A DNA stretch of 64,000 bases from contig NZ_WCHR01000007.1 in NCBI RefSeq assembly GCF_008973825.1, positions 186,001-250,000 of the forward strand. The letters run 5' to 3'. The translations under genes and the position numbers were made by a program. The notes under the pieces were generated by a model. That model saw nothing but the letters and a program-made list of their open reading frames with translations. It had not been told where the DNA came from and made no database searches. Origin of the DNA: Gemmobacter serpentinus. Lineage in GTDB: Bacteria; Pseudomonadota; Alphaproteobacteria; Rhodobacterales; Rhodobacteraceae. Shown piece by piece: positions 1 to 64,000 of the stretch (position 1 is its first letter; each line of letters starts with the position of its first letter).

Positions 1-468
1 GCAAGCCTCCATCAGCCGCGCACCGCCAGATGCCAGATAGGAGCGCAGACCCGCCGCCGCCGAAACCGGCCAAAGCGCGCAAGTCGGATGCAGCCGCCCG
101 CCAGAGGACGCGACCGCAAGCGCGCCATCGCCCGCAAGCCAAAGACGCGGCACCAGATCACAGGGCAGGAAAGGCGTATCTACCGATGCCGTAACCAGTG
201 CCTCCGCCCCGGCGCGCGCCGCCCAATCCAGCCCCGCCAACACGCCCGACAGAGGCCCCTGCCCTTCCTGATCCGGCAGCACCGGCAGGCCAGTAAAGGC
301 CAGCCTTGCGGGATCGCCATTGGCGGATAGCGCCAGATCCTCGACCTGCGGCGCAAGGCGGTCCTGCACATGGCTTGCCAGCGGCAACCCCGCCAGCGAC
401 AGCAACGCCTTGTCGGCCCCCATCCGGCGCCCGGCCCCGCCCGCAAGTATCACCCCGAAGATCCGCAT
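1..468 (-). CDS. mobA: Molybdenum cofactor guanylyltransferase MobA (3' part cut off by window edge)
   Basis: The enzyme transfers GMP from GTP to molybdopterin, making the guanine-dinucleotide form of Mo cofactor in the cytoplasm. Reading the minus strand from ATG at 466-468 gives MRIFGVILAGGAGRRMGADK, the nucleotidyltransferase signature of the family: the G-rich loop (LAGGAGRRMG) followed by the conserved D-K pair that contacts the GTP base and phosphates. The frame stays open for 156 codons to the window edge, so about three quarters of a normal MobA of roughly 200 residues is present. It is divergent from azlC with 73 bp between start codons. The MobA call is secure; the C-terminus and downstream partners cannot be seen. 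Confidence 0.9.
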   Translation of the reverse strand, partial: MRIFGVILAGGAGRRMGADKALLSLAGLPLASHVQDRLAPQVEDLALSANGDPARLAFTGLPVLPDQEGQGPLSGVLAGLDWAARAGAEALVTASVDTPFLPCDLVPRLWLAGDGALAVASSGGRLHPTCALWPVSAAAGLRSYLASGGARLMEAC

Positions 469-541
469 GTCCCTGCCCCGGTTGCATCCGCTGCCGCCAA
501 GGCCTAAGCCTTCCATCAACATCCGTAAAGCGGCCAAGGCC

Positions 542-1279
542 ATGCATCCCGACACCCCTGCCGACCCCTCCTTCGCCTCCACGGGTGCCATCTTCCGTCG
601 CGGCCTGCTGGCCTCGCTGCCCTTTACCGTGATGATCCTGCCCTTTGGTGCGCTGTTTGGCGTGCTGGCCACCGCGCAGGGCATGTCCGTGGCCGAGGCC
701 ATGGCCTTTTCCATCGTCGTCATCGCCGGTGCCTCGCAATTCGCGGCCCTGCAACTGATGCAGGAGGGCGCGCCGATCGCGCTGATCATCCTGACCGCCA
801 CGGCGGTCAATCTGCGGATGGCCATGTATTCGGTGGCACTGACGCCGCATCTGGGGCAGGCCAAGCTCTGGCAGCGGGCGCTGATCGCCTATTTCCTGGT
901 CGATCAAAGCTATGTGCTGGGGGCCGCCGAATATGCGCGCCAGCCGCTATGGGGACTGTCGGAAAAGCTCGCCTGGTATTTCGGTGTCATCAGCCCGGTT
1001 TGTGGGCTGTGGTATGTGGCCACCTGGGCCGGGGCCACCTTTGGCCGCGCCCTGCCTGCCGGGCTGCCGCTTGATTTCATCGTGCCTGTCAGCTTCCTCG
1101 CCATGGTCTCGCCGCTGCTCCGGACATGGGCGCATCGGGCGGCGGCAGCCGTGTCGGTCGGCGGCACCCTGGCGCTGTGGTGGATGCCTTATTCAAGTGG
1201 GCTGCTGGTCGCGGCCCTCGCCGCGATGATCGTGGGTGCCCTGGTCGAAATTCACGAGGAGAAGCGCCGTGGTGCCTGA
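542..1279 (+). CDS. azlC: AzlC family branched-chain amino acid exporter, large subunit
   Basis: This 245-residue integral membrane protein matches the AzlC/YgaZ family, the large subunit of a two-component exporter of branched-chain amino acids or azaleucine. Early residues PFGALFGVLATAQGM and the segment VIAGASQFAALQLM are family hallmarks, followed by NLRMAMYSVAL. About seven hydrophobic helices are evident. ATG at 542 is preferred over upstream in-frame starts because those would add a proline-rich, non-homologous extension reaching into mobA. The next gene, azlD, starts within its last codons, so the two subunits are translationally coupled. The substrate is inferred from the family, not shown. 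Confidence 0.9.
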   Translation: MHPDTPADPSFASTGAIFRRGLLASLPFTVMILPFGALFGVLATAQGMSVAEAMAFSIVVIAGASQFAALQLMQEGAPIALIILTATAVNLRMAMYSVALTPHLGQAKLWQRALIAYFLVDQSYVLGAAEYARQPLWGLSEKLAWYFGVISPVCGLWYVATWAGATFGRALPAGLPLDFIVPVSFLAMVSPLLRTWAHRAAAAVSVGGTLALWWMPYSSGLLVAALAAMIVGALVEIHEEKRRGA

Positions 1280-1610
1280 GATCATCGCCAACAAGACCCA
1301 GCTCTGGACCGTGATCCTCGGCCTTGGCATCGGCACCTATCTGCTGCGCTTCTCGTTTCTGGGATTGATCGGCAATCGCGCCCTGCCCCCCATGGCACAA
1401 CGTATGCTGCGCTATACGCCGATGGCAGTGATCCCAGGCTTGGTCGCGCCCGCAATTGCCTGGCCCACGGCCACAGGCGGCGAGGCCGACCCTGCCCGGC
1501 TGCTTGCCGCATTGGTGACTGTGGCTGTGGGGATAGGCAGCCGCAACACGCTGGCGGCGATGCTGGCAGGTGTCGTGACACTGGCCGCTGGGCTTTGGCT
1601 GCAAGCCTGA
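1269..1610 (+). CDS. azlD: AzlD family exporter small subunit
   Basis: This 113-residue protein with three to four hydrophobic helices is the small partner of AzlC. The family pattern GIGTYLLRFSFL near the N-terminus, then RMLRYTPMAVIPGLVAP and a C-terminal GIGSRNTLAAMLAG, supports AzlD. No ATG lies in a sensible place: the best start is GTG at 1269 (or 1272), seven bases after an AGGAG at 1257-1261 and 11 bases inside azlC. AzlC and AzlD act together in the inner membrane. The stop codon forms the first bases of the hairpin that follows. Confidence 0.85.
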   Translation: MVPEIIANKTQLWTVILGLGIGTYLLRFSFLGLIGNRALPPMAQRMLRYTPMAVIPGLVAPAIAWPTATGGEADPARLLAALVTVAVGIGSRNTLAAMLAGVVTLAAGLWLQA

Positions 1611-1631
1611 TCCCGCGCGGATTGCGGGATC
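1609..1631. terminator. Perfect hairpin between convergent azlD and lipoprotein gene
   Basis: GATCCCGC (1609-1616) pairs perfectly with GCGGGATC (1624-1631) around a 7-base loop. It starts in the azlD stop codon and lies 16 bases before the stop of the convergent gene, so it could end transcription from either side. There is no T-tract, so terminator activity is inferred from position and stem only. Confidence 0.5.
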
Positions 1632-1646
1632 ATGCCATGCGCCAGA

Positions 1647-2591
1647 TCAGGGCTTGGCCGGATCGGCCTCGGTGGGCCCGGCTTCTGCCGCCTCGGCACC
1701 GGGCAGCAGCAGAACCGGGGGCGCGGCCTCCGGCGCGGCTATGGCCGTCTCTGAAGCCGCAATGGGTGCTGCATCCGTTGCGGAAACTTCAGTTGCAGCC
1801 GTCTCGGCAGGTTTGGCCTCGGTGGATACAGCCTCGGGTTTGGCCGCATCCGTCTCCGGGGTCTCCGGCTTCAGCGTCTCCGGCTTCAGCGTCTCAACCC
1901 CGACGGTCTCGGCCTTGCCGGCCTTGACCGCCTGCTCTTTCTTCACCGCAGCCTCGACGCGCTGCCGCTCTGCGGTTTCGGCAAAGCGCGGGTCATTGCG
2001 TTGCAGCAGCAAGACGCCGTGATTGTCATCGGCATCATCGTCGGTGATCCTGCGCTCTTTCACGCCCGGCAACTTGCCAAAGGCCGTCATCAAGGTCTTG
2101 GGGAACATGGTCGCAGGGATCGTCTCGAACCCCGGAACCCCCCGCAGGATCGAGGTGATCGAATCGGTGCAATGCGCCTTGGGCACCGCGCCATAGGCCA
2201 TGGCGCGCTTCATCACCAGTTCCGCCACCTCCGGCGAAACGGTCACGGTCTGCTCGACCACGTCATAGGTCTCGCGGGCGTGGTAATCGACATAGAAGCT
2301 GACCATCTTGTCGGTGATGCCGAAATGCACGTCATTACGCTCGGCCAACATCGGCAATGACCAGCTCCCCGCCGGGTCGAACATCACGCGCTGCGAGCCA
2401 TTGATCATCAGCCCCGAATGCGCACCCGATCCATTTCCGGTGCTGACCACTGTGAACAGCGTGATCGCGGGCGGCCCCTTATGCACATAGCGGGCCTTGG
2501 CCACGGCTTCATCCGGGGCCCAACTGGGCTCGGCGGCCCCACAGGCAGCCAGAACCGCACAGGCGACAAGCACAAGAATATTGCGGCGCAT
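1647..2591 (-). CDS. Predicted lipoprotein with repeat-rich acidic tail, function unknown
   Basis: The 314-residue product starts at ATG 2591 with MRRNILVLVACAVLAACGAA, a signal peptide ending in an LAAC lipobox, so lipid anchoring in the envelope is expected. Residues about 25-190 form a globular domain (KGPPAITLFTVVSTGNGSGA; ERNDVHFGITDKMVSFYVDY) with a conserved-looking single Cys (KAHCTDSITSIL). The last 100 or so residues are Ala/Glu/Pro/Thr-rich low complexity and contain a duplicated LKPET. The upstream in-frame ATG at 2642 would push the signal peptide inward and is rejected. I do not recognise the domain by name. It is transcribed in the same direction as the small oxidase subunit gene to its right. 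Confidence 0.75.
   Translation of the reverse strand: MRRNILVLVACAVLAACGAAEPSWAPDEAVAKARYVHKGPPAITLFTVVSTGNGSGAHSGLMINGSQRVMFDPAGSWSLPMLAERNDVHFGITDKMVSFYVDYHARETYDVVEQTVTVSPEVAELVMKRAMAYGAVPKAHCTDSITSILRGVPGFETIPATMFPKTLMTAFGKLPGVKERRITDDDADDNHGVLLLQRNDPRFAETAERQRVEAAVKKEQAVKAGKAETVGVETLKPETLKPETPETDAAKPEAVSTEAKPAETAATEVSATDAAPIAASETAIAAPEAAPPVLLLPGAEAAEAGPTEADPAKP
1861..1890. repeat. Tandem 15-bp repeat inside lipoprotein gene
   Basis: GTCTCCGGCTTCAGC occurs twice back to back (1861-1875, 1876-1890), with partial copies on both sides. It encodes the KPETL-type repeat of the lipoprotein tail and keeps frame, so copy number could vary without disrupting the protein. Confidence 0.85.
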
Positions 2592-2671
2592 CAACGCGCT
2601 CCTTCCGGTCTTCGGGCGGGCCGATGTCACCGGGCCGCACACCCGCGCGACCCTGTCATCAAGAGTAAGGC

Positions 2672-2806
2672 TCAGGCGTTGGCCAGGGCCATGAAGATCA
2701 GCACGCCGATGGAGATCGCAGCCCCCCAGGCGCTGAAACGGATGAAGGCCGCAAAGGTCTTCTCCTGCTCGCGGATATCCATGCTGCCATGCTTGTGCTC
2801 AGCCAT
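2672..2806 (-). CDS. aa3-type cytochrome c oxidase subunit IV (micro-protein)
   Basis: This 44-residue protein begins MAEHKHGSMDIREQEKTFAA and ends with one membrane helix (AAISIGVLIFMALANA). That matches the bacterial aa3-type cytochrome c oxidase subunit IV family: a short soluble N-terminus with MD-I-x-E-Q-x-K-TF followed by one transmembrane segment. In Paracoccus/Rhodobacter-type aa3 oxidases this subunit packs against the catalytic core and is dispensable for activity. The start is supported by AGGAGA eight bases upstream (2814-2819 region). No other oxidase subunit gene is in the window, although heme A synthase (ctaA) lies at 12.4-13.6 kb. Confidence 0.85.
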   Translation of the reverse strand: MAEHKHGSMDIREQEKTFAAFIRFSAWGAAISIGVLIFMALANA

Positions 2807-3289
2807 GATCGTCTCCTGTGATGGCGCGTTCTCTGCCTGTTAGCTGATTCATTCTGGCCTGTCACGCCCCCGGCGCACGCACAAAAGTGCCGCCCGGAAA
2901 AATGCGCCCCGACCGCCACGGCGGCGCGTCATGAGGCGCAACCCACAAAGTGTTGTCCCCCTGCCCATAGCGGGCAAAGATGAGTATTTGGGCAAGCAGC
3001 AAAGCGGGGATCGCAGGCTCATGATCCTGCCCGTCTGCCTTGGGGCGATGCAAAGCACCGCGTTGTAAACTGTGCAGATACGCATTTGTGCCCGCAGGCA
3101 GGCCCCGCAACCTTCCGCGGCAGACGCCTCCACCCGCCCGAAGCGCCGCATGGTGCGATCTGTTGCGGCTTTGCTGCTTGCCCAAATACTCATCTTACCC
3201 GAGGGGCTGCGCGCCCGCGCAAGGCCCGAGACAAAAGCCGTGCGGGGCCGCAAGGCCCCGCGCCGTTTCACAAGCCCGGCAGGCGGGGA
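2807..3289. other. 483-bp gap containing a long inverted repeat; no convincing gene
   Basis: The gap separates the oxidase subunit gene from rhaM. Its main content is the 29-bp inverted repeat described separately (2977-3005 and 3168-3196), followed by GC-rich short hairpins (for example GCGGGGCCGCAAGGCCCCGC near 3240-3260). Minus-strand frames of 107 and 140 codons cross it, but they run through both repeat arms and give Arg/Ala/Gly-rich translations unlike protein. The last 35 codons of one (2862-2970) read more protein-like and could be a gene remnant, but no start or family supports it. Confidence 0.5.
2977..3196. repeat. 220-bp element bounded by perfect 29-bp inverted repeats
   Basis: Bases 2977-3005 are the exact reverse complement of 3168-3196, with 162 bases between. 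The arms contain GAGTATTTGGG, related to the GGATATTTGGG core of the other intergenic repeats in this window. The arrangement fits two inverted REP-like units or a MITE-like unit. No target-site duplication and no internal coding sequence are seen. Confidence 0.8.
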
Positions 3290-3619
3290 TCAATCACTAT
3301 GGAAGACCTCTTCCATCTCGGCCCACCATTCGCCTTCCTTGCGGGTGTCCAGCGCGCGTTGCAACGGCGTGCAAACCGCCCACCAGCGTTGGGTCTCGGG
3401 ATCCTCGGCCATGCGTCCCATATCGGCTGCGAAATCGCTACCGTGATATTCGAAGTAGGAGAAGAGCAGATTTTCTGGCTCTTTCAGGAAGATCGTGTAG
3501 TTGCGAATGCCACATTCAGCGATCTTCGCCAGCACGCCGGGCCAAACGGCGGCATGAAGGCGCTTGTATTCCGCCTTGCCCTCTTCGCTAAGCCCCAGCA
3601 CGGATCCGTGTCGCTGCAT
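3290..3619 (-). CDS. rhaM: L-rhamnose mutarotase
   Basis: The 109-residue protein matches RhaM, which interconverts alpha and beta anomers of L-rhamnose in the cytoplasm. Diagnostic segments are EYKRLHAAVWPGVL (with the active-site His), NYTIFLKEPENLLFSYFEY, and RWWAVCTPLQ, ending in the usual WWAEMEEVFHSD. Length equals the family norm of about 105. No rhamnose isomerase, kinase, aldolase or transporter lies nearby, so it either serves a distant operon or acts on a related sugar. It has its own upstream gap and is downstream of the nrd operon terminator. Confidence 0.9.
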   Translation of the reverse strand: MQRHGSVLGLSEEGKAEYKRLHAAVWPGVLAKIAECGIRNYTIFLKEPENLLFSYFEYHGSDFAADMGRMAEDPETQRWWAVCTPLQRALDTRKEGEWWAEMEEVFHSD

Positions 3620-3745
3620 CTTGCATCTCTTCCGATTTTCAGGACCCGCCCGTCACAGGTCATTTCAGAGGATGACATATTCCGGCGCAATGCCAAGGCG
3701 GAGTGGCACCGTCTGCAACCGATGGCGAATGCGGCAGATCACGCA

Positions 3746-3780
3746 AAGGGCCGCCGCGCCTGATGCGCGACGGCCCCTTC
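3746..3780 (-). terminator. Hairpin downstream of nrdHIEF
   Basis: On the minus strand, GGGGCCGTCGCGC pairs with GCGCGGCGGCCC across a short loop (one mismatch) and is followed by a short TTT run. It lies about 50 bases after the nrdF stop, as expected for the operon's terminator. Confidence 0.6.
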
Positions 3781-3827
3781 TGCCTGTATGACGGTTTTCT
3801 GTGACGGAGGGGTCAGACCCTGCGGGA

Positions 3828-4808
<981 letters not shown>

Positions 4809-4810
4809 TT

Positions 4811-4869
4811 AAATATCCTCGGGGGGAAGAGGCCGCAGGCCTCAAAGGGGGGCAGACAGCCCCCCGCCC
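4811..4869. repeat. Palindromic intergenic repeat between nrdE and nrdF
   Basis: The plus strand reads AAATATCCTCGGGGGG, then hairpin GAGGCC-gca-GGCCTC, then hairpin GGGGGGC-agaca-GCCCCCC. The same architecture recurs at 14731-14784 (opposite orientation) and partly at 15088-15130. In the nrd mRNA it places two stable stem-loops just before the nrdF ribosome-binding site. Confidence 0.85.
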
Positions 4870-4879
4870 ATACCAACCC

Positions 4880-7003
4880 TTACAACGTGCAGGAAACGCA
4901 GCCCTGCACTTCGGTGCCTTCCAGCGCGGTCTGACGCAGGCGGATATAGTAGATCGTCTTGATCCCCTTCTTCCATGCGTAGATCTGCGCCTTGTTGATG
5001 TCGCGCGTCGTGGCCTCGGCCGGGAAGAACAGCGTCAGCGACAGGCCTTGATCGACATGCTCGGTCGCGGCCGCATAGGTGTCGATGATCTTCTCGGGGC
5101 CGATCTCATAGGCGTCGCGGTAATATTCCAGGTTGTCGTTCGACATGAACGCAGCCGGGTAATAGACGCGGCCGATCTTGCCTTCCTTGCGGATCTCGAT
5201 CTTCGCCACGATCGGGTGGATCGAGGAGGTCGAGTTGTTGATATAGCTGATCGAGCCAGTCGGCGGCACCGCCTGAAGGTTCCGGTTATAGAGACCATGC
5301 GTCATCACATCGGCGCGCAGCACCGCCCAATCCTCACGGGTCGGCAGGGTCACGCCTTCAAAGACGCGCTCCACATCCGGCAGGGTCGGCAGCCAGTCGC
5401 GTTCGACATATTTGTCGAAGAACGACCCATCGGCATATTTCGACTTGTCGAAATCGACGAAGGTCTGGCCCTTCTCCTGCGCCAGCAGGCAAGAGGTGCG
5501 GATGGCGTGATAGGCGATGGCCGCGAAATAGACCGAGGTGAATTCGACCCCCGCCTCGCTGCCGTAATGGATGCGTTCACGCGCCAGGAACCCGTGCAAG
5601 TTCATCTGGCCCAGGCCCACGGCATGGGCCTCGTCATTGCCGCGCCGGATCGAGGGCACGGAGTCGATCGAGGACATTTCCGACACCGCCGTCAGGGCAC
5701 GCACCGCAGCCTCGACGGTGGCACCGAAGGCCGGGCCATCCATGGTCGCCGCGATGTTGAGCGAGCCGAGGTTGCACGAGATATCCGTGCCCATATGGCT
5801 GTAGCCCAGATCCTCATTGTATTCGCTGGCCTCGTTGACCTGCAGGATCTCGGAGCAGAGGTTGGACATGGTGATGCGCCCATGCACCGGATTGGCGCGG
5901 TTCACCGTGTCTTCGAACATGATGTAGGGATAGCCGCTTTCGAACTGGATCTCGGCCAGGGTCTGGAAGAATTCGCGGGCGTTGATCTTCTTCTTCTTGA
6001 TGCGCTTGTCATCAACCATCTCGGCATATTTCTCGGTGACCGAGATTTCCGAGAACGGCACGCCATAGACCTTTTGCACGTCATGCGGCGAGAACAGATA
6101 CATATCCCGGTTTTCCTTCGCCAGTTCGAAGGTCACATCCGGGATCACCACGCCAAGGCTCAGGGTCTTGATGCGGATCTTCTCATCGGCATTCTCGCGC
6201 TTGGTATCCAGGAAGCGCAGGATATCGGGGTGGTGGGCGTTCAGATAGACCGCACCCGCACCCTGCCGCGCCCCAAGCTGGTTCGCGTAGGAGAACGAAT
6301 CCTCCAGCAGCTTCATCACCGGGATGACGCCCGAAGACTGGTTTTCGATCCCCTTGATGGGCGCGCCCATCTCGCGCAGGTTGGTCAGCATCAGGGCCAC
6401 GCCGCCGCCCCGCTTGGACAGTTGCAGCGCCGAGTTGATCGACCGGCCGATGCTTTCCATATTGTCTTCGATGCGCAGCAGGAAGCAGGAGATCAGCTCG
6501 CCCCGGCTTTGCTTGCCCGCATTCAGGAAGGTCGGTGTCGCAGGCTGGAAGCGGCCCGACAGGATTTCTTCCATGAAGGACATGGCCAATGCCTCGTCGC
6601 CGCGTGCCAGCGTCAGCGCGACCATGACGACGCGGTCTTCATAGCGCTCCAGATAGCGCTGACCATCGCGAGTCTTCAGCGTGTAGCTGGTGTAATATTT
6701 GAACGCGCCAAGGAAGGTCGGAAAGCGGAACTTGCGCGCATAGGCGGCATCCCAGATCGCGCGCTGGAAGTTCTTGGAATACTGGTCCAGCACTTCGGGC
6801 TCATAATAGCCCTCATCGACCAGATAGCGCAGCTTCTCATCCAGATTGTGAAAGAACACCGTGTTCTGGTTCACATGCTGCAGGAAATACTGCTTTGCCG
6901 CCATACGATCTGCGTCAAAGCGGATCCGCCCCTCGCCATCGTAAAGGTTCAGCATGGCGTTCAGCGCATGATAGTCCAGCACGGGTTTCACGGCGTCAAG
7001 CAT
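4880..7003 (-). CDS. nrdE: Class Ib ribonucleotide reductase alpha subunit NrdE
   Basis: NrdE is the catalytic subunit that reduces ribonucleoside diphosphates using a thiyl radical. The 707-residue length is normal. The active site is seen as N381-L-C383-S-E385 (SNLCSEILQ), with the redox Cys pair C173 (ELISCFLL) and C410 ([11 protein letters not shown]). The C-terminal CVSC pair (C702/C705) is the site reduced by NrdH. The N-terminus lacks the ATP-cone of class Ia enzymes, as expected for Ib. Its start overlaps the nrdI stop by 16 bases, indicating coupling. Neighbours NrdH, NrdI and NrdF complete the system. Confidence 0.98.
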
Positions 7004-7401
7004 AGGGCTCCCCAGAATTTCTCAAGGCCCGCGCGGATACGGGCAAGATCGGTCTCAGTTCCGGCCAGCTCGAAACGATAGAGGACCGGCACATTGCATT
7101 TGCTGGCAATGACCTCGCCCGCGCAGGCATAGGTCGCACCGAAGTTGCGGTTGCCGCTGGCAATCACACCCCGGATCAGCGCGCGACGCGCCGGATCGTT
7201 CAGGAAGCGGATCACCGGCTTGGCCACAGCGCCCCGCCCTTCGCCATCGGCATAGGTCGGACAGATCAAAACATAAGGACGATCCGGCATTGGCACCGGG
7301 TCGTCCATACGGATGGGTATGCGCTGCGCAGGAAGGCCCAACTGGGCCATGAAGCGCGCCGTGTTACCAGAGCCAGAGGAGTAATAGACCAGCCCCGACA
7401 C
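6988..7401 (-). CDS. nrdI: NrdI flavodoxin-like activator of NrdF
   Basis: NrdI is a flavodoxin-like protein that supplies oxidant for assembling the Mn-tyrosyl radical cofactor of NrdF. The sequence [14 protein letters not shown] is the FMN phosphate-binding loop, followed by [17 protein letters not shown] and [21 protein letters not shown], all NrdI signatures. The chosen start is GTG at 7401, giving 137 residues, because family members begin directly with the hydrophobic strand; the longer frame to 7458 would overlap nrdH and adds unrelated sequence. It lies 14 bases after nrdH and overlaps nrdE by 16 bases. Confidence 0.95.
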
Positions 7402-7415
7402 GGCGCCCCATCCTC

Positions 7416-7637
7416 TTAGGCAAGTTGACCGATCATGTCGGGACGAAAACCAGCCCAATGGGCGTCACCGGCAACCACGACAGGTGCCTGACGATAGCCC
7501 ATGGCCATCACGCGATCCATCGCTTCGGCATCGGCGGTCAGGTCGATGACGCTATAGGCGATTCCCCTTGCATCCAGCGCACGGGTGGTGGCGGTGCATT
7601 GCACGCAAGCGGGTTTGGAATAAACGGTGATGGTCAT
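7416..7637 (-). CDS. nrdH: Glutaredoxin-like redoxin NrdH
   Basis: This 73-residue thioredoxin-fold protein is the electron donor to NrdE. It opens MTITVYSKPACVQC, with the CxxC active site at residues 11-14, and ends with QAPVVVAGDAHWAGFRPDMI, the NrdH-type C-terminal motif for thioredoxin reductase docking. It is the first gene of nrdHIEF. The region upstream is a 290-base leader followed by candidate NrdR boxes, described separately. Confidence 0.97.
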   Translation of the reverse strand: MTITVYSKPACVQCTATTRALDARGIAYSVIDLTADAEAMDRVMAMGYRQAPVVVAGDAHWAGFRPDMIGQLA

Positions 7638-7925
7638 TGCCTGATGTCCCTTTTCGTTTTTTCACTCCGGTGCAGCGCGCCGGTCCGGTCGGGTCTTGCG
7701 CCCTTCCCTTTCCAGCCATGCCCGCCCCACCGCGCGGTTCGTTTGTCTTGTCCCGGCAGGTCGGCTGCCTTCGCGGAGGGCGAAGCCTCAAGCTGCCCGG
7801 ACCCACCCGTTCATGCTTTGCTTCCATCGCTCGCCTGCAGTCGCGCCGGTTGTTCCGGCTTCCCTTAACCCCGAGTCGCCCCGAGTCATCCGGGACCCAA
7901 ACATTAGCGCCAAAATGCCGACCCT
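7638..7925 (-). promoter_or_regulatory. Long structured 5' leader of nrdHIEF (candidate cis-regulatory RNA)
   Basis: This gap of about 290 bases before nrdH holds no gene. In the RNA sense it contains mutually exclusive pairings. The segment at 7750-7759 can pair over 10 bp (one mismatch) with 7793-7802, enclosing an inner stem (GGCTTCGC with GCGAAGGC). Alternatively 7750-7756 can pair perfectly with the distal 7890-7896. A third small stem is CCGG-aacaa-CCGG. The phrase AAGGGAAGCCGG and a terminal AGCC-GACCTGCC recall pieces of a cobalamin riboswitch, but the invariant GCCACTG box is absent. I call it a structured leader, identity open. Confidence 0.45.
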
Positions 7926-7973
7926 CGTCAATATCTAGTTTATCCCAAGGGGAGACACCACAGCATATTCCCC
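7926..7973 (-). promoter_or_regulatory. Candidate tandem NrdR boxes upstream of nrdHIEF
   Basis: On the minus strand, ACTAGATATTGA (7928-7939) matches the NrdR core ACwATATwTwGT at about 10 of 12 positions. A weaker copy, GGAATATGCTGT (7960-7971), matches about 8 of 12. Their starts are 32 bp apart, the three-turn spacing typical of paired NrdR boxes. NrdR represses ribonucleotide reductase genes when dATP is plentiful. The assignment is by motif and spacing only. Confidence 0.45.
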
Positions 7974-8044
7974 ATATGTATAGATAGGCACGACCTGCCC
8001 GAAAGGACAGATGCGCGGCATCTCCTTGGCTTTCTGGTCTGTTT

Positions 8045-8935
8045 TCAGGCCTTTGCGCGCTGCGCGGCCAGCCGCGCGCGCCACAATGTGAACAGCGCCG
8101 CTGCAATCACGAGGGCACCGCCCAGAATGACGTTGGGTCGCAAGGTCTCATGGAATATCCATACACCCAAAGCGGCAATGAAGACCAGTTGCAGAAGTGC
8201 GAAAGGCTGAATGTCGCTGGCCTCCGCCACCTCATAGGCGCGGATCATCAGGAAATGCGCAAGCGATCCGGTCAGGCACAAAATGCCCATCCAACCCCAA
8301 TCGGCCCCCGTCATCGGTTGCCAGAACCAAAGGCCCAAAGGCGTAATCAACAGGGCGGAAACCAGCCCCGCCCAAAGAAAGGACGTAGCGGCCGTATCGG
8401 TCTGCGCAACATAGCGGGTCAACAGCCCGTAAAGCGCGAAAAGGAAGGCCGAGGCCAGCGGAATCACCGCCCAGGGGCTGAACACGCCCGAACCGGGATC
8501 GAGAATCACGATGACCCCGACAAAGCCCACCCCGATCGCGGCCCAACGGCGCCAGCCGACCTTCTCGCCAAGAATCGGCCCCGAAAGACCGGCCACGATC
8601 AGCGGGTAGCAGACGAAGACCGCATGGGTCTCGATCAGGCCCAGTTTCACGAAGGCGAGGATGATCACGCAGACCTCGATGATCAGCGCAGCCCCGCGCA
8701 GGAATTGCAGCCCTGGCATATGCGAACGCAGCGCGGTGCCAATGCCGCCCGGCCCGCGTGAAGCAAGGGCAAGGGCAAACAGCGCAAAGGCCCAGAAGCG
8801 GATCATGACCACCATCCAGACGTTATATTCCTGCGCCAGATGGCGCGAGATCCCGTCCTGCAGGCTGAACAGCAAGGCCGTCCCCAGCATCAGCAGAATC
8901 CCGAGGGTGGTGTTCTGTTTGGCGCGCGCTTGCAT
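8045..8935 (-). CDS. DMT superfamily (EamA-type) transporter
   Basis: The 296-residue protein has about ten hydrophobic helices in two homologous EamA halves (roughly residues 12-145 and 155-288). Typical elements are GTALLFSLQDGISRHLAQ near the start, the end of the first half (GPILGEKVGWRRWAAIGVGFVGVIVI), and the second-half counterpart (ALGVWIFHETLRPNVILGGALVIAAAL). The paired E-x3-W/P motifs mark the family. Such carriers move amino acids, nucleotides or other metabolites across the inner membrane; no substrate can be read from the sequence. It stands alone, leftward, with the nrd regulatory region downstream. Confidence 0.88.
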   Translation of the reverse strand: MQARAKQNTTLGILLMLGTALLFSLQDGISRHLAQEYNVWMVVMIRFWAFALFALALASRGPGGIGTALRSHMPGLQFLRGAALIIEVCVIILAFVKLGLIETHAVFVCYPLIVAGLSGPILGEKVGWRRWAAIGVGFVGVIVILDPGSGVFSPWAVIPLASAFLFALYGLLTRYVAQTDTAATSFLWAGLVSALLITPLGLWFWQPMTGADWGWMGILCLTGSLAHFLMIRAYEVAEASDIQPFALLQLVFIAALGVWIFHETLRPNVILGGALVIAAALFTLWRARLAAQRAKA

Positions 8936-9058
8936 GGTGGCTCCTGATCCTGCCCGGTGGGGGCAGTCGCCGTTGCCGCATAGCGCAAGCCCCCGCAGGG
9001 TGAAAGGGCGGATGGCAGCCCGGTCGGGGAAAGCCGCGATACCCGGTCCCGCGCGGGG

Positions 9059-9748
9059 TCAGGCCCCCGCGATCCGCCCCACGCTCATATGCCGCTTGCG
9101 GCCATGGCCGGGCAGGCGGTCCACCGCGAAACCGGCGGCAGCCAGCGCCCGGCGCACGCCGCCGGCCGCGGTATAGGTAGCAAAGCTGCCGCCCGACGCG
9201 GTATGGGCCGCGACCTGTGCCATCAGGTCATCCGCCCATAGTTCGGGGTTCTTGGCGGGTGAGAACCCGTCCAGGAACCAGGCATCCACGCGCCCCGGCC
9301 ATACGGGCAGCCGCTCGCGGGCATCACCCAGAATCACCTCTGCCTCGATCCCCGGCAGCGACAGCCGAGTCCGCCCCTCGACCCATTGTGCCAGAAACGG
9401 GTCCGCCACCGCCCGCGCCTCAGGAAAATGGTCCAGCGCATGGGCGATATCTTCGGCCCGCATCGGAAAGGCCTCGAAACTGGTGAAGCGCAGCGTGCCG
9501 GGCGCGCCCATCTGCGCCCACAGGATCTGCAACGCCAGAAGGTTTAGCCCGGTGCCAAAGCCCAGTTCGGCCACATGAAACCCGTCGCATAGCCGTTCCG
9601 CCAGCCGGTTGCCCTCCAGGAACACATGCCGCGTCTCGCTCAGCCCGTCATTCAGGCTGAAATACGGATCGTCAAATCGGGTCGAGACGGGTATCACCCC
9701 GTCGCGCCAGTCGAGATCGGCAGGTTCGGTCGCAGCAGGTTTGGTCAT
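9059..9748 (-). CDS. mnmD: tRNA (5-methylaminomethyl-2-thiouridine34) methyltransferase, MnmD type
   Basis: This 229-residue protein equals the methyltransferase half of MnmC, which makes mnm5s2U at the wobble base of tRNAs for Lys, Glu and Gln. Family features include DDPYFSLNDGLSETRHVFLEGN at the start, the SAM loop VAELGFGTGLNLLAL, and the signature DAWFLDGFSPAKNPELW, ending with PGHGRKRHMSVG. ATG at 9748 is preferred over 9796 because the longer form overlaps the divergent gene and adds a non-homologous tail. The FAD-oxidase half is encoded by the divergent neighbour 41 bp away rather than fused. Confidence 0.9.
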   Translation of the reverse strand: MTKPAATEPADLDWRDGVIPVSTRFDDPYFSLNDGLSETRHVFLEGNRLAERLCDGFHVAELGFGTGLNLLALQILWAQMGAPGTLRFTSFEAFPMRAEDIAHALDHFPEARAVADPFLAQWVEGRTRLSLPGIEAEVILGDARERLPVWPGRVDAWFLDGFSPAKNPELWADDLMAQVAAHTASGGSFATYTAAGGVRRALAAAGFAVDRLPGHGRKRHMSVGRIAGA

Positions 9749-9789
9749 CTTGGCCCTTTTTCCGGCGACCCTGCGAAAAGGAGGCGGGA

Positions 9790-10827
9790 ATGGCAAGCGT
9801 GGATGTCACGGTGCGCGGCGGCGGGATCTTTGGCCTGTCCTGCGCATGGGCGCTGGCGCAGCGCGGCGCGAAGGTGCGGCTGATCGAGGTGACGCAGATC
9901 GGGGCCGGTTCCTCGGGCGGGCTGGTCGGTGCGCTGAGCCCGCATATGCCGGAACAATGGAACGCGAAAAAGCAATTCCAGCTCGACAGCCTGTTGATGG
10001 CAGAAGCCTTCTGGGCCGAGGTCGGCGCGGTGTCCGGCCTGCCCACCGGCTATGGTCGCGTCGGGCGCTTGCAGCCCCTGCCGGATGCGGGGGCGGTGGA
10101 TCGCGCCCGCGCCCGTGCGGCATCGGCGGCGGATCTGTGGCGGGGCCAGGCGGAATGGCGGGTGATCCCGGCCACGGGTGCCGGATGGGAGCCTACCAGC
10201 CCCACGGGCCTTCTGATCCATGACACGCTGTCGGCCCGGCTGCATCCGCGTCAGGCCGCAGCGGCCCTGGTCGCCGCCCTGCGCGCGAAAAGCGCGGAGG
10301 TGGTGATTGGCGATGCGCCCGACACGGGTCTGGTGTTGCACGCCACCGGGGCGGCGGGTCTGGCAGCCCTGTCTGCCGATCTGGGGTGCCATGTCGGCGG
10401 CGGGCTGAAGGGGCAGGCGCTGGCGCTGCGGTTCAGCGCCCCGGATGCGCCTCAACTTTATGTCGATGGCCTGCATATCGTGCCGCATCAGGATGGGACG
10501 GTCGCCATCGGCTCGACCTCGGAACGCGATGTGACCGATCTTGCGACCGACCATCAACTGGACGACCTGCACGCCCGCGCTTGCACCGCCCTGCCCTGCC
10601 TGAGGGACGCGCCGGTGATCGACCGCTGGGCGGGCCTGCGCCCGCGCGCCCGGTCGCGTGCGCCGATGCTGGGGGCTTGGCCCGGCCGCCCCGGCCAGTT
10701 CATCGCCAATGGCGGCTTCAAGATCGGCTTCGGCATGGCCCCCAAAGTGGCGCAATGCATGGCGGATCTGCTGCTGGAGGGGCGTGACACCATCCCCGCA
10801 GGGTTCCACGTCGAGGACAGCCTTTGA
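9790..10827 (+). CDS. FAD-dependent oxidoreductase, MnmC C-terminal-domain type
   Basis: The 345-residue DAO-family flavoprotein starts with VDVTVRGGGIFGLSCAWALA, the Rossmann GxGxxG dinucleotide loop. It continues with AGSSGGLVGALSPHMPEQW, the substrate-side signature found in the oxidase half of MnmC that removes the carboxymethyl group from cmnm5U34. The C-terminal GGFKIGFGMAPKVAQCMADLLL closes the FAD fold. Length matches the isolated MnmC oxidase domain. It is divergent from mnmD with 41 bp between starts, so a shared promoter region is likely. A role in the same tRNA modification is inferred from domain type and adjacency; another amine substrate cannot be excluded. Confidence 0.75.
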   Translation: MASVDVTVRGGGIFGLSCAWALAQRGAKVRLIEVTQIGAGSSGGLVGALSPHMPEQWNAKKQFQLDSLLMAEAFWAEVGAVSGLPTGYGRVGRLQPLPDAGAVDRARARAASAADLWRGQAEWRVIPATGAGWEPTSPTGLLIHDTLSARLHPRQAAAALVAALRAKSAEVVIGDAPDTGLVLHATGAAGLAALSADLGCHVGGGLKGQALALRFSAPDAPQLYVDGLHIVPHQDGTVAIGSTSERDVTDLATDHQLDDLHARACTALPCLRDAPVIDRWAGLRPRARSRAPMLGAWPGRPGQFIANGGFKIGFGMAPKVAQCMADLLLEGRDTIPAGFHVEDSL

Positions 10828-10932
10828 CGAAAGCCCGGCTTTGAAACAAGGCCCGCCTCTCGGCAAGGCACCTTTCCCGGCAAGGCCCTGCTCTACACCC
10901 AGACAGGCACCAGAAACGGCGGGCCAGGACAG

Positions 10933-10956
10933 GCGGCGGGCCTTTCGACCCGCCGC
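10933..10956. terminator. GC-rich hairpin between convergent genes
   Basis: GCGGCGGG (10933-10940) pairs perfectly with CCCGCCGC (10949-10956) across an 8-base loop. It sits between the stop of the MnmC-like gene and the stop of the carboxypeptidase gene, so it may serve both. No strong T-run is present. Confidence 0.5.
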
Positions 10957-10968
10957 ATCTCATCTAGC

Positions 10969-12444
10969 TTACAGCCCGTAAAGCGCCCCGAATTTGGCAT
11001 CGAGGTAATCCAGAAGCGGTGCCTCGCTCGGTTCCATCCCGCAGGCCAGCGTGATGACCGCGCGCGGCTCGTGCAGCCCGCCATGGCGCTGCACCTTCTC
11101 GCGCAGCCAGCCGGTCGCTGCCGATGTATCGCCGCGCGACAGCTGGTCATCCAGATCGGGCAGATCGGCGCGCAGCGCCTGATGCAGACAGCCCGCATAG
11201 ACATTGCCCAAAGTATAGGTCGGGAAATAGCCGAACAGCCCGCAGGACCAATGCACATCCTGCAACAGCCCATGCGCGGGCCGGTCCACCGCCACCCCGA
11301 AATCGGCCTCGAAGCGGTCATTCCACGCCGCTTCCAGATCGGCTACCGCCAGATCACCCTTGATCAGCGCGCGTTCCAGATCAAAGCGCATCATCACATG
11401 CAGGTTGTAATGCACCTCATCGGCCTCGGTGCGGATGAAGCCGGGCTGCACACGGTTCACGATGCGGGCAAACTCTTCGGGGCTGGCCACCCCGAAATCA
11501 CCGAACCGATCCAGCATCTGGCGGAACATCCAGCCGGTAAAGGCCGGGCTGCGGCCGATCTGGTTCTCATAGATCCGGCTCTGGCTTTCATGCACCCCCA
11601 TCGAGACCCCGCCACCAAGCGGCGTCAGCAGGTAATCGGGATCGATGCCTTGCTCATAACAGGCGTGTCCCACCTCATGGATGGTCGAATAGAAGCAGTT
11701 GAACGGATCGGTCTCCACCACCCGCGTGGTGATCCGCACATCCGTGCCCGCGCCAGAACTGAACGGATGCACCGCCAGATCCAGCCGCCCGCGCAAAAAG
11801 TCATAGCCAAAGACCGCCGCCAGATCGCGCGAGAAACGCATCTGCGCCTCTTGCCCGAAATGATGATCCAGCTTCGGCGGTGGTGCCTGTTCCAGCAAGG
11901 CCGCGCGCAGCCGCACCAGACGCGGGCGCATCCGGTCGAACATCGCGCCGATGCTGGCTGCCGTCGCACCCGGCTCGTAATCATCCATCAGCGCATCATA
12001 AAGATCGCCGCCCTGCGCCAGCGCCGCCGCCTCTTCGCGCTTGAGCTCGATCACCTCGGCCAGTGTCGGCAGGAAATCCGCGACCTTCTCAGACGCGCGC
12101 GCCTCGGCCCAGATGCCCTGCGCGGTAGAGGTCACGCGCGCCAGTCGCTGCGCCAATGCTGCCGGGATCCGCGTCGCGCGGGCGTAAGAGCGGCGGATAT
12201 GGCGCAGTTGCGCGGCGGCCACCGTATCCTCGGCCTCGGCGGTATCCAGCCATTCGGCCAGACGCGGATCGGTGCGGCGCGCATGTAACACGCCTTCAAT
12301 CGCGGCCATTTCCTCGCCGCGCTGTTCCGCCGCGCCGCGTGGCATCATGGTTTCCTGATCCCAGCCCAAACGGCCGGAAATCTGCGCCAGCGCCTCGGTC
12401 TCGCGCTGGAACGCCATCAACTGGTCAAAAGCGCCCATCGTCAT
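10969..12444 (-). CDS. M32 family metallocarboxypeptidase
   Basis: The 491-residue protein matches the thermostable carboxypeptidase (Taq/Pfu-type) M32 family, a cytoplasmic metal-dependent exopeptidase. The zinc site is H256-E-V-G-H260 (FYSTIHEVGHACYEQ), with the third ligand E286 in SMGVHESQSRIYEN. The family motifs DVRITTR upstream and IRTEADEVHYNLHV downstream are also present. Start ATG at 12444 overlaps the ctaA stop by 4 bp (ATGA), so it is translated by coupling to ctaA; the longer frame to 12516 is rejected. Why a peptidase is coupled to heme A synthesis is unclear; the arrangement may only reflect shared transcription. Confidence 0.93.
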   Translation of the reverse strand: MTMGAFDQLMAFQRETEALAQISGRLGWDQETMMPRGAAEQRGEEMAAIEGVLHARRTDPRLAEWLDTAEAEDTVAAAQLRHIRRSYARATRIPAALAQRLARVTSTAQGIWAEARASEKVADFLPTLAEVIELKREEAAALAQGGDLYDALMDDYEPGATAASIGAMFDRMRPRLVRLRAALLEQAPPPKLDHHFGQEAQMRFSRDLAAVFGYDFLRGRLDLAVHPFSSGAGTDVRITTRVVETDPFNCFYSTIHEVGHACYEQGIDPDYLLTPLGGGVSMGVHESQSRIYENQIGRSPAFTGWMFRQMLDRFGDFGVASPEEFARIVNRVQPGFIRTEADEVHYNLHVMMRFDLERALIKGDLAVADLEAAWNDRFEADFGVAVDRPAHGLLQDVHWSCGLFGYFPTYTLGNVYAGCLHQALRADLPDLDDQLSRGDTSAATGWLREKVQRHGGLHEPRAVITLACGMEPSEAPLLDYLDAKFGALYGL

Positions 12445-13604
12445 TGCGTCCCTTCGCGGATCGACCCGGCCTGCGGGTATTGGCTGAAGAAGCGGGCGCG
12501 GATGATCAGCACCCAAAGCAGGATCGCCGCAAGCTGATGGGTGATCGCCACATGCAGATGCGCCGCGGTCAGCGCCGTCATGATGCCAAGCGCCACCTGC
12601 ACCAGCAACACGCAGAACAGCGCGAGGAAGGCGGTGCGCGTCACGCCATAGGCCGATTTGCGGCTTTTGATCAGCGCGCCGATGCCAAAGAAGAACAGCA
12701 GATAGCCCGCCATCCGGTGCATGAATTGCACCAGACCGGGGTTTTCAAAGAAAGCGTGCCAGACCGGCAAGCTGCCGCCCTGCCCATCCGGCACATAGAA
12801 GGCATCCGCCGGGAAGAAGCTGCCATTCATCAGCGGCCAGGTCGGGAAGGCGCGGCCCGCATCGATACCCGCGACCAGCGCGCCCAGAAGGATCTGCAAG
12901 AAGGCCAGATGCATCAGCCCGGTGCCCATGCCGAACAGCCGGGCCTCGCGCCCGCGCCGCGCCTGCAGAAGCTGCGCCTCGCTGCGTCCCAGCAGAAGCA
13001 TATACCAGGCGATCAGGCCAAGGATCAGGAAGGCCAGACCCAGATGCAGTGCCAGCCGGTAGGATGCGACCGCGATCATCGATCCGGTCAGGCCCGATGA
13101 CACCATCCACCAGCCCAGCGCGCCTTGCAGCCCGCCCAGGGCACCAAGGCCCAGCAGCCGCCCGGTCCAGCCATTCGGGATGCGTTTGGTGACAAGGAAC
13201 CCAATGAAGCCCAGCGCCCAGACAAGACCCACCACCCGGCCCAGCTGGCGATGGCCCCATTCCCACCAGAAAATGCCCTTGAACGCCTCAAGGGTCATGC
13301 CCTTGTTCACCAGCTCATATTGCGGGATCTGCTGGTATTTCTGAAACTCCTCGGCCCATTCCGCATCGGACATCGGCGGGATCGCACCATGGATCGGCTT
13401 CCATTCGGTGATCGAAAGGCCACTATCGGTCAGCCGGGTCAAGCCACCCACGATAATCATCGCGGCGACCAGCACAAAGATCACGGCCAGCCAGACCCGG
13501 ATCGCGCCGCGCGCGCCCGTGCCGCGCGCGATCAGCCCGCCCTGCGGGACGGGCGCGCGGGCCTTGTCCCCGACATCCTCGAAAATGCTGCGTTTCTGCG
13601 CCAT
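12441..13604 (-). CDS. ctaA: Heme A synthase CtaA (Cox15 type)
   Basis: The enzyme oxidises the C8 methyl of heme O to the formyl group of heme A for aa3 oxidases. The 387-residue, roughly eight-helix membrane protein shows the Cox15 signatures: GGLTRLTDSGLSITEWKPI, FWWEWGHRQLGRVVGL with two His-bearing motifs, AVASYRLALHLGLAF, QFMHRMAGYLLF and THQLAAILLW. The His residues are the expected heme ligands. It is the long alphaproteobacterial form with the extra loop (PPMSDAEWAEEFQKYQQIPQ) between helices one and two. It is followed by the coupled M32 peptidase. Together with the oxidase subunit IV gene it indicates aerobic respiration with an aa3 oxidase. Confidence 0.97.
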   Translation of the reverse strand: MAQKRSIFEDVGDKARAPVPQGGLIARGTGARGAIRVWLAVIFVLVAAMIIVGGLTRLTDSGLSITEWKPIHGAIPPMSDAEWAEEFQKYQQIPQYELVNKGMTLEAFKGIFWWEWGHRQLGRVVGLVWALGFIGFLVTKRIPNGWTGRLLGLGALGGLQGALGWWMVSSGLTGSMIAVASYRLALHLGLAFLILGLIAWYMLLLGRSEAQLLQARRGREARLFGMGTGLMHLAFLQILLGALVAGIDAGRAFPTWPLMNGSFFPADAFYVPDGQGGSLPVWHAFFENPGLVQFMHRMAGYLLFFFGIGALIKSRKSAYGVTRTAFLALFCVLLVQVALGIMTALTAAHLHVAITHQLAAILLWVLIIRARFFSQYPQAGSIREGTQ

Positions 13605-13880
13605 GTCAGGCCCTCCGTTGCCGGGCGGAGACTAGGCTGCGGGCCGATAAGGTTCAAGTCGGCCTGCACTGGGGCGCGCTGTCGCAGCCGCCCCTGCCCC
13701 CGGACAGGAAGCCTTCCTATCCGGATTGCCGCACCAGGCATCCTCGGATCCGCAATTCGTGGCCCCGACGCGGATCAGCCCGACCACGGGCAAATGCGCC
13801 CCGGCAAGGGCCGCATCAGGGTTGCAACACGCGCGTGACAGCGGTGACCCTGCGGCAGGATCCGGCCCCGCGCCGGGTCT
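13605..13880. other. 276-bp gap with a near-perfect 12-bp inverted repeat
   Basis: CCGGACAGGAAG (13700-13711) and CTTCCTATCCGG (13713-13724) form a 12-bp stem with one mismatch around one base. The gap lies upstream of ctaA and downstream of the TrmJ-like gene. One minus-strand frame across it is Cys-rich but has no usable start. No gene is called. Confidence 0.45.
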
Positions 13881-14636
13881 TCATGCGCCGCTTTTATCCT
13901 CGGCCTCTTGCTGGCGCAGCTTGAAGGCGATCTGGCGCAACATGCCATGGAAGGTGCGCACCTCGGCGCTGGTCAGCGGCAGGCGCGACCACATATTGCG
14001 CAGGCTGACCTTCATCCCCGGGGCCTTGGCCTCGGGGAAGAAGAAGCCCGCGGCCTCCAGCCGTTCTTCGAAATGCCTGGACAGAGCCTCGATCTCGTGC
14101 AGTTGGGCATATTCGGTGCGGGCAAAGGTCATGATCTCGGGCGCGACCTCCTGCTTCAGACGTGCCCATTCATACCCCACCAGCAGCACGCATTGCCCAA
14201 GGTTCAGCGAGGGAAAATCAGGGTTTACCGGAACGGTGATGATGGCATTGGCATGAACCACATCCTCGTTTTCCAGACCGGCGCGTTCGGGGCCGAACAG
14301 GATGCCGACACGCTTGCCCTCGGCGCTCAGCGCCCGCGCGTAATCCATCGCGCGTTCCGGCGTCATCACCGGCTTGGTCAGTTCACGCCCGCGCGCGGTG
14401 GTGGCAAAGACATAATCGCAATCGGCAATCGCGGCAGGCAGGTCGGCAAACAGCCCGGCATTGTCCAAGACTCGCCCCGCGCCGCTGGCCATCGCCACCG
14501 CCTTGGGGTTGGGCCAACCGTCGCGCGGCCCTACGACACGCATCCGCGTCAGGCCGAAATTCAGCATGGCCCGCGCCGCCGCACCAATATTCTCGCCCAT
14601 CTGCGGGCGCACGAGGATGATGGCTGGGTCGATCAT
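13881..14636 (-). CDS. TrmH-family RNA 2'-O-methyltransferase, TrmJ-like
   Basis: The 251-residue SPOUT methyltransferase begins MIDPAIILVRPQMGENIGAA, the TrmJ/group 1 TrmH N-terminal motif. It carries the knot motifs GILFGPERAGLENEDV and IITVPVNPDFPSLNLGQCVLL, where SAM binds. TrmJ methylates the 2'-OH of nucleotide 32 in several tRNAs. The C-terminal extension (about residues 160-251, helical) is typical of TrmJ. Start ATG 14636 is used because the frame upstream of it runs through intergenic repeats. A group 1 TrmH paralogue acting on another RNA is possible. Confidence 0.88.
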   Translation of the reverse strand: MIDPAIILVRPQMGENIGAAARAMLNFGLTRMRVVGPRDGWPNPKAVAMASGAGRVLDNAGLFADLPAAIADCDYVFATTARGRELTKPVMTPERAMDYARALSAEGKRVGILFGPERAGLENEDVVHANAIITVPVNPDFPSLNLGQCVLLVGYEWARLKQEVAPEIMTFARTEYAQLHEIEALSRHFEERLEAAGFFFPEAKAPGMKVSLRNMWSRLPLTSAEVRTFHGMLRQIAFKLRQQEAEDKSGA

Positions 14637-14730
14637 GGGGCCTCCGGCAAGCACGGGCGCCCGCATACGCCCAAGCGGGCTGCAAAACAAGCGGGCACCG
14701 GCCGATGTTGCCCCAATCGGCCAATGTCGG

Positions 14731-14784
14731 CGGGGGGCAGTCTGCCCCCCACGGCCTTCGGCCGCCCCCCGAGGATATTTGGGA
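14731..14784. repeat. Palindromic intergenic repeat, inverted copy
   Basis: GGGGGGCAG (14732-14740) pairs perfectly with CTGCCCCCC (14742-14750) around one base. It is followed by the palindrome CGGCCTTCGGCCG and then CCCCCCGAGGATATTTGGG. Read on the minus strand it is AAATATCCTCGGGGGG plus two hairpins, the same design as 4811-4869. Confidence 0.85.
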
Positions 14785-15008
14785 ACAGATGATGATGGGG
14801 GCAGTCCTTCGCGGCCGAACTGACAAGGGGGGCCGAGGACCGACCCACGCAAGACTGCGGGGGAGATATCACGCGCAAAAGACAGGGGGCCGTGAACGGG
14901 TTCCGAACTGGCGACAAAATCTAGGCCAGCCAAGAAAGCGCACGCCAGAGCACGTCTGTGATTTGGGACCGGAGGACAAAGGTTGAAGGCTTGCGCAGCA
15001 CCGTAAAC

Positions 15009-15061
15009 CGACTGCAGATTTTGGTGCAAATCTGCTGTCCAGGATGCGCAAATCTGCTGTC
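15009..15061. repeat. Cluster of three related 14-bp repeats
   Basis: GCAAATCTGCTGTC occurs at 15026-15039 and again at 15048-15061, exactly 22 bp apart (two helical turns). A similar inverted copy (GACTGCAGATTTTG) sits at about 15010-15023. The spacing and dyad suggest binding sites for a regulator or part of a small RNA upstream of the thiE-like gene; which one is unknown. Confidence 0.6.
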
Positions 15062-15087
15062 GCCCTTCACCTGCTGTCCTCTCTGCT

Positions 15088-15130
15088 CAAATATCCCAGG
15101 GGGAGACCCCGGCGGAGCCGGGGGCGAGAG
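15088..15130. repeat. AAATATCC-type palindromic repeat, variant copy
   Basis: CAAATATCCCAGGGGG is followed by the hairpin CCCCGGC-gga-GCCGGGG. It has the same orientation and design as the copy at 4811, with a diverged second half. Confidence 0.7.
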
Positions 15131-15234
15131 CCCCAGACCCGCCCCAGACAGCATTTCCAAATGCGCGAAAACCGGCTAAAGCCCGTCAATCCATCGCCGC
15201 CCCCCAAACAGCCGCCCTATAGCCGAGTGATCCC

Positions 15235-15855
15235 ATGTCCGACGCCGAACGCCCGCAGATCTATCTCATCACCCCGCCCGAGTTCGATCTTGAGCTGTTT
15301 CCGTCCCGGCTGGCCGCGGTGCTGGACGGGCATGAGGTGTCCTGCATCCGGCTGGCGCTGGCAGCGCGCGACGAAGACCGCGTGGCCCGCGCCGCAGACG
15401 CCCTGCGCGAAGTGGCCCATGCCCGCGACGTGGCGCTGGTTATCGAAAAGCATGTGCTGCTGGTCGAACGTCTGGGGCTGGATGGCGTCCATCTGACCGA
15501 TGGCGCGCGCAATGTGCGCAAGCTGCGCAAGGATCTGGGCGATGAGGCCATTATCGGCACCTTCTGCGGCACCACCCGGCATGAAGGCATCAGCGCCGCA
15601 GAGGCCGGGGCCGATTATGTGGCCTTTGGCCCGGTGGGCGAGACGCCCTTGGGGGATGGCTCTCGCGCCGAGCTGGATCTGTTCCAGTGGTGGTCGGAAA
15701 TGATCGAGGTGCCTGTCGTCGCCGAAGGCGCCCTGACCGTCGAGCTGATCGAAAAGCTGGGCCCCGTCACCGATTTCTTCGGTCTGGGCGAAGAGATCTG
15801 GCAGGCCGAGGATCCGGCCGCCGCATTGAAGGCGCTGCTCGCCCCGCTCGGCTAA
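15235..15855 (+). CDS. Thiamine-phosphate synthase-like (ThiE/TenI) TIM-barrel protein
   Basis: The 206-residue protein has the ThiE/TenI fold: an early IYLITPPEF strand, then LVIEKHVLLVERLGLDGVHLTD and EAGADYVAFGPVGETPLGDG, where true ThiE has GVHxGQxD and GPVFPTxTK. ThiE joins the HMP pyrophosphate and thiazole phosphate halves of thiamine. Here the GQ-D pyrophosphate-side motif is replaced by TDGARN, so activity is doubtful; TenI-like paralogues show similar loss. No other thiamine gene or TPP riboswitch is visible nearby. A terminator follows. Confidence 0.7.
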   Translation: MSDAERPQIYLITPPEFDLELFPSRLAAVLDGHEVSCIRLALAARDEDRVARAADALREVAHARDVALVIEKHVLLVERLGLDGVHLTDGARNVRKLRKDLGDEAIIGTFCGTTRHEGISAAEAGADYVAFGPVGETPLGDGSRAELDLFQWWSEMIEVPVVAEGALTVELIEKLGPVTDFFGLGEEIWQAEDPAAALKALLAPLG

Positions 15856-15882
15856 GGCGCCCAAAAATCAGGCACGACCCGG

Positions 15883-15909
15883 ACCGCCGCCCAATCGGGT
15901 GGCGGTTTT
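15883..15909 (+). terminator. Intrinsic terminator after thiE-like gene
   Basis: ACCGCC-g-CCC pairs with GGG-t-GGCGGT around the loop AATC and is followed by TTTTG. It lies 28 bases after the stop codon and 93 bases before the next gene. Confidence 0.8.
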
Positions 15910-16002
15910 GCGTGACAACGCCCGCAAAGCACGCAGGATGGCAGCAGGCCCCGGCCCATATGGCTAAACAGGGGCGAATGCCAGACGAACAGGGGCCCGC
16001 TC

Positions 16003-19000
16003 ATGGCGATCTATGCCAGTATCCATCACCTGACCCATTACACCTATGACCGCCCCGTCACGCTGGGGCCGCAGATCATCCGGCTGCGCCCCGCCCCACA
16101 ATCGCGTACCAAGGTGATCTCGCACAGCCTGAAGGTCTCGCCCGGCGGGCATTTCGTGAACCACCAGCAAGACCCCTACGGTAACTGGCTGGCGCGGTTC
16201 GTCTTCCCGGAGCCGGTGACCGAGTTCAGGATCGAGGTCGATCTGGTGGCCGATATGTCGGTCTACAATCCCTTCGACTTTTTCGTGGAAGACAGCGCCG
16301 AACATTGGCCCTTCGACTATCCGCTGGATCTGGCCGCAGATCTGGTGATCTACCGCACGCCCGAACCCGCAGGTCCGATGCTGCAGGCCTTTCTTGCCAC
16401 CATCCCGCGCGAGACAGCCCGCACCACCGATTTTCTGGTGGCGCTGAATGCGCGTGTCAGTCAGGTGGTGAACTATACGATCCGGATGGAGCCGGGCGTG
16501 CAGCGCCCGGAACAGACGCTGGATCTGCGATCGGGATCGTGCCGCGATTCCAGTTGGCTGCTGGTGCAGGCGCTGCGCCATCTGGGCTTTGCCGCGCGCT
16601 TTGTGTCGGGCTATCTGATCCAGCTCAGCCCCGATGTGAAATCGCTGGATGGCCCGTCGGGCACCGAGGTGGATTTCACCGATCTGCACGCATGGGTCGA
16701 GGTCTATTTGCCCGGTGCAGGCTGGATCGGGATGGATCCGACCTCTGGCCTGCTGACCGGCGAAAGCCATATCCCCTTGGCGGCCACCCCGCATTACCGC
16801 AATGCCGCGCCGATCTCGGGCGGATTCTCGTCTGCGGGCACGCCCGAGGTAAAGTTCGATTTCGACATGCAGGTGCGGCGCGTGGCCGAACACCCGCGCA
16901 TCACCAAACCCTTCAGCGATGAGGCATGGGACAAGCTGAACGCGGTTGGCCAGCAGGTCGACAAGGTGCTGGCGGATGGTGATGTGCGCCTGACCATGGG
17001 GGGCGAGCCCACCTTCGTGTCGATCGACGATTTCGAGGCGGCCGAATGGAACACCGATGCGGTGGGCCCGAAGAAGCGCGACCTTGCGGACCAGCTGATC
17101 CGCCGGTTGCGCAAGCGTTTTGCCCCCGGCGGTTTCCTGCATTACGGTCAGGGCAAGTGGTATCCGGGCGAAAGCCTGCCGCGCTGGACCTTCTCGCTTT
17201 ATTGGCGGCGCGACGGGCTGCCGGTCTGGAAGAACCCCGATCTGGTCGCGCGCGAGGCGACGGATTATGCAGTCGGCCCGGCTCAGGCGCATGATTTCAT
17301 GGCAGGCTTTGCCGAAAGGCTGGGTCTTGCGCCCGAACATGCACAACCGGCCTATGAAGACCCCGCAGAATGGATTCTGAAAGAGGCCAATCTGCCGCCC
17401 AATGTGACGCCGGAAAACAGCAAACTGAAAGACCCCGAGGAACGGTCGCGCTTTGCGCGCGTCTTCTCGCGCGGCTTGACCGAGCCTTCGGGCTTCATCC
17501 TGCCGATCCAGCGCTGGCAATCGCAGGCGCAGGGGCCGCGCTGGCGCTCGGAGATGTGGAAGCCCCGGCGCGGCCATCTGTTCCTTGTGCCGGGCGACAG
17601 TCCGGTGGGCTTCCGCCTGCCCTTGGCGGGCCTGCCATGGATCCCGCCTGCGCAATATCCCTATAGCTATGCCGCCGACACCTCGATCCCGCTGGCACCG
17701 CTGCCGGACTACCATGATACACTAGCCAGCCGCCGCGCGGATCTTCAGGCCGAGATCGACCGGATCGCGCAGGAAGAGGCCGCAATCCTGCCCCCGATCA
17801 CCCCCGGCCATGCCCAACCGGCCGAGCGGCAGGCCGTTGACGCACAGCAGCGGCAGATGCAGGTGCCGCAGGACGGTGTGGACCCAGCGCAGGGCGGTGT
17901 GCGCACCGCCATCGCCATCGAGCCGCGTGACGGGCGGCTCTGCCTCTTCATGCCCCCCTGCGAGACGCTGGAGGACTATCTGGAACTGCTCTCCGTCGCC
18001 GAAGCCACGGCGGCCGATCTGGAACTGCCCGTGCATATCGAAGGCTATGCGCCGCCACAGGACCCCCGGCTGAACGTGATCCGGGTGGCCCCCGATCCCG
18101 GCGTGATCGAGGTGAACATCCACCCCGCCCATAGTTGGGAGGATTGCGTGGCCACCACCGAGGCAATCTATGAAGAGGCGCGCAATTGCCGTCTTGGGGC
18201 CGATAAATTCATGATCGACGGCCGCCACACCGGCACTGGCGGCGGTAACCATGTGGTGGTCGGCGGCGAGACGATGAATGACAGCCCCTTCCTGCGCCGC
18301 CCCGATCTGCTGAAGTCGCTGATCCTGATCTGGCAGCGGCACCCGTCGCTGTCCTACATGTTCTCGGGGTTGTTCATCGGCCCGACCTCGCAGGCCCCCC
18401 GCATCGACGAGGCGCGCCATGACAGCCTTTATGAGCTGGAGATCGCCCTGTCGCAAATCGGCGATCCGGTGCGCGGCGGGCCGCTGCCGCCGCCCTGGCT
18501 GGTGGACCGGCTGCTGCGCAACATCTTGATCGATGTCACCGGCAATACCCACCGGGCCGAGATCTGCATCGACAAGCTGTTCTCGCCCGACGGGCCGACG
18601 GGGCGGTTGGGTCTGGTGGAGTTTCGCGGCTTTGAGATGCCGCCGCATCCACGCATGAACCTGGCCCAGCAATTGCTGATCCGGGCCATCATCGCACGTT
18701 GCTGGAAGGCCCCGGTGCAGGGCAAGCCGGTACGATGGGGCACGGTGCTGCATGACCGCTTCATGCTGCCGCATTTCATCTGGCAGGATTTCCTTGGGCT
18801 TCTGGACGATCTGGCGCTGCATGGCTTCAAGCTGGATCCGGTCTGGTATCAGGCACAGGCCGAGTTCCGCTTTCCCTTCTGTGGTCAGATCGAGGTCGAG
18901 GGCGTGCATCTGGAACTGCGCCAGGCGCTGGAGCCCTGGCATGTGCTGGGTGAAACCGGCGCCATCGGCGGCACGGTGCGCTATACCGACAGTTCGGTCG

Positions 19001-19419
19001 AACGGTTGCAGGTCCGCATGACCACACTGAGCCAAGATCGCTACCGGGTGATGTGCAACCAGCGCCCGGTGCCGCTGGCGCGCACCGCGACTTCGGGCGA
19101 AAGCGTAGGCGGGGTGCGCTTCAAGGCCTGGCAACCCGCGGCGGCGCTGCATCCGGTGCTGCCGGTCAATGCGCCGCTCACCTTCGACATCTATGATGAC
19201 TGGACGGGCCGCGCCATTGGCGGCTGTGTCTATCATGTGGCCCATCCCGGCGGGCGCAACTATGACACCTTCCCGGTGAATGGCTATGAGGCCGAAGCCC
19301 GGCGTCTGGCCCGGTTCGAGGCGCATGGCCACAGCCCCGGCCCCTATGCCCCAGTGACCGAGATCCCGCATCCCGAATTCCCGATGACCCTCGACCTGCG
19401 CCGCGCACCATGGATATAA
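16003..19419 (+). CDS. Transglutaminase-like + DUF2126 fusion protein (predicted amidoligase)
   Basis: This 1138-residue protein has two parts. Residues 1-290 are a bacterial transglutaminase-like domain, with a N-terminal beta region ([17 protein letters not shown]) and a papain-like triad C180 ([10 protein letters not shown]), H229 (TDLHAWVEV) and D245 (GMDPTSG). Residues about 320-1138 are DUF2126, opening with [20 protein letters not shown] and carrying the segment [17 protein letters not shown] (H742, H750). That pattern resembles the glutamine-synthetase-like carboxylate-amine ligases to which comparative work assigned DUF2126. No signal peptide is seen. It opens a co-oriented cassette, seven bases before the ATP-grasp gene. 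A combined role in making or cutting peptide or isopeptide bonds is inferred; the substrate is unknown. Confidence 0.9.
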
Positions 19420-19426
19420 CGGCGGG

Positions 19427-21820
19427 ATGAGCCATCCCGCCGCCAGCCCCGCCCCGCCCGCGATCCTTGCAGGCTATCGTCCGCAACCCGGTGTCGCGGA
19501 CGAATTGTTCGACAGTGACGGAAGGATGCGCCCGGTCTGGGCCCCCTTCATCACCCAGCTGGCCAGCCTTGCCCCCCATGAAGTGGCGACCCGTTTCGCC
19601 CGGGGTGAGCAATATCTGCGCGATGCAGGCGTCTATTTCCGGCTCTATAGCGGTGGCCCCGCACAGGAACGCGAATGGCCGCTGAGCCATGTGCCGGTGA
19701 TCCTCTCGGATGCGGAATGGCAGGGCATCTGCGCAGGACTGACCCAGCGGGCCGAATTGCTGGAACGGGTGATGGCCGATCTGTATGGCCCCGGGCGGCT
19801 GGTATCTGATGGGCATCTGCCCGCCGAACTGGTGGCGCAGAACCCGCAATGGCTGCGCCCGCTGGTCGGCATCACGCCGCGATCGGGCCATTGGCTGCAC
19901 CATCTGGCCTTCGAGATCGGGCGTTCCCCCGACGGGTCGTTCTTCGTGCTGGGGGATCGTGCACAGGCGCCATCGGGGTCAGGCTTTGCGCTGGAAAACC
20001 GCATGGCGACGACGCGGATCTTCTCGGACCCTTTCCCGCGCGCCAATGTGCGCAGGCTGGCCGGGTTCTTCCGCGCCTTCCGCGCCGCGATGGAAGATCA
20101 GGCGGGTGCCGGGCGGCGCATGGCGATCCTGACGCCGGGGCCGAACAACGACACCTATTACGAGCATACCTATATCGCCCGCTATCTTGGCATGACGCTG
20201 CTGGAGGGCGAGGATCTGATCGTGCAGAACGGTCAGGCCATGGTGCGCACCGTGCGCGGGCTGGAGCCGCTGGGCCTGCTGTGGCGTCGCATCGACAGCG
20301 AATTTGCCGATCCGCTGGAACTGAACGAGACCTCGCAGATCGGCACGCCCGGATTGCTGGAGGCGCTGCGGCAGGGCAATCTGAGCCTGATCAACGCGCT
20401 TGGATCCGGGGTGATCGAGGCCCGCGCGATGATGGCCTTCCTGCCCCGGATCTGTGAAACATTGATGGGTGCGCCGCTGCAAATGCCCAATATCGCGACA
20501 TGGTGGTGCGGCCAGCCGCGCGAGCGCGCCTATGTGCAGCAAAACGCCGCCAAGATGATGATCGGCGCGGCGCTGGACGCAGCCTTGCCCTTTGCCATCG
20601 GTGCCGATACCGCGCTTGGCGGGCAGTTCCGTGCCGGGTCGTCGCTATCCTTGCCCGATTGGCTCGCCGCCGAGGGTGGCCGTCTGGTGGGGCAAGAGGC
20701 GGTGACATTGTCGACCACGCCGGCCTGGACGGGCGAGGCCAATAGCGGTCGCCTTGTGCCGCGCCCGATGACGATCCGGGTCTTTGCCGCCCGCACCGCG
20801 CAAGGCTGGACCTTCATGCCCGGCGGCTATGCCCGCATTGGCAAAAGCGATGATGCGACCGCGCTTGCGATGCAAAATGGCGGCTCGGTCGCCGATGTCT
20901 GGGTGGTTGCCCCTGAGGCGGTGAAGCCCGACAGTCTGGTGCAGGGCAATATATTCGAGCGCAATCCGCCCGGCATCCTGCCATCGCGCGCGGCAGACAA
21001 TCTGTATTGGCTGGGCCGCTATATCGAGCGGACCGAGGGCGCGATCCGCCTGCTGCGCGCCTGGCATCTGCGGCTGGCAGAAACCGGCGATCCCGATGAG
21101 GCGCGGCTTCAGGAACTTGCGGCCTATATGGAAAGATTGGGCCTGCATCCCGACCGTCCGATCCCCGAGGGGCTGGCGGGCCTTGTCTCTGCCGCGCGCA
21201 ATGCCGCCGCCAAGGTGCGTGACCGCTTCTCGCCCGATGGTTGGGGGGCGCTGAACGATCTGGCCAAGACCACCGCCAAGCTGACCGCCAAGGTCAGCCA
21301 TGGCGATGATGCGGCACTGGCCATGTCGATCCTGCTGCGCAAGATTTCCGGCTTTTCGGGGCTGGTGCATGAAAACATGTATCACTTCGCAGGCTGGCGC
21401 TTCCTGTCGCTGGGCCGGGCCGAGGAGCGCGCAGGCGCAACCCTGATGCTGCTGGAGACCTTTACCGATCCTGAGGCCGCCCCTGGCGCGCTGGAAATCG
21501 CGATCGAGGTTGGCGACAGCGCGATGACGCATCAGCGCCGCTACCGTTTCGGCCCCTCGCGCCAGACGGTGCTGGACCTGCTGATGCTGGATGCGCAGAA
21601 CCCGCGCTCGGTGCTGTATCAGGTGGCGCAACTGCGCCATCACATCGGCAAGCTGCCGCAGGAAGGTGCCGGGCTTTCGGCGCTGGACCGGATACTTCTG
21701 CGCATCGATACCGATCTGCGGGTGGCCGATCCCGCCGGGATCGACGCCGAGATGCTGGCCGATCTGCGTGCGCGCATGTCGGATGTGTTCGAGCTGATCT
21801 CGACCAGCTTTCTGAGGTAA
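19427..21820 (+). CDS. Circularly permuted ATP-grasp + alpha-E domain protein
   Basis: The 797-residue fusion joins a circularly permuted ATP-grasp ligase (about residues 70-490) to an alpha-E helical domain (about 515-797). ATP-grasp elements include ERVMADLYGPGRLVSDG, RMAILTPGPNNDTYYEHTYI, VRGLEPLGLLWRRIDSEFAD, and VWVVAPE near its end. Alpha-E begins with LPSRAADNLYWLGRYIERTEG, its hallmark, and has MHQRRYRFGPSRQTVLDLLMLD-type helices later. In many bacteria these are two separate genes next to each other; here they are fused. ATP-grasp enzymes activate a carboxylate as acyl phosphate for amide ligation. It lies 7 bp after the DUF2126 gene and 4 bp before a transglutaminase gene. Product and acceptor are unknown. 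Confidence 0.9.
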   Translation: MSHPAASPAPPAILAGYRPQPGVADELFDSDGRMRPVWAPFITQLASLAPHEVATRFARGEQYLRDAGVYFRLYSGGPAQEREWPLSHVPVILSDAEWQGICAGLTQRAELLERVMADLYGPGRLVSDGHLPAELVAQNPQWLRPLVGITPRSGHWLHHLAFEIGRSPDGSFFVLGDRAQAPSGSGFALENRMATTRIFSDPFPRANVRRLAGFFRAFRAAMEDQAGAGRRMAILTPGPNNDTYYEHTYIARYLGMTLLEGEDLIVQNGQAMVRTVRGLEPLGLLWRRIDSEFADPLELNETSQIGTPGLLEALRQGNLSLINALGSGVIEARAMMAFLPRICETLMGAPLQMPNIATWWCGQPRERAYVQQNAAKMMIGAALDAALPFAIGADTALGGQFRAGSSLSLPDWLAAEGGRLVGQEAVTLSTTPAWTGEANSGRLVPRPMTIRVFAARTAQGWTFMPGGYARIGKSDDATALAMQNGGSVADVWVVAPEAVKPDSLVQGNIFERNPPGILPSRAADNLYWLGRYIERTEGAIRLLRAWHLRLAETGDPDEARLQELAAYMERLGLHPDRPIPEGLAGLVSAARNAAAKVRDRFSPDGWGALNDLAKTTAKLTAKVSHGDDAALAMSILLRKISGFSGLVHENMYHFAGWRFLSLGRAEERAGATLMLLETFTDPEAAPGALEIAIEVGDSAMTHQRRYRFGPSRQTVLDLLMLDAQNPRSVLYQVAQLRHHIGKLPQEGAGLSALDRILLRIDTDLRVADPAGIDAEMLADLRARMSDVFELISTSFLR

Positions 21821-21824
21821 GGCG

Positions 21825-22745
21825 ATGCGCTACAAGATCCGCCTGACCATTGATTACCAGTATCAATCCGCATCGGACCATGTGCGCAATGTGCTGCGCC
21901 TGCTGCCCTCGGATGCGCCGGGCCAGCATGTCACGGCGCGCAGCCTGACCATCAGCCCACCGCCACAGGAACGCCTCGACCGGCTGGACTTCTTTGGCAA
22001 TACCACCACGGATGTGGTCTGGCATCAGCCGGTCGAGACCATCACCTTCACGCTGGAGGCCGAGGCCGAGCGGTTCGCCACACCGCCTGTCGATGTCTCG
22101 CCGCCGCTGAAGGGCATTGCCGCCGATGTGGCGGGTGCCGGGATCGGGCCACTGTCGCCCCTGCATTTCCTTGGCCCCTCGCCGCGTATCCGGGCCGAGG
22201 CCGCGATCACCGCCTTTACCCGCGCGGCCTTGCCCGCCACCGGATCCAGCCTTGCCATGGTCGAGGCGGTGGGGCGGGCGCTGCACAAGGCGATGACCTA
22301 TGATGCGGATGCGACCGATGTGAACACCTCGCCGCTGGAGGCCTTTGGCAAGCGGCGCGGAGTCTGTCAGGATTTCGCACAGATCATGATCGCGGGCTTG
22401 CGCGCCATCGGTCTGCCCGCCGCCTATGTCTCGGGCTTTTTGCGGACCTATCCCCCGCCGGGCCAGCCCCGGCTGGAAGGGGTGGATGCGATGCACGCCT
22501 GGGTCGCGGTGTGGTGCGGTCAGGCGCAGGCCTGGGTCGAATATGACCCGACCAATGCGCAATGGGCGGGCGAGGATTACATCACCGTGGCCATCGGGCG
22601 CGACTATGCCGATGTCGCCCCGGTGAAGGGCGCGATCCGCACTTCGGGCGGTCAGGACAGCGCGCAGGCGGTGGATGTGATCCCGCTGGATGATCCCGTA
22701 ACACCGCCTCAAGCCGACATGACCGGGAAAGACCGAACGCCATGA
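21825..22745 (+). CDS. Transglutaminase-like cysteine protein
   Basis: This 306-residue cytosolic protein begins MRYKIRLTIDYQYQSASDHV, the bacterial transglutaminase N-terminal beta domain, and carries a complete triad: C181 (RRGVCQDFAQI), H224 (DAMHAWVAVW) and D241 (VEYDPTN). It is the second, free-standing transglutaminase of the cassette. Homologues next to ATP-grasp/alpha-E genes are thought to hydrolyse or transfer peptide-like amide bonds rather than cross-link proteins. It starts 4 bp after the ATP-grasp gene and its stop overlaps the Nudix start (ATGA), so the four genes are likely co-translated. Confidence 0.93.
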   Translation: MRYKIRLTIDYQYQSASDHVRNVLRLLPSDAPGQHVTARSLTISPPPQERLDRLDFFGNTTTDVVWHQPVETITFTLEAEAERFATPPVDVSPPLKGIAADVAGAGIGPLSPLHFLGPSPRIRAEAAITAFTRAALPATGSSLAMVEAVGRALHKAMTYDADATDVNTSPLEAFGKRRGVCQDFAQIMIAGLRAIGLPAAYVSGFLRTYPPPGQPRLEGVDAMHAWVAVWCGQAQAWVEYDPTNAQWAGEDYITVAIGRDYADVAPVKGAIRTSGGQDSAQAVDVIPLDDPVTPPQADMTGKDRTP

Positions 22746-23152
22746 CCGCCACGATCCGCATTGCCGCCGCCATCATCCTTGATGATGCGGGCCGCACGCT
22801 TCTGGTGCGCAAACAGGGCACGCAGGCCTTCATGCAAGCCGGGGGCAAGATCGAGGGCGGCGAGGCGCCGCTGGATGCCCTGCGCCGCGAATTGCACGAG
22901 GAACTGGGCCTGACCCTGCCCGCATCCGGCGTTGACCCCGTGGGGCGGTTCGAGGCACCCGCCGCGAACGAGCCGGGGCATCTGGTGGTGGCCGAGATCT
23001 TTCGCCTGCAGCTGGACCAGACGGATCTGCATCCGGCAGCCGAGATTGCCGAGGCGATCTGGATCGACCCCGCTGCGCCGCCCGCGATCACGCTGGCACC
23101 ACTGACACGCGACCAGATCCTGCCACTGGCAGCAAGGCTGATACAAGCCTGA
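22742..23152 (+). CDS. Nudix hydrolase coupled to the transglutaminase cassette
   Basis: The 136-residue protein has a perfect Nudix box at residues 35-57 (GKIEGGEAPLDALRREL continuing HEELGL), matching G-x5-E-x7-R-E-U-x-E-E-x-G-U. Nudix enzymes hydrolyse nucleoside diphosphates linked to another moiety and other pyrophosphates. The start overlaps the previous stop by 4 bp, so it belongs to the transcript of the DUF2126/ATP-grasp cassette. Its family resembles (d)NTP or sugar-nucleotide cleaners, but substrate cannot be told. It may be functionally linked to the cassette or only co-transcribed. A strong hairpin follows after 140 bp. Confidence 0.9.
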   Translation: MTATIRIAAAIILDDAGRTLLVRKQGTQAFMQAGGKIEGGEAPLDALRRELHEELGLTLPASGVDPVGRFEAPAANEPGHLVVAEIFRLQLDQTDLHPAAEIAEAIWIDPAAPPAITLAPLTRDQILPLAARLIQA

Positions 23153-23291
23153 GGTCCTGGGTTGCGATCCTGGCGGTATCCTCTTGGCATGGGGTCTGGG
23201 CTCGGCCATCCCGGTCTGACCATCCCAGCCGGATCATCGCGACCTGAACCTTTTTAGCCGATCCTCTCGCCCCATTGATCCTGACAAGAAA

Positions 23292-23318
23292 AAGGGGGCC
23301 GAGCCGGCCCCCTTTCCT
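23292..23318. terminator. Bidirectional intrinsic terminator between Nudix gene and clpB
   Basis: AAGGGGGCC pairs perfectly with GGCCCCCTT around the loop GAGCC. An A-run precedes it and CTTTCCTTT follows, so it can terminate both the rightward cassette and leftward clpB transcription. Confidence 0.88.
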
Positions 23319-23333
23319 TTCGCGATCTGGCGA

Positions 23334-25955
<2,622 letters not shown>

Positions 25956-26025
25956 CGGTATCTCCTTTCATAAGCGCCGCGTCTGGAAACCCCCGAAAGG
26001 CATCTCCGTTCCGGCCTTGCCTGAC

Positions 26026-26054
26026 AGATGGGCATATCATCCACGGCCTGCAAG
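26026..26054 (-). promoter_or_regulatory. Candidate RpoH (sigma-32) promoter of clpB
   Basis: On the minus strand CTTGCA (26049-26054) is followed after 17 bases by CCATCT (26026-26031). This fits the alphaproteobacterial sigma-32 pattern CTTG-N17/18-CCATnT. The implied start site is about 65 bases before the clpB ATG. The remaining part of this 302-bp gap holds no other feature I can support. Confidence 0.6.
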
Positions 26055-26257
26055 AGCATGATCCTGCCACGCCGCAAGAATTTCCCTGCGGCATTCCGCC
26101 CATCCCCGCGCGCACCTTGCTGCCATGCCATTTGCCGCCGATGGCAGGACCGGAAATGGCAGTGTTCAGCCAGTAGTCCATTGCCCGCGAAAGCAGCACT
26201 TGCCATGCGCGGCACGACACCGCAGGTTGTGCAAAACAGCGAAAAGCCCGAGGTCCG

Positions 26258-26632
26258 ATGCAGCACGCCCTTCACCCGATTCTCGGCAAGGCCCGTATTC
26301 ACGGGCTGGCCCTCAATGTCGCGACATCGGGGCTTTGCCTGAATGATCCTGCCGAACTGCATATCAGCGAAGACGGCCAATTGCAGGTGCGGGCCCGCAT
26401 CCGCCGTCGCCTGCTGGGGCTGTTTCCACGCCAGATTCAACGGGTGATCGGCCATCTTGGGCCGCGCACCACAACAATCCTGCTGCCTTATCTGCAGGAG
26501 GAAACACCGCTGCGCCTGCGTATCGTCGGGCTGACACCGGAATATATCGCGGCACCTGAGGTGTTCGTGTCGATCTGGGGCAATTTCAGACCGCAGTTTT
26601 CGGGTCCGCCGCCGCTGGCGCAGAGCGCATAA
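26258..26632 (+). CDS. Hypothetical protein, 124 aa
   Basis: I do not recognise the family. The translation is protein-like: a short hydrophobic strand (IHGLALNVATSGLCL), then ELHISEDGQLQVRARIRRRL, and RVIGHLGPRTTTILLPYLQEETPLRLRIVGLTP. It looks like a small beta-rich domain with a basic helix and no membrane segment or signal peptide. GAGG lies eight bases before ATG 26258. The last 47 bases overlap the 3' end of the convergent TolB-like gene. It is divergent from clpB. Composition and the presence of an SD favour a real gene. Confidence 0.55.
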   Translation: MQHALHPILGKARIHGLALNVATSGLCLNDPAELHISEDGQLQVRARIRRRLLGLFPRQIQRVIGHLGPRTTTILLPYLQEETPLRLRIVGLTPEYIAAPEVFVSIWGNFRPQFSGPPPLAQSA

Positions 26633-27419
26633 AGGCGGGCGCATAGCGCATGAAGGCGAAGGCCTGACCATCGGGTGCCCAGCAGGGCACATTGATGCTG
26701 CCCTGCCCACCGAACAGGTCCACCACCCGTCGCCTTGCGCCGGTTGCGCAATCCATCAGGCAAAGTCCCACATCCAGATCACGCGGATGGCCCTCGGTTC
26801 CCGGCGGATAGGCCAGATAGAGCACATGCCTGCCATCTGGCGACGGGTGCGGAAACCAGTTCACATTCGGATCGGCAAAGACCTGTTCCGGCCCATCCGC
26901 CCCGATGCGCCAGATCTGGGCACGGCCCGAAGCATCGGAGTTGAACCAGATCGTGCCATCGGGCGCAAAATCAGGGCCATCGTGATGGGCGGTGCCCGGG
27001 GTCAGCACCTGTTCCACCCCGGTTTGCAGATCCATCACCGCGATGCGCACGATCCGGTCACCGCGCGCGCAGGCATAGGTGATGCGGGTGCCTTGCGCGC
27101 CGTGCCACCAGCTTGGCATGGCAGGCACCATCTGGCCTGCCCCCAGAACATGGATCTCAGCGCCCCTACCCCGATGCGCGGAAAACACGATCCGGCCATC
27201 GGGCAGAAAGCCGTGATCGTTGTTGCAGGCCAGCCCTTCGGGCGTCTCTATCACCTTCAGCCCCGCAGCGGTGGCGCGCCACAGCCGCCCTTCGCCATTG
27301 ACCAGAAACCAGCCTTCCGGGTGCCAGTTCGGCGCCTCGATCAGCCTCTCCGTGCGCAGGATAACCCGGCAGGTGCCGGTCGCCAGATCATAAACCTCCA
27401 GAGAGGAGCGCCAACTCAT
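26586..27419 (-). CDS. TolB-like beta-propeller protein
   Basis: The 277-residue protein is built from propeller repeats with the pattern W-x-P-D/E-G followed by short strands: APNWHPEGWFLVNG, NNDHGFLPDGRIVFS, HDGPDFAPDGTIWFNSD, FPHPSPDGRHVLYLAYPP and VPCWAPDGQAFAFMRYAP. These fit WD40-like/TolB (PD40) blades. There is no signal peptide, so unlike TolB it is probably cytoplasmic. Its start overlaps the upstream gene by 4 bp (ATGA), and that gene follows a ROK sugar kinase, suggesting a carbohydrate-linked role. The C-terminus has a small duplication (APAFMR). Exact function is unknown. Confidence 0.75.
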   Translation of the reverse strand: MSWRSSLEVYDLATGTCRVILRTERLIEAPNWHPEGWFLVNGEGRLWRATAAGLKVIETPEGLACNNDHGFLPDGRIVFSAHRGRGAEIHVLGAGQMVPAMPSWWHGAQGTRITYACARGDRIVRIAVMDLQTGVEQVLTPGTAHHDGPDFAPDGTIWFNSDASGRAQIWRIGADGPEQVFADPNVNWFPHPSPDGRHVLYLAYPPGTEGHPRDLDVGLCLMDCATGARRRVVDLFGGQGSINVPCWAPDGQAFAFMRYAPAFMRSAPAAADPKTAV

Positions 27420-28189
27420 TCCCGGGCTTTGGGGGTCAGCAATTTGGAGGGGCGCAGCGCCTCTGCCGCCTTGAACAGACCAAAGGTCTGGTTCACATAG
27501 TTCACCACGCCGCCGATCTGATCGAGATATTTCTGCAATTCCGGCGTGCGCTCGGCCTCCACCACCTGCACAGGGCGATCGGGGCCCTCGGCCTCGAATT
27601 GCACATAGAACAGCGGCTCGCCGCGCTTCAGGATGATGTCCTTTTCCGGCTCATGCCATTCAAAGGCCCACATCAGCGGTCTTGGCCAGATATTGAGCGG
27701 AAAACGTCCGCCAAAGATCGTGCCCGGCAGCGGATCGCGGCGATAATGCATGAAGGCCGAAAGCTGCGTCACATAGACCAACTCATCGGCGATGAACGTA
27801 TAGGGCAGGCCAAGCTGGATGGTCGGGCGGTCGGGATAGCGCCACTCCGCCTCGCTGACCAGGGTCAGCACCTCGCCCAGCTTGTTGGCGCGGATGGTTG
27901 AGGCGGTGCCCGCCCGGTTCACCAGATGCGGGCGCCCCTTGTCATCGCGCCCAAACCCCACATGGATGTCAAAGGGACATTTCACCATGAAATAGCGGCT
28001 TTCCAGCTGGATCACGCTGGGGCAGCGGCTGGCCGATTTGGCATGTGTCCGGTTGGTCTGACGCACCGCCACGCGTTCCGGCGGGTCATAAAGCACCGCC
28101 CCCTTGTCCGAGGTCAGAAACCATCCCACGGTCACAGGGCCGGATTTCGGCCCCTCGTCAGGACGGTCAAAGGTCATGTTGATCTGCAT
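27416..28189 (-). CDS. Conserved hypothetical protein, 257 aa
   Basis: The product starts MQINMTFDRPDEGPKSG and has no signal peptide or membrane helix. It is rich in aromatic residues (FIADELVYVTQLSAFMHY, NIWPRPLMWAFEWHEPEKD, RGEPLFYVQFEAEGP), suggesting a beta-sandwich or small-molecule-binding fold. It resembles uncharacterised DUF6065-type proteins, but I would not rely on that name. ATG 28189 is chosen because the longer frame to 28309 overlaps the kinase gene and is Arg-rich. It sits between the ROK kinase (73 bp upstream) and the TolB-like gene (4-bp overlap), so the three form one leftward operon. Confidence 0.65.
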   Translation of the reverse strand: MQINMTFDRPDEGPKSGPVTVGWFLTSDKGAVLYDPPERVAVRQTNRTHAKSASRCPSVIQLESRYFMVKCPFDIHVGFGRDDKGRPHLVNRAGTASTIRANKLGEVLTLVSEAEWRYPDRPTIQLGLPYTFIADELVYVTQLSAFMHYRRDPLPGTIFGGRFPLNIWPRPLMWAFEWHEPEKDIILKRGEPLFYVQFEAEGPDRPVQVVEAERTPELQKYLDQIGGVVNYVNQTFGLFKAAEALRPSKLLTPKARE

Positions 28190-28262
28190 GTCTGGCCTCA
28201 CTGATTTGGCGCAAAGCCTGTTTCGCGCGGGCCGGAATGTCAACGTGGCGCATGGGCGCGGC

Positions 28263-29165
28263 CTAAAGTGCGGCGCGCGCCAATAGCTCCGCCCCGCCAT
28301 GCGAGGCACCGATCAGCCCCGGTTCCAGCACCGACAGCGCCGGCACCACAACAGGCCCCGGTGCCTGCCACAGCCTGCGCGCAGATACAGCACGATCAAG
28401 TGCGGCCACCAATGCGGTGGCCCGCCCCATGCCCCCGCCCACCGGCACCACGGTCGCCCCCACGACATTCAGCACCATGGCAAGCGGGCCTGACATGATC
28501 TCAAGCCAGACTTCCACGGTTTCCTGTGCCGCCGCTTCGGCCGCCTGCCAGCCGGTCACAATACTTTCGGCACCAACCATCTGGCCGTGCAGATGCTGAT
28601 GCAGCCTCTCGATGCCGCGCGCCGATCCGATGGCATCCAGACAGCCAACTTGCCCGCAGCCGCAGGCAAAACGCGGCACGTCGCGCCCAAGCGGCCTTGT
28701 CTCCTGCACCGGACCATGGCCCCATTCCCCGGCAAAGCCGCCGGCCCCCGCGACCAGCCGCCCGTCGATCACAAGCCCGCCACCGACGCCCGTGCCAAGG
28801 ATCACCCCGAAGACCGTGCGATGCCCCCGCCCGGCACCGCTGCCGGCCTCGGCCAGGACAAAGCAATCGGCGTCATTGCCGATCCAAACCGGCAGGCCAA
28901 GCGCGGCCCGAAGATCTTCCACGAGGGTGCGCCCATCGAGACAGGGAATATTGGCGATCTTCATCCGCCCCGTCAGCGGATCGATGCAACCCGCGATGGA
29001 TATGGCGATCCCTGCGGCATCGCCCGCCAGATCGCGCAGGGCCGCCGTGAACGCGTTGAAATCATCGCGCGGGGTCGGGCATTCGCGCACGGCTTGCACC
29101 TCGCCCGGTGCGGGGGAATGCCCGCCCCGGATCCGCGTTCCGCCGATATCGAACACCGCAAGCAT
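28263..29165 (-). CDS. ROK family sugar kinase, N-acetylglucosamine kinase-like
   Basis: The 300-residue ROK kinase starts MLAVFDIGGTRIRGG (phosphate-binding DIGGT). It shows GIAISIAGCIDP, the sugar-side GNDADCFVLAEA with catalytic Asp, VFGVILGTGVGGGLV, and the zinc-binding ROK motif CGCGQVGCLDA preceded by GEWGHG. These match NagK-type enzymes phosphorylating N-acetylglucosamine from peptidoglycan or chitin turnover. Specificity within ROK kinases (glucose, ManNAc, GlcNAc) is not certain. It heads an operon with two uncharacterised genes and is divergent from pyrF. Confidence 0.88.
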   Translation of the reverse strand: MLAVFDIGGTRIRGGHSPAPGEVQAVRECPTPRDDFNAFTAALRDLAGDAAGIAISIAGCIDPLTGRMKIANIPCLDGRTLVEDLRAALGLPVWIGNDADCFVLAEAGSGAGRGHRTVFGVILGTGVGGGLVIDGRLVAGAGGFAGEWGHGPVQETRPLGRDVPRFACGCGQVGCLDAIGSARGIERLHQHLHGQMVGAESIVTGWQAAEAAAQETVEVWLEIMSGPLAMVLNVVGATVVPVGGGMGRATALVAALDRAVSARRLWQAPGPVVVPALSVLEPGLIGASHGGAELLARAAL

Positions 29166-29272
29166 GTCTCTGCCCCTTCTGCGCCTGAGTTGCGTTCATA
29201 TCACGGGCCTGCGCGCTTGACAGCGCCCTGTGCGCGCCGCAAACCCCGAACGATTGCCAGCAGGAGTGCGCC

Positions 29273-29986
29273 ATGACCCAAACTCTTCCAGCAGATGACC
29301 GCCTGATCGTGGCCCTTGATGTGCCGAATGTGGTGCAGGGTCTGGATCTGGCCGACCGGATCGGCGATGCGGCCAGCTTTTACAAGGTGGGGCTGGGGAT
29401 GCTGACCGGCGGCGGATTCGCCTTGGCCAATGAACTGAAACACGAACGCGGCAAGCGGGTGTTTCTGGATATGAAGTTGTTCGATATCGGCGCAACGGTC
29501 GAGGCTGCGGTGCGTGGCATCGCCCAGCATGGCCTCGATTTCCTGACCGTGCATGGCGATCCGCAGGTCGTGCGCGCCGCCGCCGAAGGCCGCGCGGGGA
29601 CCGCGACGCAAATTCTGGCTGTGACGGTGCTGACTTCGCTGGACCGTGCCGATCTGGACGCCAACTTGATCCGGGCGGGTGATATCCACGAGATCACGCT
29701 GGAACGCGCGGCCCGCGCGCTGGAGGCGGGTGCCGATGGTGTCATCGCCAGCCCGCAAGAGGCCGCGATGATCCGCGCCTTGCCACAGGCCAAGGGCAAG
29801 CTGATCGTGACCCCGGGTGTGCGCCCGGCCGGTGCGGCGCTTGGCGATCAGAAGCGGGTCGCGACCCCGGCACAGGCTACACTGGACGGTGCCGACCACA
29901 TCGTGGTGGGCCGCCCGATCTGGCAACATGCCGATCCCGCCGCTGCAGCCCGGGCCGTGATTGCCGAATTGCCGCCGCGCGGCTGA
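29273..29986 (+). CDS. pyrF: Orotidine 5'-phosphate decarboxylase
   Basis: PyrF performs the last step of UMP synthesis, decarboxylating OMP. The 237-residue TIM barrel has the catalytic charged network D66-M-K68-L-F-D71 ([17 protein letters not shown]), the N-terminal LIVALDVPN strand and the phosphate-binding TPGVRPAG and HIVVGRPIWQ motifs. Length is normal. GGAG precedes the ATG. No other pyrimidine gene is adjacent. Confidence 0.97.
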   Translation: MTQTLPADDRLIVALDVPNVVQGLDLADRIGDAASFYKVGLGMLTGGGFALANELKHERGKRVFLDMKLFDIGATVEAAVRGIAQHGLDFLTVHGDPQVVRAAAEGRAGTATQILAVTVLTSLDRADLDANLIRAGDIHEITLERAARALEAGADGVIASPQEAAMIRALPQAKGKLIVTPGVRPAGAALGDQKRVATPAQATLDGADHIVVGRPIWQHADPAAAARAVIAELPPRG

Positions 29987-30022
29987 TCCGACCCATTGCC
30001 GCAGCGCGGCGGAGGGGGGCGG

Positions 30023-30271
30023 TTACAGCCCGCCCCGGCTGAGGCCCTGCCGACATCCGGCCGGGCCTTCGCGCCGCGCGCTAAAGGCGGTTTCGCCACA
30101 GCTCCGACAGTGATAGCCGCGCAACGCCCCGGAATCCTGTCCGTTCGCCTTCCAGCGGCATGGCAGGCGGGGCGACTTGCCCGCCTGCGTCACGTCTCCG
30201 GCAGATCCGCCACGGCGGACCCACCAGACCAAGGCCGCCCCAAGAACCAGAAGACCAATGACCAGCGGCAT
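30023..30271 (-). CDS. Small membrane-anchored zinc-ribbon-like protein
   Basis: The 82-residue protein has one N-terminal helix (MPLVIGLLVLGAALVWWVRR) followed by a basic soluble part containing PCRWKANGQ and YHCRSCGETAFS, with a later single Cys (AGCRQG). The C-x2-C pair plus two further Cys suggests a small metal-binding knuckle. I know no function; similar short proteins occur in Rhodobacteraceae. It starts 4 bp after the nfeD-like gene's stop and is likely the third gene of the stomatin operon. An Arg/Gly-rich tail leaves some doubt about the exact C-terminus. Confidence 0.6.
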   Translation of the reverse strand: MPLVIGLLVLGAALVWWVRRGGSAGDVTQAGKSPRLPCRWKANGQDSGALRGYHCRSCGETAFSARREGPAGCRQGLSRGGL

Positions 30272-30275
30272 CGGC

Positions 30276-30539
30276 TCAGTCGTTGATGTCGCGCGTCCAG
30301 CGCTTCACCTCACCGCGTTGCAGCGGGAAGGCCGCGCGCAGCCCGGCCCAGGCGGCAAGCGCCACCACGGCGAAGATCAGAAGCTGCATCGGCAGGCCGA
30401 TGGCCACGAGCCCCGACCATTCCACCGCCCCCACCGTGACCGCGCCGATGGCAAAGCCGAGAAAAATATGCCCCGGCAGCACCAGTTCCAGCGCGCCGAT
30501 GATGGCCCCGGCGACCAGCCACCCCCACCAGACCATCAT
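30276..30539 (-). CDS. NfeD-like membrane protein (short form)
   Basis: The 87-residue protein has two to three hydrophobic segments (GWLVAGAIIGALELVLPGHIFLGFAIGAVTVG; MQLLIFAVVALAAWAGLRA) and a basic tail (KRWTRDIND). It matches the short NfeD family that partners stomatin/SPFH proteins, without the OB-fold domain of the long form. It overlaps the SPFH gene by 4 bp (ATGA), the classic pairing. The partner role in membrane microdomain or protein quality control is known for the family in general terms. Confidence 0.82.
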   Translation of the reverse strand: MMVWWGWLVAGAIIGALELVLPGHIFLGFAIGAVTVGAVEWSGLVAIGLPMQLLIFAVVALAAWAGLRAAFPLQRGEVKRWTRDIND

Positions 30540-31414
30540 TTGCCCCGGAACATGGTGAAGGCGTTGGAAAACGCCTCCAGCGCGTTTGCGGGCACCAGAA
30601 TGGTCTGCTTGCCATCGCCCTTGGCAACTTCTTGCAGGGCTTCGACCTGCTTCAAGGCCACCTGATACTGCGCCGCCTCAATGCCGTTCTGCTTGATCGC
30701 CTCGGCGATGACGCTGGTCGAATAGGCTTCGGCATCGGCCAGAACCCGGCGCGCCTTGGCAAGCTGTTCAGCGGCATAAAGCTCTGCATCGGCGTTCAGT
30801 TCCACCGCACGGCGCTTGCCCTCGGCCTCGGTCACCTGCGCGCGGCGGGCGCGTTCGGCGTTCAGCTGCTGCAACATCGCAGCGCGGGTCGCATCATCCA
30901 GGTTGACATCCAGCACCTCGGCCCGGGTCACCTCGATGCCCCAGTCATCGACCATGGCCGCAACCTGTTCGCGCACCTTGGAAATCAGGTCGGCGCGATT
31001 CGACTGCACGCTGTCCAGCTCCATCTTGCCGATCTCGCTGCGCACGATGCCAGCGACGGTGGTGGCAATCGCGCCATCGACATCACGGATCCGGTAGACG
31101 GTCTTTTCCGGCTCGATCACCCGATAGAAGACCGAGGTTTCAACCTTGACCAGCACGTTGTCGGCGGTGATCGCATCCTGGCTGGCATTGGGCAGCTGGC
31201 GTTCCAGCACCGAAACCTTGTGCGCGACGCTATCGAAGAACGGGACAATCACGTTGATGCCCGGCCCCAGCACCTTTTCCAGCTTGCCAAAGCGTTCGAT
31301 CACATATTTCTGGCTTTGCGGCACGATCTTGACCGCCTTCAGCACGATCAGGATGATCAGCGCGGCCAAGGCCAGCACGACCGCATTCCCACCAATAAAC
31401 TGTTCGATATCCAT
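30536..31414 (-). CDS. SPFH/Band 7 stomatin-like protein (QmcA/paraslipin type)
   Basis: The 292-residue protein has a single N-terminal membrane helix (AVVLALAALIILIVLKAV) and then the SPFH domain: VPQSQKYVIERFGKLEKVLGPG, AITADNVLVKVETSVFYRV and LDDATRAAMLQQLNAERARRA. A long charged coiled-coil follows (AERARRAQVTEAEGKRRAVE). It ends in the stomatin C-terminal oligomerisation segment (TILVPANALEAFSNAF). It scaffolds membrane microdomains and often works with an NfeD protein, which here is the next gene. Length and motifs match bacterial paraslipin/QmcA. Confidence 0.93.
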   Translation of the reverse strand: MDIEQFIGGNAVVLALAALIILIVLKAVKIVPQSQKYVIERFGKLEKVLGPGINVIVPFFDSVAHKVSVLERQLPNASQDAITADNVLVKVETSVFYRVIEPEKTVYRIRDVDGAIATTVAGIVRSEIGKMELDSVQSNRADLISKVREQVAAMVDDWGIEVTRAEVLDVNLDDATRAAMLQQLNAERARRAQVTEAEGKRRAVELNADAELYAAEQLAKARRVLADAEAYSTSVIAEAIKQNGIEAAQYQVALKQVEALQEVAKGDGKQTILVPANALEAFSNAFTMFRGK

Positions 31415-31540
31415 TGCGCCTTATACTCCTGCATGAACTGGCGCGATCATGGACTTCTCAAACCGCCCAAGCAATAGGCGGTCGATTCCGCCGACATATC
31501 CCAGAATCGCAGGTTATGCTTGCGCCCAGGGAACGATGAG

Positions 31541-31590
31541 CGATGAAATATTTCGCTATAATGCATCATATCGTAGAAATATTCGATCAT
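31541..31590. promoter_or_regulatory. AT-rich dyad with two GAAATATT repeats upstream of dadA
   Basis: The palindrome GAAATATTTC (31545-31554) recurs as GAAATATTC at 31576-31584, 31 bp later (three helical turns), with ATGCAT between. The block is strikingly AT-rich for this genome. It lies about 90-135 bases before the dadA start. Lrp/AsnC-type regulators of D-alanine catabolism bind such sites, so an Lrp-family operator is a reasonable inference. The remainder of the 264-bp gap shows nothing else. Confidence 0.55.
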
Positions 31591-31678
31591 GAGCTTTGCG
31601 CGAAACAGAGAACGCCAAGAAATCCCACCCCGTTCGCGTATCATTTCTCCACGCAGTCCAGTTGAGCGGAGCAAGCCC

Positions 31679-32977
31679 ATGAAAATCGTCATTCTCGGTG
31701 CAGGCGTGATCGGTGTGACCTCCGCCTGGTATCTGAGCCGCCAGGGCCATGAGGTGACGGTGATCGACCGCCAGCAGGCCCCCGCGCTGGAAACCTCTTT
31801 CGCCAATGCGGGCGAAGTCAGCCCCGGCTATTCCGCTCCCTGGGCCGCGCCCGGCATCCCGCTCAAGGCCGTGAAGTGGATGTTCCAGAAACATGCGCCG
31901 CTGATCATCAACTTCAAGCCCGAACCGGCGAAGCTGCGCTGGATGGCGCAGATGCTGATGAATTGCACGGCGGATGCCTATCATGTGAACAAATCGCGCA
32001 TGGTGCGGCTGGCCGAATATTCCCGTGATTGTCTGGCCGATCTGCGCGAGGAAACCGGCATCCAGTATGACGCGCGGATGCAGGGCACGCTGCAAGTGTT
32101 CCGCAGCCAGAAACAGATCGACAGCGCCGCCAAGGATATCGAGGTGCTGCGCGAGGATGGTGTGCCCTTCGAGGTGCTGGACCGCGCAGGCTGCGTGGCC
32201 GCCGAGCCGGGTCTTGCCCCCAATGCCGACAAGATCATGGGCGGGCTGCGCCTGCCGGGCGACGAGACCGGCGATTGCTTCAAATTCACCAACAGCCTGG
32301 CCGAGATGGCACAGGCCGCGGGCGTGACCTTCCGCTGGGGGGTGAAGATCCACCGCATCCATGCCGAGATGGGCCGCGTGACCCATGTCGAGACCAGCGA
32401 AGGCCGGGTTCAGGCCGATGCCTATGTGCTGGCGATGGGGTCTTATTCGCCGATGCTGGCGAAGTCGCTGGGGATGAAGCTGCCGGTCTACCCGCTCAAG
32501 GGCTATTCGATCACCGTGCCGATCAAGGACGCGGCGCTGGCACCGGTGTCGACCGTGATGGACGAGACCTACAAGATCGCAATCACCCGGCTGGGCGACC
32601 GCATCCGCGTTGGCGGTCTGGCCGAGATCAACGGCTTTGACCTGTCGCTGAACCCCAAACGGCAGGCCACGCTGACCCATTCGGTCGAGGATCTGTTTGG
32701 CGGCGCGGGCGATCAGACCCAGGCGGCGTTCTGGACCGGGCTGCGTCCGATGACGCCCGATGGCACGCCGATCGTGGGCCGTTCGACGCTGTCGAACCTG
32801 TTCCTGAACACCGGGCATGGCACGCTGGGCTGGACCATGGCCTGTGGTTCAGGCCGGGTGCTGGCCGATATCGTCTCGGGCCGCGCGCCGGAGATCGAAC
32901 ATGTCGATCTGGGCTACTCCCGCTATCAGGGCAAGCGCGAGACAGCACCAACCCTGCGCCCGATCCCGGCTGAATAA
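31679..32977 (+). CDS. dadA: D-amino acid dehydrogenase
   Basis: DadA is a membrane-associated FAD enzyme that oxidatively deaminates D-amino acids such as D-alanine. The 432 residues equal the E. coli enzyme. Motifs are [20 protein letters not shown] (FAD Rossmann loop), [20 protein letters not shown] (substrate/flavin signature of DadA), [14 protein letters not shown], and the C-terminal [23 protein letters not shown] 31679 has GGAG upstream; the 30-codon extension in the same frame is not conserved-looking and covers the AT-rich operator. No alanine racemase (dadX) gene is adjacent. Confidence 0.95.
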
Positions 32978-33017
32978 GCGATCCGACCTGAGCCTGAACG
33001 ATCGGATCGAGGCTGCA

Positions 33018-33040
33018 GCAAATTTTCGTCGAAAATTTGC
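33018..33040. repeat. Perfect 11-bp palindrome after dadA
   Basis: GCAAATTTTCG and CGAAAATTTGC flank a single T. It could be a terminator stem for dadA without a T-tract, or a protein-binding palindrome. Confidence 0.7.
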
Positions 33041-33058
33041 GCCGACCTGCACATGCGC

Positions 33059-33080
33059 CTGCGCCACAAAATTGGCGCAG
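33059..33080. repeat. 7-bp-stem hairpin before dinB
   Basis: CTGCGCC and GGCGCAG pair perfectly around ACAAAATT, 26 bases before the dinB start. No SOS box (GAAC-N7-GAAC or GTTC-N7-GTTC) is found in this gap. Confidence 0.6.
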
Positions 33081-33106
33081 ACAGATTGGCATGATAGGAT
33101 CGCGTC

Positions 33107-34360
33107 ATGCCCGCCTTTTGCCGCGCCTGTCTGACTGAATTTGCCGCCGGCGCGCGCTGCCCCTCGTGCCGCAGCCCGCGGGTGATGGCGCATGACGAAC
33201 TGTTCGATCTGTCCATCGCCCATATGGATTGCGACGCCTTCTATGCTTCGGTCGAAAAGCGCGACAATCCCGATCTCGCTGACAAGCCGGTGATCGTGGG
33301 CGGCGGCACCCGCGGTGTCGTCTCGACCTGCTGCTATATCGCGCGCATTTCCGGCGTGCGTTCCGCCATGCCGATGTTTCAGGCGCTGAAACTTTGCCCC
33401 GAGGCGGTCGTGCTGCCACCGCGTATATCGGCCTATGCAGAGGTCAGCCGGGCGATCCGCGCGATGATGGCAGACCTGACCCCGGCGATTGAGCCGCTGA
33501 GTCTGGATGAGGCCTTTCTCGATCTGACCGGCACCGCCCGCCTGCATGGCGCGCCGCCTGCGGTGATGCTGGCACGCCTGATCCGGCGGATGGAGTCCGA
33601 GCTGGGCATTTCCGGCTCCATCGGGCTTTCGCATAACAAGTTCCTGGCCAAGATCGCCTCCGACCTCGACAAGCCGCGCGGCTTTTCGGTGATCGGTCGG
33701 GCCGAGACTGCAGGATTTCTCGCCATCAGGCCCGTGCGCATCATCTGGGGCGTCGGCACCGCCACCCAGACCGCGCTGGAACGCGCAGGCATCCGCAGCA
33801 TTGCGGATCTGCTGCGATGGGAACAGCAGGATCTGACCGCCCGTTTCGGCCATATGGGCGCGCGGCTCTGGCATCTGGCGCGCGGGCAGGACAGTCGCCC
33901 CGTGGCCGCGGACGAAAAGGTGAAGTCGATCTCCAAGGAGACCACCTTCAACGAGGATACCGGCGACGTCGATCTGCTGGATGGCCATCTGTGGCGGCTG
34001 GCGGTCGGGGTGTCGGATCGCGCCAAAGCCAAAGACATGGCGGGGCGCACCGTCACCCTGAAGCTGAAACGCGCCGATTTCACCACGATCACCCGGCGCC
34101 ATGCCTTGCCGGGGGCCACCCAGATGGCTGATCGCATCTATCGCGAGGCGCGGGCGATGTTCGATCTGGTGCCGGCGGGCGGTGCCTATCGGTTGATTGG
34201 ATGTGGCATTTCCGATCTCTGCCCCGGCGCACAGGCCGAGACCACCGCCGATCTGCTGGACCCGCAGGCGGGGGCCCGCGCCAAGGCCGAAGCCGCAACC
34301 GATGCGATCCGGGCCCGCTTTGGCACGGATGCCATCATCAAGGGCCGCGCCCTGCGCTAG
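33107..34360 (+). CDS. dinB: DNA polymerase IV, DinB, with N-terminal zinc ribbon
   Basis: DinB is a Y-family error-prone polymerase for translesion synthesis. In the 417-residue protein the catalytic carboxylates are D41 (AHMDCDAFYASVE), D134 and E135 (LSLDEAFLDLTG), followed by SIGLSHNKFLAKIASDLDKP. The thumb HhH region (VRIIWGVGTATQTALERAGI) and little-finger domain complete it. Before the polymerase core is a 25-residue extension with C5-x2-C8 and C18-x2-C21, a small zinc-ribbon pattern absent from E. coli DinB. The usual C-terminal QLxLF clamp-binding peptide is not obvious; TADLLDP occupies that place. The start in front of the zinc motif keeps it in frame and follows the hairpins above. 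Confidence 0.95.
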   Translation: MPAFCRACLTEFAAGARCPSCRSPRVMAHDELFDLSIAHMDCDAFYASVEKRDNPDLADKPVIVGGGTRGVVSTCCYIARISGVRSAMPMFQALKLCPEAVVLPPRISAYAEVSRAIRAMMADLTPAIEPLSLDEAFLDLTGTARLHGAPPAVMLARLIRRMESELGISGSIGLSHNKFLAKIASDLDKPRGFSVIGRAETAGFLAIRPVRIIWGVGTATQTALERAGIRSIADLLRWEQQDLTARFGHMGARLWHLARGQDSRPVAADEKVKSISKETTFNEDTGDVDLLDGHLWRLAVGVSDRAKAKDMAGRTVTLKLKRADFTTITRRHALPGATQMADRIYREARAMFDLVPAGGAYRLIGCGISDLCPGAQAETTADLLDPQAGARAKAEAATDAIRARFGTDAIIKGRALR

Positions 34361-34671
34361 CGGGATACCACGTTTTCCATATGAGGGGCAGCCATTCAGC
34401 GCGCCCTGAACCTTGCTCGGGGAAGGGCATGACGGAATGGATGCTTTGCGCCGATCCGTCGCTCTTGCTTTCAAGGCCGCCTGCGCTTTCATCACGGCCT
34501 CGCCGATCGACGATCCGCCGCAGGGATCATCCCGCGATGCCTATCCATGCAGGGCCATGCAGATGTCCCGGTAAAGCGTGCGCGGCGTCCTTGAAGACCC
34601 CGCGCCGCGATCAGGTCAAAGACCCTAATATCCGTCCCCCGGAAAGCTGTCGGACCGCGCCAAACCCGGCC
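34361..34671. other. 311-bp gap between convergent dinB and preA-like genes
   Basis: Open frames across this stretch on both strands are long only because of high GC; their translations are Pro/Arg/Ser-rich without domain features. I see no strong terminator hairpin, tRNA or repeat. Confidence 0.4.
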
Positions 34672-35769
34672 TCAAGCCGACTTGGCATAGCCGCCATTAT
34701 AGGCCTCGCTTTTGCGGCGGATCTGCGAATGCTCCACGATCCGTTCGCGCGCGATGCCACGGAAATCCTCGATCGAGGCATAGCCCTTGCGGTCCAGAAA
34801 ATCGCTCAGGTCGCCGGTCAGTTCCTGGATCAGATTGACGCCGATGCCGCCGCTGCCCTTTTCCTCCATCGCGGCTGTGCAGATCTGCAGGTTTCCGGCG
34901 CCATGCACGATGAAATTGAACGCCTCGCGGAAGCCCTTGATGCCGCCGATGCCGGAGATCGATTTATCCGGATAGGCCCGCGACACGTCCGAGACGCGCT
35001 GCAACGCCTGATGCAGAATGGCCAGCCCGCCAAGCCCGCCAGAGGTCACCAGCCCATCCACCTCGACCTCGAATTTCAGGGTCTCCGGGTCCATCAGCGG
35101 CAGGGACGGGAAGGTGTTGCAGAGCGAGATCGACGCAGCCCCCGCCGCATAGGCCGCACCCGCCGCATTGACGAGGCTGGAGGTCGAGGGCGTCAGCTTG
35201 ACCCAGATCGGCACGCTGACCGCGCCGGTCACCGCCTTCAGGATCGAGCGGATGATGTCTTCATCATTGGCGATATGCGCGCCCATATCCTTGCGATCCA
35301 TATGCGGGCAGGACATGTTCAGCTCCAGCGCGTCACAGCCCGCATTCACGCAGGCCTTTGCCAGCTTGCGCCAATGGTCCATCTCTTCCTCATTGCCCGC
35401 CCCCGCCATGATCGAGCCAATCAACATGCGGTCCGGGTAGGTGGTCTTGATCTCTTCCAGATCGGGCAGCCATTGCTCCAGCGGTTGATCCGAGATGAGT
35501 TCCCAGTTCCACGAGGAATGCGACACCGTGTCGGGGCGCTTGTTGCGCGAGACATAGGGCTTTGCCTCGCTGGCGCGCTGATAGATCGTTTTGGGCCCGG
35601 CCACGTTTTCCACCGGATGCATCCCGATGGTCTTGGTCACCACCCCGCCCCAGCCCGCCTCGAAGGCCCGCATGATCTTGGCCTTGCTTTCGGTGGGCGG
35701 GGCAGAGGCAAGGACGAAGGGATTGACGAATTCAAGGCCCGTAAAGGTAGTAGCAAGCTTGTTGGTCAT
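34672..35769 (-). CDS. preA: PreA-like dihydropyrimidine dehydrogenase FMN subunit without Fe-S tail
   Basis: The 365-residue TIM-barrel flavoprotein matches the PreA/C-terminal dihydropyrimidine dehydrogenase family: FVNPFVLASAPPTESKAKI, WGGVVTKTIGMHP, ALELNMSCPHMDRKDMGAH, WVKLTPSTSS, and the FMN phosphate-binding SGIGGIKGF and GAGNLQICTAAM. PreA reduces uracil/thymine with electrons from PreT. E. coli PreA is longer and ends in a two-cluster ferredoxin domain; this protein stops after the barrel and has no Cys-rich tail, and no preT lies nearby. So either it uses another donor or belongs to a related dehydrogenase. ATG 35769 has GGGAG upstream. Confidence 0.8.
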   Translation of the reverse strand: MTNKLATTFTGLEFVNPFVLASAPPTESKAKIMRAFEAGWGGVVTKTIGMHPVENVAGPKTIYQRASEAKPYVSRNKRPDTVSHSSWNWELISDQPLEQWLPDLEEIKTTYPDRMLIGSIMAGAGNEEEMDHWRKLAKACVNAGCDALELNMSCPHMDRKDMGAHIANDEDIIRSILKAVTGAVSVPIWVKLTPSTSSLVNAAGAAYAAGAASISLCNTFPSLPLMDPETLKFEVEVDGLVTSGGLGGLAILHQALQRVSDVSRAYPDKSISGIGGIKGFREAFNFIVHGAGNLQICTAAMEEKGSGGIGVNLIQELTGDLSDFLDRKGYASIEDFRGIARERIVEHSQIRRKSEAYNGGYAKSA

Positions 35770-35786
35770 GGCGCGCTCCCTGTTTG

Positions 35787-35815
35787 TTACCAACAGGACC
35801 GGCCCTTTTTACCAA
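35787..35815. promoter_or_regulatory. Direct repeats TTACCAA upstream of preA
   Basis: TTACCAA occurs at 35787-35793 and 35809-35815, exactly 22 bp apart (two turns), immediately before the preA ribosome-binding site. On the minus strand they read TTGGTAA. Position over the likely promoter/leader suggests a repressor site. The family of regulator is unknown. Confidence 0.5.
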
Positions 35816-36109
35816 TTAGTCAATATTTTTTTGAAATGCTGTGGTCCGGGCGTGTGAAACGGCACGGCCGGTGACGGGCGCTGATCGAAAAATGGGCAGA
35901 GGTCGGGGGACGTTGCCGCATTGATTGCGCGGCCTGAGCGCGACCATTCGCCCAAGATTTGGCCCCGTCGCGATGACCTGGCGGCGGGTGCTGAAATGCG
36001 GCCAGAGACATGACAGAACAGGCCGCCCCCGCCGGACCGCCTTTCGGCGCGCATTGGCTTTGCCCTTTACTTTCCTGCCTCGCTGCCTTCACCTTGCCGA
36101 AAATATTTG
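35816..36109. other. Rest of the divergent gap between preA and a membrane-protein gene
   Basis: A T-rich run (35818-35832) near the preA operator is followed by GC-rich sequence with no repeat, RNA or gene I can support. It must hold the promoter of the rightward membrane-protein gene. Confidence 0.4.
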
Positions 36110-36637
36110 ATGAACAGACACATGCTGCACCGTATTCTTTCAATCCCCGACCGGATGGCAGAACAGGCCATGGCGAGCCCGCTTGATCGACGCGGGTATC
36201 TGCGCGCGATCATGATCGCAGGCCTGCTTGCCCTGCTCATGCCAGTCACCCTGGTCATGTGGTTCTGGCTTGTGGAACCGGGCAGCTATATTTCACTGGC
36301 CTTGCTCCTCCTTGCTTATGCTCTCGAATTTGCTCTGCTGATCCACGCCTCCTTCAGGCTCAACGCCGCAACCCTCGCCCGTGAAAGAACGGTTATTGGT
36401 GCGGAAGCGCAGCAGATCTATGCGCCAAGGGAAGGCCCGATCCTGTGGCGCCGCGCCGTAGGGATCGGGTCGACCAGATCACGCATTGTGACCGGCTTCC
36501 CCGCGACGCTCGGCTTCGGGCTGATTATCGCGATCGCATATGCGTTATTGGGATACCTTAGTTTACTCCTTCCGCTTGTGTCGCTGGCCCTCATGCTGAC
36601 GCACCAGATCGTCACCGCATCAAAACTGTTGCGCTGA
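36110..36637 (+). CDS. Hypothetical membrane protein, 175 aa
   Basis: The protein has about four transmembrane helices: GYLRAIMIAGLLALLMPVTLVMWFWL, ISLALLLLAYALEFALLI and a long C-terminal pair (ATLGFGLIIAIAYALLGYL; LLLPLVSLALML). An arginine-rich cytoplasmic loop (ATLARERTVIGAEAQQIY) lies in between. I do not recognise the family. ATG 36110 and ATG 36122 are both possible; no strong SD is present. Codon use is less GC-biased than in neighbours (ATT, TTA, CTT codons), a hint of later acquisition. It is convergent with asd. Confidence 0.65.
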   Translation: MNRHMLHRILSIPDRMAEQAMASPLDRRGYLRAIMIAGLLALLMPVTLVMWFWLVEPGSYISLALLLLAYALEFALLIHASFRLNAATLARERTVIGAEAQQIYAPREGPILWRRAVGIGSTRSRIVTGFPATLGFGLIIAIAYALLGYLSLLLPLVSLALMLTHQIVTASKLLR

Positions 36638-36655
36638 CCCGAAGCGCACCCCATC

Positions 36656-36692
36656 CCCCAAACAAAAACCCCCGCACCATCGGCGCGGGGGT
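36656..36692 (-). terminator. Intrinsic terminator of asd
   Basis: On the minus strand ACCCCCGC (36685-36692) pairs with GCGGGGGT (36668-36675) and is followed by TTTTTGTTT, a classic terminator 27 bases after the asd stop. Confidence 0.92.
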
Positions 36693-36718
36693 CTCTGTCT
36701 CTCGAACCTGAAAAGGTC

Positions 36719-37741
36719 TCAGCCTTTTTTCAGGCAGCGCTTGCCCAGCACTTCGGCGATCTGCACCGCGTTCAGGGCGGCACCCTTGCGCAGGTTGTCG
36801 CTGACGCACCAGAAGTTCAGGCCGTTATCGATGGTGGAATCATTGCGGATGCGGCTGACATAGGTCGCGTAATCGCCCACGCATTCCACCGGGGTGATGT
36901 AGCCACCGGCCTCGCGCTTGTCGACGACCATAATGCCGGGCGATTCCCGCAGGATGTCCTGCGCTTCTTGCCAGTCCAGCGGCTCTTCGGTCTCGATATT
37001 GATCGATTCCGAATGGCCGACAAAGACCGGCACGCGCACGCAGGTCGCGGTCACCTTGATCTTGGGATCAAGGATCTTCTTGGTCTCGGCAACCATCTTC
37101 CATTCTTCCTTGGTGGAACCGTCATCCAGGAAGACATCGATATGCGGGATCACGTTGAAGGCGATCTGCTTGGGGTAGACCTTCGGCGCCACTTCCTGAC
37201 CCGGCACGAACATGCCCTTGGTCTGGTTCCACAGCTCGTCCATCGCCTCTTTGCCGGTGCCCGACACGGATTGATAGGTGGAAACCACGACGCGCTTGAT
37301 CTTGGCCCGATCATGCAGCGGCTTCAGCGCCACGACCATCTGCGCGGTGGAGCAATTGGGGTTGGCGATGATGTTGCGCTTGGTATAGCCGTCGACCGCC
37401 TCGGCATTCACCTCCGGCACGACGAGCGGCACATCGGGGTCGTAGCGGTAGAGCGACGAGTTGTCGATCACCACGCAGCCCTGGCTTGCAGCCTTGGGCG
37501 CATAGACCTTGGTCGCATCCGACCCGATGGCGAAGAAAGCGATGTCCCAGCCGGTGAAATCGAAATCGGCCAGGTCCTTGGTCTTGAGAGTCTTGTCCCC
37601 AAAGCTGACTTCAGTGCCGAGCGAATTGCGCGACGCAAGCGCCACGATCTCGTCCACCGGAAACTCGCGCTCGGCGAGGATGTTCAGCATTTCTTTGCCC
37701 ACGTTACCCGTGGCGCCGACGACGGCGACTTTGTAGCCCAT
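36719..37741 (-). CDS. asd: Aspartate-semialdehyde dehydrogenase
   Basis: Asd reduces aspartyl phosphate to the semialdehyde, the branch point for lysine/DAP, threonine and methionine. The 340-residue protein has the NADP loop VAVVGATGNVGKEML, catalytic C130 (IIANPNCSTAQMV), STYQSVSGTGKEAMDEL, and the substrate-binding HIDVFLDDGSTKEEWKM. GGAGG lies eight bases before ATG 37741; the longer frame to 37756 begins inside that SD and is rejected. It is a single-gene transcript ended by a strong terminator. Confidence 0.97.
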   Translation of the reverse strand: MGYKVAVVGATGNVGKEMLNILAEREFPVDEIVALASRNSLGTEVSFGDKTLKTKDLADFDFTGWDIAFFAIGSDATKVYAPKAASQGCVVIDNSSLYRYDPDVPLVVPEVNAEAVDGYTKRNIIANPNCSTAQMVVALKPLHDRAKIKRVVVSTYQSVSGTGKEAMDELWNQTKGMFVPGQEVAPKVYPKQIAFNVIPHIDVFLDDGSTKEEWKMVAETKKILDPKIKVTATCVRVPVFVGHSESINIETEEPLDWQEAQDILRESPGIMVVDKREAGGYITPVECVGDYATYVSRIRNDSTIDNGLNFWCVSDNLRKGAALNAVQIAEVLGKRCLKKG

Positions 37742-37829
37742 CGGGGGGTCCTCCAAGTGTCAAAAGCGACGCTTGCCCGTTAGCGCAAAGGGGGGGCGGG
37801 GGAAAGGGATTCTTGAGGGTTTCGCGCGG

Positions 37830-38948
37830 CTATCGCCTGTGCTGGCGTGCTTGTGCCAGCTTTGCGGCGAATGCGTCACGGTCGCAGTCCGCCGCACCGC
37901 CCTCTGACCAGGCAAAGCGTGGGTAATAGACCTGACCCAGCCAGGCGATAAAGGCCGCGCGCAGGCTTTCATCATAGTCCAGCGCGGCAGGCGTTGCGAA
38001 CAGCGCATCCAGCGCGATCTGGCTGTCTGCGTGATGCACAAGGCCGGGCAGATTGAAGAAGGCCCGCCCCAGCGTGACCACCGGCTTGTCATGAAAGAAC
38101 GCCTGCAACCCCATGGAGGAATTCAGCGTGACCACGCCACGGCAGGCTGCGATCTGCGCGAAACTGTCTGTCGCATTGTCCAGCACTACCCGGCCTGTGG
38201 CGATCAGCGGGGCCAGTGGCTCTGCCAGTGATGTCTTGGCGGAAGGGTGTTCCTTCAGCCGCAGATGCCAGCCTTCGGGCAGGGCCTGCGCCGCCTGACC
38301 AATGGCCTTCAGAAACCCGGCCATGCCGCCGCACCAACCCGCGAAAAGCGTGACCTGACTGTCATCGGGCACTTGCAGCGGGCAGAACAGGAAAGGCGTC
38401 TGCGGCAGATCGCCGGCCCCCTGCCCCACATCGGCACGGCGCGATGCGCGGGCGGTCAGCCCCGCCCCCACCGCCCGCCAATCGGAGATGTCACGGGTCA
38501 TCGCCCATTCGCGGAAAAAGTCAGGATCTTGCGGCACCGAGCCTTCGGCATTCACCCCCGCCGGATCCAGCGTGATGCGGCCCGGCAGCGGCGCAAGTTC
38601 GGCGTAAAGCGTGGGGGCGCCAGCATCGCGCGCCGCCGCCATAAAGGCCATGCGCGATCCGGTCAGGCCGTTCCATGCCAGGGCCAGATGATCGGGATGG
38701 CGGGTGAAATGCGCCCGCGCCCAGTTATATTGCCCCCGGATCAGCTGCCGCTTCAGCCAGCGCGCCAGCGCACCTTTCGGCTGGCGTTTGGCGCGGGCAA
38801 GGGCGGCATCGACCCGCAAAGTCGTCTCGGGCCAGTCACGAAAGCTGAGCGGGATGGTTTTCAGGCGCCTCGCTGCCCCTTCGACCTCGGCCAAGGCGGC
38901 AAAAACCGCCTCTTTGCGGGCATTGTATTCGGCGGGAAAGACGATCAT
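37830..38948 (-). CDS. Capsule polysaccharide biosynthesis/export-like protein (KpsC/KpsS-LipA/LipB family)
   Basis: The 372-residue soluble protein resembles the capsule KpsS/KpsC (Kdo-transferase-like) family. Motifs are APTLYAELAPLPGRITLDPAGVNAEGSVP, CPLQVPDDSQVTLFAGW, WHLRLKEHPSAK, and VVTLNSSMGLQAFFHDKPVVTLGRAFF, which is the family's sugar-nucleotide and active-site region. KpsC/S add the beta-Kdo linker to the lipid anchor of capsules. There is no capsule cluster around it, so the gene is an orphan. Function is inferred from family resemblance only. Confidence 0.75.
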   Translation of the reverse strand: MIVFPAEYNARKEAVFAALAEVEGAARRLKTIPLSFRDWPETTLRVDAALARAKRQPKGALARWLKRQLIRGQYNWARAHFTRHPDHLALAWNGLTGSRMAFMAAARDAGAPTLYAELAPLPGRITLDPAGVNAEGSVPQDPDFFREWAMTRDISDWRAVGAGLTARASRRADVGQGAGDLPQTPFLFCPLQVPDDSQVTLFAGWCGGMAGFLKAIGQAAQALPEGWHLRLKEHPSAKTSLAEPLAPLIATGRVVLDNATDSFAQIAACRGVVTLNSSMGLQAFFHDKPVVTLGRAFFNLPGLVHHADSQIALDALFATPAALDYDESLRAAFIAWLGQVYYPRFAWSEGGAADCDRDAFAAKLAQARQHRR

Positions 38949-39015
38949 CGCGCGGGCCTCGTTGCGGGCCTTCAGGTCGGGCCTTGCGCCAGACTGCGCA
39001 AGGGGGGCGCAAAGG

Positions 39016-40185
39016 TCAATCCGTGCGGTCCCGCGATGTGGTATAGATCAGGAGAGCCAGCGCCAGCGTCACGATGAAGAACAGGAAGATCGCGACATAG
39101 GGGGCCTCGACCGGCGGCTGCGCTGTGGCCGCCGACAGCCGACCCGTGATGAATTGCGCGATCCCCACCGATCCGATGCCGAATAGGTTCAGCAGCGTCA
39201 CCCCCCGCCCGGTCAGATGTGCGGGCAGGAAGGCACGGCCATGCGCGATCACCATCGGGAAGGACGCGCCCGCAAAGCCGAACAGCGCCAGCAAAGCCAC
39301 GGTGGTCCATCCGCCCGCCAGCGGCATCAGCCAGAGCCCGACCAGCGTTGCCAGCGCAATCAGGTTGCCGCCAAGGATCAGGTACTTGCGGGTTTTCAAC
39401 AACCGCTCCAGCGGGCCATAGGCGAAACTGCCCGCGACCATGGCCAGCCCCATGATCAGCGTGACACGGCCGATATCATCCGGGCTCGCGCCAAACACAT
39501 CGCTGTAATAGGGCCCGACCCAAAGCCCGCGCAGCGCCGCGACCGGCGCATAGCACAGCGCCATCATGACAAAGATCGGCCAGAGACTGCGCATCGCCAG
39601 CAGATCCAGCAGCGATCCCTTGGCCTGCGCCTGGACCTTGGGCGGATCGCGCACCAGCACGGCGATCAATGCCGCAATCAGCGCGGTCACCAGCGCCAGC
39701 CCCCAAAGCGCACCACGCCAGCCCACGGCATCGACGGCCAGCGACAAGGGAAGCGAGGCACCGATATTGCCCAGATTGCCGATGCCGACCATGGCCCCCG
39801 CCAGCGTGCCGAAAACGGCGGGCGGAAAGCTGCGGGCAAAGATGAAATAGCCCGCCATCAATACGGGAGAGCAGCCCGCGCCGATCAGCACCATGGCAAG
39901 TTTGATGCCACCCGGGGCATCGGACATGGCAAAGACCACCGCACCCAAGGCCCCGACCAGCAGCAGGCTTGCCGCGGTCAGCCGCGGCCCCACACGGTCC
40001 AGCGCAGCCCCCACCGGAACTTGCATCGCGGCAAAGGTCAGGAACCAAAGGCCCGAGGCGGTTGCCAGATCCTCGGCGGTGGCGCCAAGCTCTGCCTTCA
40101 GGACCGGCGTCAGCACCGCAAGGAAGGCGCGATAGAACTGGCTCAGCACATAGGCGGCGAACAGGCAGGCAATCCCGATCTGCAT
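39016..40185 (-). CDS. MFS transporter
   Basis: The 389-residue protein starts MQIGIACLFAAYVLSQFYRA and has about twelve helices with MFS loop signatures (VGAALDRVGPRL after helix two; YGPLERLLKTRKYL between halves). ATG 40185 gives a normal MFS N-terminus and lies 4 bp after the stop of the preceding MFS gene; the 30-residue upstream extension is Pro/Arg-rich and rejected. The pair is one leftward transcript. Substrate is unknown. Confidence 0.85.
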   Translation of the reverse strand: MQIGIACLFAAYVLSQFYRAFLAVLTPVLKAELGATAEDLATASGLWFLTFAAMQVPVGAALDRVGPRLTAASLLLVGALGAVVFAMSDAPGGIKLAMVLIGAGCSPVLMAGYFIFARSFPPAVFGTLAGAMVGIGNLGNIGASLPLSLAVDAVGWRGALWGLALVTALIAALIAVLVRDPPKVQAQAKGSLLDLLAMRSLWPIFVMMALCYAPVAALRGLWVGPYYSDVFGASPDDIGRVTLIMGLAMVAGSFAYGPLERLLKTRKYLILGGNLIALATLVGLWLMPLAGGWTTVALLALFGFAGASFPMVIAHGRAFLPAHLTGRGVTLLNLFGIGSVGIAQFITGRLSAATAQPPVEAPYVAIFLFFIVTLALALLIYTTSRDRTD

Positions 40186-40189
40186 CGGC

Positions 40190-41434
40190 TCAGGCCGCCT
40201 TCGGGGTTCGGGCCACCCAGGGTGCCTCGCGGATCGGCAGATGCACCAGCGCCGAGAAGGCCCCGACCCCCACACCGATCCACCAGACCATCGTATAGCC
40301 CCCCGTCATGTCATACATCTTGCCACCCAGCCAGACGCCCAGGAACCCGCCGATCTGGTGGCTGAGGAAGACGAAACCATAAAGCGTGCCCATGTAGCGC
40401 AGCCCGAAGATATGCGCGACAAGGCCCGATGTCAGCGGCACCGTGGCCAGCCACAGCGCCCCCATCGAGACCGAGAACAGCAGGACAGAGGTCGGCGTCA
40501 TCGGCATCATGATGAACAGCGCCGCCACAATGGTGCGGGCGGTATAGATCCCGGCCAGCAGATACTTCTTGGTGTATTTTTTGCCCAAAGCACCCGCCCA
40601 GATCGTGCCCACGATATTGGCCAGGCCGATCACCGCGATGGAGATCGCGCCAAGCGCCGAAGTGGTGGTGATGCCAAGCGCCGCCAGCGGGCCATTCGGG
40701 TCAATCGGGCCGCACATCTCGGTCACGAAGGCCGGGAAATGCGCGGTGATGAAGGCCAGCTGATAGCCGCAGGAGAAGAAGCCGAGAAAGATCATGATAT
40801 AGGACGGATCGGTGAAGGCCTTTTTCAGCACGGCCCCAAGACTTTCCTCCAGCTCGGCCCGGGTCGCGACATGATCGGACTTCAGGAAGGGCAGCGCGAA
40901 CAGGCTGCACATGATGATGCCGCCAAAGATCACGAACACCGTCTGCCACGGATAATGGCTCAGCAGGATCTCGGCCAGCGGTGCCCCCACGACCTGGCCT
41001 GCAGAGCCTGCCGCCGTGGCAATCCCAAGCGCGAGCGAGCGGTTTTCGGGCGAGGAGGCGCGCCCCACCACCGCCAGCACCACGCCAAAGCCGGTGCCCG
41101 CAATGCCGAAGCCCACGACAATTTCCAGCAATTGCATCTGCGCGGGCGTGGTTGCGATCGAGGTCAGCACGAGGCCAAGCGCATAGAGCACCGCGCCAAT
41201 GATGATCGCCTTGCGATCCCCGATCTTTTCCGCAATCGCGCCGAACAGCGGCTGCCCGATGCCCCAGGCAAGGTTCTGGATCGCGATGGCCAGAGAAAAT
41301 TCTGCCCGCGGCCAGCCGAATTCATTGGCAATCGGCAGCTGGAACACGCCGAAACTGGCCCGCAGGGAAAAGTTCAGCAGCAAGATCACACAGCCGGCGA
41401 TCAGGATCGGCGTGAAAAGCGGGGATCGGGTCAT
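40190..41434 (-). CDS. MFS transporter, oxalate/formate-antiporter-like
   Basis: The 414-residue, twelve-helix carrier has GQPLFGAIAEKIGDRKAII (MFS loop 2-3 motif), a large central loop, GYQLAFITAHFPAFVTEM at helix seven and FGLRYMGTLYGFVFLSHQIGGFLGVWLGG, a segment common in monocarboxylate/oxalate-formate antiporter-like MFS proteins. The start at ATG 41434 follows GGAG; the longer frame is rejected. It is divergent from an alpha-glucosidase gene across a 236-bp gap with a dyad, so a link to sugar or organic-acid use is possible but unproven. Confidence 0.85.
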   Translation of the reverse strand: MTRSPLFTPILIAGCVILLLNFSLRASFGVFQLPIANEFGWPRAEFSLAIAIQNLAWGIGQPLFGAIAEKIGDRKAIIIGAVLYALGLVLTSIATTPAQMQLLEIVVGFGIAGTGFGVVLAVVGRASSPENRSLALGIATAAGSAGQVVGAPLAEILLSHYPWQTVFVIFGGIIMCSLFALPFLKSDHVATRAELEESLGAVLKKAFTDPSYIMIFLGFFSCGYQLAFITAHFPAFVTEMCGPIDPNGPLAALGITTTSALGAISIAVIGLANIVGTIWAGALGKKYTKKYLLAGIYTARTIVAALFIMMPMTPTSVLLFSVSMGALWLATVPLTSGLVAHIFGLRYMGTLYGFVFLSHQIGGFLGVWLGGKMYDMTGGYTMVWWIGVGVGAFSALVHLPIREAPWVARTPKAA

Positions 41435-41477
41435 GGCGGGCTCCACGAGGTCTGGCGGATAGGTGCCGCCGCTGCGC

Positions 41478-41567
41478 GCCAAAGGTCAATTCGTTTCTTG
41501 TCACCCACACATTGAATCTTGTGATGCCGAAAACGCCAAAGCGGAATGGATCGCGCTTGCTTTGGCG
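41478..41567. promoter_or_regulatory. CGCCAAAGC dyad between MFS and alpha-glucosidase genes
   Basis: CGCCAAAGC (41534-41542) and its perfect reverse complement GCTTTGGCG (41559-41567) are separated by 16 bases. A further half-copy CGCCAAAG is at 41478-41485. The dyad lies about 105 bases before the alpha-glucosidase start in a divergent promoter region. A LacI-type or other sugar-responsive operator is the simplest reading. Confidence 0.55.
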
Positions 41568-41670
41568 GCACTTTGTTCCGCCAGCAAAGGTCAGGCCATG
41601 CCAGTGGGACAACGCCTTGCAGATCGCGCGAGGCCGGGCGATGGTAGCGCCAACAAGGGTGGAGGCTTGC

Positions 41671-43278
41671 ATGTCGGATTGGTGGCGCGGCGCGGTTGTG
41701 TATCAGGTCTATCCCCGGTCGTTTCAGGACAGCGATGGCGATGGGATCGGCGATCTGAAGGGCATCACCGCGCGGCTGGATCATATCGCATCCCTTGGCG
41801 TCGATGCGATCTGGTTGTCGCCGGTCTTTACCAGCCCGATGGCCGATATGGGCTATGATGTCAGCGATTATTGCGACATCGACCCGCTGTTCGGCACGCT
41901 TGCCGATTTCGACGCGCTGCTGGCGCGGGCGCATGAGCTGGGCCTGAAGGTCATCATTGACCAGGTGCTAAGCCATTCCTCCGACCAGCATCCCGCCTTT
42001 GTCGAAAGCCGCAAGGATCGCAGCAATCCCAAGGCCGACTGGTATGTCTGGGCCGATCCGCAACCAAGCGGCGCGCCGCCCTCCAACTGGCTGTCGGTCT
42101 TTGGTGGCTCCGCCTGGGAATGGGACCCGCGCCGGCGGCAATATTACCTGCACAATTTCCTCGCCTCGCAGCCCGACCTGAACTTCCACAACCCCGAGGT
42201 GCAGGACTTCCTGCTGTCCACCATGCGCTTCTGGCTGGAGCGCGGGGTGGACGGGTTCCGGCTGGATACGGTGAATTACTATTTCCACGACGCGAAACTG
42301 CGCGACAACGGACCGGAACCGCGTGCCGAGAACCTGCCGCCCGCCAACCCCTATGACATGCAGGATCACGAATATTCCAAGCTGCGCCCCGAGAACCTGC
42401 CATTTCTGGAACGGATGCGCAGCCTGCTGGATGGGTTCGACGACCGTGCCATGGTCGGTGAAATCGGTGAGGGCCCGCGCCGCGCCTTGAGGGCCATGGA
42501 GGAATATACCGCGCCGGGCCGCCTTCATATGGCCTATAGTTTCGACATGCTGGGGCCGACCTTCACGCCCGATCATTTCCGCTCGCGGATCGAGGGGTTC
42601 TTCCGCGCCGCCCCCGATGGCTGGCCGATGTGGGCGTTTTCCAACCATGACGTGATCCGCCATGCCACCCGTTGGGCAGGTTTCGGCCCGCAAGACGCGG
42701 TGGCCGGGCTGGCAGCCGCGATGCTTTTGTCCTTTGAAGGCTCGATCTGTCTCTATCAGGGCGAGGAGCTGGGCCAGACCGAAACGGATATCGAATATCA
42801 CGAGCTGACCGACCCGCCGGGCTTCAAGTTCTGGCCCGATTACAAGGGCCGCGATGGCTGCCGGACGCCGATGGTCTGGGATGGCTCCGATCAGGCGGGC
42901 TTTACCACGGGCACGCCCTGGTTGCCGGTGAAGCCGCCGCAGCGGGCGCGCAATGTGGCCGCGCAGGAAAGTGGGGGGTCGGTGCTGAACCTTTACCGCG
43001 ACCTTCTGGCATGGCGGCAGGGCAGCAGCGCCTTGCGCGACGGGCGCAGCCAGTTCTTCGATGTGGCCCCGCCCGCTCTGGCCTTCCGCCGTGACGGCGC
43101 TGCGGGGTCGGTGCTCTGTATCTTCAACCTCTCGGACGCAGCGATCAGCTTGCCCGTAGCCGGGCTCGACCGGATCGACGGCCCGGCTTCCGGGGCCTGC
43201 TTGGCTGATGGCCAGTTGCAGCTGCAAGCAACGGGTTGGGTCTGGGCTCAGTGCGGCAAAGACACATTCGTCGGTTAA
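41671..43278 (+). CDS. GH13 alpha-glucosidase
   Basis: The 535-residue glycoside hydrolase family 13 enzyme begins WWRGAVVYQVYPRSFQDSDGDGIGDL. It has the four conserved regions: IIDQVLSHSS, VDGFRLDTVNYYF with nucleophile D199, AMVGEIGE with acid/base E264, and WAFSNHDVIRH with D327. No signal peptide, so it acts in the cytoplasm on imported maltose, sucrose-like or trehalose-like disaccharides. It resembles AglA of rhizobia and Rhodobacter, but the usual aglEFGK transporter is absent. GGAGG precedes ATG 41671; the frame further upstream covers the dyad. Confidence 0.93.
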   Translation: MSDWWRGAVVYQVYPRSFQDSDGDGIGDLKGITARLDHIASLGVDAIWLSPVFTSPMADMGYDVSDYCDIDPLFGTLADFDALLARAHELGLKVIIDQVLSHSSDQHPAFVESRKDRSNPKADWYVWADPQPSGAPPSNWLSVFGGSAWEWDPRRRQYYLHNFLASQPDLNFHNPEVQDFLLSTMRFWLERGVDGFRLDTVNYYFHDAKLRDNGPEPRAENLPPANPYDMQDHEYSKLRPENLPFLERMRSLLDGFDDRAMVGEIGEGPRRALRAMEEYTAPGRLHMAYSFDMLGPTFTPDHFRSRIEGFFRAAPDGWPMWAFSNHDVIRHATRWAGFGPQDAVAGLAAAMLLSFEGSICLYQGEELGQTETDIEYHELTDPPGFKFWPDYKGRDGCRTPMVWDGSDQAGFTTGTPWLPVKPPQRARNVAAQESGGSVLNLYRDLLAWRQGSSALRDGRSQFFDVAPPALAFRRDGAAGSVLCIFNLSDAAISLPVAGLDRIDGPASGACLADGQLQLQATGWVWAQCGKDTFVG

Positions 43279-43299
43279 GGGGCTCCGGTTAGGCCTCTG

Positions 43300-43797
43300 T
43301 CACCCCTCTGGCAGATCGATGCGCAGAACCTCCAGCTCCCGATCGCCGGTGGGTCTGCGCCAGATCACCAGATCGCCGATCCGCGCGCCAAGCAGCGCGC
43401 GGGCCAGCGGCGATTGCGGCGCGATGCGGCCAAGGGCGGCATCGGCCTCATCCTCGCCGGTGATCTCGTAACGGCGCTCTGTGTCCTCCGCATCGGCAAC
43501 CGTCACACGGTGGCCAAACGCCACCTCATGCCCCGGATGGCTGGCCGGGTCGATCAGGATCGCGCTGCGCAGCCGCGCCTCCAGATAGCGGATGTCGCGC
43601 TCTGCCGCAGCTTCGGGCAATTTGTCGAGGCGGTCAGTGCGCGCCCGCAGGCTGGCAAGCTGGGCCTGCGCCCCGGCCAGCCGGGCGTGAAGTGTCGCCA
43701 ATCCACGCGGCGTCACCAGATTGGGATGGGGCGAGACCGGCAGATCGGGCAGCGGTGCCAGATCCTCGGTATCCTCCTTGATGAAAGCGCGGCTCAT
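43300..43797 (-). CDS. GreA/GreB-family protein with atypical coiled coil
   Basis: The 165-residue protein starts [15 protein letters not shown] and has a Gre-type coiled coil (about 28-80) and an FKBP-like C-terminal domain (about 83-165: GHRVTVADAEDTERRYEITGEDEAD, SPLARALLGARIGDLV). GreA/GreB insert the coiled-coil tip into RNA polymerase to stimulate transcript cleavage through two acidic residues in GDxSENADY. Here that tip reads LPEAAAERDIRYLEARL and the motif is missing, so cleavage activity may be lost or altered, as in Gfh1- or Rnk-like factors. It overlaps the upstream Nudix gene by 4 bp. Confidence 0.78.
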   Translation of the reverse strand: MSRAFIKEDTEDLAPLPDLPVSPHPNLVTPRGLATLHARLAGAQAQLASLRARTDRLDKLPEAAAERDIRYLEARLRSAILIDPASHPGHEVAFGHRVTVADAEDTERRYEITGEDEADAALGRIAPQSPLARALLGARIGDLVIWRRPTGDRELEVLRIDLPEG

Positions 43798-44240
43798 CGG
43801 ATGATCGGTTCCAGCGGGTCATAGAGCATCGTGCCGCCCCATGCGGCCTCTGGCAGACAGTCGGGCTTGAAGCGGATCCCGGCAAGGTCCGCGCGCGCAA
43901 AGAAACGACGTTCGGTCACGACGCCCTCCGGGTCGCGCCATGTCGGGGACAGGCTTCCTGCCACGATCTGGCAGCGGAAATAGAGATCAACCTGATGGAA
44001 GCTGCCATTCGGGTCATGAAATTCGTTGACCAGAACCGGCGCGCCGACCGTGACCGTCAGCCCGGTTTCCTCATGCACCTCGCGGATCAGGTTATCGGGC
44101 AGCGATGCGCCACGTTCCACCCCGCCACCCGGTGCGCACCACAGATCCGACACGCCCCCGCCCCAGGCATTGACCAGCAGCAGACGGTTTTCGTGCAGGA
44201 TCAGCGCACGGACGGCAAGACGGGGACACAGCGTTTTCAT
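43794..44240 (-). CDS. Nudix hydrolase
   Basis: The 148-residue protein [20 protein letters not shown] has a Nudix box at about 39-61 ([20 protein letters not shown], then TGL). The first conserved Glu is Ala45, while the catalytic REVHEE core is intact, so metal-dependent hydrolysis remains plausible. ATG 44240 is used; the frame extends upstream through unrelated sequence. Its stop overlaps the Gre-like gene start (ATGA), so the two are co-translated. Substrate unknown. Confidence 0.88.
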
Positions 44241-44317
44241 GTGGTCGAGACTTGCCGAGGCGTCGCGAATTGTCCATCTCTTCCGTTCAGGTTGGGTTTT
44301 CTGGTCAGGAGGCGGAT

Positions 44318-45115
44318 ATGTTGCGCAAGGCCCTTGCCGCCCTCGCCATGTTGCTAGCGGCCGCCCTGCCAGCCCAGGCACAGGATGGCGCGCCGGACAG
44401 TCCGCTTCCGGGCAATCAGGTCCCGGATAACGGCGAATGCGTCGTGCTGCTGCACGGCCTTGCGCGCAGCGAAGCCTCGCTGATGGCGATGGAGGCCGCC
44501 TTGATCGCCCAAGGCTATCAGGTGGTGAATGAAGGTTACCCCTCCACCTCTCTGGCAATCCAGGATCTGGCCCCCCGCGTGGGCGAGGCCGCCGCGCGCT
44601 GCGCCACGGGCCGCAAGGTGCATTTCGTCACCCATTCCATGGGTGGCATCCTGTTGCGGGTCTGGCTGCGCGATCACAGCCTGCCCAATATGGGCCGGGC
44701 GGTGATGCTGGCCCCGCCCAATCACGGGTCGGAGATTGTCGATGCCTTCGGGCAGATCGGTGCCTTTGAATGGATCAACGGCCCGGCCGGGGCCGAGCTT
44801 GGCACAGACGGGCAGGCGCTTCCCTCAGCCCTGCCGCTGCCGGATTTCGATCTGGGGGTGATTGCGGGCAACCGTTCCCTGAACCCGATTTATTCATCCA
44901 TCATCGAAGGGCCCGATGACGGCAAGGTTTCCGTAATGTCCACCCGGTTAGCGGGCATGACGGACCACCTGACCCTGCCTGTCACCCATACTTTCATGAT
45001 GCTGAACCCCGAAGTGATCGCCCAGACCATCCTGTTCCTGCGCAACGGTCACTTCGACCGCAACCTGGGCTATGCCAGTGCGGTGGAGATCAGCCTGGGC
45101 CGGGTGCGGCCATGA
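44318..45115 (+). CDS. Secreted alpha/beta hydrolase (lipase-like)
   Basis: The 265-residue protein has a signal peptide ([20 protein letters not shown], likely cut after AQA near residue 22) and then an alpha/beta-hydrolase: [11 protein letters not shown] (oxyanion HG), nucleophile S107 in [13 protein letters not shown], and a C-terminal His in [10 protein letters not shown]. It resembles EstA/lipase-type esterases that read as PGAP1-like or DUF676-like. It acts in the periplasm on an ester or lipid. AGGAGG lies six bases before ATG 44318. It is followed after 68 bp by dgkA, another lipid-related gene. Confidence 0.85.
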
Positions 45116-45183
45116 TGCCTTCGCCCAATGCCGTCGGCTGAAGCCTTTGCCTGAGACCTTCTGAACGACAGAAAAGAGTAGTG

Positions 45184-45567
45184 ATGACCGATCCCGTCAA
45201 ACCGCCACCGCCGCGCAAGGGGCTGCTGCATTTCGTCGATGCCACAGGATATTCGATGCAAGGGATGCGCCGCCTGCTGCGCGAGGCTGCGGCGAAGCAG
45301 GAATGTCTGGCGGGGGGCTTGGGCATCGGACTTTTGGTGCTGCGCGGGGCATCAATCTGGCAGATCGCGGTCTTTGCCATGCTGATCCTTGCCCTGCTTG
45401 CGGTCGAGGCGCTGAACACCGCGCTGGAGGTTGTCGTGGATCACCTATCCCCCGGCTGGTCGGAAATGGCGCGCGACGCCAAGGATCTCGGATCGCTGGC
45501 GGTGGGGCTGACCGTGATCGTCACCGGACTTTTCCTGCTGATGGCGCTGATCTGGCCTGCAGCCTAA
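45184..45567 (+). CDS. dgkA: Diacylglycerol kinase DgkA
   Basis: The 127-residue membrane protein has the three helices of DgkA and its catalytic signature EALNTALEVVVDHLSPGW followed by MARDAKDLGSLAVGLTVI. DgkA phosphorylates diacylglycerol released during synthesis of membrane-derived oligosaccharides or lipid turnover. ATG 45184 is preferred over the adjoining GTG. It has a slightly longer N-terminal Pro-rich part than E. coli DgkA. Position behind a secreted hydrolase suggests, but does not prove, a lipid turnover link. Confidence 0.93.
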   Translation: MTDPVKPPPPRKGLLHFVDATGYSMQGMRRLLREAAAKQECLAGGLGIGLLVLRGASIWQIAVFAMLILALLAVEALNTALEVVVDHLSPGWSEMARDAKDLGSLAVGLTVIVTGLFLLMALIWPAA

Positions 45568-45721
45568 GGCTGTCTCGCGGCCCCTGCCCCGCGGGTGATG
45601 ATTCTTGCCGATAAATCCTGTGGCGTGTCGCTCTCGGGCGAATATTCCCGGCTGTGGCGCGCATTGTCATGCAGTCCCATCGACGCTACCAACAACCCCG
45701 ATGGCCTACAGGGAACGCAAG

Positions 45722-46615
45722 ATGACCACTTTCTCGAACTATGTCCTTACCGTCACCTGCCCGACGACGCGCGGCATCGTCGCCGCGATCTCGGGCTATC
45801 TGGCAGGCAAGGGGTGCAATATCACCGACAGCGCCCAGTTCGATGACCGGGAAACGGGTCGCTTCTTCATGCGTGTGACCTTCACCAGCGAGGATGGCGT
45901 GGGTGCGGAAGCCCTGCGCGCCGATTTCTCCGATGTCGCCAAACCCTTCGATATGGATTGGACGCTGGGGGCTGCGGGCGACAAGACCAAGGTGATCATC
46001 ATGGTCTCGCGCTTTGGCCATTGCCTGAACGACCTGCTCTATCGCTCGCGCATCGGGGCGCTGCCGATCGAGATTGTCGCGGTGATCTCCAACCATATGG
46101 ATTACCAGAAGGTCGTGGTGAACCAGGACATTCCCTATTACTGCATCAAGGTCACCAAAGAGAACAAGGCGCAGGCCGAGGCCGAGCAGATGCGCATCGT
46201 GCGCGAGACCGGGGCCGAACTGATCGTGCTGGCACGTTACATGCAGGTCCTGTCGAACGAGATGTGCCAGGCGATGTCGGGGCGGATCATCAACATCCAC
46301 CATTCCTTCCTGCCCAGCTTCAAGGGGGCCAATCCCTACAAGCAGGCATATGAGCGCGGCGTGAAGCTGATCGGGGCCACCTCGCATTACGTCACCGCCG
46401 ATCTGGATGAAGGCCCGATCATCGAACAGGACATCATCCGCGTGACCCATGCGCAAAGCGCCGATGACTATGTCAGCCTTGGCCGCGATGTGGAGGCGCA
46501 GGTGCTGGCCCGCGCGATCCATGCCCATATCCATCGCCGCGTCTTCCTGAATGGCAACAAGACCGTGGTCTTCCCGCCCTCGCCGGGATCCTACGCCTCG
46601 GAACGTATGGGCTGA
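45722..46615 (+). CDS. purU: Formyltetrahydrofolate deformylase PurU
   Basis: PurU hydrolyses 10-formyl-THF to formate and THF, balancing one-carbon pools. The 297-residue protein has an N-terminal ACT domain (YVLTVTCPTTRGIVAAISGYLAGKG) and the formyltransferase-fold core: VSRFGHCLNDLLYR, VISNHMDYQ, LARYMQVLS, IINIHHSFLPSFKGANPY (catalytic N-H region) and IGATSHYVTADLDEGPII. ATG 45722 gives the ACT domain its normal start; the 39-residue upstream frame is not protein-like. Confidence 0.96.
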   Translation: MTTFSNYVLTVTCPTTRGIVAAISGYLAGKGCNITDSAQFDDRETGRFFMRVTFTSEDGVGAEALRADFSDVAKPFDMDWTLGAAGDKTKVIIMVSRFGHCLNDLLYRSRIGALPIEIVAVISNHMDYQKVVVNQDIPYYCIKVTKENKAQAEAEQMRIVRETGAELIVLARYMQVLSNEMCQAMSGRIINIHHSFLPSFKGANPYKQAYERGVKLIGATSHYVTADLDEGPIIEQDIIRVTHAQSADDYVSLGRDVEAQVLARAIHAHIHRRVFLNGNKTVVFPPSPGSYASERMG

Positions 46616-46635
46616 ATGTTCAGACCGGCGTGCAT

Positions 46636-46650
46636 GGGCCGATTCGGCCC
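46636..46650. terminator. Short perfect hairpin between convergent purU and cbiZ
   Basis: GGGCCGA and TCGGCCC pair around one T, followed by a GC stretch and CCTTTTCC. It lies 21 bases after the purU stop. A terminator role is possible. Confidence 0.4.
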
Positions 46651-46731
46651 GCGCGCGCCTTTTCCTGAGTGTGTTATCCTGACGCGAGCATGGGCTGATC
46701 CGGTCTCGGCGCACGCCGACACACGCATCCT

Positions 46732-47391
46732 TCAGCCGGGCGGCAGGCGGTGGCCATTTTCGGCCATCCAGCCTGCCGCGCCGCCAGTCACCGCCGCGAA
46801 GACCGCCTGTCCCACCGCCTCGCCAATGGCGGTGTGTTTGCCGGCATAGGCCCCCGACCCTGCATCCGCCGCAAGCGCGATGCAATCGGTGCCAGTGCCG
46901 GTGGCAAGCCCCTTGGGCGTGGCAAGCCCCACCGACAGCACGGCGGCCGTGCGCGCCTCGGCGGCCAGACTGAATGCCTCCAGCATCGCGGCATCCGTCA
47001 ATGGAGCATCCACCAGCACCGCGATGTTGATGGTGCCCCAATCGACCAGCACCCGCCCCAATCGCGCGCCAATGCGCTCGGCATTGCCAAGGCCCACCGT
47101 CGCAAGGCAGGTGGCACGGATGCCCTCCACCTCGGTCAGATGCAGTTCGTATTTGGTGATGTTGCGCGAGGTCAGCATCCCCACCGCATCCAGATGCCCG
47201 GCCCGGGCCAGTTCGTCCGCATACCAGCTTTCAGCATCGAACCCCGGCGTCAGATCGGCATTGCGCACCTCGCGCCAAATGATCCGCGAGGCCGCCTGGA
47301 AGCCGGGCCGCCATGGCGCAAAGCTGAGAACCCGTCGGGGCTGGCCCAGATCGGCGATCAGCCAGGGGCGATCCTCGGTAACCGCAATCAC
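46732..47391 (-). CDS. cbiZ: Adenosylcobinamide amidohydrolase CbiZ
   Basis: CbiZ removes the aminopropanol side chain from adenosylcobinamide, or from non-native cobamides in Rhodobacter, giving adenosylcobyric acid for rebuilding cobalamin. The 219-residue protein has the family segments VGMLTSRNITKYELH, TCLATVGLGNAERIG, INIAVLVDAPLTDAAMLEA and LATGTGTDCIALAAD. It overlaps btuD by 4 bp and is the last gene of the riboswitch-controlled B12 operon, so imported corrinoids are remodelled directly. Confidence 0.93.
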   Translation of the reverse strand: MIAVTEDRPWLIADLGQPRRVLSFAPWRPGFQAASRIIWREVRNADLTPGFDAESWYADELARAGHLDAVGMLTSRNITKYELHLTEVEGIRATCLATVGLGNAERIGARLGRVLVDWGTINIAVLVDAPLTDAAMLEAFSLAAEARTAAVLSVGLATPKGLATGTGTDCIALAADAGSGAYAGKHTAIGEAVGQAVFAAVTGGAAGWMAENGHRLPPG

Positions 47392-48137
47392 GGCGCCGCA
47401 TCCGGCAGGCTGCGCAGAGGCTGGAACAGCGGGCCATCGGGCGTGTCGAGATAGGCCCCTTCAACACCGAACACCTCTGCCATGATGCCGGGCCGCAGCA
47501 CTTCGGCAGGCGGGCCATCGGCCACCACACGCCCGCCAGCCAGCGCCACCAGCCGCGTGCAATGCCGCGCGGCAAGGCCAAGATCGTGCAGCGATGCGAC
47601 CACGCTGCGCCCCTCGGCCGCCAGCGCGCGGAAGGTCTGCATCGTGTTGATCTGCTGCGCCGGATCAAGCCCGGCCACCGGCTCATCCGCCAACAGCAGG
47701 GGGGTGTCCTGCGCCAAGGCCCGGGCGATCAGCACCCGCGCCTGTTCACCGCCCGACAATGCGGTGGCCGTGCGGTCCCGCAGGGCTTGCAGGCCCATCC
47801 GGGTCAGAGCGGCCTCCACCGCCACCGGATCGCGGTCGCGATGCGCCAGTCGCCCCAAAGCCACCACATCTGCCACCGGCAAGGCCCAGGCAATCTCGCG
47901 CGCCTGAGGCAGCCAGGCCACCTGACGGGCGCGGGCATCCGATGACAGTGCGGCGAGGCTGCTATGCCCCCTGAACGGGATCAGGCCAAGGGCTGCGCGC
48001 AGCAGCGTGGTCTTGCCCGCGCCATTGCGGCCCAGAAGGCCGACAAACTCGCCGGGCGCGACCGCAAGGCTGATGCCATCCAGCACCAGCCGCGCGCCGC
48101 GCGGGACGGTCAGATCGGTCAGGCGCAGCCCGTTCAT
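47388..48137 (-). CDS. btuD: Vitamin B12 ABC transporter ATPase
   Basis: The 249-residue FecE/BtuD-type ABC ATPase has Walker A at 36-43 (GRNGAGKT), a Q-loop (WLPQAREI), signature LSGGEQARVLIARALAQ and Walker B LLLADEP followed by the H-loop SLHDLGLAARH. It powers the BtuC permease. Both ends overlap neighbours by 4 bp (btuC upstream, cbiZ downstream). The corrinoid substrate is inferred from the operon and riboswitch. Confidence 0.93.
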   Translation of the reverse strand: MNGLRLTDLTVPRGARLVLDGISLAVAPGEFVGLLGRNGAGKTTLLRAALGLIPFRGHSSLAALSSDARARQVAWLPQAREIAWALPVADVVALGRLAHRDRDPVAVEAALTRMGLQALRDRTATALSGGEQARVLIARALAQDTPLLLADEPVAGLDPAQQINTMQTFRALAAEGRSVVASLHDLGLAARHCTRLVALAGGRVVADGPPAEVLRPGIMAEVFGVEGAYLDTPDGPLFQPLRSLPDAAP

Positions 48138-49117
48138 TCCGTCCTCCGCAGACGCCAGATCAGATGCAGGAAGACCGGCGCGCCAACCATGGCCATCAGC
48201 ACACCCAGCTTCAGATCACGATCCGGCAGCACCAGCCGCACCGACAGATCGGCCGCCAGCACCAGCGCCGCCCCCCCCAGTGCCGCCGCAGGCAGCAGCC
48301 GCGAGGGCCGCGCGCCGACAAGCGGGCGCAGCACATGCGGCACGACCAGCCCGACAAAGCCCACAGCCCCCGCGACCGCCGTTGCAGCCCCCACGACGCA
48401 AGCGACACCGATGACCAGCCGCAACCGCAGCACCCGCAGATTGATCCCCATGCTGGCCGCAGCATCTTCGCCCAGGCTCAACCCATCCAGACCCCGACCC
48501 AGCGAAGCCAGCAGAACCCAGCCCAAGGCCATCACCGGCAGCGCGGTCAACACATGCGCGAAACTGCGATCGGCAAGCGAGCCCATCATCCAGAACACGA
48601 TCTCATTGGCGGCAAAGGGATTGGGCGACAGGTTCAGCACCAGCGAGGTCAGCGCCCCCGCCAGGGCCGAAATGGCAACCCCGGCCAGGATCAGCGCCAG
48701 CGCCGATCCACCCGGCCCGGCCAGCATCAGGATCAGAAGAACCGCAAGTCCCGCGGCCGCCAAAGCCGATAGGGGCAGCGCCAGCGCGAATGTTGCGGCA
48801 AAGCCGGTTTGCAGCGCGATCACCGCACCCAGGGCAGCAGAGGCCGACACGCCGATCAGGCCCGGTTCGGCCAGCGGGTTGCGCAGATAGCCCTGCATCG
48901 CGGCCCCCGACAGACCAAGGCTTGCCCCCACCATCACCGCCAGAATGGCGCGCGGCAGCCGGATCTCGCGCATGACCATGGTCAGCGCGCCCTCATCGCG
49001 CAGCAGCGCGGTCAATGCCTGCCCCGGCGCGATGCCCGCAGGTCCCACCAGCAGCGACAGCACAAACAGCGCGGCACAAAGCAGGGCCAAAAGCGTGACC
49101 AGCGCGGGAAATCTCAT
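48134..49117 (-). CDS. btuC: Vitamin B12 ABC transporter permease
   Basis: The 327-residue FecCD/BtuC-family permease starts MRFPALVTLLALLCAALFVL and shows around ten helices with the family motifs LRLPRAILAVMVGASLGLSGAAMQG, NPLAEPGLIGVSAGA-like NPLAEPGLIGVSASAALGA and GLVVPHVLRPLVGARPSRLL. Start ATG 49117 overlaps the btuF stop (ATGA); the longer frame to 49180 is not family-like. It forms the membrane channel of the B12 importer. Confidence 0.93.
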   Translation of the reverse strand: MRFPALVTLLALLCAALFVLSLLVGPAGIAPGQALTALLRDEGALTMVMREIRLPRAILAVMVGASLGLSGAAMQGYLRNPLAEPGLIGVSASAALGAVIALQTGFAATFALALPLSALAAAGLAVLLILMLAGPGGSALALILAGVAISALAGALTSLVLNLSPNPFAANEIVFWMMGSLADRSFAHVLTALPVMALGWVLLASLGRGLDGLSLGEDAAASMGINLRVLRLRLVIGVACVVGAATAVAGAVGFVGLVVPHVLRPLVGARPSRLLPAAALGGAALVLAADLSVRLVLPDRDLKLGVLMAMVGAPVFLHLIWRLRRTE

Positions 49118-49953
49118 TCCAGATCCTGTCTTTCGGCGGCCAGACGCGCCACCACATCCAGAACATGCGGCAATCCGCAAAGCCAGTCCCGATCCGCGAT
49201 CTGCACCCGCTGCGCCCTCAGCGCCGACAGGGCGGGATGATGCAGGATCTCTTCGGCGCGCGAGGCACCGGGATAGGTGTCGCCGCCGATCAGCAGATCG
49301 GGGTCCGACAACAACAGCAGTTCCAGCGGCAGCACGCCACCGCCTTGCATCCCGCGCTCCTGCGCCAGATTGCGCAGACCGGCGGCCAGGATCACCTCGC
49401 CCGACAGGCTGCCCGCGCCGGTCGTATAGCCATTGGCGGAATAGCTCGCGGCGAGCGGCCCGCCCGCCCTGGTCACGAACGCCTTGCGGCGCGCGGCGAA
49501 ATCATCAGCCATCGCATCGGCCCGCGACCCCTGCCCCAACAGCGCACCCATATGACGGATGCCCGCCTCCACCGCATCCAGCCCATAGGCCGGCTCAAAC
49601 CGTTCCACCCTTATGCCGAGCCGTTCCAGCATCGAAAGCGTCGCCGGGTCGGAATAGCTGCCCGCCAGAACCAGATCGGGCTGCAACAGGTAGATCTCCT
49701 CTGCCCCGGCGTGATTGGCGGGATAGCGCCCGGCCTCTGCCACCATGGCAGAGGCACGCGGATCGCGCGCGAGGTCCGACACCGAGACCAGCTGCCCCGG
49801 TGCCGCCAGCAACATTGCCAGTTGATCGGTGCAGAGGTTGATCGACACCACCCGTTCAGGCGCAGACTGCGCTCCCGCGACATTCGCGGCCACCGACATC
49901 AGGCACAGCCCGGCCAGCAGCCCCACCATCAGGGGGCGCAGCCCTGTTACCAC
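49114..49953 (-). CDS. btuF: Periplasmic cobalamin-binding protein BtuF
   Basis: The 279-residue protein has a signal peptide (VAANVAGAQS cleavage region near residue 28) and a helical-backbone binding fold: PERVVSINLCTDQLAMLLAA, EIYLLQPDLVLAGSYSD, ERLGIRVERFEPAYGLDAVE and LLLLSDPDLLIGGD. It captures corrinoid released through BtuB and docks on BtuCD. The start is GTG at 49953, inside the last codons of btuB (7-base overlap), so these genes are coupled. Confidence 0.88.
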   Translation of the reverse strand: MVTGLRPLMVGLLAGLCLMSVAANVAGAQSAPERVVSINLCTDQLAMLLAAPGQLVSVSDLARDPRASAMVAEAGRYPANHAGAEEIYLLQPDLVLAGSYSDPATLSMLERLGIRVERFEPAYGLDAVEAGIRHMGALLGQGSRADAMADDFAARRKAFVTRAGGPLAASYSANGYTTGAGSLSGEVILAAGLRNLAQERGMQGGGVLPLELLLLSDPDLLIGGDTYPGASRAEEILHHPALSALRAQRVQIADRDWLCGLPHVLDVVARLAAERQDLE

Positions 49954-51845
49954 TTGGCTTCCAGCCCCAGCCAGGCCGTGCGCCCCTCGGTCGCATAGCC
50001 CCAGACCTCACGATAGTCCTTGTCGAACAGGTTGTTCACCCGCCCGGTCAAACGCAGCGTGTCGGTCACGTCATAAGAAGCGGAAACATTGGCCAGCCAG
50101 TAATCCGGCAGTTTCGCCGTGGCATAGGCCCCATAATACTGGGTGTCCCAGTTGCCCGCGACATAGCGCAGATCAAGGCCAAGATTGCCGCGCCCACCAA
50201 AGGTCTGCAGCCCGGCGGTCAGGCCCAGCTCATGCCGCGGGCGGCGCAATTCGCGGCTGGCATCGGGGTTGCGCGCATCCAGATAGGTATAGCTGAGGCC
50301 AAGGGCCAGTGTCTCGGTCGCCTCAAAGCGCCCCGACAGTTCCACCCCTTCGCGGGTCGAGCGCCCGGTCTGGTTGAAGTAATTGCTGCCATCCGGCCCC
50401 GGCACGCCGGTCCAGGTGATTTCGTCCTGCAGGCGCTCATTGAAATAGGTCAGGTCCGCCACGGCCCGCCCGTCCAGAAAGCTGGCCTCGATGCCCAGAT
50501 CATAGCCCCGGTTCACTTCCGGGTTCAGGCCAAGATTGCCCACCTGCCCGAAGCCGCCGTAAAGCTCTGCATAAGCCGGGTTGACCACACCCTTGCCGGC
50601 CGAGACATGCAGGCGCAGGCTCTCGTTCAGGTCATAGCTCAGGGCCGCCGTCCAGGTATTGGCCGAAGGGAAGACCGAATTGTCATCATGGCGCAGCCCG
50701 CCCTGCACGCTCAGCGCATCAAAGCGGCCGCGATATTCCGCCGCGTAAGAGGTGCTTTCGCGGTCCAGACCGGGTTGCAACGTGTTGGTGTCGCGCTGGC
50801 GGTCGATCATCAGGCTGATGACGTGATCCGCCCCGTCCACCGCCCCGTCCAGGCCAAAGCTCGCACGGTATTTGAGCGCCTCGGAATGACCGATGGAATT
50901 GCTGTTCATCGGGTTGTTGAAACGCTGATCCAGCTTGCTTTGCTGCCAGGACAGGCGATGGGTCAAACGGCCTTCCAGCATGGCATATTCGGCAAAGACC
51001 AGACCGGAGGTTTCCTTGCGGTCGCTGGTATCGTTGGAATCCACCAGATAACCTGCCTCATCGGCCGGATCGATCCACATGTTCAGGACCGGATCCCAAT
51101 AGCCCCCCGTGGCGTCAAAGCCGTAGGTCTCATCCGAGCGGCGGACCGCAAAGCCCACGGTCAGATCCTCGCTCAGCGCATAATCGCCCGAGAAGGTCAG
51201 GGTGCGACGGTCGATCCCGTCCTTGTCGCCGCCCGCATCATCCGACACATCAAAGCCGCGATCATCGCGTGCCGCCAGCCCGAGAAACAGCCCGCCCTGC
51301 GCGCCGCGCTGCGACACGAAGGCCGAGGCCCCCCAGCCATTGCCCGCCTCAACCGCGCCACCGTAATGCAGCCCCTCTTCGCCCTTGCGGGTGATGATAT
51401 TGACCACCCCCGCAGAGGCATTGGAGCCGAAATACACCGATTGCGGCCCGCGCAGCACCTCGATGCGCTCGATATTGGCGGTCTCCAGACCCGACAGCGT
51501 ATATTCGTCACCGCCTGCCGCCAGCTTCACGCCATCGACCAGCACCAGAACATGGCTGGTCTCGCTGCCGCGCATCCGCAGCGCGGTCAGGCTTTTGCCG
51601 CTGCTCGATAGCGACAGGCCCGGCACCGCGCGCAAGGCGTCCTGCACGGTGGCAAAGCCGCGCGCCGCGATCTCGGCGGCATCGATCACCGTATGGGCGC
51701 GTCCATAGCCCGCCTCGGCGACCGGGGTCAGACCGCCGGACAGGATCACTTCCTGCAAGGTGGTCACGTCATCTTGCGCAAATGCCGCGCCGGGCAGGAC
51801 GAGCGCGGCGGACAGCAAAAGCGAAATTCTGGTTTGGGACGGCAT
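49947..51845 (-). CDS. btuB: TonB-dependent vitamin B12 outer-membrane receptor
   Basis: The 632-residue receptor has a signal peptide (MPSQTRISLLLSAALVLPGA), a TonB box-like TTLQEVILSGG near 35-45, a plug domain (GFATVQDALRAVPGLSLSSSG; LRMRGSETSHVLVLVDGVKL; VYFGSNASAGVVNIITRK) and a barrel ending in NNLFDKDYREVWGYATEGR and a terminal aromatic W. These match BtuB. ATG 51845 follows AGGAGGG. A cobalamin riboswitch lies about 125 bases upstream and the genes downstream form the matching importer, which fixes the substrate class. Confidence 0.95.
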   Translation of the reverse strand: MPSQTRISLLLSAALVLPGAAFAQDDVTTLQEVILSGGLTPVAEAGYGRAHTVIDAAEIAARGFATVQDALRAVPGLSLSSSGKSLTALRMRGSETSHVLVLVDGVKLAAGGDEYTLSGLETANIERIEVLRGPQSVYFGSNASAGVVNIITRKGEEGLHYGGAVEAGNGWGASAFVSQRGAQGGLFLGLAARDDRGFDVSDDAGGDKDGIDRRTLTFSGDYALSEDLTVGFAVRRSDETYGFDATGGYWDPVLNMWIDPADEAGYLVDSNDTSDRKETSGLVFAEYAMLEGRLTHRLSWQQSKLDQRFNNPMNSNSIGHSEALKYRASFGLDGAVDGADHVISLMIDRQRDTNTLQPGLDRESTSYAAEYRGRFDALSVQGGLRHDDNSVFPSANTWTAALSYDLNESLRLHVSAGKGVVNPAYAELYGGFGQVGNLGLNPEVNRGYDLGIEASFLDGRAVADLTYFNERLQDEITWTGVPGPDGSNYFNQTGRSTREGVELSGRFEATETLALGLSYTYLDARNPDASRELRRPRHELGLTAGLQTFGGRGNLGLDLRYVAGNWDTQYYGAYATAKLPDYWLANVSASYDVTDTLRLTGRVNNLFDKDYREVWGYATEGRTAWLGLEAKW

Positions 51846-51967
51846 AGGGTTCCCTCCTCGGGGCATGGCCTGAATGCAATGTCCGGGAGTTGCCTCCGCA
51901 GACTGTGACGCGTGATCACCGCTGCGGTTTTGCCGCTTCCATGGCGCGCCCCGCGCCCGGGAAAGGG

Positions 51968-52140
51968 TGCTATCCAGGCAGGTCTCCTGGCTCGCGGATC
52001 ATCGTTCGGCCAACCTTCCCGGGCCTCGCGGCCCAGTGGCATCCTGGCGTCACTCACCGCTCACAGTTGCGGGGGCAGCTGCGGATCAGGCCAAGGCCCT
52101 GCCGCATTCCCTATTCACCGGCTTTTGGCCGGAACCTGAA
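51968..52140 (-). promoter_or_regulatory. Cobalamin riboswitch
   Basis: Read on the minus strand this region contains the conserved blocks in order: a GGTTCCGG...CCGG arm, AGGGAATGCGG, GCTGCCCCCGCAACTGTGAGC, the B12 box GCCACTGGGCC, CCCGGGAAGG, and the end GAGCCAGGAGACCTGCCTG. This is a textbook AdoCbl riboswitch. It controls btuB and the downstream operon, switching it off when cobalamin is sufficient. It begins about 30 bases after the stop of the P1 peptidase gene, so its promoter must lie within that gene's 3' end, or it is read from the upstream transcript. Confidence 0.97.
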
Positions 52141-52172
52141 CAGGGGCTTGATCCCGCCGGATCACGCGAATG

Positions 52173-53201
52173 TCAAGAATTCTTCGCAGTTGCAGCATAT
52201 GCGCCAAAGCGACTGTGCCAACTGGGTTGCAGATCGCCCGGCAAGGGTTTGGCAGAAAAAATCGCACGCGCGATGGCCCGCGCCAAGACCTGCGCCGCAA
52301 CATGGCCGATCTGAAACAGATCGCGCAGAGGATCCTGCATGGCCTGCCGGCCGGTTGCAGCAGCAAAGACCAGATCCCCATCAAGCAGGGTATGCGACGG
52401 CAGGATCGCGCGCGCCATGCCATCCTGCGCGGCCACCGCCATCCGCCGCGCCTCGGCCTGGGTCAGCCGCGCATCGGTCGCGACAATGGCGATCGTCGTG
52501 GCCTCGCCCTGCCGTTTCATCGGCAAGGGTTCAGTCAGAGGATCATGGTGACCGGCGAAGCCCAGCCCGCCAAATTCTGCCCCGATTTCGAAAGGAGCCG
52601 CCCAGAAATGCGGCCCATCGCCGATGGTGACAGAGCCCAGCGCATTCACCGCAACCAACGCACCCACGGTGATCCCGCTGTCCAGCACCGCCGATGCCGA
52701 ACCCAGCCCGCCTTTCAACGTGGCAGTCGCCGCGCCATAGCCCGCCCCGGCCGTGCCGATATCGAAATCCAGGCAGGCTGCATCCAGTGCCGCGCGGCCC
52801 AGATCGGCATAGGGGTTGCGCGTCCAATCCTTGTCGCCGCCATTGAGCAGATCAAACAGGATCGCCCCCGGCACGATCGGCACCCGTTGCGCGCCCACAG
52901 CAAAGCCGCGTCCCTGCCCGCGCAGACCATCCGCCACGCACGAGGCCGCATCCAGCCCGAAGGCAGACCCACCCGACAGCGTCAGCGCATCGACCTGCTG
53001 CACCAGCCGTTCCGGTGCCAGAAGATCGGTCTCGCGCGTGCCGGGTGCCCCGCCCATCACATGCACCGCCGCAACGAAGGGTGCGTCCCCCAGGAGAACC
53101 GTGCAGCCCGACCGCAGCCGCGCATCATGGGCATTGCCAACCCGCAGCCCCGCCACATCGGTGATCAGATTGCGTGGCCCGACCTGCATTTGCGCCTCCA
53201 T
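52173..53201 (-). CDS. P1 family peptidase (DmpA/beta-aminopeptidase-like)
   Basis: The 342-residue protein matches the self-cleaving Ntn-type P1 peptidase family (L-aminopeptidase/D-esterase). Motifs are NLITDVAGLRVGNAHD, VHVMGGAPGTRETDLL, LTLSGGSAFGLDAASCVADGL, and the likely processing and nucleophile region VGALVAVNALGSVTIGD followed by EATTIAIVATDARLTQAEA. These enzymes cut N-terminal or beta-amino acids from peptides. It sits between the flagellar genes and the B12 operon with no evident functional tie to either. Start 53201 yields MEAQMQVGPRN; ATG at 53189 is an alternative. Confidence 0.88.
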   Translation of the reverse strand: MEAQMQVGPRNLITDVAGLRVGNAHDARLRSGCTVLLGDAPFVAAVHVMGGAPGTRETDLLAPERLVQQVDALTLSGGSAFGLDAASCVADGLRGQGRGFAVGAQRVPIVPGAILFDLLNGGDKDWTRNPYADLGRAALDAACLDFDIGTAGAGYGAATATLKGGLGSASAVLDSGITVGALVAVNALGSVTIGDGPHFWAAPFEIGAEFGGLGFAGHHDPLTEPLPMKRQGEATTIAIVATDARLTQAEARRMAVAAQDGMARAILPSHTLLDGDLVFAAATGRQAMQDPLRDLFQIGHVAAQVLARAIARAIFSAKPLPGDLQPSWHSRFGAYAATAKNS

Positions 53202-53252
53202 CCGCCCCTCACCATGCAGAATGACCCGGATCGGGATCGGCCCGCAAGCGCC

Positions 53253-53978
53253 TCAGGTCAGGTAGCCACGCACCAGCGCCGCTGACAGAATGCCCCAGCC
53301 ATCCGCCACAACAAAGAAAGCCAGCTTGAACGGCAAGGAGACCACCGCGGGTGGAACCATCATCATGCCCATCGACATCAGCACCGCTGCCACCACCAGA
53401 TCGATGATGAGGAAGGGCAGGAAGATCATGAACCCGATTTCAAAGGCGCGCTGGATCTCTGACAGCAGAAACGAGGGCATCAAGAGCGAGAGCGCGGCCT
53501 CCGTCGGCAGGGTGGGCTCCTGCGGACGCAGCGCCTGCAATTCGGCAAAGGTTTCAGGATCGACCCGCGCCGCCATGAAGACCCGGAACGGCTCCAAGGT
53601 GACGGGAACTGCCTCGACAAGCGTTATCTCGCCTCGGCTGAACGGGCCCGCGCCCGCATTCCAGGCCTCTGTCACGACCGGGTCCATCACGAACCAGCTG
53701 AGAAACATGGCCAGGCTCACGATCACCATATTGGGCGGAGCCGTTTGCAGGCCCAATGCCTGGCGCAAAATCGACAACACGGTCACGATGAAGGGAAAGC
53801 AGGTCACCATGATCGCGATTCCGGGCACGATGCTGATAATGGTGATCAGCGCGATCAGCTGCACAGAGCGCGTCGAGAGATCGGGCACGGACGCAGTCAG
53901 CATCCCGTCCAACGCATCCTGCGCAAGACCAGGTCCCGGCAGCAGCAAGAGCACGATCAGGACAAGGCCCCGGTTCAA
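53253..53978 (-). CDS. fliP: Flagellar type III export protein FliP
   Basis: FliP forms the export gate with FliQ and FliR. The 241-residue protein has a cleavable signal (MNRGLVLIVLLLLPGPGLAQ), then four helices with family motifs TCFPFIVTVLSILRQALGLQ, SLAMFLSWFVMDPV, FMIFLPFLIIDLVVAAVLMSMGMMMVPP and LPFKLAFFVVADGW. It overlaps fliN by 4 bp and ends the leftward fliF-fliH-fliN-fliP operon. fliQ and fliR are not in the window. Confidence 0.97.
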   Translation of the reverse strand: MNRGLVLIVLLLLPGPGLAQDALDGMLTASVPDLSTRSVQLIALITIISIVPGIAIMVTCFPFIVTVLSILRQALGLQTAPPNMVIVSLAMFLSWFVMDPVVTEAWNAGAGPFSRGEITLVEAVPVTLEPFRVFMAARVDPETFAELQALRPQEPTLPTEAALSLLMPSFLLSEIQRAFEIGFMIFLPFLIIDLVVAAVLMSMGMMMVPPAVVSLPFKLAFFVVADGWGILSAALVRGYLT

Positions 53979-54244
53979 AGCGCCCCCCGTGTCGGCGCAA
54001 CTTCGATCAGCCGCACCGCCAGTTGCCCGGCCTGTTCGCCCTCCATCTCCTGCAACTCGCCCCGTGCGATCAACCTGTCCCCGACATAAAGTTCCACCGG
54101 GTCATCGACACGCCGATCCAACGGCAGCACCGCATCCTTTTGCAGCCGCAAGAGATCGCGCACCTGCGGTCGCGCCTTGCCGACCGAAATGACAATCTCG
54201 ATCGGCACATGGCCGAAAGGGTTGTTGTCCATCGCCTCGTCCAT
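53975..54244 (-). CDS. fliN: Flagellar switch protein FliN
   Basis: The 89-residue SpoA-domain protein (VPIEIVISVGKARPQVRDLL, VELYVGDRLIARGELQEMEG, AVRLIEV) matches FliN, part of the C-ring that sets rotation direction and docks export cargo. It is short and lacks the long N-terminal part of enterobacterial FliN, as common in alphaproteobacteria. It lies 3 bp after fliH and overlaps fliP. Confidence 0.9.
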   Translation of the reverse strand: MDEAMDNNPFGHVPIEIVISVGKARPQVRDLLRLQKDAVLPLDRRVDDPVELYVGDRLIARGELQEMEGEQAGQLAVRLIEVAPTRGAL

Positions 54245-54247
54245 GTT

Positions 54248-54829
54248 TCACTCCTGCTCTGAAAGACCAAAAAAGCCGCGTGTGGCCTGCGCGATCGCGC
54301 GCACCGCCTGTTGCAGATCAACTTCCACCTCTTGCGGGCCACGCCCAAGGCATACCTGCCCCTGTGCCAGCGACGGCTCTTCGCGCAGCGCCACCGGCAG
54401 GTTGCCGATACGGTCCAGCTGGGCCTGGATCCCCTCGCGATCCTGCGGATGCACCATCAGGATCAGTGGCGCATCCGCCAGGCCTTCGGCCAAGGGGCGC
54501 AGCTGATCGACCACCATCGGCACCAGCGCCTGCCGTGCCAGATCCGGCAAGATCCGCGCCACCATTTCCTCCATGAGCGGGGCCAGCGCCTGCAAGACAT
54601 GCGCCCGCGCCTCGTGGAAGGTGAAGCTCAGCGTCTGGAGGCTATGCGCCAGGTCCACCCGGATCTTGCGTTGATCCGCACTCTGCGCCGTCGTCGCATC
54701 ATCCCATCCGGCCCGATATCCCTGCTCATAGATCGCCAGATGTGCCTCTTGCACCGCCGGATCGACGGTGGCCGCGCTTTCAGGGGCCTCCTTCCCCTGC
54801 GAGAAGATCTCAAGTTTGAGCCCCGACAT
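54248..54829 (-). CDS. fliH: Flagellar export ATPase regulator FliH-like
   Basis: The 193-residue protein has an N-terminal helical part with EQGYRAGWDDA (FliH-like G-x3-G repeats), a central coiled coil (LAHSLQTLSFTFHEARAHVL) and a C-terminal domain (VVDQLRPLAEGLADAPLILMVHPQDREG, QGQVCLGRGPQEVEVDLQQAV) typical of FliH/YscL. FliH inhibits and positions the FliI ATPase. Sequence conservation is low in this family, so the call leans on position after fliF. ATG 54829 overlaps the fliF stop by one base (TGATG). Confidence 0.82.
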   Translation of the reverse strand: MSGLKLEIFSQGKEAPESAATVDPAVQEAHLAIYEQGYRAGWDDATTAQSADQRKIRVDLAHSLQTLSFTFHEARAHVLQALAPLMEEMVARILPDLARQALVPMVVDQLRPLAEGLADAPLILMVHPQDREGIQAQLDRIGNLPVALREEPSLAQGQVCLGRGPQEVEVDLQQAVRAIAQATRGFFGLSEQE

Positions 54830-56418
54830 CACCCCCGCTCCTCGCCGGTCTCCAACCAGCCGCGCAAGATCTCCACGGATTCGGCCTGCCGCTGATCAAT
54901 CAGACGCCGCAGGCGCTCCACCGGGTCGGCAGGCACTTCCTCCGCCTCGCCCGACAGGGCGGGAAAGGGGCCATCGTCGATTTCGCCATGGATCACCCGC
55001 ATTCCATCACCGCTGTCCTCGGGGTGCTGACCGGGCAGGGCGAGAGGTTGGCCCCCGTCACGCAAACCAACCTGCGCGCGCGCGGTCAGCACCGGGCGCA
55101 GCACGAATAGGCCAAGCAGCAGCGTGACCAATGCCAGCAGACCCATCCGGATCAGCGCCATCCCGTCAAAGGGGCCCAATCCGCTGAGCGCCCCCGCCTC
55201 GGCCAGACTGCCCTGTTCCGGCACCGGTTCGAATGGCAGCGATTTCAGCGTCAAGACGTCGCCGCGCGTCTCATCGAGGCCAACGGCCGAGGCGACCAGT
55301 TCCCGCAGGGTGGCAAGTTCGGCCTCGGGACGCGGCTGCCAGGTGATCGTGCCATCCGGCGCAGGCGCGCCGATATCATTGACAAGAACCGCAATCGTCA
55401 GCCGCCGCACCCCGCCAGGATTGCGCAACAGCTCCCGCCGGGTCTCAGACACTTCGAAATTGGTGCGCTCCCGCGTTTCAGAGGTCTGGCTCTGGCTGTT
55501 GCCGCCCGCAGTTGCATCGCCTTCCGGCAGGTTGGAGGCCACCGTCACATCCTGGGCGCTTTCGCTGTTGGTGCCGCTTTTCTCCTGCGTTTCCGACGAG
55601 ATTGCGACCCGACCCTCCGGATCAAAGCGCCGCTCGGTCACCTGCTCGCGATCCGTCACCAGATCAAGGCTCACCTCTACCACCGCATTGCCGGGGCCGA
55701 CCCGCGCCACCAGCAACCGTTCAACATTGCGGCGCAACAGACTGACGCGGTCGGGATCGGTGCCGCTGGCATCCGGGCCACTTTCATTGGCTTGCACGAG
55801 ACCCGACACACTGTCGATCACGGCGACATCTTCGACCAGCAAGCCCGGCACCGCTGCTGCCACAAGATGCCGAAAGGCGCGTGCCTGCGCAGCCGAGAGA
55901 CTGCCCTGCGCGGTGGTCACCGTCACCGAGGCCGAGGGCCGCGCCTCGCGCCGAAACGGCTGCCCCAAGGCCTGTGCGATATGGACCCGCGCCGCACGAA
56001 TACCCGGCGTGGCTAGAATTGTGCGGGCCAATTCGCCCTCGCGCGCGCACCAATAGGCGGCATCGAACATCTGCGATGTCGTGCCAAAGCCGGAGAGTCC
56101 ATCCAGAATCTCATAGCCACCTGCGGCAACCGAAGGCAGCCCCTCACCCGCAAGCTGCATTCGCAAGGCGTCACGGCGCGCGGCCTCGACATGGATCGAA
56201 TTGCCCCGCACCTCGAAGTTTACACCCTGCTGCTCAAGCGCGGCGATCACCTGCCCTGCAGCCGCAGGCTCAAGCCCGGCGTAAAGCAGCGCGTAATCGG
56301 TGCGCCCCGCCATGCGCGACAGGCCGAGAATCGCCCCGAACATCAGCAGCGTCGCCATGACGACCACGGCCTTTTTCTGAAAATTCCATTGGGACCAAAG
56401 CGATATCAGGTTTTGCAA
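54829..56418 (-). CDS. fliF: Flagellar MS-ring protein FliF
   Basis: FliF builds the MS-ring in the inner membrane. The 529-residue protein has two membrane helices (about 17-37 and 437-457), with ring-building motifs between: DYALLYAGLEPAAAGQVIAALEQQGV, ARVHIAQALGQPFRREA, ASVTVTTAQGSLSAAQARAFRHLVAAAVPGL, and ERFDPEG-like segment RRFDPEGRVAISSETQ. The cytoplasmic tail (PVERLRRLIDQRQAESVEILRGWL) binds FliG. It heads the leftward operon; the CtrA-like site lies just upstream. Confidence 0.97.
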   Translation of the reverse strand: MQNLISLWSQWNFQKKAVVVMATLLMFGAILGLSRMAGRTDYALLYAGLEPAAAGQVIAALEQQGVNFEVRGNSIHVEAARRDALRMQLAGEGLPSVAAGGYEILDGLSGFGTTSQMFDAAYWCAREGELARTILATPGIRAARVHIAQALGQPFRREARPSASVTVTTAQGSLSAAQARAFRHLVAAAVPGLLVEDVAVIDSVSGLVQANESGPDASGTDPDRVSLLRRNVERLLVARVGPGNAVVEVSLDLVTDREQVTERRFDPEGRVAISSETQEKSGTNSESAQDVTVASNLPEGDATAGGNSQSQTSETRERTNFEVSETRRELLRNPGGVRRLTIAVLVNDIGAPAPDGTITWQPRPEAELATLRELVASAVGLDETRGDVLTLKSLPFEPVPEQGSLAEAGALSGLGPFDGMALIRMGLLALVTLLLGLFVLRPVLTARAQVGLRDGGQPLALPGQHPEDSGDGMRVIHGEIDDGPFPALSGEAEEVPADPVERLRRLIDQRQAESVEILRGWLETGEERG

Positions 56419-56476
56419 GGCGCAGCTCCGCTCTCGGGGCTTCTGCCCCCGCTGATGAAGTCTTGTCTGGTGCGCC

Positions 56477-56491
56477 TTAAGAAACGGTTAG
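56477..56491. promoter_or_regulatory. CtrA-like binding site between fliF and fliL
   Basis: TTAA-GAAACGG-TTAG matches the CtrA full site TTAA-N7-TTAA with one change in the last base. It lies in the 120-bp divergent gap, 59 bases before fliF and 48 bases before fliL, so one site could serve both directions. CtrA control of flagellar genes is established in Rhodobacterales. Confidence 0.65.
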
Positions 56492-56538
56492 TGAGATCGG
56501 GGTTATAGCTGGGGTCAGATAGACAGCCGGAGCCCGCG

Positions 56539-57021
56539 ATGCCCGAACCCGATGCCGCCCCGCCGCCGCCGAAGCGCAAATCGCGCCTGCCGATGATGCT
56601 TGGCCTCGCTCTGGGTCTTCTTCTTGGTGCCGGCGGCTTCTATGCCAGCTATGCGCGGCTGATTCTTCCGGGCGGGTCCCTGCCATGGGCGCACACAGCC
56701 GTGCCTTCAGGCGCAGGGCCGCCTGTCGCCTTCGTTGCGGTGGACCCGGTGATGATCTCGCTTGGCGCAGCCGGGCTGAACCAACATCTGCGCATGTCCG
56801 CGCAGCTCGAGGTGCCGCCGGCCTATGTTGCAGAGGTTACTCATCTCATTCCGCGCGTTCTGGATGTGACGAACACCTATCTGCGCGCGGTGGAGGTCAC
56901 GCGGTTGCAGGATCCGGCGGCGCTGATCCGCATCCGGGGCCACCTGTTGCGACGTATCCAGCTGGTCACCGGTGAGGGCCGGGTGAACGACCTGCTCATC
57001 ACCGAGTTCATCTTAAACTGA
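56539..57021 (+). CDS. fliL: Flagellar basal-body protein FliL
   Basis: The 160-residue FliL has a Pro-rich cytoplasmic N-terminus (PEPDAAPPPPKRKSR), one membrane helix (MMLGLALGLLLGAGGFYASY), and a periplasmic SPFH-like domain (FVAVDPVMISLG, LRMSAQLEV, IRIRGHLLRRIQLVTGEGRVNDLLITEFIL). FliL surrounds and supports the stator. It heads the rightward operon divergent from fliF, which is the normal neighbour of stator genes. Confidence 0.93.
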   Translation: MPEPDAAPPPPKRKSRLPMMLGLALGLLLGAGGFYASYARLILPGGSLPWAHTAVPSGAGPPVAFVAVDPVMISLGAAGLNQHLRMSAQLEVPPAYVAEVTHLIPRVLDVTNTYLRAVEVTRLQDPAALIRIRGHLLRRIQLVTGEGRVNDLLITEFILN

Positions 57022-57030
57022 GAGGCCAGA

Positions 57031-57417
57031 ATGGACCTGATCGCTGATATGCTGATGATCGCCGGTGCGCTTGGCTTGGCGCTATATTGCGCCGTCCTGT
57101 CCAGACGCCTGCGCAAGCTTTCAAGCCTCGAATCGGGAATGGGCGCGGCAGTTGCCGTGCTTTCGGCGCAGGTTGATGACCTGACCCGCACCCTGGAACG
57201 GGCGCGCGCCGCCTCCACCGCCTCTGCCTCGACATTGCAAGGGCTGACCGATAGGGCGGAGACGGTCGCCGCACGACTGGAGGTCATGCTGGCGTCGATG
57301 CAGGATATCCCACCGCTGGAGCCGCCGTCGCCGCCCGTCACCGAGCCACAGGACCTTCGCAAACCCCGCTTTTTGCGCCGTCGCAGCAACCGCACAGGTC
57401 AGGAGGTGATGCAATGA
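57031..57417 (+). CDS. Small membrane-anchored coiled-coil protein of the motility operon
   Basis: The 128-residue protein has an N-terminal helix (MIAGALGLALYCAVLSRRLR) followed by a coiled coil (SSLESGMGAAVAVLSAQVDD, LERARAASTASASTLQGLTD) and a Pro-rich then basic tail (KPRFLRRRSNRTG). It resembles the unnamed DUF6468-type protein found after fliL in alphaproteobacterial flagellar clusters. Function is not known; anchoring or chaperone help for MotE or FliL is a guess. It is 9 bp after fliL and overlaps motE by 4 bp. Confidence 0.78.
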   Translation: MDLIADMLMIAGALGLALYCAVLSRRLRKLSSLESGMGAAVAVLSAQVDDLTRTLERARAASTASASTLQGLTDRAETVAARLEVMLASMQDIPPLEPPSPPVTEPQDLRKPRFLRRRSNRTGQEVMQ

Positions 57418-57980
57418 TCTGTAGGCTCGGTGGTGGCATCCTAGTCAGCCTGCTTCTGCTTTTGCTTTCCAGCGCGGCGTTGCGCGTCGGAATTGGTGTC
57501 GGTCAGGCGATTGCTGCCGGGGCAGAGCCCGATATGCCATCGGACGATCGCTCGATGCCACTGTCCTGCCCTCCTCCGCCGGTCGCTCTTGCTGAGGCCC
57601 TGAGGGAACGTGAGAAGCGGGTCGAGATCCGCGAGGTCGCGCTGGCGGAACGCATCTCGGCCCTGGATCTGTCAGAGGCGGTGATCCAGCAACGCCTCGA
57701 CGAATTGAACATGGCAGAGACACGATTGCGCGCAACACTTTCGCTCGCCGATGAGGCAGCAGAGAAGGATCTTGCGCAATTGACCGAAGTTTATCAGGCC
57801 ATGAAGCCAAAAGAGGCCGCACGCCTTTTCGACGGGATGGACCCGCAATTTGCCGCCGGATTTCTGGGCCGGATGCGGCCGAAAGAGGCCGCGGCAATCC
57901 TCGCCGGAATGTCTGAGCCCAATGCCTATGCCGCAACTGCGCTGCTGGCCGGGCGCAATGCCAATGTTCCGCGCGAATAG
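57414..57980 (+). CDS. motE: MotE-like motility chaperone
   Basis: The 188-residue protein has a signal-like N-terminal helix, a coiled coil (ALREREKRVEIREVALAERI) and a C-terminal MgtE-N-like helical repeat (VYQAMKPKEAARLFDGMDPQFAAGFLGRMRPKEAAAILAGM). In Sinorhizobium, MotE is the periplasmic chaperone for the stator-associated MotC. It overlaps the preceding gene by 4 bp and precedes motA by 75 bp. The assignment to MotE follows architecture and context; MgtE itself is excluded by lack of CBS and channel domains. Confidence 0.8.
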   Translation: MICRLGGGILVSLLLLLLSSAALRVGIGVGQAIAAGAEPDMPSDDRSMPLSCPPPPVALAEALREREKRVEIREVALAERISALDLSEAVIQQRLDELNMAETRLRATLSLADEAAEKDLAQLTEVYQAMKPKEAARLFDGMDPQFAAGFLGRMRPKEAAAILAGMSEPNAYAATALLAGRNANVPRE

Positions 57981-58055
57981 AATGCCGGGTGGCAAGCCTT
58001 TCTTAAATTTCAGGCGCGAAGATCAGGCAAGCAAGCGAGCGAGCAGGAGGGGGCG

Positions 58056-58925
58056 ATGATCGGAATAGTCGGGATCGTATTGATCTTCGTGATGGTGTTT
58101 GGTGGCTATGTGCTTGCCGGGGGCAAGATGGGGATCATCCTCAAATCCCTGCCCTTCGAAATGATCATGATCGGTGGTGCGGCGCTCGGTGCCTTTTTGG
58201 TCGCCAATGATGGCCATGCGGTGAAAAAGGCGCTGCGCGATATCGCCAAGGTTTTCAGGGGCGCGCACTGGAAACCGGCAGATTATCGCGACCTGCTTTG
58301 CCTGCTGTTTGAACTGATCCGTCTGGCGCGCGGAAATCCCGTCGCCCTGGAAGAACATATCGAAAAGCCGAAGGACTCTCCCATCTTCAGCAGATATCCC
58401 CGGATCCTGCACGATCATGAAGCCGTCGATTTGATTTGCGACACCATGCGCGCCGCCTCGATGAACTATGACGACCCACATCAGGTTGAAGAAGTGCTGG
58501 ATAAAAGGATGGAGACATCCAAACATCACGCCCTGCATTCCAGTCATGCGCTGCAATCCATGGCCGATGCCCTGCCGGCCCTTGGGATCGTCGCCGCCGT
58601 GCTCGGAGTCATCAAGACCATGGGCTCCATCGATCAGCCGCCTGAGGTTCTTGGCAAGATGATCGGCGGGGCCCTCGTCGGGACATTTCTGGGCGTGTTT
58701 CTCTCCTACGGGATTGTCGGCCCCTTTGCGACGCGGCTGCGCACGGTGACCGAGGAGGATGATCATTTCTATCAGCTCATCCGCGAGGTGCTTGTGGCCA
58801 ATCTCTACAGCCACCCGGCAAATATCTGCATAGAGGTCGGACGCCAAAACACGCCACATGCGCTGCGACCAAGTTTTTCGGATCTTGAACAGGCCTTGCG
58901 CGGATTGAAGGCAGATGCAGCATGA
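58056..58925 (+). CDS. motA: Flagellar stator protein MotA
   Basis: MotA and MotB form the proton channel of the motor. The 289-residue protein has four helices: IVGIVLIFVMVFGGYVLAGG, a second short helix near MIMIGGAALGAFLVA, and the pair LPALGIVAAVLGVIKTMG and MIGGALVGTFLGVFLSYGIVGP, which carry the two conserved prolines. The cytoplasmic loop (FELIRLARGNPVALEEHIEKP) has the charged residues that contact FliG. motB is not in the window. The stop overlaps the next gene start (ATGA). Confidence 0.96.
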   Translation: MIGIVGIVLIFVMVFGGYVLAGGKMGIILKSLPFEMIMIGGAALGAFLVANDGHAVKKALRDIAKVFRGAHWKPADYRDLLCLLFELIRLARGNPVALEEHIEKPKDSPIFSRYPRILHDHEAVDLICDTMRAASMNYDDPHQVEEVLDKRMETSKHHALHSSHALQSMADALPALGIVAAVLGVIKTMGSIDQPPEVLGKMIGGALVGTFLGVFLSYGIVGPFATRLRTVTEEDDHFYQLIREVLVANLYSHPANICIEVGRQNTPHALRPSFSDLEQALRGLKADAA

Positions 58926-61075
58926 TCCGTTGGCTGTTCTGCGCCCTGCTCCTTCTCATCCCACTCACGCTGCGGGCGGGCCCAATGCTTGTGACCTCCG
59001 GCGAACATGACGGCTTCACTCGATTGGTGATCACCTTGCCACATGCCCAAGACTGGCAGCTTGGCCGGATGCAGGATGGCTATCGCCTCAGCCTCCCGGA
59101 TGCGACGGAGGATTATGATCTTTCAAAGGTTGGCGACCGCATCGGTCGCACGCGCCTCGCCGAAGTGCGGCAATTGCCAGATAGTTCCGACCTGCGCATC
59201 GTTGCCGCCTGTGCGTGCCACGCGACCGCCTTTGCATTCCAGCCCGACATCATCGTGGTTGACGTAAAGTCGGGGCCACCACCCGCCGGCTCCCCATTTG
59301 AACACGCGCTTGAACAGCCCCTGCCCCGCCCAGTACCGTTACCTCAGACGCCCGCTCTCGCCTTGGGGTGGAATATGCGTCAGACCGGAGGAATCCGGCC
59401 GATGGTGACTCCCGACAGGGCTCCACGCGAACTGGGTCGTGACCTGGCGCGCCAGATCGGCACAGCCGCATCTTCGGGTCTTATCGAGCTTGCCGTGCCG
59501 GAGGCAGATGGCGCCGGAGACCCGTCCCTTCCGCAGATTGAGTTGCGGGCGGAGCCCAATCTGGAAATGCATATCGGCGAACGCGACACTACCGCCATCT
59601 TGCAACCAGACTGCCCCGCACCTGAGGAATATATTGCTGAAAACTGGATCCCTGCCGGCACGACCGCCGCGGGCTTCTTGCAAAAGGTCGCGCAGGTGCT
59701 GGCATCAGATATCGACGACCCACCCCCGTCGGATTTGATGTTGGCTGCAAAACTCTATCTGCATTTTGGTTTCGGAACAGAGGCACGGCAGCTCTTGCAG
59801 CAACTTCCTGCATCCGAGGAATACCGTGCTGGCTATATCGCGATCTCACAGGTCATGGACGGCGATCCTGCGGATCCAGACCCCTTTGCGGATCTTGCGC
59901 ATTGCCGCTCGGCCGTGGCGCTTTGGGCCATCCTGGCACGCCCGCACCTGCGTCCGGCTGAACCGATTGCGTCAAATGATATTTATCAAGCCTTCGCCAA
60001 TCTGCCCCGACATTTGCGACACCATTTGGTCGGTCCGTTGATCGACCGACTCCGCGAACAGGGCGACTTAAAAGCCGCAGACCGGATCCGAGCCGCGATC
60101 GAACGCGAGACCAGGCTGACGGAACCTGGCTTTGATCTTGCGCTCGGCCGTCTTCAGATTGCTGAGCAGGAGGAGAACGCCGCGCGCGCGACACTGGAAA
60201 AGGCCGCCGCAACCCCCGGCATCGCAGAAGCAGAAGCACTCATCGCGCTGGTCAAATTGGCCTTTGACAACCGGACGCCGATCCAACCTGCGCGCCTGCA
60301 GAACATTGCGGCCTTGGAGGCACAGTTCGCCGCGGCACCCTTGGGCCTGGACCTGCGTCATGCATTGGTGATCGCCTATGCCCTGTCGGGCGAGTTTCAA
60401 TCCGCCGCGCAGATACTTCGTAGCGCACCTTCAGCAAAAGATCGGTTCTGGACACTTCTGGCGGAGCGCGGCACCGCTGCCGACCTGCTGGATCTTGCCT
60501 TCACGCCGCCAGGCGATGCCGCCCATTTGATCCGGCCCGAAGGCCGGCTCCGGATTGCCAAACAACTCGCAACGCTCGGCTTCCACGCCGAAGCCGCACA
60601 ATGGCTTTTGATTGAGGGCGCGGCCGCGCCTCCGGTTGAGGATGCGCGACAATTGGCACTTGCCGAAGCCTATCTCGCGCTGCATCGCCCCAAAGATGCG
60701 CTGGCTTCGCTCGCGGGCAGCAGCCCTCAGGCGGATGACCTGCGCGCCCGGGCCTTGGTTGCCCTTGATCGCAAAGGTGAGGCCGCCTTGCTGTTGCCGC
60801 ATCAACCTCCCTCAGAGACGATGCGCCATCTCTTTCGTCGCGAGGGCGACTGGTCACGGGTTGCGGCCACCGATTCTGCCCTATGGGCCGACGCGGCAAA
60901 GGCCTATTTGACAGCGAGGCAGCTGCCTGTCGACGACATGACGCTTGCCGTTGCAAATGAAGCTCTGGACGTTTCGGTGCAAAACCGGGCAATCGTGGCG
61001 AAACTTCTTGCGGGCTCGGCCGTTTCGGCACCATCAGCGGAGACGTCCTCTGCCACGACAATGGCAGTGCCATGA
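58922..61075 (+). CDS. Large secreted helical-repeat protein coupled to motA, function unknown
   Basis: The 717-residue protein has a signal peptide (MIRWLFCALLLLIPLTLRAG). An N-terminal beta-rich domain at about 20-120 (FTRLVITLPHAQDWQLGRMQ, GYRLSLPDATEDYDL) is reminiscent of AMIN-like carbohydrate or peptidoglycan-binding folds. Next comes a variable Pro-rich linker, then about 450 residues of TPR/solenoid-like helices (AAKLYLHFGFGTEARQLLQQL, TLEKAAATPGIAEAEALIAL, ALVIAYALSGEFQSAAQILR). The start overlaps motA by 4 bp, so it is co-translated with the stator. I know no named homologue; stator-associated periplasmic protein, in a role like MotC, is the simplest inference. No Cys-rich or catalytic motif stands out. 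Confidence 0.8.
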   Translation: MIRWLFCALLLLIPLTLRAGPMLVTSGEHDGFTRLVITLPHAQDWQLGRMQDGYRLSLPDATEDYDLSKVGDRIGRTRLAEVRQLPDSSDLRIVAACACHATAFAFQPDIIVVDVKSGPPPAGSPFEHALEQPLPRPVPLPQTPALALGWNMRQTGGIRPMVTPDRAPRELGRDLARQIGTAASSGLIELAVPEADGAGDPSLPQIELRAEPNLEMHIGERDTTAILQPDCPAPEEYIAENWIPAGTTAAGFLQKVAQVLASDIDDPPPSDLMLAAKLYLHFGFGTEARQLLQQLPASEEYRAGYIAISQVMDGDPADPDPFADLAHCRSAVALWAILARPHLRPAEPIASNDIYQAFANLPRHLRHHLVGPLIDRLREQGDLKAADRIRAAIERETRLTEPGFDLALGRLQIAEQEENAARATLEKAAATPGIAEAEALIALVKLAFDNRTPIQPARLQNIAALEAQFAAAPLGLDLRHALVIAYALSGEFQSAAQILRSAPSAKDRFWTLLAERGTAADLLDLAFTPPGDAAHLIRPEGRLRIAKQLATLGFHAEAAQWLLIEGAAAPPVEDARQLALAEAYLALHRPKDALASLAGSSPQADDLRARALVALDRKGEAALLLPHQPPSETMRHLFRREGDWSRVAATDSALWADAAKAYLTARQLPVDDMTLAVANEALDVSVQNRAIVAKLLAGSAVSAPSAETSSATTMAVP

Positions 61076-61095
61076 CTCAGGCAAGATTGCCGGGA

Positions 61096-62238
61096 TTAAG
61101 GCCCGCTTCCGATCATCGTCGATGTCTCGGGCGCAAGTTCCTCAAAATCAAAATTGTCCAGACGGCGCGCGCGTTTGCCCGCTTTCTCGGCACTAATTCG
61201 GATATCTTCAAGGTCCTTCGCGGCCTGGCCAAAATGGCGATCCAGATTGCCAACGCGATCCCCAAGCCGCGAGACATCCTGATAGAGCATGGCCAATTCC
61301 TTGCGGATCGCGCCAGCTTGTTCGCGCATCCGGGCGTCCTTCAACACAGCGCGCATGGTGTTCAGCGTGGCCATGCAGGTGGTGGGCGACACGATCCAGA
61401 CCCGGGCGGCGAAACCGTCACGAATCAACTCCGGAAAATTGGCATGAAGCTCGGCGTAAACCGCCTCAGAGGGCAGGAACATCAGCGCACCATCCGCCGT
61501 CTCGCCTTCAAGGATATATTTCTCGGCAATGGCCTTGATATGCGCCCGCACAGAACTGCGCAAAAGGCGCGCCGCCATATCAAGATCGGCCTGATTCTGG
61601 GCGCGCCGCAGCGCCTCATAGGCCTCAAGCGGAAATTTGCTGTCGATGACGATCGGGCCAGGCGGATTGGGCAGATGGATCAGGCAATCCGCCCGCCGCC
61701 CGTTGGAAAGCGTCGCTTGCATCGTATAGGCATCCGACGGCAGCGCCTTCAGCACAATATCATGCAGCTGGATCTCGCCAAAAGCACCCCGGGTCTGCTT
61801 GTTCGAAAGAATATCCTGCAAAGACAGAACGTTACCAGAGAGTTTCTCGATATTGGCTTGCGCCTTGTCGATCGTTTCCAGCCGTTGATGCAGATCACCC
61901 AGGCTGCGGGCCGTCCGGGTGGCGCTGCCCTGCAGGCTTTCGCCCATCTGCCGCTGCACTTCGGCCAGACGCTGCTCCATCACCTGCAGCATCGCGCTCT
62001 GGCTCATCGCCTGGGCCTCGGAAACGTGATGCAGCCCTCCCGCGAGACGCTCCTGCCCTTCCGCCAGGGACTGGACGCGCTGCCCCAACCATCCGATCTG
62101 CTGCGCAAGCGGCTCCGCCACCCGCCCAGAGGCGCGCAAGATCAGGAGCAGCATGACGAACAGCAGCAGCAGAACTGCCGCCACGGCCAGCACGACCGGA
62201 TCATTCCAAGCCAGCTCGATTGTGCCGATACGAAGCAT
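61096..62238 (-). CDS. rmuC: DNA recombination protein RmuC
   Basis: The 380-residue protein has an N-terminal membrane helix (VVLAVAAVLLLLFVMLLLIL), a coiled coil (about 50-135), and the RmuC nuclease-fold domain: NKQTRGAFGEIQL, RRADCLIHLPNPPGPIVIDSKFPLEAY, AIAEKYILEGETADGALMFLPSEAVYAEL and RVWIVSPTTCMATLNTM. RmuC limits inversions at short repeats; its exact activity is not settled. The mutL stop codon directly abuts its ATG, so the pair forms a DNA-maintenance operon. It is convergent with the motility operon 20 bp away. Confidence 0.95.
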   Translation of the reverse strand: MLRIGTIELAWNDPVVLAVAAVLLLLFVMLLLILRASGRVAEPLAQQIGWLGQRVQSLAEGQERLAGGLHHVSEAQAMSQSAMLQVMEQRLAEVQRQMGESLQGSATRTARSLGDLHQRLETIDKAQANIEKLSGNVLSLQDILSNKQTRGAFGEIQLHDIVLKALPSDAYTMQATLSNGRRADCLIHLPNPPGPIVIDSKFPLEAYEALRRAQNQADLDMAARLLRSSVRAHIKAIAEKYILEGETADGALMFLPSEAVYAELHANFPELIRDGFAARVWIVSPTTCMATLNTMRAVLKDARMREQAGAIRKELAMLYQDVSRLGDRVGNLDRHFGQAAKDLEDIRISAEKAGKRARRLDNFDFEELAPETSTMIGSGP

Positions 62239-64000
62239 CTAGCGGCGTCCAAACAGGCGTTCGATATCGGCCAGCTTCAGCTCGACATAGGTCGGGCGGC
62301 CATGATTGCACTGCCCCGACATCGGCGTATCCTCCATCTCGCGCAGCAGCGCGTTCATCTCTTCGGCGCGCATCTGGCGACCAGAACGCACAGAGCCATG
62401 GCAGGCCATACGGCTGAGCACAGCGTCGATCCGCCCGCGCAAACGATCGGAACTGCCCAGATCCGCCAGATCATCAAGGATATCGCGGATCAGCGCCGCG
62501 GCATCGATCCGCCCCAGCAGCGCAGGCGTTTCACGCACCGCAATCGCCCCGCCGCCAAAGGCCTCGATGACCAGACCAAGCGCCGCCAGATCTTCGGCGA
62601 CCTCAAGAAGACGCGCAGCATCGGGTTCGGAGAGGTCAACGATTTCGGGGATCAACAGCGCCTGGGCGGTGATCCCATGCGCCGCGGCCTGGGCTTTCAG
62701 TCGCTCATAGACCAGCCGCTCATGCGCGGCGTGCTGGTCCACGATGACCATGCCCCGCGCGGTCTGCGCGATGATGTAGTTTTCATGCACCTGCGCACGT
62801 GCCGCACCCAGGGGGCGTTCGGTCAGGTCGGGCAGGGGCGCGGCAACGGCCTCGATTCGCGCCGAAGGCGCCTCGGCAAAGCCGAAATCCGGCAGCGGTG
62901 CCGGAGCCTGCGCGGTATAGGCGCGGGCGAAACTTGCCTGCGTGGGGCGATCCATCTGATAGACGCGCGGGCCGCCAGGCATCGATGCCGCAGGCGCGGG
63001 CTCGGCGCGGAACGCCTCCAGCGTCTCATCCGCGACGGTGGAGGACGCACGATGCCCCGCGCCCGTCAAGGCCAGCCGCAGACCCGACACGATCAGCCCG
63101 CGCACCAGCGCCGGTTCGCGGAACCGAACCTCGGCCTTGGCGGGATGCACATTCACGTCCACCCGCGCGGGGTCGCATTGAATATTGAGCACAGCCGCCG
63201 GGTGCCGGTCGCGCGACAGCACATCCATATAGGCAGCGCGCAGGGCACCAAACAGCTGCTTGTCCAGCACCGGACGGCCATTGACGAACAGGAATTGCGC
63301 AGCCGAAGACCCGCGCGAATAGGTCGGCAAGGCGGCATAGCCAGTCAGCCGCAAGCCGTCGCGCTCCAGATCGATGCGCAGAGCGTTTTCGGTGAAATCC
63401 GCCCCGATCACCCGCGCCAGCCGGCCCTGCAAGGCATCGAAGAAATCACCATTTTCCGGCTCGGCCCGGAACACCACCCGGCCTTCGCCCCCGCCCGTCA
63501 CATCCCGCAGGGTGAAGCCGACATGCGGTTCCGACAGGGCCAGACGCTTCACCACATCGGCAATCGCGCCCATCTCGGCGCGGTCGCTGCGCATGAACTT
63601 CAGCCGCGCGGGCGTCGCAAAGAACAGATCGCGCAGTTCAACCACCGTGCCACGCGTCAGGGCAGCCGGGCGCACCGGCCCCATCCGGCCGCCCTCGACC
63701 GTGATACATGCCGCCTCGTGCCCTTCCGCGCGCGAGGTGATGTTCAACCGCCCCACCGCGCCAAGGCTGGGCAAGGCCTCGCCGCGAAAGCCGAAGCTGC
63801 GGATATCGAGCAGATCGGAGCCGTCGATCTTGGAGGTCGCGTGCCGCGACAAGGCCAGTGGCAGGTCTTCTGCCGTCATGCCACAGCCATCATCGGTGAT
63901 GCGGATCAGCGTCTTGCCGCCATCGGCATACTCCACCGTGATGCGGCGCGCGCCCGCATCCAGCGCGTTCTCGACCAGTTCCTTCACCGCCGAGGCCGGG
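62239..64000 (-). CDS. mutL: DNA mismatch repair protein MutL (5' end beyond window)
   Basis: MutL links MutS mismatch recognition to strand removal. The visible 587 residues cover the GHKL ATPase ([51 protein letters not shown]) and the C-terminal dimerisation domain ([34 protein letters not shown]). The metal-binding motif DQHA-x2-E-x4-E of nicking MutL proteins is present in [12 protein letters not shown], so this is likely an endonuclease-type MutL. The first residues (about 20) lie beyond position 64000. rmuC starts at the base after its stop. Confidence 0.95.

Follow-up and report, generated by a model that had tools for sequence, protein, structure and literature searches.

Which reaction does a row of genes encoding two transglutaminase-like domains, a DUF2126 domain and an ATP-grasp protein carry out, and does it do so on its own? 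This question is raised by a locus in the 64,000-nucleotide stretch of Gemmobacter serpentinus DNA analyzed here (the window). The sequence-only reading had proposed a four-gene cassette that might make, attach and trim a tag resembling a peptide, or a small metabolite. The interpretation that we favour, with a probability of about 0.5, regards the locus as the DUF2126 module of a known amide-bond system comprising transglutaminase (TG), permuted ATP-grasp, alpha-E and Anbu proteins, which would run a cycle of amide conjugation and deconjugation.

Organization and conservation of the locus

The four open reading frames all lie on the forward strand and start with ATG. Genes A (16003..19419), B (19427..21820), C (21825..22745) and a Nudix hydrolase gene (22742..23152) encode products of 1138, 797, 306 and 136 amino acids, respectively. 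Re-reading of the ORFs confirmed the claimed co-orientation and intergenic distances (7 bp for A/B, 4 bp for B/C and -4 bp for C/Nudix), and Pfam profiles recovered the claimed domains of the four genes: Bact_transglu_N, Transglut_core and DUF2126 (1320.7 bits) in A, CP_ATPgrasp_2/_1 and Alpha-E in B, Bact_transglu_N and Transglut_core in C, and NUDIX (51.8 bits) in the last gene. A RiPP-like precursor peptide inside the cassette was rejected because such gaps leave no space for it. A search of plasmids with the first 798 bases of A gave no near match, and viral contigs contained no relative of B. Upstream of A lies, on the same strand, a thiamine phosphate synthase family (TMP-TENI) gene (15235..15855) that profile and synteny place outside the system; it adjoins A in all three Gemmobacter loci too. 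Clustering of neighbouring genes was swamped by shadow ORFs, and only a urease linkage was read from it.

Genes A, B and C constitute a module that is conserved and widespread in bacteria (TG-DUF2126, CP-ATP-grasp-alpha-E, TG). The succession A>B>C was found at 26 of the 35 loci of the same order, with A beside Anbu-type genes without B at 6/35 and A alone at 3/35. It was also present at 75/80 GTDB loci and was contiguous at 17 of 20 hand-picked phylum-wide loci. Anbu-type ATP-grasp/alpha-E genes occurred within 9/20 of these phylum stretches, and six genes stood co-oriented in a row at loci L182 and L190. Rhodobacter capsulatus DSM 1710 (L081) has the module, and Synechococcus elongatus, included as a control, was positive for both DUF2126 and alpha-E. 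Mycobacterial Rv2566/Rv2567 are presumably homologues.

Iyer, Abhiman, Burroughs and Aravind reportedly delineated in 2009 (Mol Biosyst 5:1636), by comparative genomics, a system of TG, CP-ATP-grasp, alpha-E, Ntn-hydrolase and TG-COOH-NH2 ligase proteins. The domains of A, B and C are alike, and the locus combines in one operon a CP-ATP-grasp with alpha-E and a separate TG. Domains and synteny thus bear out the claim that the locus belongs to the DUF2126/CP-ATP-grasp/alpha-E/TG system of unproven product, and the cassette is a member of a system already described. It differs in that Anbu, an intact ATP-grasp and a third TG are found here in another operon on another contig, and in that a Nudix gene is appended.

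The Nudix gene, identified by Pfam, synteny and a residue/ORF check, overlaps C by 4 bp and represents a local addition. No Nudix homologue above 50 bits was detected in 35 + 80 neighbourhoods of the module, and searching 40 other genomes likewise gave no closely related gene. C and a convergent ClpB gene lie only 32-102 bp apart in the three Gemmobacter loci. Since these close relatives have no room for it and the 40 other genomes lack a close homologue, the gene is a newcomer. We judge that it is not part of the conserved system and not needed, and the claim of a four-gene cassette has to be reduced accordingly to three genes. The same results weigh on the idea of a self-sufficient cassette producing a small, peptide-like metabolite, in which the Nudix enzyme would serve for tailoring or house-cleaning. 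The tight spacing that includes the Nudix gene and its GC3 of 0.788, similar to that of its neighbours, speak for this idea, but the absence of the gene from the conserved module, a degenerate ATP-grasp and a strict co-occurrence with genes outside the cassette (see below) make it very unlikely.

Gene A combines a transglutaminase-like domain and a predicted ligase fold

Pfam matches, the triad and the model fold divide gene A into an N-terminal transglutaminase-like domain (aa 1-~250) and a DUF2126 domain (aa 282-1133; 16846..19401 by Pfam and alignment). The ordered Cys-His-Asp triad of transglutaminase-like enzymes was found by residue check and alignment in A (C180, H229 and D245, codons within 16540..16737) and in the stand-alone protein C (C181/H224/D241). 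Both triads were at the positions claimed and both were invariant: that of A was kept in 112/112 homologues having the columns (113 were examined, one of which was cut short), and that of C in 101/101. A larger alignment gave 146/146 for C180, 147/147 for H229 and 147/147 for D245 among the rows with a letter there. As they are kept in all homologues with the columns, the two triads reflect more than chance.

Seven residues of DUF2126 (E335, E703, N705, H750, R800, E873 and R875) were present in 147/147 rows. The glutamine synthetase (GS)-like pattern that had been proposed around H742 and H750 holds in part: H750 was kept in 113/113 homologues as well as in all 147 rows, whereas H742, present in 107/113, is not conserved. 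The best-ranked 32 structure matches of the DUF2126 model consisted of 31 GS-fold ligases and one bifunctional glutathione synthetase. In a second comparison, 50/50 rows belonged to the glutamine synthetase family (Z 11.2-12.3, rmsd 3.0-8.0, 206-282 residues aligned). The model itself is of middling quality (pLDDT 69.7), its last ~170 residues being barely covered by the fold comparison; Foldseek returned no match at E 0.001 or below, and no relative of DUF2126 emerged up to E 1 when solved structures were searched by profile. On this basis DUF2126 models as a glutamine-synthetase fold, that is, as a putative COOH-NH2 ligase-like domain. Its predicted fold resembles that of the GS-fold ligases GS, GmaS and YbdK, although identity in the structural matches is only 8-17%, and it differs from them in being joined to a Cys amidase-like domain. 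Alignment shows gene A to carry in one chain two invariant sets of putative active-site residues, those of a Cys-His-Asp amidase/transamidase and those of a GS-fold ligase. Glutathionylspermidine enzymes follow a synthetase-amidase logic on other folds than those of A.

The ATP-grasp domain of gene B is degenerate

The product of gene B is clearly homologous to the circularly permuted ATP-grasp superfamily (PF14403, 417 bits; 3n6x, E 1e-60), and its fusion to alpha-E, as previously claimed, was recovered by profile. Catalytically active ATP-grasp enzymes are characterized by E-x-N metal ligands and a Lys/Gly-rich ATP loop. These are not found in B, where G176-D177-R178 (19952..19960) aligns with the E-D-N of intact paralogues (presumed Mg2+ ligands), as also read from an alignment to 3n6x. 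We compared 121 B rows (114 distinct) with 18 Anbu-type rows, one of them cut short. The E and the N of the motif were each present in 0/121 fused B copies and were kept by 17/17 Anbu-operon paralogues having those columns, and K400, D507 and N538 were absent from 121/121 B copies. The ATP-binding Lys was retained in 6/121, all deep-branching, and Gly-loop columns were matched in 13/121 (G453), 37/121 (G454), 1/121 (Y455) and 10/121 (G456), counts which shift with the alignment. The decay is therefore uneven: a few copies still have the Lys, and in a minority some of the Gly loop can still be aligned. In a tree of 56 rows drawn from a set of 132, which lacked the B copies of the six loci that contain both types (L181, L182, L190, L192, L194 and L196), the fused and the intact Anbu types each formed one clade (support 100/100). 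The split between degenerate and intact types is, judged from this tree, an old one. The Pfam text for CP_ATPgrasp_1 is said to mention active and inactive forms, the latter often fused to alpha-E, together with the TG-ligase fusion.

Lost residues, domain profile and clade thus designate B as a degenerate (pseudo) ATP-grasp-alpha-E fusion, and the description of its ATP-grasp as a working ligase is not sustained, given the loss of the E-x-N pair. The domain looks dead, although missing motif residues are no proof of inactivity. A living enzyme with a new nucleotide or substrate site would account for the substitution of position 249 (Ser in intact paralogues) by Gly in 121/121 copies, for that of position 241 (Asn in intact paralogues) by Arg in 115/121, and for the six remaining Lys residues; we consider it improbable, as the E-x-N pair, K400, D507 and N538 are lost in 121/121, which is usual for pseudo-enzymes.

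The alpha-E domain of B (20978..21814 by Pfam, alignment and model) contains two E-R motifs (E534-R535 and E667-R668). In an alignment of 76 rows, R31, E163 and R164 were invariant and E30 was present in 90% or more. The model reached a pLDDT of 94.0. Foldseek found no match to it under E 0.001, and profile searches of solved structures with alpha-E returned only a chimera (E 0.39). The best VIA match was NasR (Z 10.2, rmsd 5.7, 217 aligned), and since this is below the level informative for helical bundles, we claim no fold for alpha-E. A link between Alpha-E and HEPN, prompted by a mention of DUF403 in one HEPN paper, was dropped, as the accessible part of that paper held no usable statement; the sought terms were likewise absent from the portion available of a paper on the CDC123 ATP-grasp.

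Association with an Anbu operon and genome-wide co-occurrence

A complete Anbu operon is present in the same genome on another contig (L004:8414-12704). It encodes an ATP-grasp that keeps the catalytic-type residues in the alignment, a second alpha-E, a third transglutaminase and the Ntn-hydrolase Anbu. Among 398 sampled phylum genomes, DUF2126 was found in 120, alpha-E in 212 and Anbu in 145. Alpha-E occurred in 120/120 DUF2126 genomes but in only 92/278 of those without DUF2126 (Fisher p 2e-43), and at least two alpha-E in 111/120 against 12/278. All 120 DUF2126 genomes also contained an ATP-grasp matching the intact type (E 2.9e-137 or better), called by score and not by residues. The claim of a self-contained cassette finds no support in these data: from the intact paralogue in the Anbu operon and the 120/120 co-occurrence, the cassette is one half, the one with DUF2126, of a system in two parts. 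That DUF2126 never occurred in these samples without alpha-E and an intact-type ATP-grasp provides a guide for experimenters. An Anbu match was found in 76/120 DUF2126 genomes and in none of the other 44. As DUF2126 and Anbu are, given alpha-E, independent (Fisher p 0.24), Anbu is not an obligate partner of DUF2126.

According to the available sections of PMC6376114, the Anbu operon of Yersinia bercovieri has ATP-grasp, alpha-E and TG genes paralogous to those of the cassette and no DUF2126 among its four named genes; one of its enzymes releases phosphate from ATP, and co-expression and pull-downs of its proteins gave no specific complex. The same sections present proposals made by Iyer 2009 and by Valas and Bourne 2008: proteins would receive a peptide or amino-acid tag from the ligases, this tag would be edited by the transglutaminases, and Anbu would degrade or de-tag the targets. 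Such tagging is made conceivable by the gathering of several amide-forming and amide-breaking domains, and by the fact that this genome encodes Anbu, which is homologous to the proteasome. However, Anbu is dispensable (44/120), and the Y. bercovieri protein showed neither peptidase activity nor a stable operon complex in what is accessible of PMC6376114, so that we consider protein tagging rather unlikely. A role of Anbu in protein degradation is preferred by Fuchs et al. in the part of PMC5666114 available, which also cites studies where Anbu expression was unchanged under various conditions; this, like the missing Yersinia complex, counts against the amide cycle that we favour.

Possible nitrogen control and a proposed amide cycle

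Several reports connect relatives of the module with nitrogen. In the excerpts available, genes I35_5080-83 of B. cenocepacia, encoding DUF404/407, DUF403, transglutaminase and large transglutaminase proteins, appear with values of -6.0 to -9.4 for an ntrC mutant (PMC5491218); PP_2685/PP_2688 of P. putida are up 4.44/3.99 log2 on nitrate vs ammonium (PMC8050072); a CP_ATPgrasp_1 gene is listed with a putative RpoN site (PMC13207237); and a correlation with urea-metabolism domains is given for marine metagenomes (PMC3597751). For Sinorhizobium COG2308, the accessible source text gives a regulatory-region association only. The sigma54-type promoter of an NtrC/sigma54 nitrogen regulon was not found upstream of A in the window (best score 10 of 15, p 0.98), and there was no enrichment upstream of A across loci, with 5/134 regions at p <= 0.05, a count that includes some regions mis-cut at contig ends (with offsets such as -3127 in L072, -3378 in L108 and -9153 in L149).

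In the amide cycle that we favour, DUF2126 would join a carboxylate to an amine at the cost of ATP, the acyl donor being perhaps glutamate-like by analogy with its look-alikes GS, GmaS and YbdK. The transglutaminase domains would hydrolyse or transfer the amide. B may act as a non-catalytic scaffold or regulator that links A and C with the intact pair of ATP-grasp and alpha-E. The proteins would jointly make and undo an amide on a substrate that is a small amine or a peptide; this would probably take place in the cytosol and probably serve nitrogen limitation, as reported in relatives. In the portions of the literature searched, no product was named for DUF2126/alpha-E systems. A more elaborate scheme is that the cassette arose as an accessory "second ligase": the Anbu-type ATP-grasp/alpha-E pair would have been duplicated, the ATP-grasp copy killed and turned into a scaffold, and the fusion of TG and GS fold recruited, and the hetero-complex formed in this way would, under nitrogen limitation, use the two active sites of a single chain to build and split a gamma-glutamyl-like amide in a cycle, comparable in its logic to the glutathionylspermidine enzymes. 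We hold this scheme to be speculative and on balance doubtful.

Sorting intact from degenerate active sites shows which proteins to combine and which mutants would be informative. The rlo operon of P. aeruginosa (retropepsin, inactive transglutaminase and ATP-grasp) is also a locus with ATP-grasp and transglutaminase folds; unlike the cassette, its inactive TG is membrane-bound, and neither DUF2126 nor alpha-E is named in the available part of PMC12239564.

Gene membership of the cassette

Re-reading of the window sequence and a domain search confirmed the four forward-strand ORFs, with the domains and spacing (7, 4 and -4 bp) that the sequence-only reading had given them: the transglutaminase-DUF2126 gene (A, 16003-19419), the CP-ATP-grasp-alpha-E gene (B, 19427-21820), the stand-alone transglutaminase gene (C, 21825-22745) and a Nudix gene (22742-23152). 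An NCBIfam search did not assign A, B or C to any family at E 0.01. The original observation was correct and careful, and it concerns a system already known and so far uncharacterised; what we add is that one gene is a bystander, that the ATP-grasp is probably dead with an intact one elsewhere, and that DUF2126 is the remaining candidate ligase.

The host genome comprises 4.26 Mb in 63 contigs. Among 80 kept GTDB loci, DUF2126 identity to the window was highest in Gemmobacter species (87-89%), and one short Paracoccus MAG contig reached 88%. Contiguous A > B > C, the order of the window, was found in 26 of 35 loci of the order; A adjoined Anbu-type ATP-grasp/alpha-E genes without B in six and stood alone in three. 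The same order was present in 75 of the 80 GTDB loci, the other five being a single A > B, two loci on short contigs that show just A and two without a called gene. Of 20 picked phylum loci, 9 had Anbu-type genes in one stretch with A; in L182 and L190 all six genes are consecutive and co-oriented.

The Nudix gene had been counted as a cassette member, and this was not borne out. No homologue above 50 bits was detected in the 35 order loci or the 80 GTDB loci. Three Gemmobacter loci (L070, L071 and L076) have the flanks of the window, a thiamine-phosphate-synthase-like gene upstream and a convergent ClpB downstream, with only 74, 32 and 102 bp, respectively, between C and ClpB. No close homologue was found in 40 other genomes, 10 of them of the same genus, the best match reaching 40.5 bits and 35% identity. 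Since no homologue above 50 bits turned up in these neighbourhoods and no close one in these genomes, and since the three Gemmobacter loci leave no room before ClpB, the Nudix gene is a local addition and a bystander to the system, despite a GC3 (0.788) like that of its neighbours. This orphan gene is translationally coupled to C through the 4-bp overlap.

The ATP-grasp of B and its intact paralogue

Residues were counted in 121 B sequences against 18 Anbu-operon paralogue rows (one cut short), numbered on the 553-aa ORF of the Anbu operon of the window's own genome (from L004:8414). E239, N241, K400, D507 and N538, the expected Mg2+/ATP binders of the Anbu-operon paralogues, were each found in 0/121 B sequences, and K447 in 6/121. 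Gly loop positions 453-456 were kept by 13, 37, 1 and 10 of 121, in a region where the alignment is unsteady. Scaffold residues were retained in B (R354 119/121, R355 117/121, D357 118/121), as were the E-R motifs of its alpha-E domain. The Anbu-operon type shares its E-D-N and Lys/Gly-loop stretches with the solved relative 3n6x. A 56-row tree placed each of the two types in a single clade with support of 100/100. The loss of the presumed Mg2+/ATP residues, together with this fully supported separate clade, suggests that B is an old, conserved pseudo-ATP-grasp whose ATP-grasp is probably dead. Inactive ATP-grasp forms fused to alpha-E reportedly exist, according to a Pfam description derived from Iyer 2009.

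The alpha-E model (window 20939-21817; pLDDT 94.0) is all-helical, with 12 helices. It had no confident match among solved structures, and the best match of a second aligner, the NasR antiterminator, was weak.

A second alpha-E gene of the genome lies on contig C3 within a complete Anbu operon (L004:8414-12704) encoding a CP-ATP-grasp, an alpha-E protein, a transglutaminase and the proteasome-family protein Anbu. Among 149 genomes of the order, 36 carry DUF2126 and 106 alpha-E; combining two tables, a high-scoring Anbu-type alpha-E was present in 36/36 DUF2126 genomes, and any alpha-E in 70/113 others. Across 398 phylum genomes, which are related and therefore non-independent draws (at least 27 from the window's own family), 120 genomes carried DUF2126, 212 alpha-E and 145 Anbu, the last searched with one query protein. 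Alpha-E was present in 120/120 DUF2126 genomes versus 92/278 others, and at least two copies in 111/120 versus 12/278. An intact ATP-grasp is encoded outside the cassette and co-occurs in every sampled DUF2126 genome (120/120, E 2.9e-137 or better), the intact type being judged by score, not by residues. Anbu itself occurred in 76/120 DUF2126 genomes and, given alpha-E, was independent of DUF2126 (p 0.24).

DUF2126 as candidate ligase

Of 113 homologues examined for the triad of A, 112 have the columns, and all 112 keep it; the triad of C was kept in 101/101. In a wider count at phylum level, based on the window and on 146 distinct homologues found at 165 loci, C180 of A was found in 146/146 rows with a letter there, and H229 and D245 in 147/147. 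DUF2126 residues E335, E703, N705, H750, R800, E873 and R875 were present in 147/147 rows; H742, which the sequence-only reading had singled out, was not conserved (107/113 homologues). With an AlphaFold model of DUF2126 (59 rows, pLDDT 69.7, pTM 0.73), GS-fold ligases made up 31 of the 32 best-ranked Foldseek matches, YbdK first, followed by GS and GmaS entries, with a bifunctional glutathione synthetase at rank 31; no match reached E 0.001. A second structure aligner returned the glutamine synthetase family in 50/50 rows (Z 11.2-12.3, rmsd 3.0-8.0, 206-282 residues aligned), in a comparison that barely covers the model past about residue 700. Within the cassette, the GS-fold DUF2126 domain is left as the candidate ligase.

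In the available text of the papers among the matches listed in our literature searches, no product of the system is named. In the accessible parts, phosphate release from ATP is reported for the ATP-grasp of the Yersinia Anbu operon, but neither peptidase activity of Anbu nor a stable complex of the operon proteins (PMC6376114); for Anbu, Fuchs et al. favour a role in protein degradation (PMC5666114).

Possible link to nitrogen metabolism

Four reports, as far as their available text goes, connect related genes with nitrogen: a DUF404/407-DUF403-transglutaminase-large transglutaminase cluster of Burkholderia cenocepacia is NtrC/sigma54-dependent (PMC5491218), nitrate induces Anbu and CP-ATP-grasp genes in P. 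putida (PMC8050072), a CP_ATPgrasp_1 gene of Bradyrhizobium is listed with a putative RpoN site (PMC13207237), and homologues correlate with urea metabolism in metagenomes (PMC3597751). Urease genes, recognised from sequence, lay near the cassette in 9/129 neighbourhoods, or eight if the repeated Thalassovita stretch L036/L134 is counted once. They are on the strand of A, upstream of it in L036/L134, L101 and L130 and downstream in L057, L059, L114, L115 and L120, the side varying by genus. However, sigma54-type sites were not enriched upstream of A, and none occurred in the window, which counts against the nitrogen link drawn from the papers and the urease neighbours.

At the urease loci, about 4-12 kb separate the start of A from the urease genes, which are ureA and, in most cases, also ureB plus a ureD-like ORF. 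One phylum locus, L180, has a sigma54-like site, TGGCATAAGTCTTGC, 53 bp upstream of A (p 0.08 versus Markov controls). In five loci of one lineage (L056, L060, L061, L116 and L118), an ORF on the same strand precedes A and encodes a small protein (about 190-210 aa) whose N-terminus resembles a signal peptide; the ORF midpoint lies about 420-450 bp upstream of the start of A.
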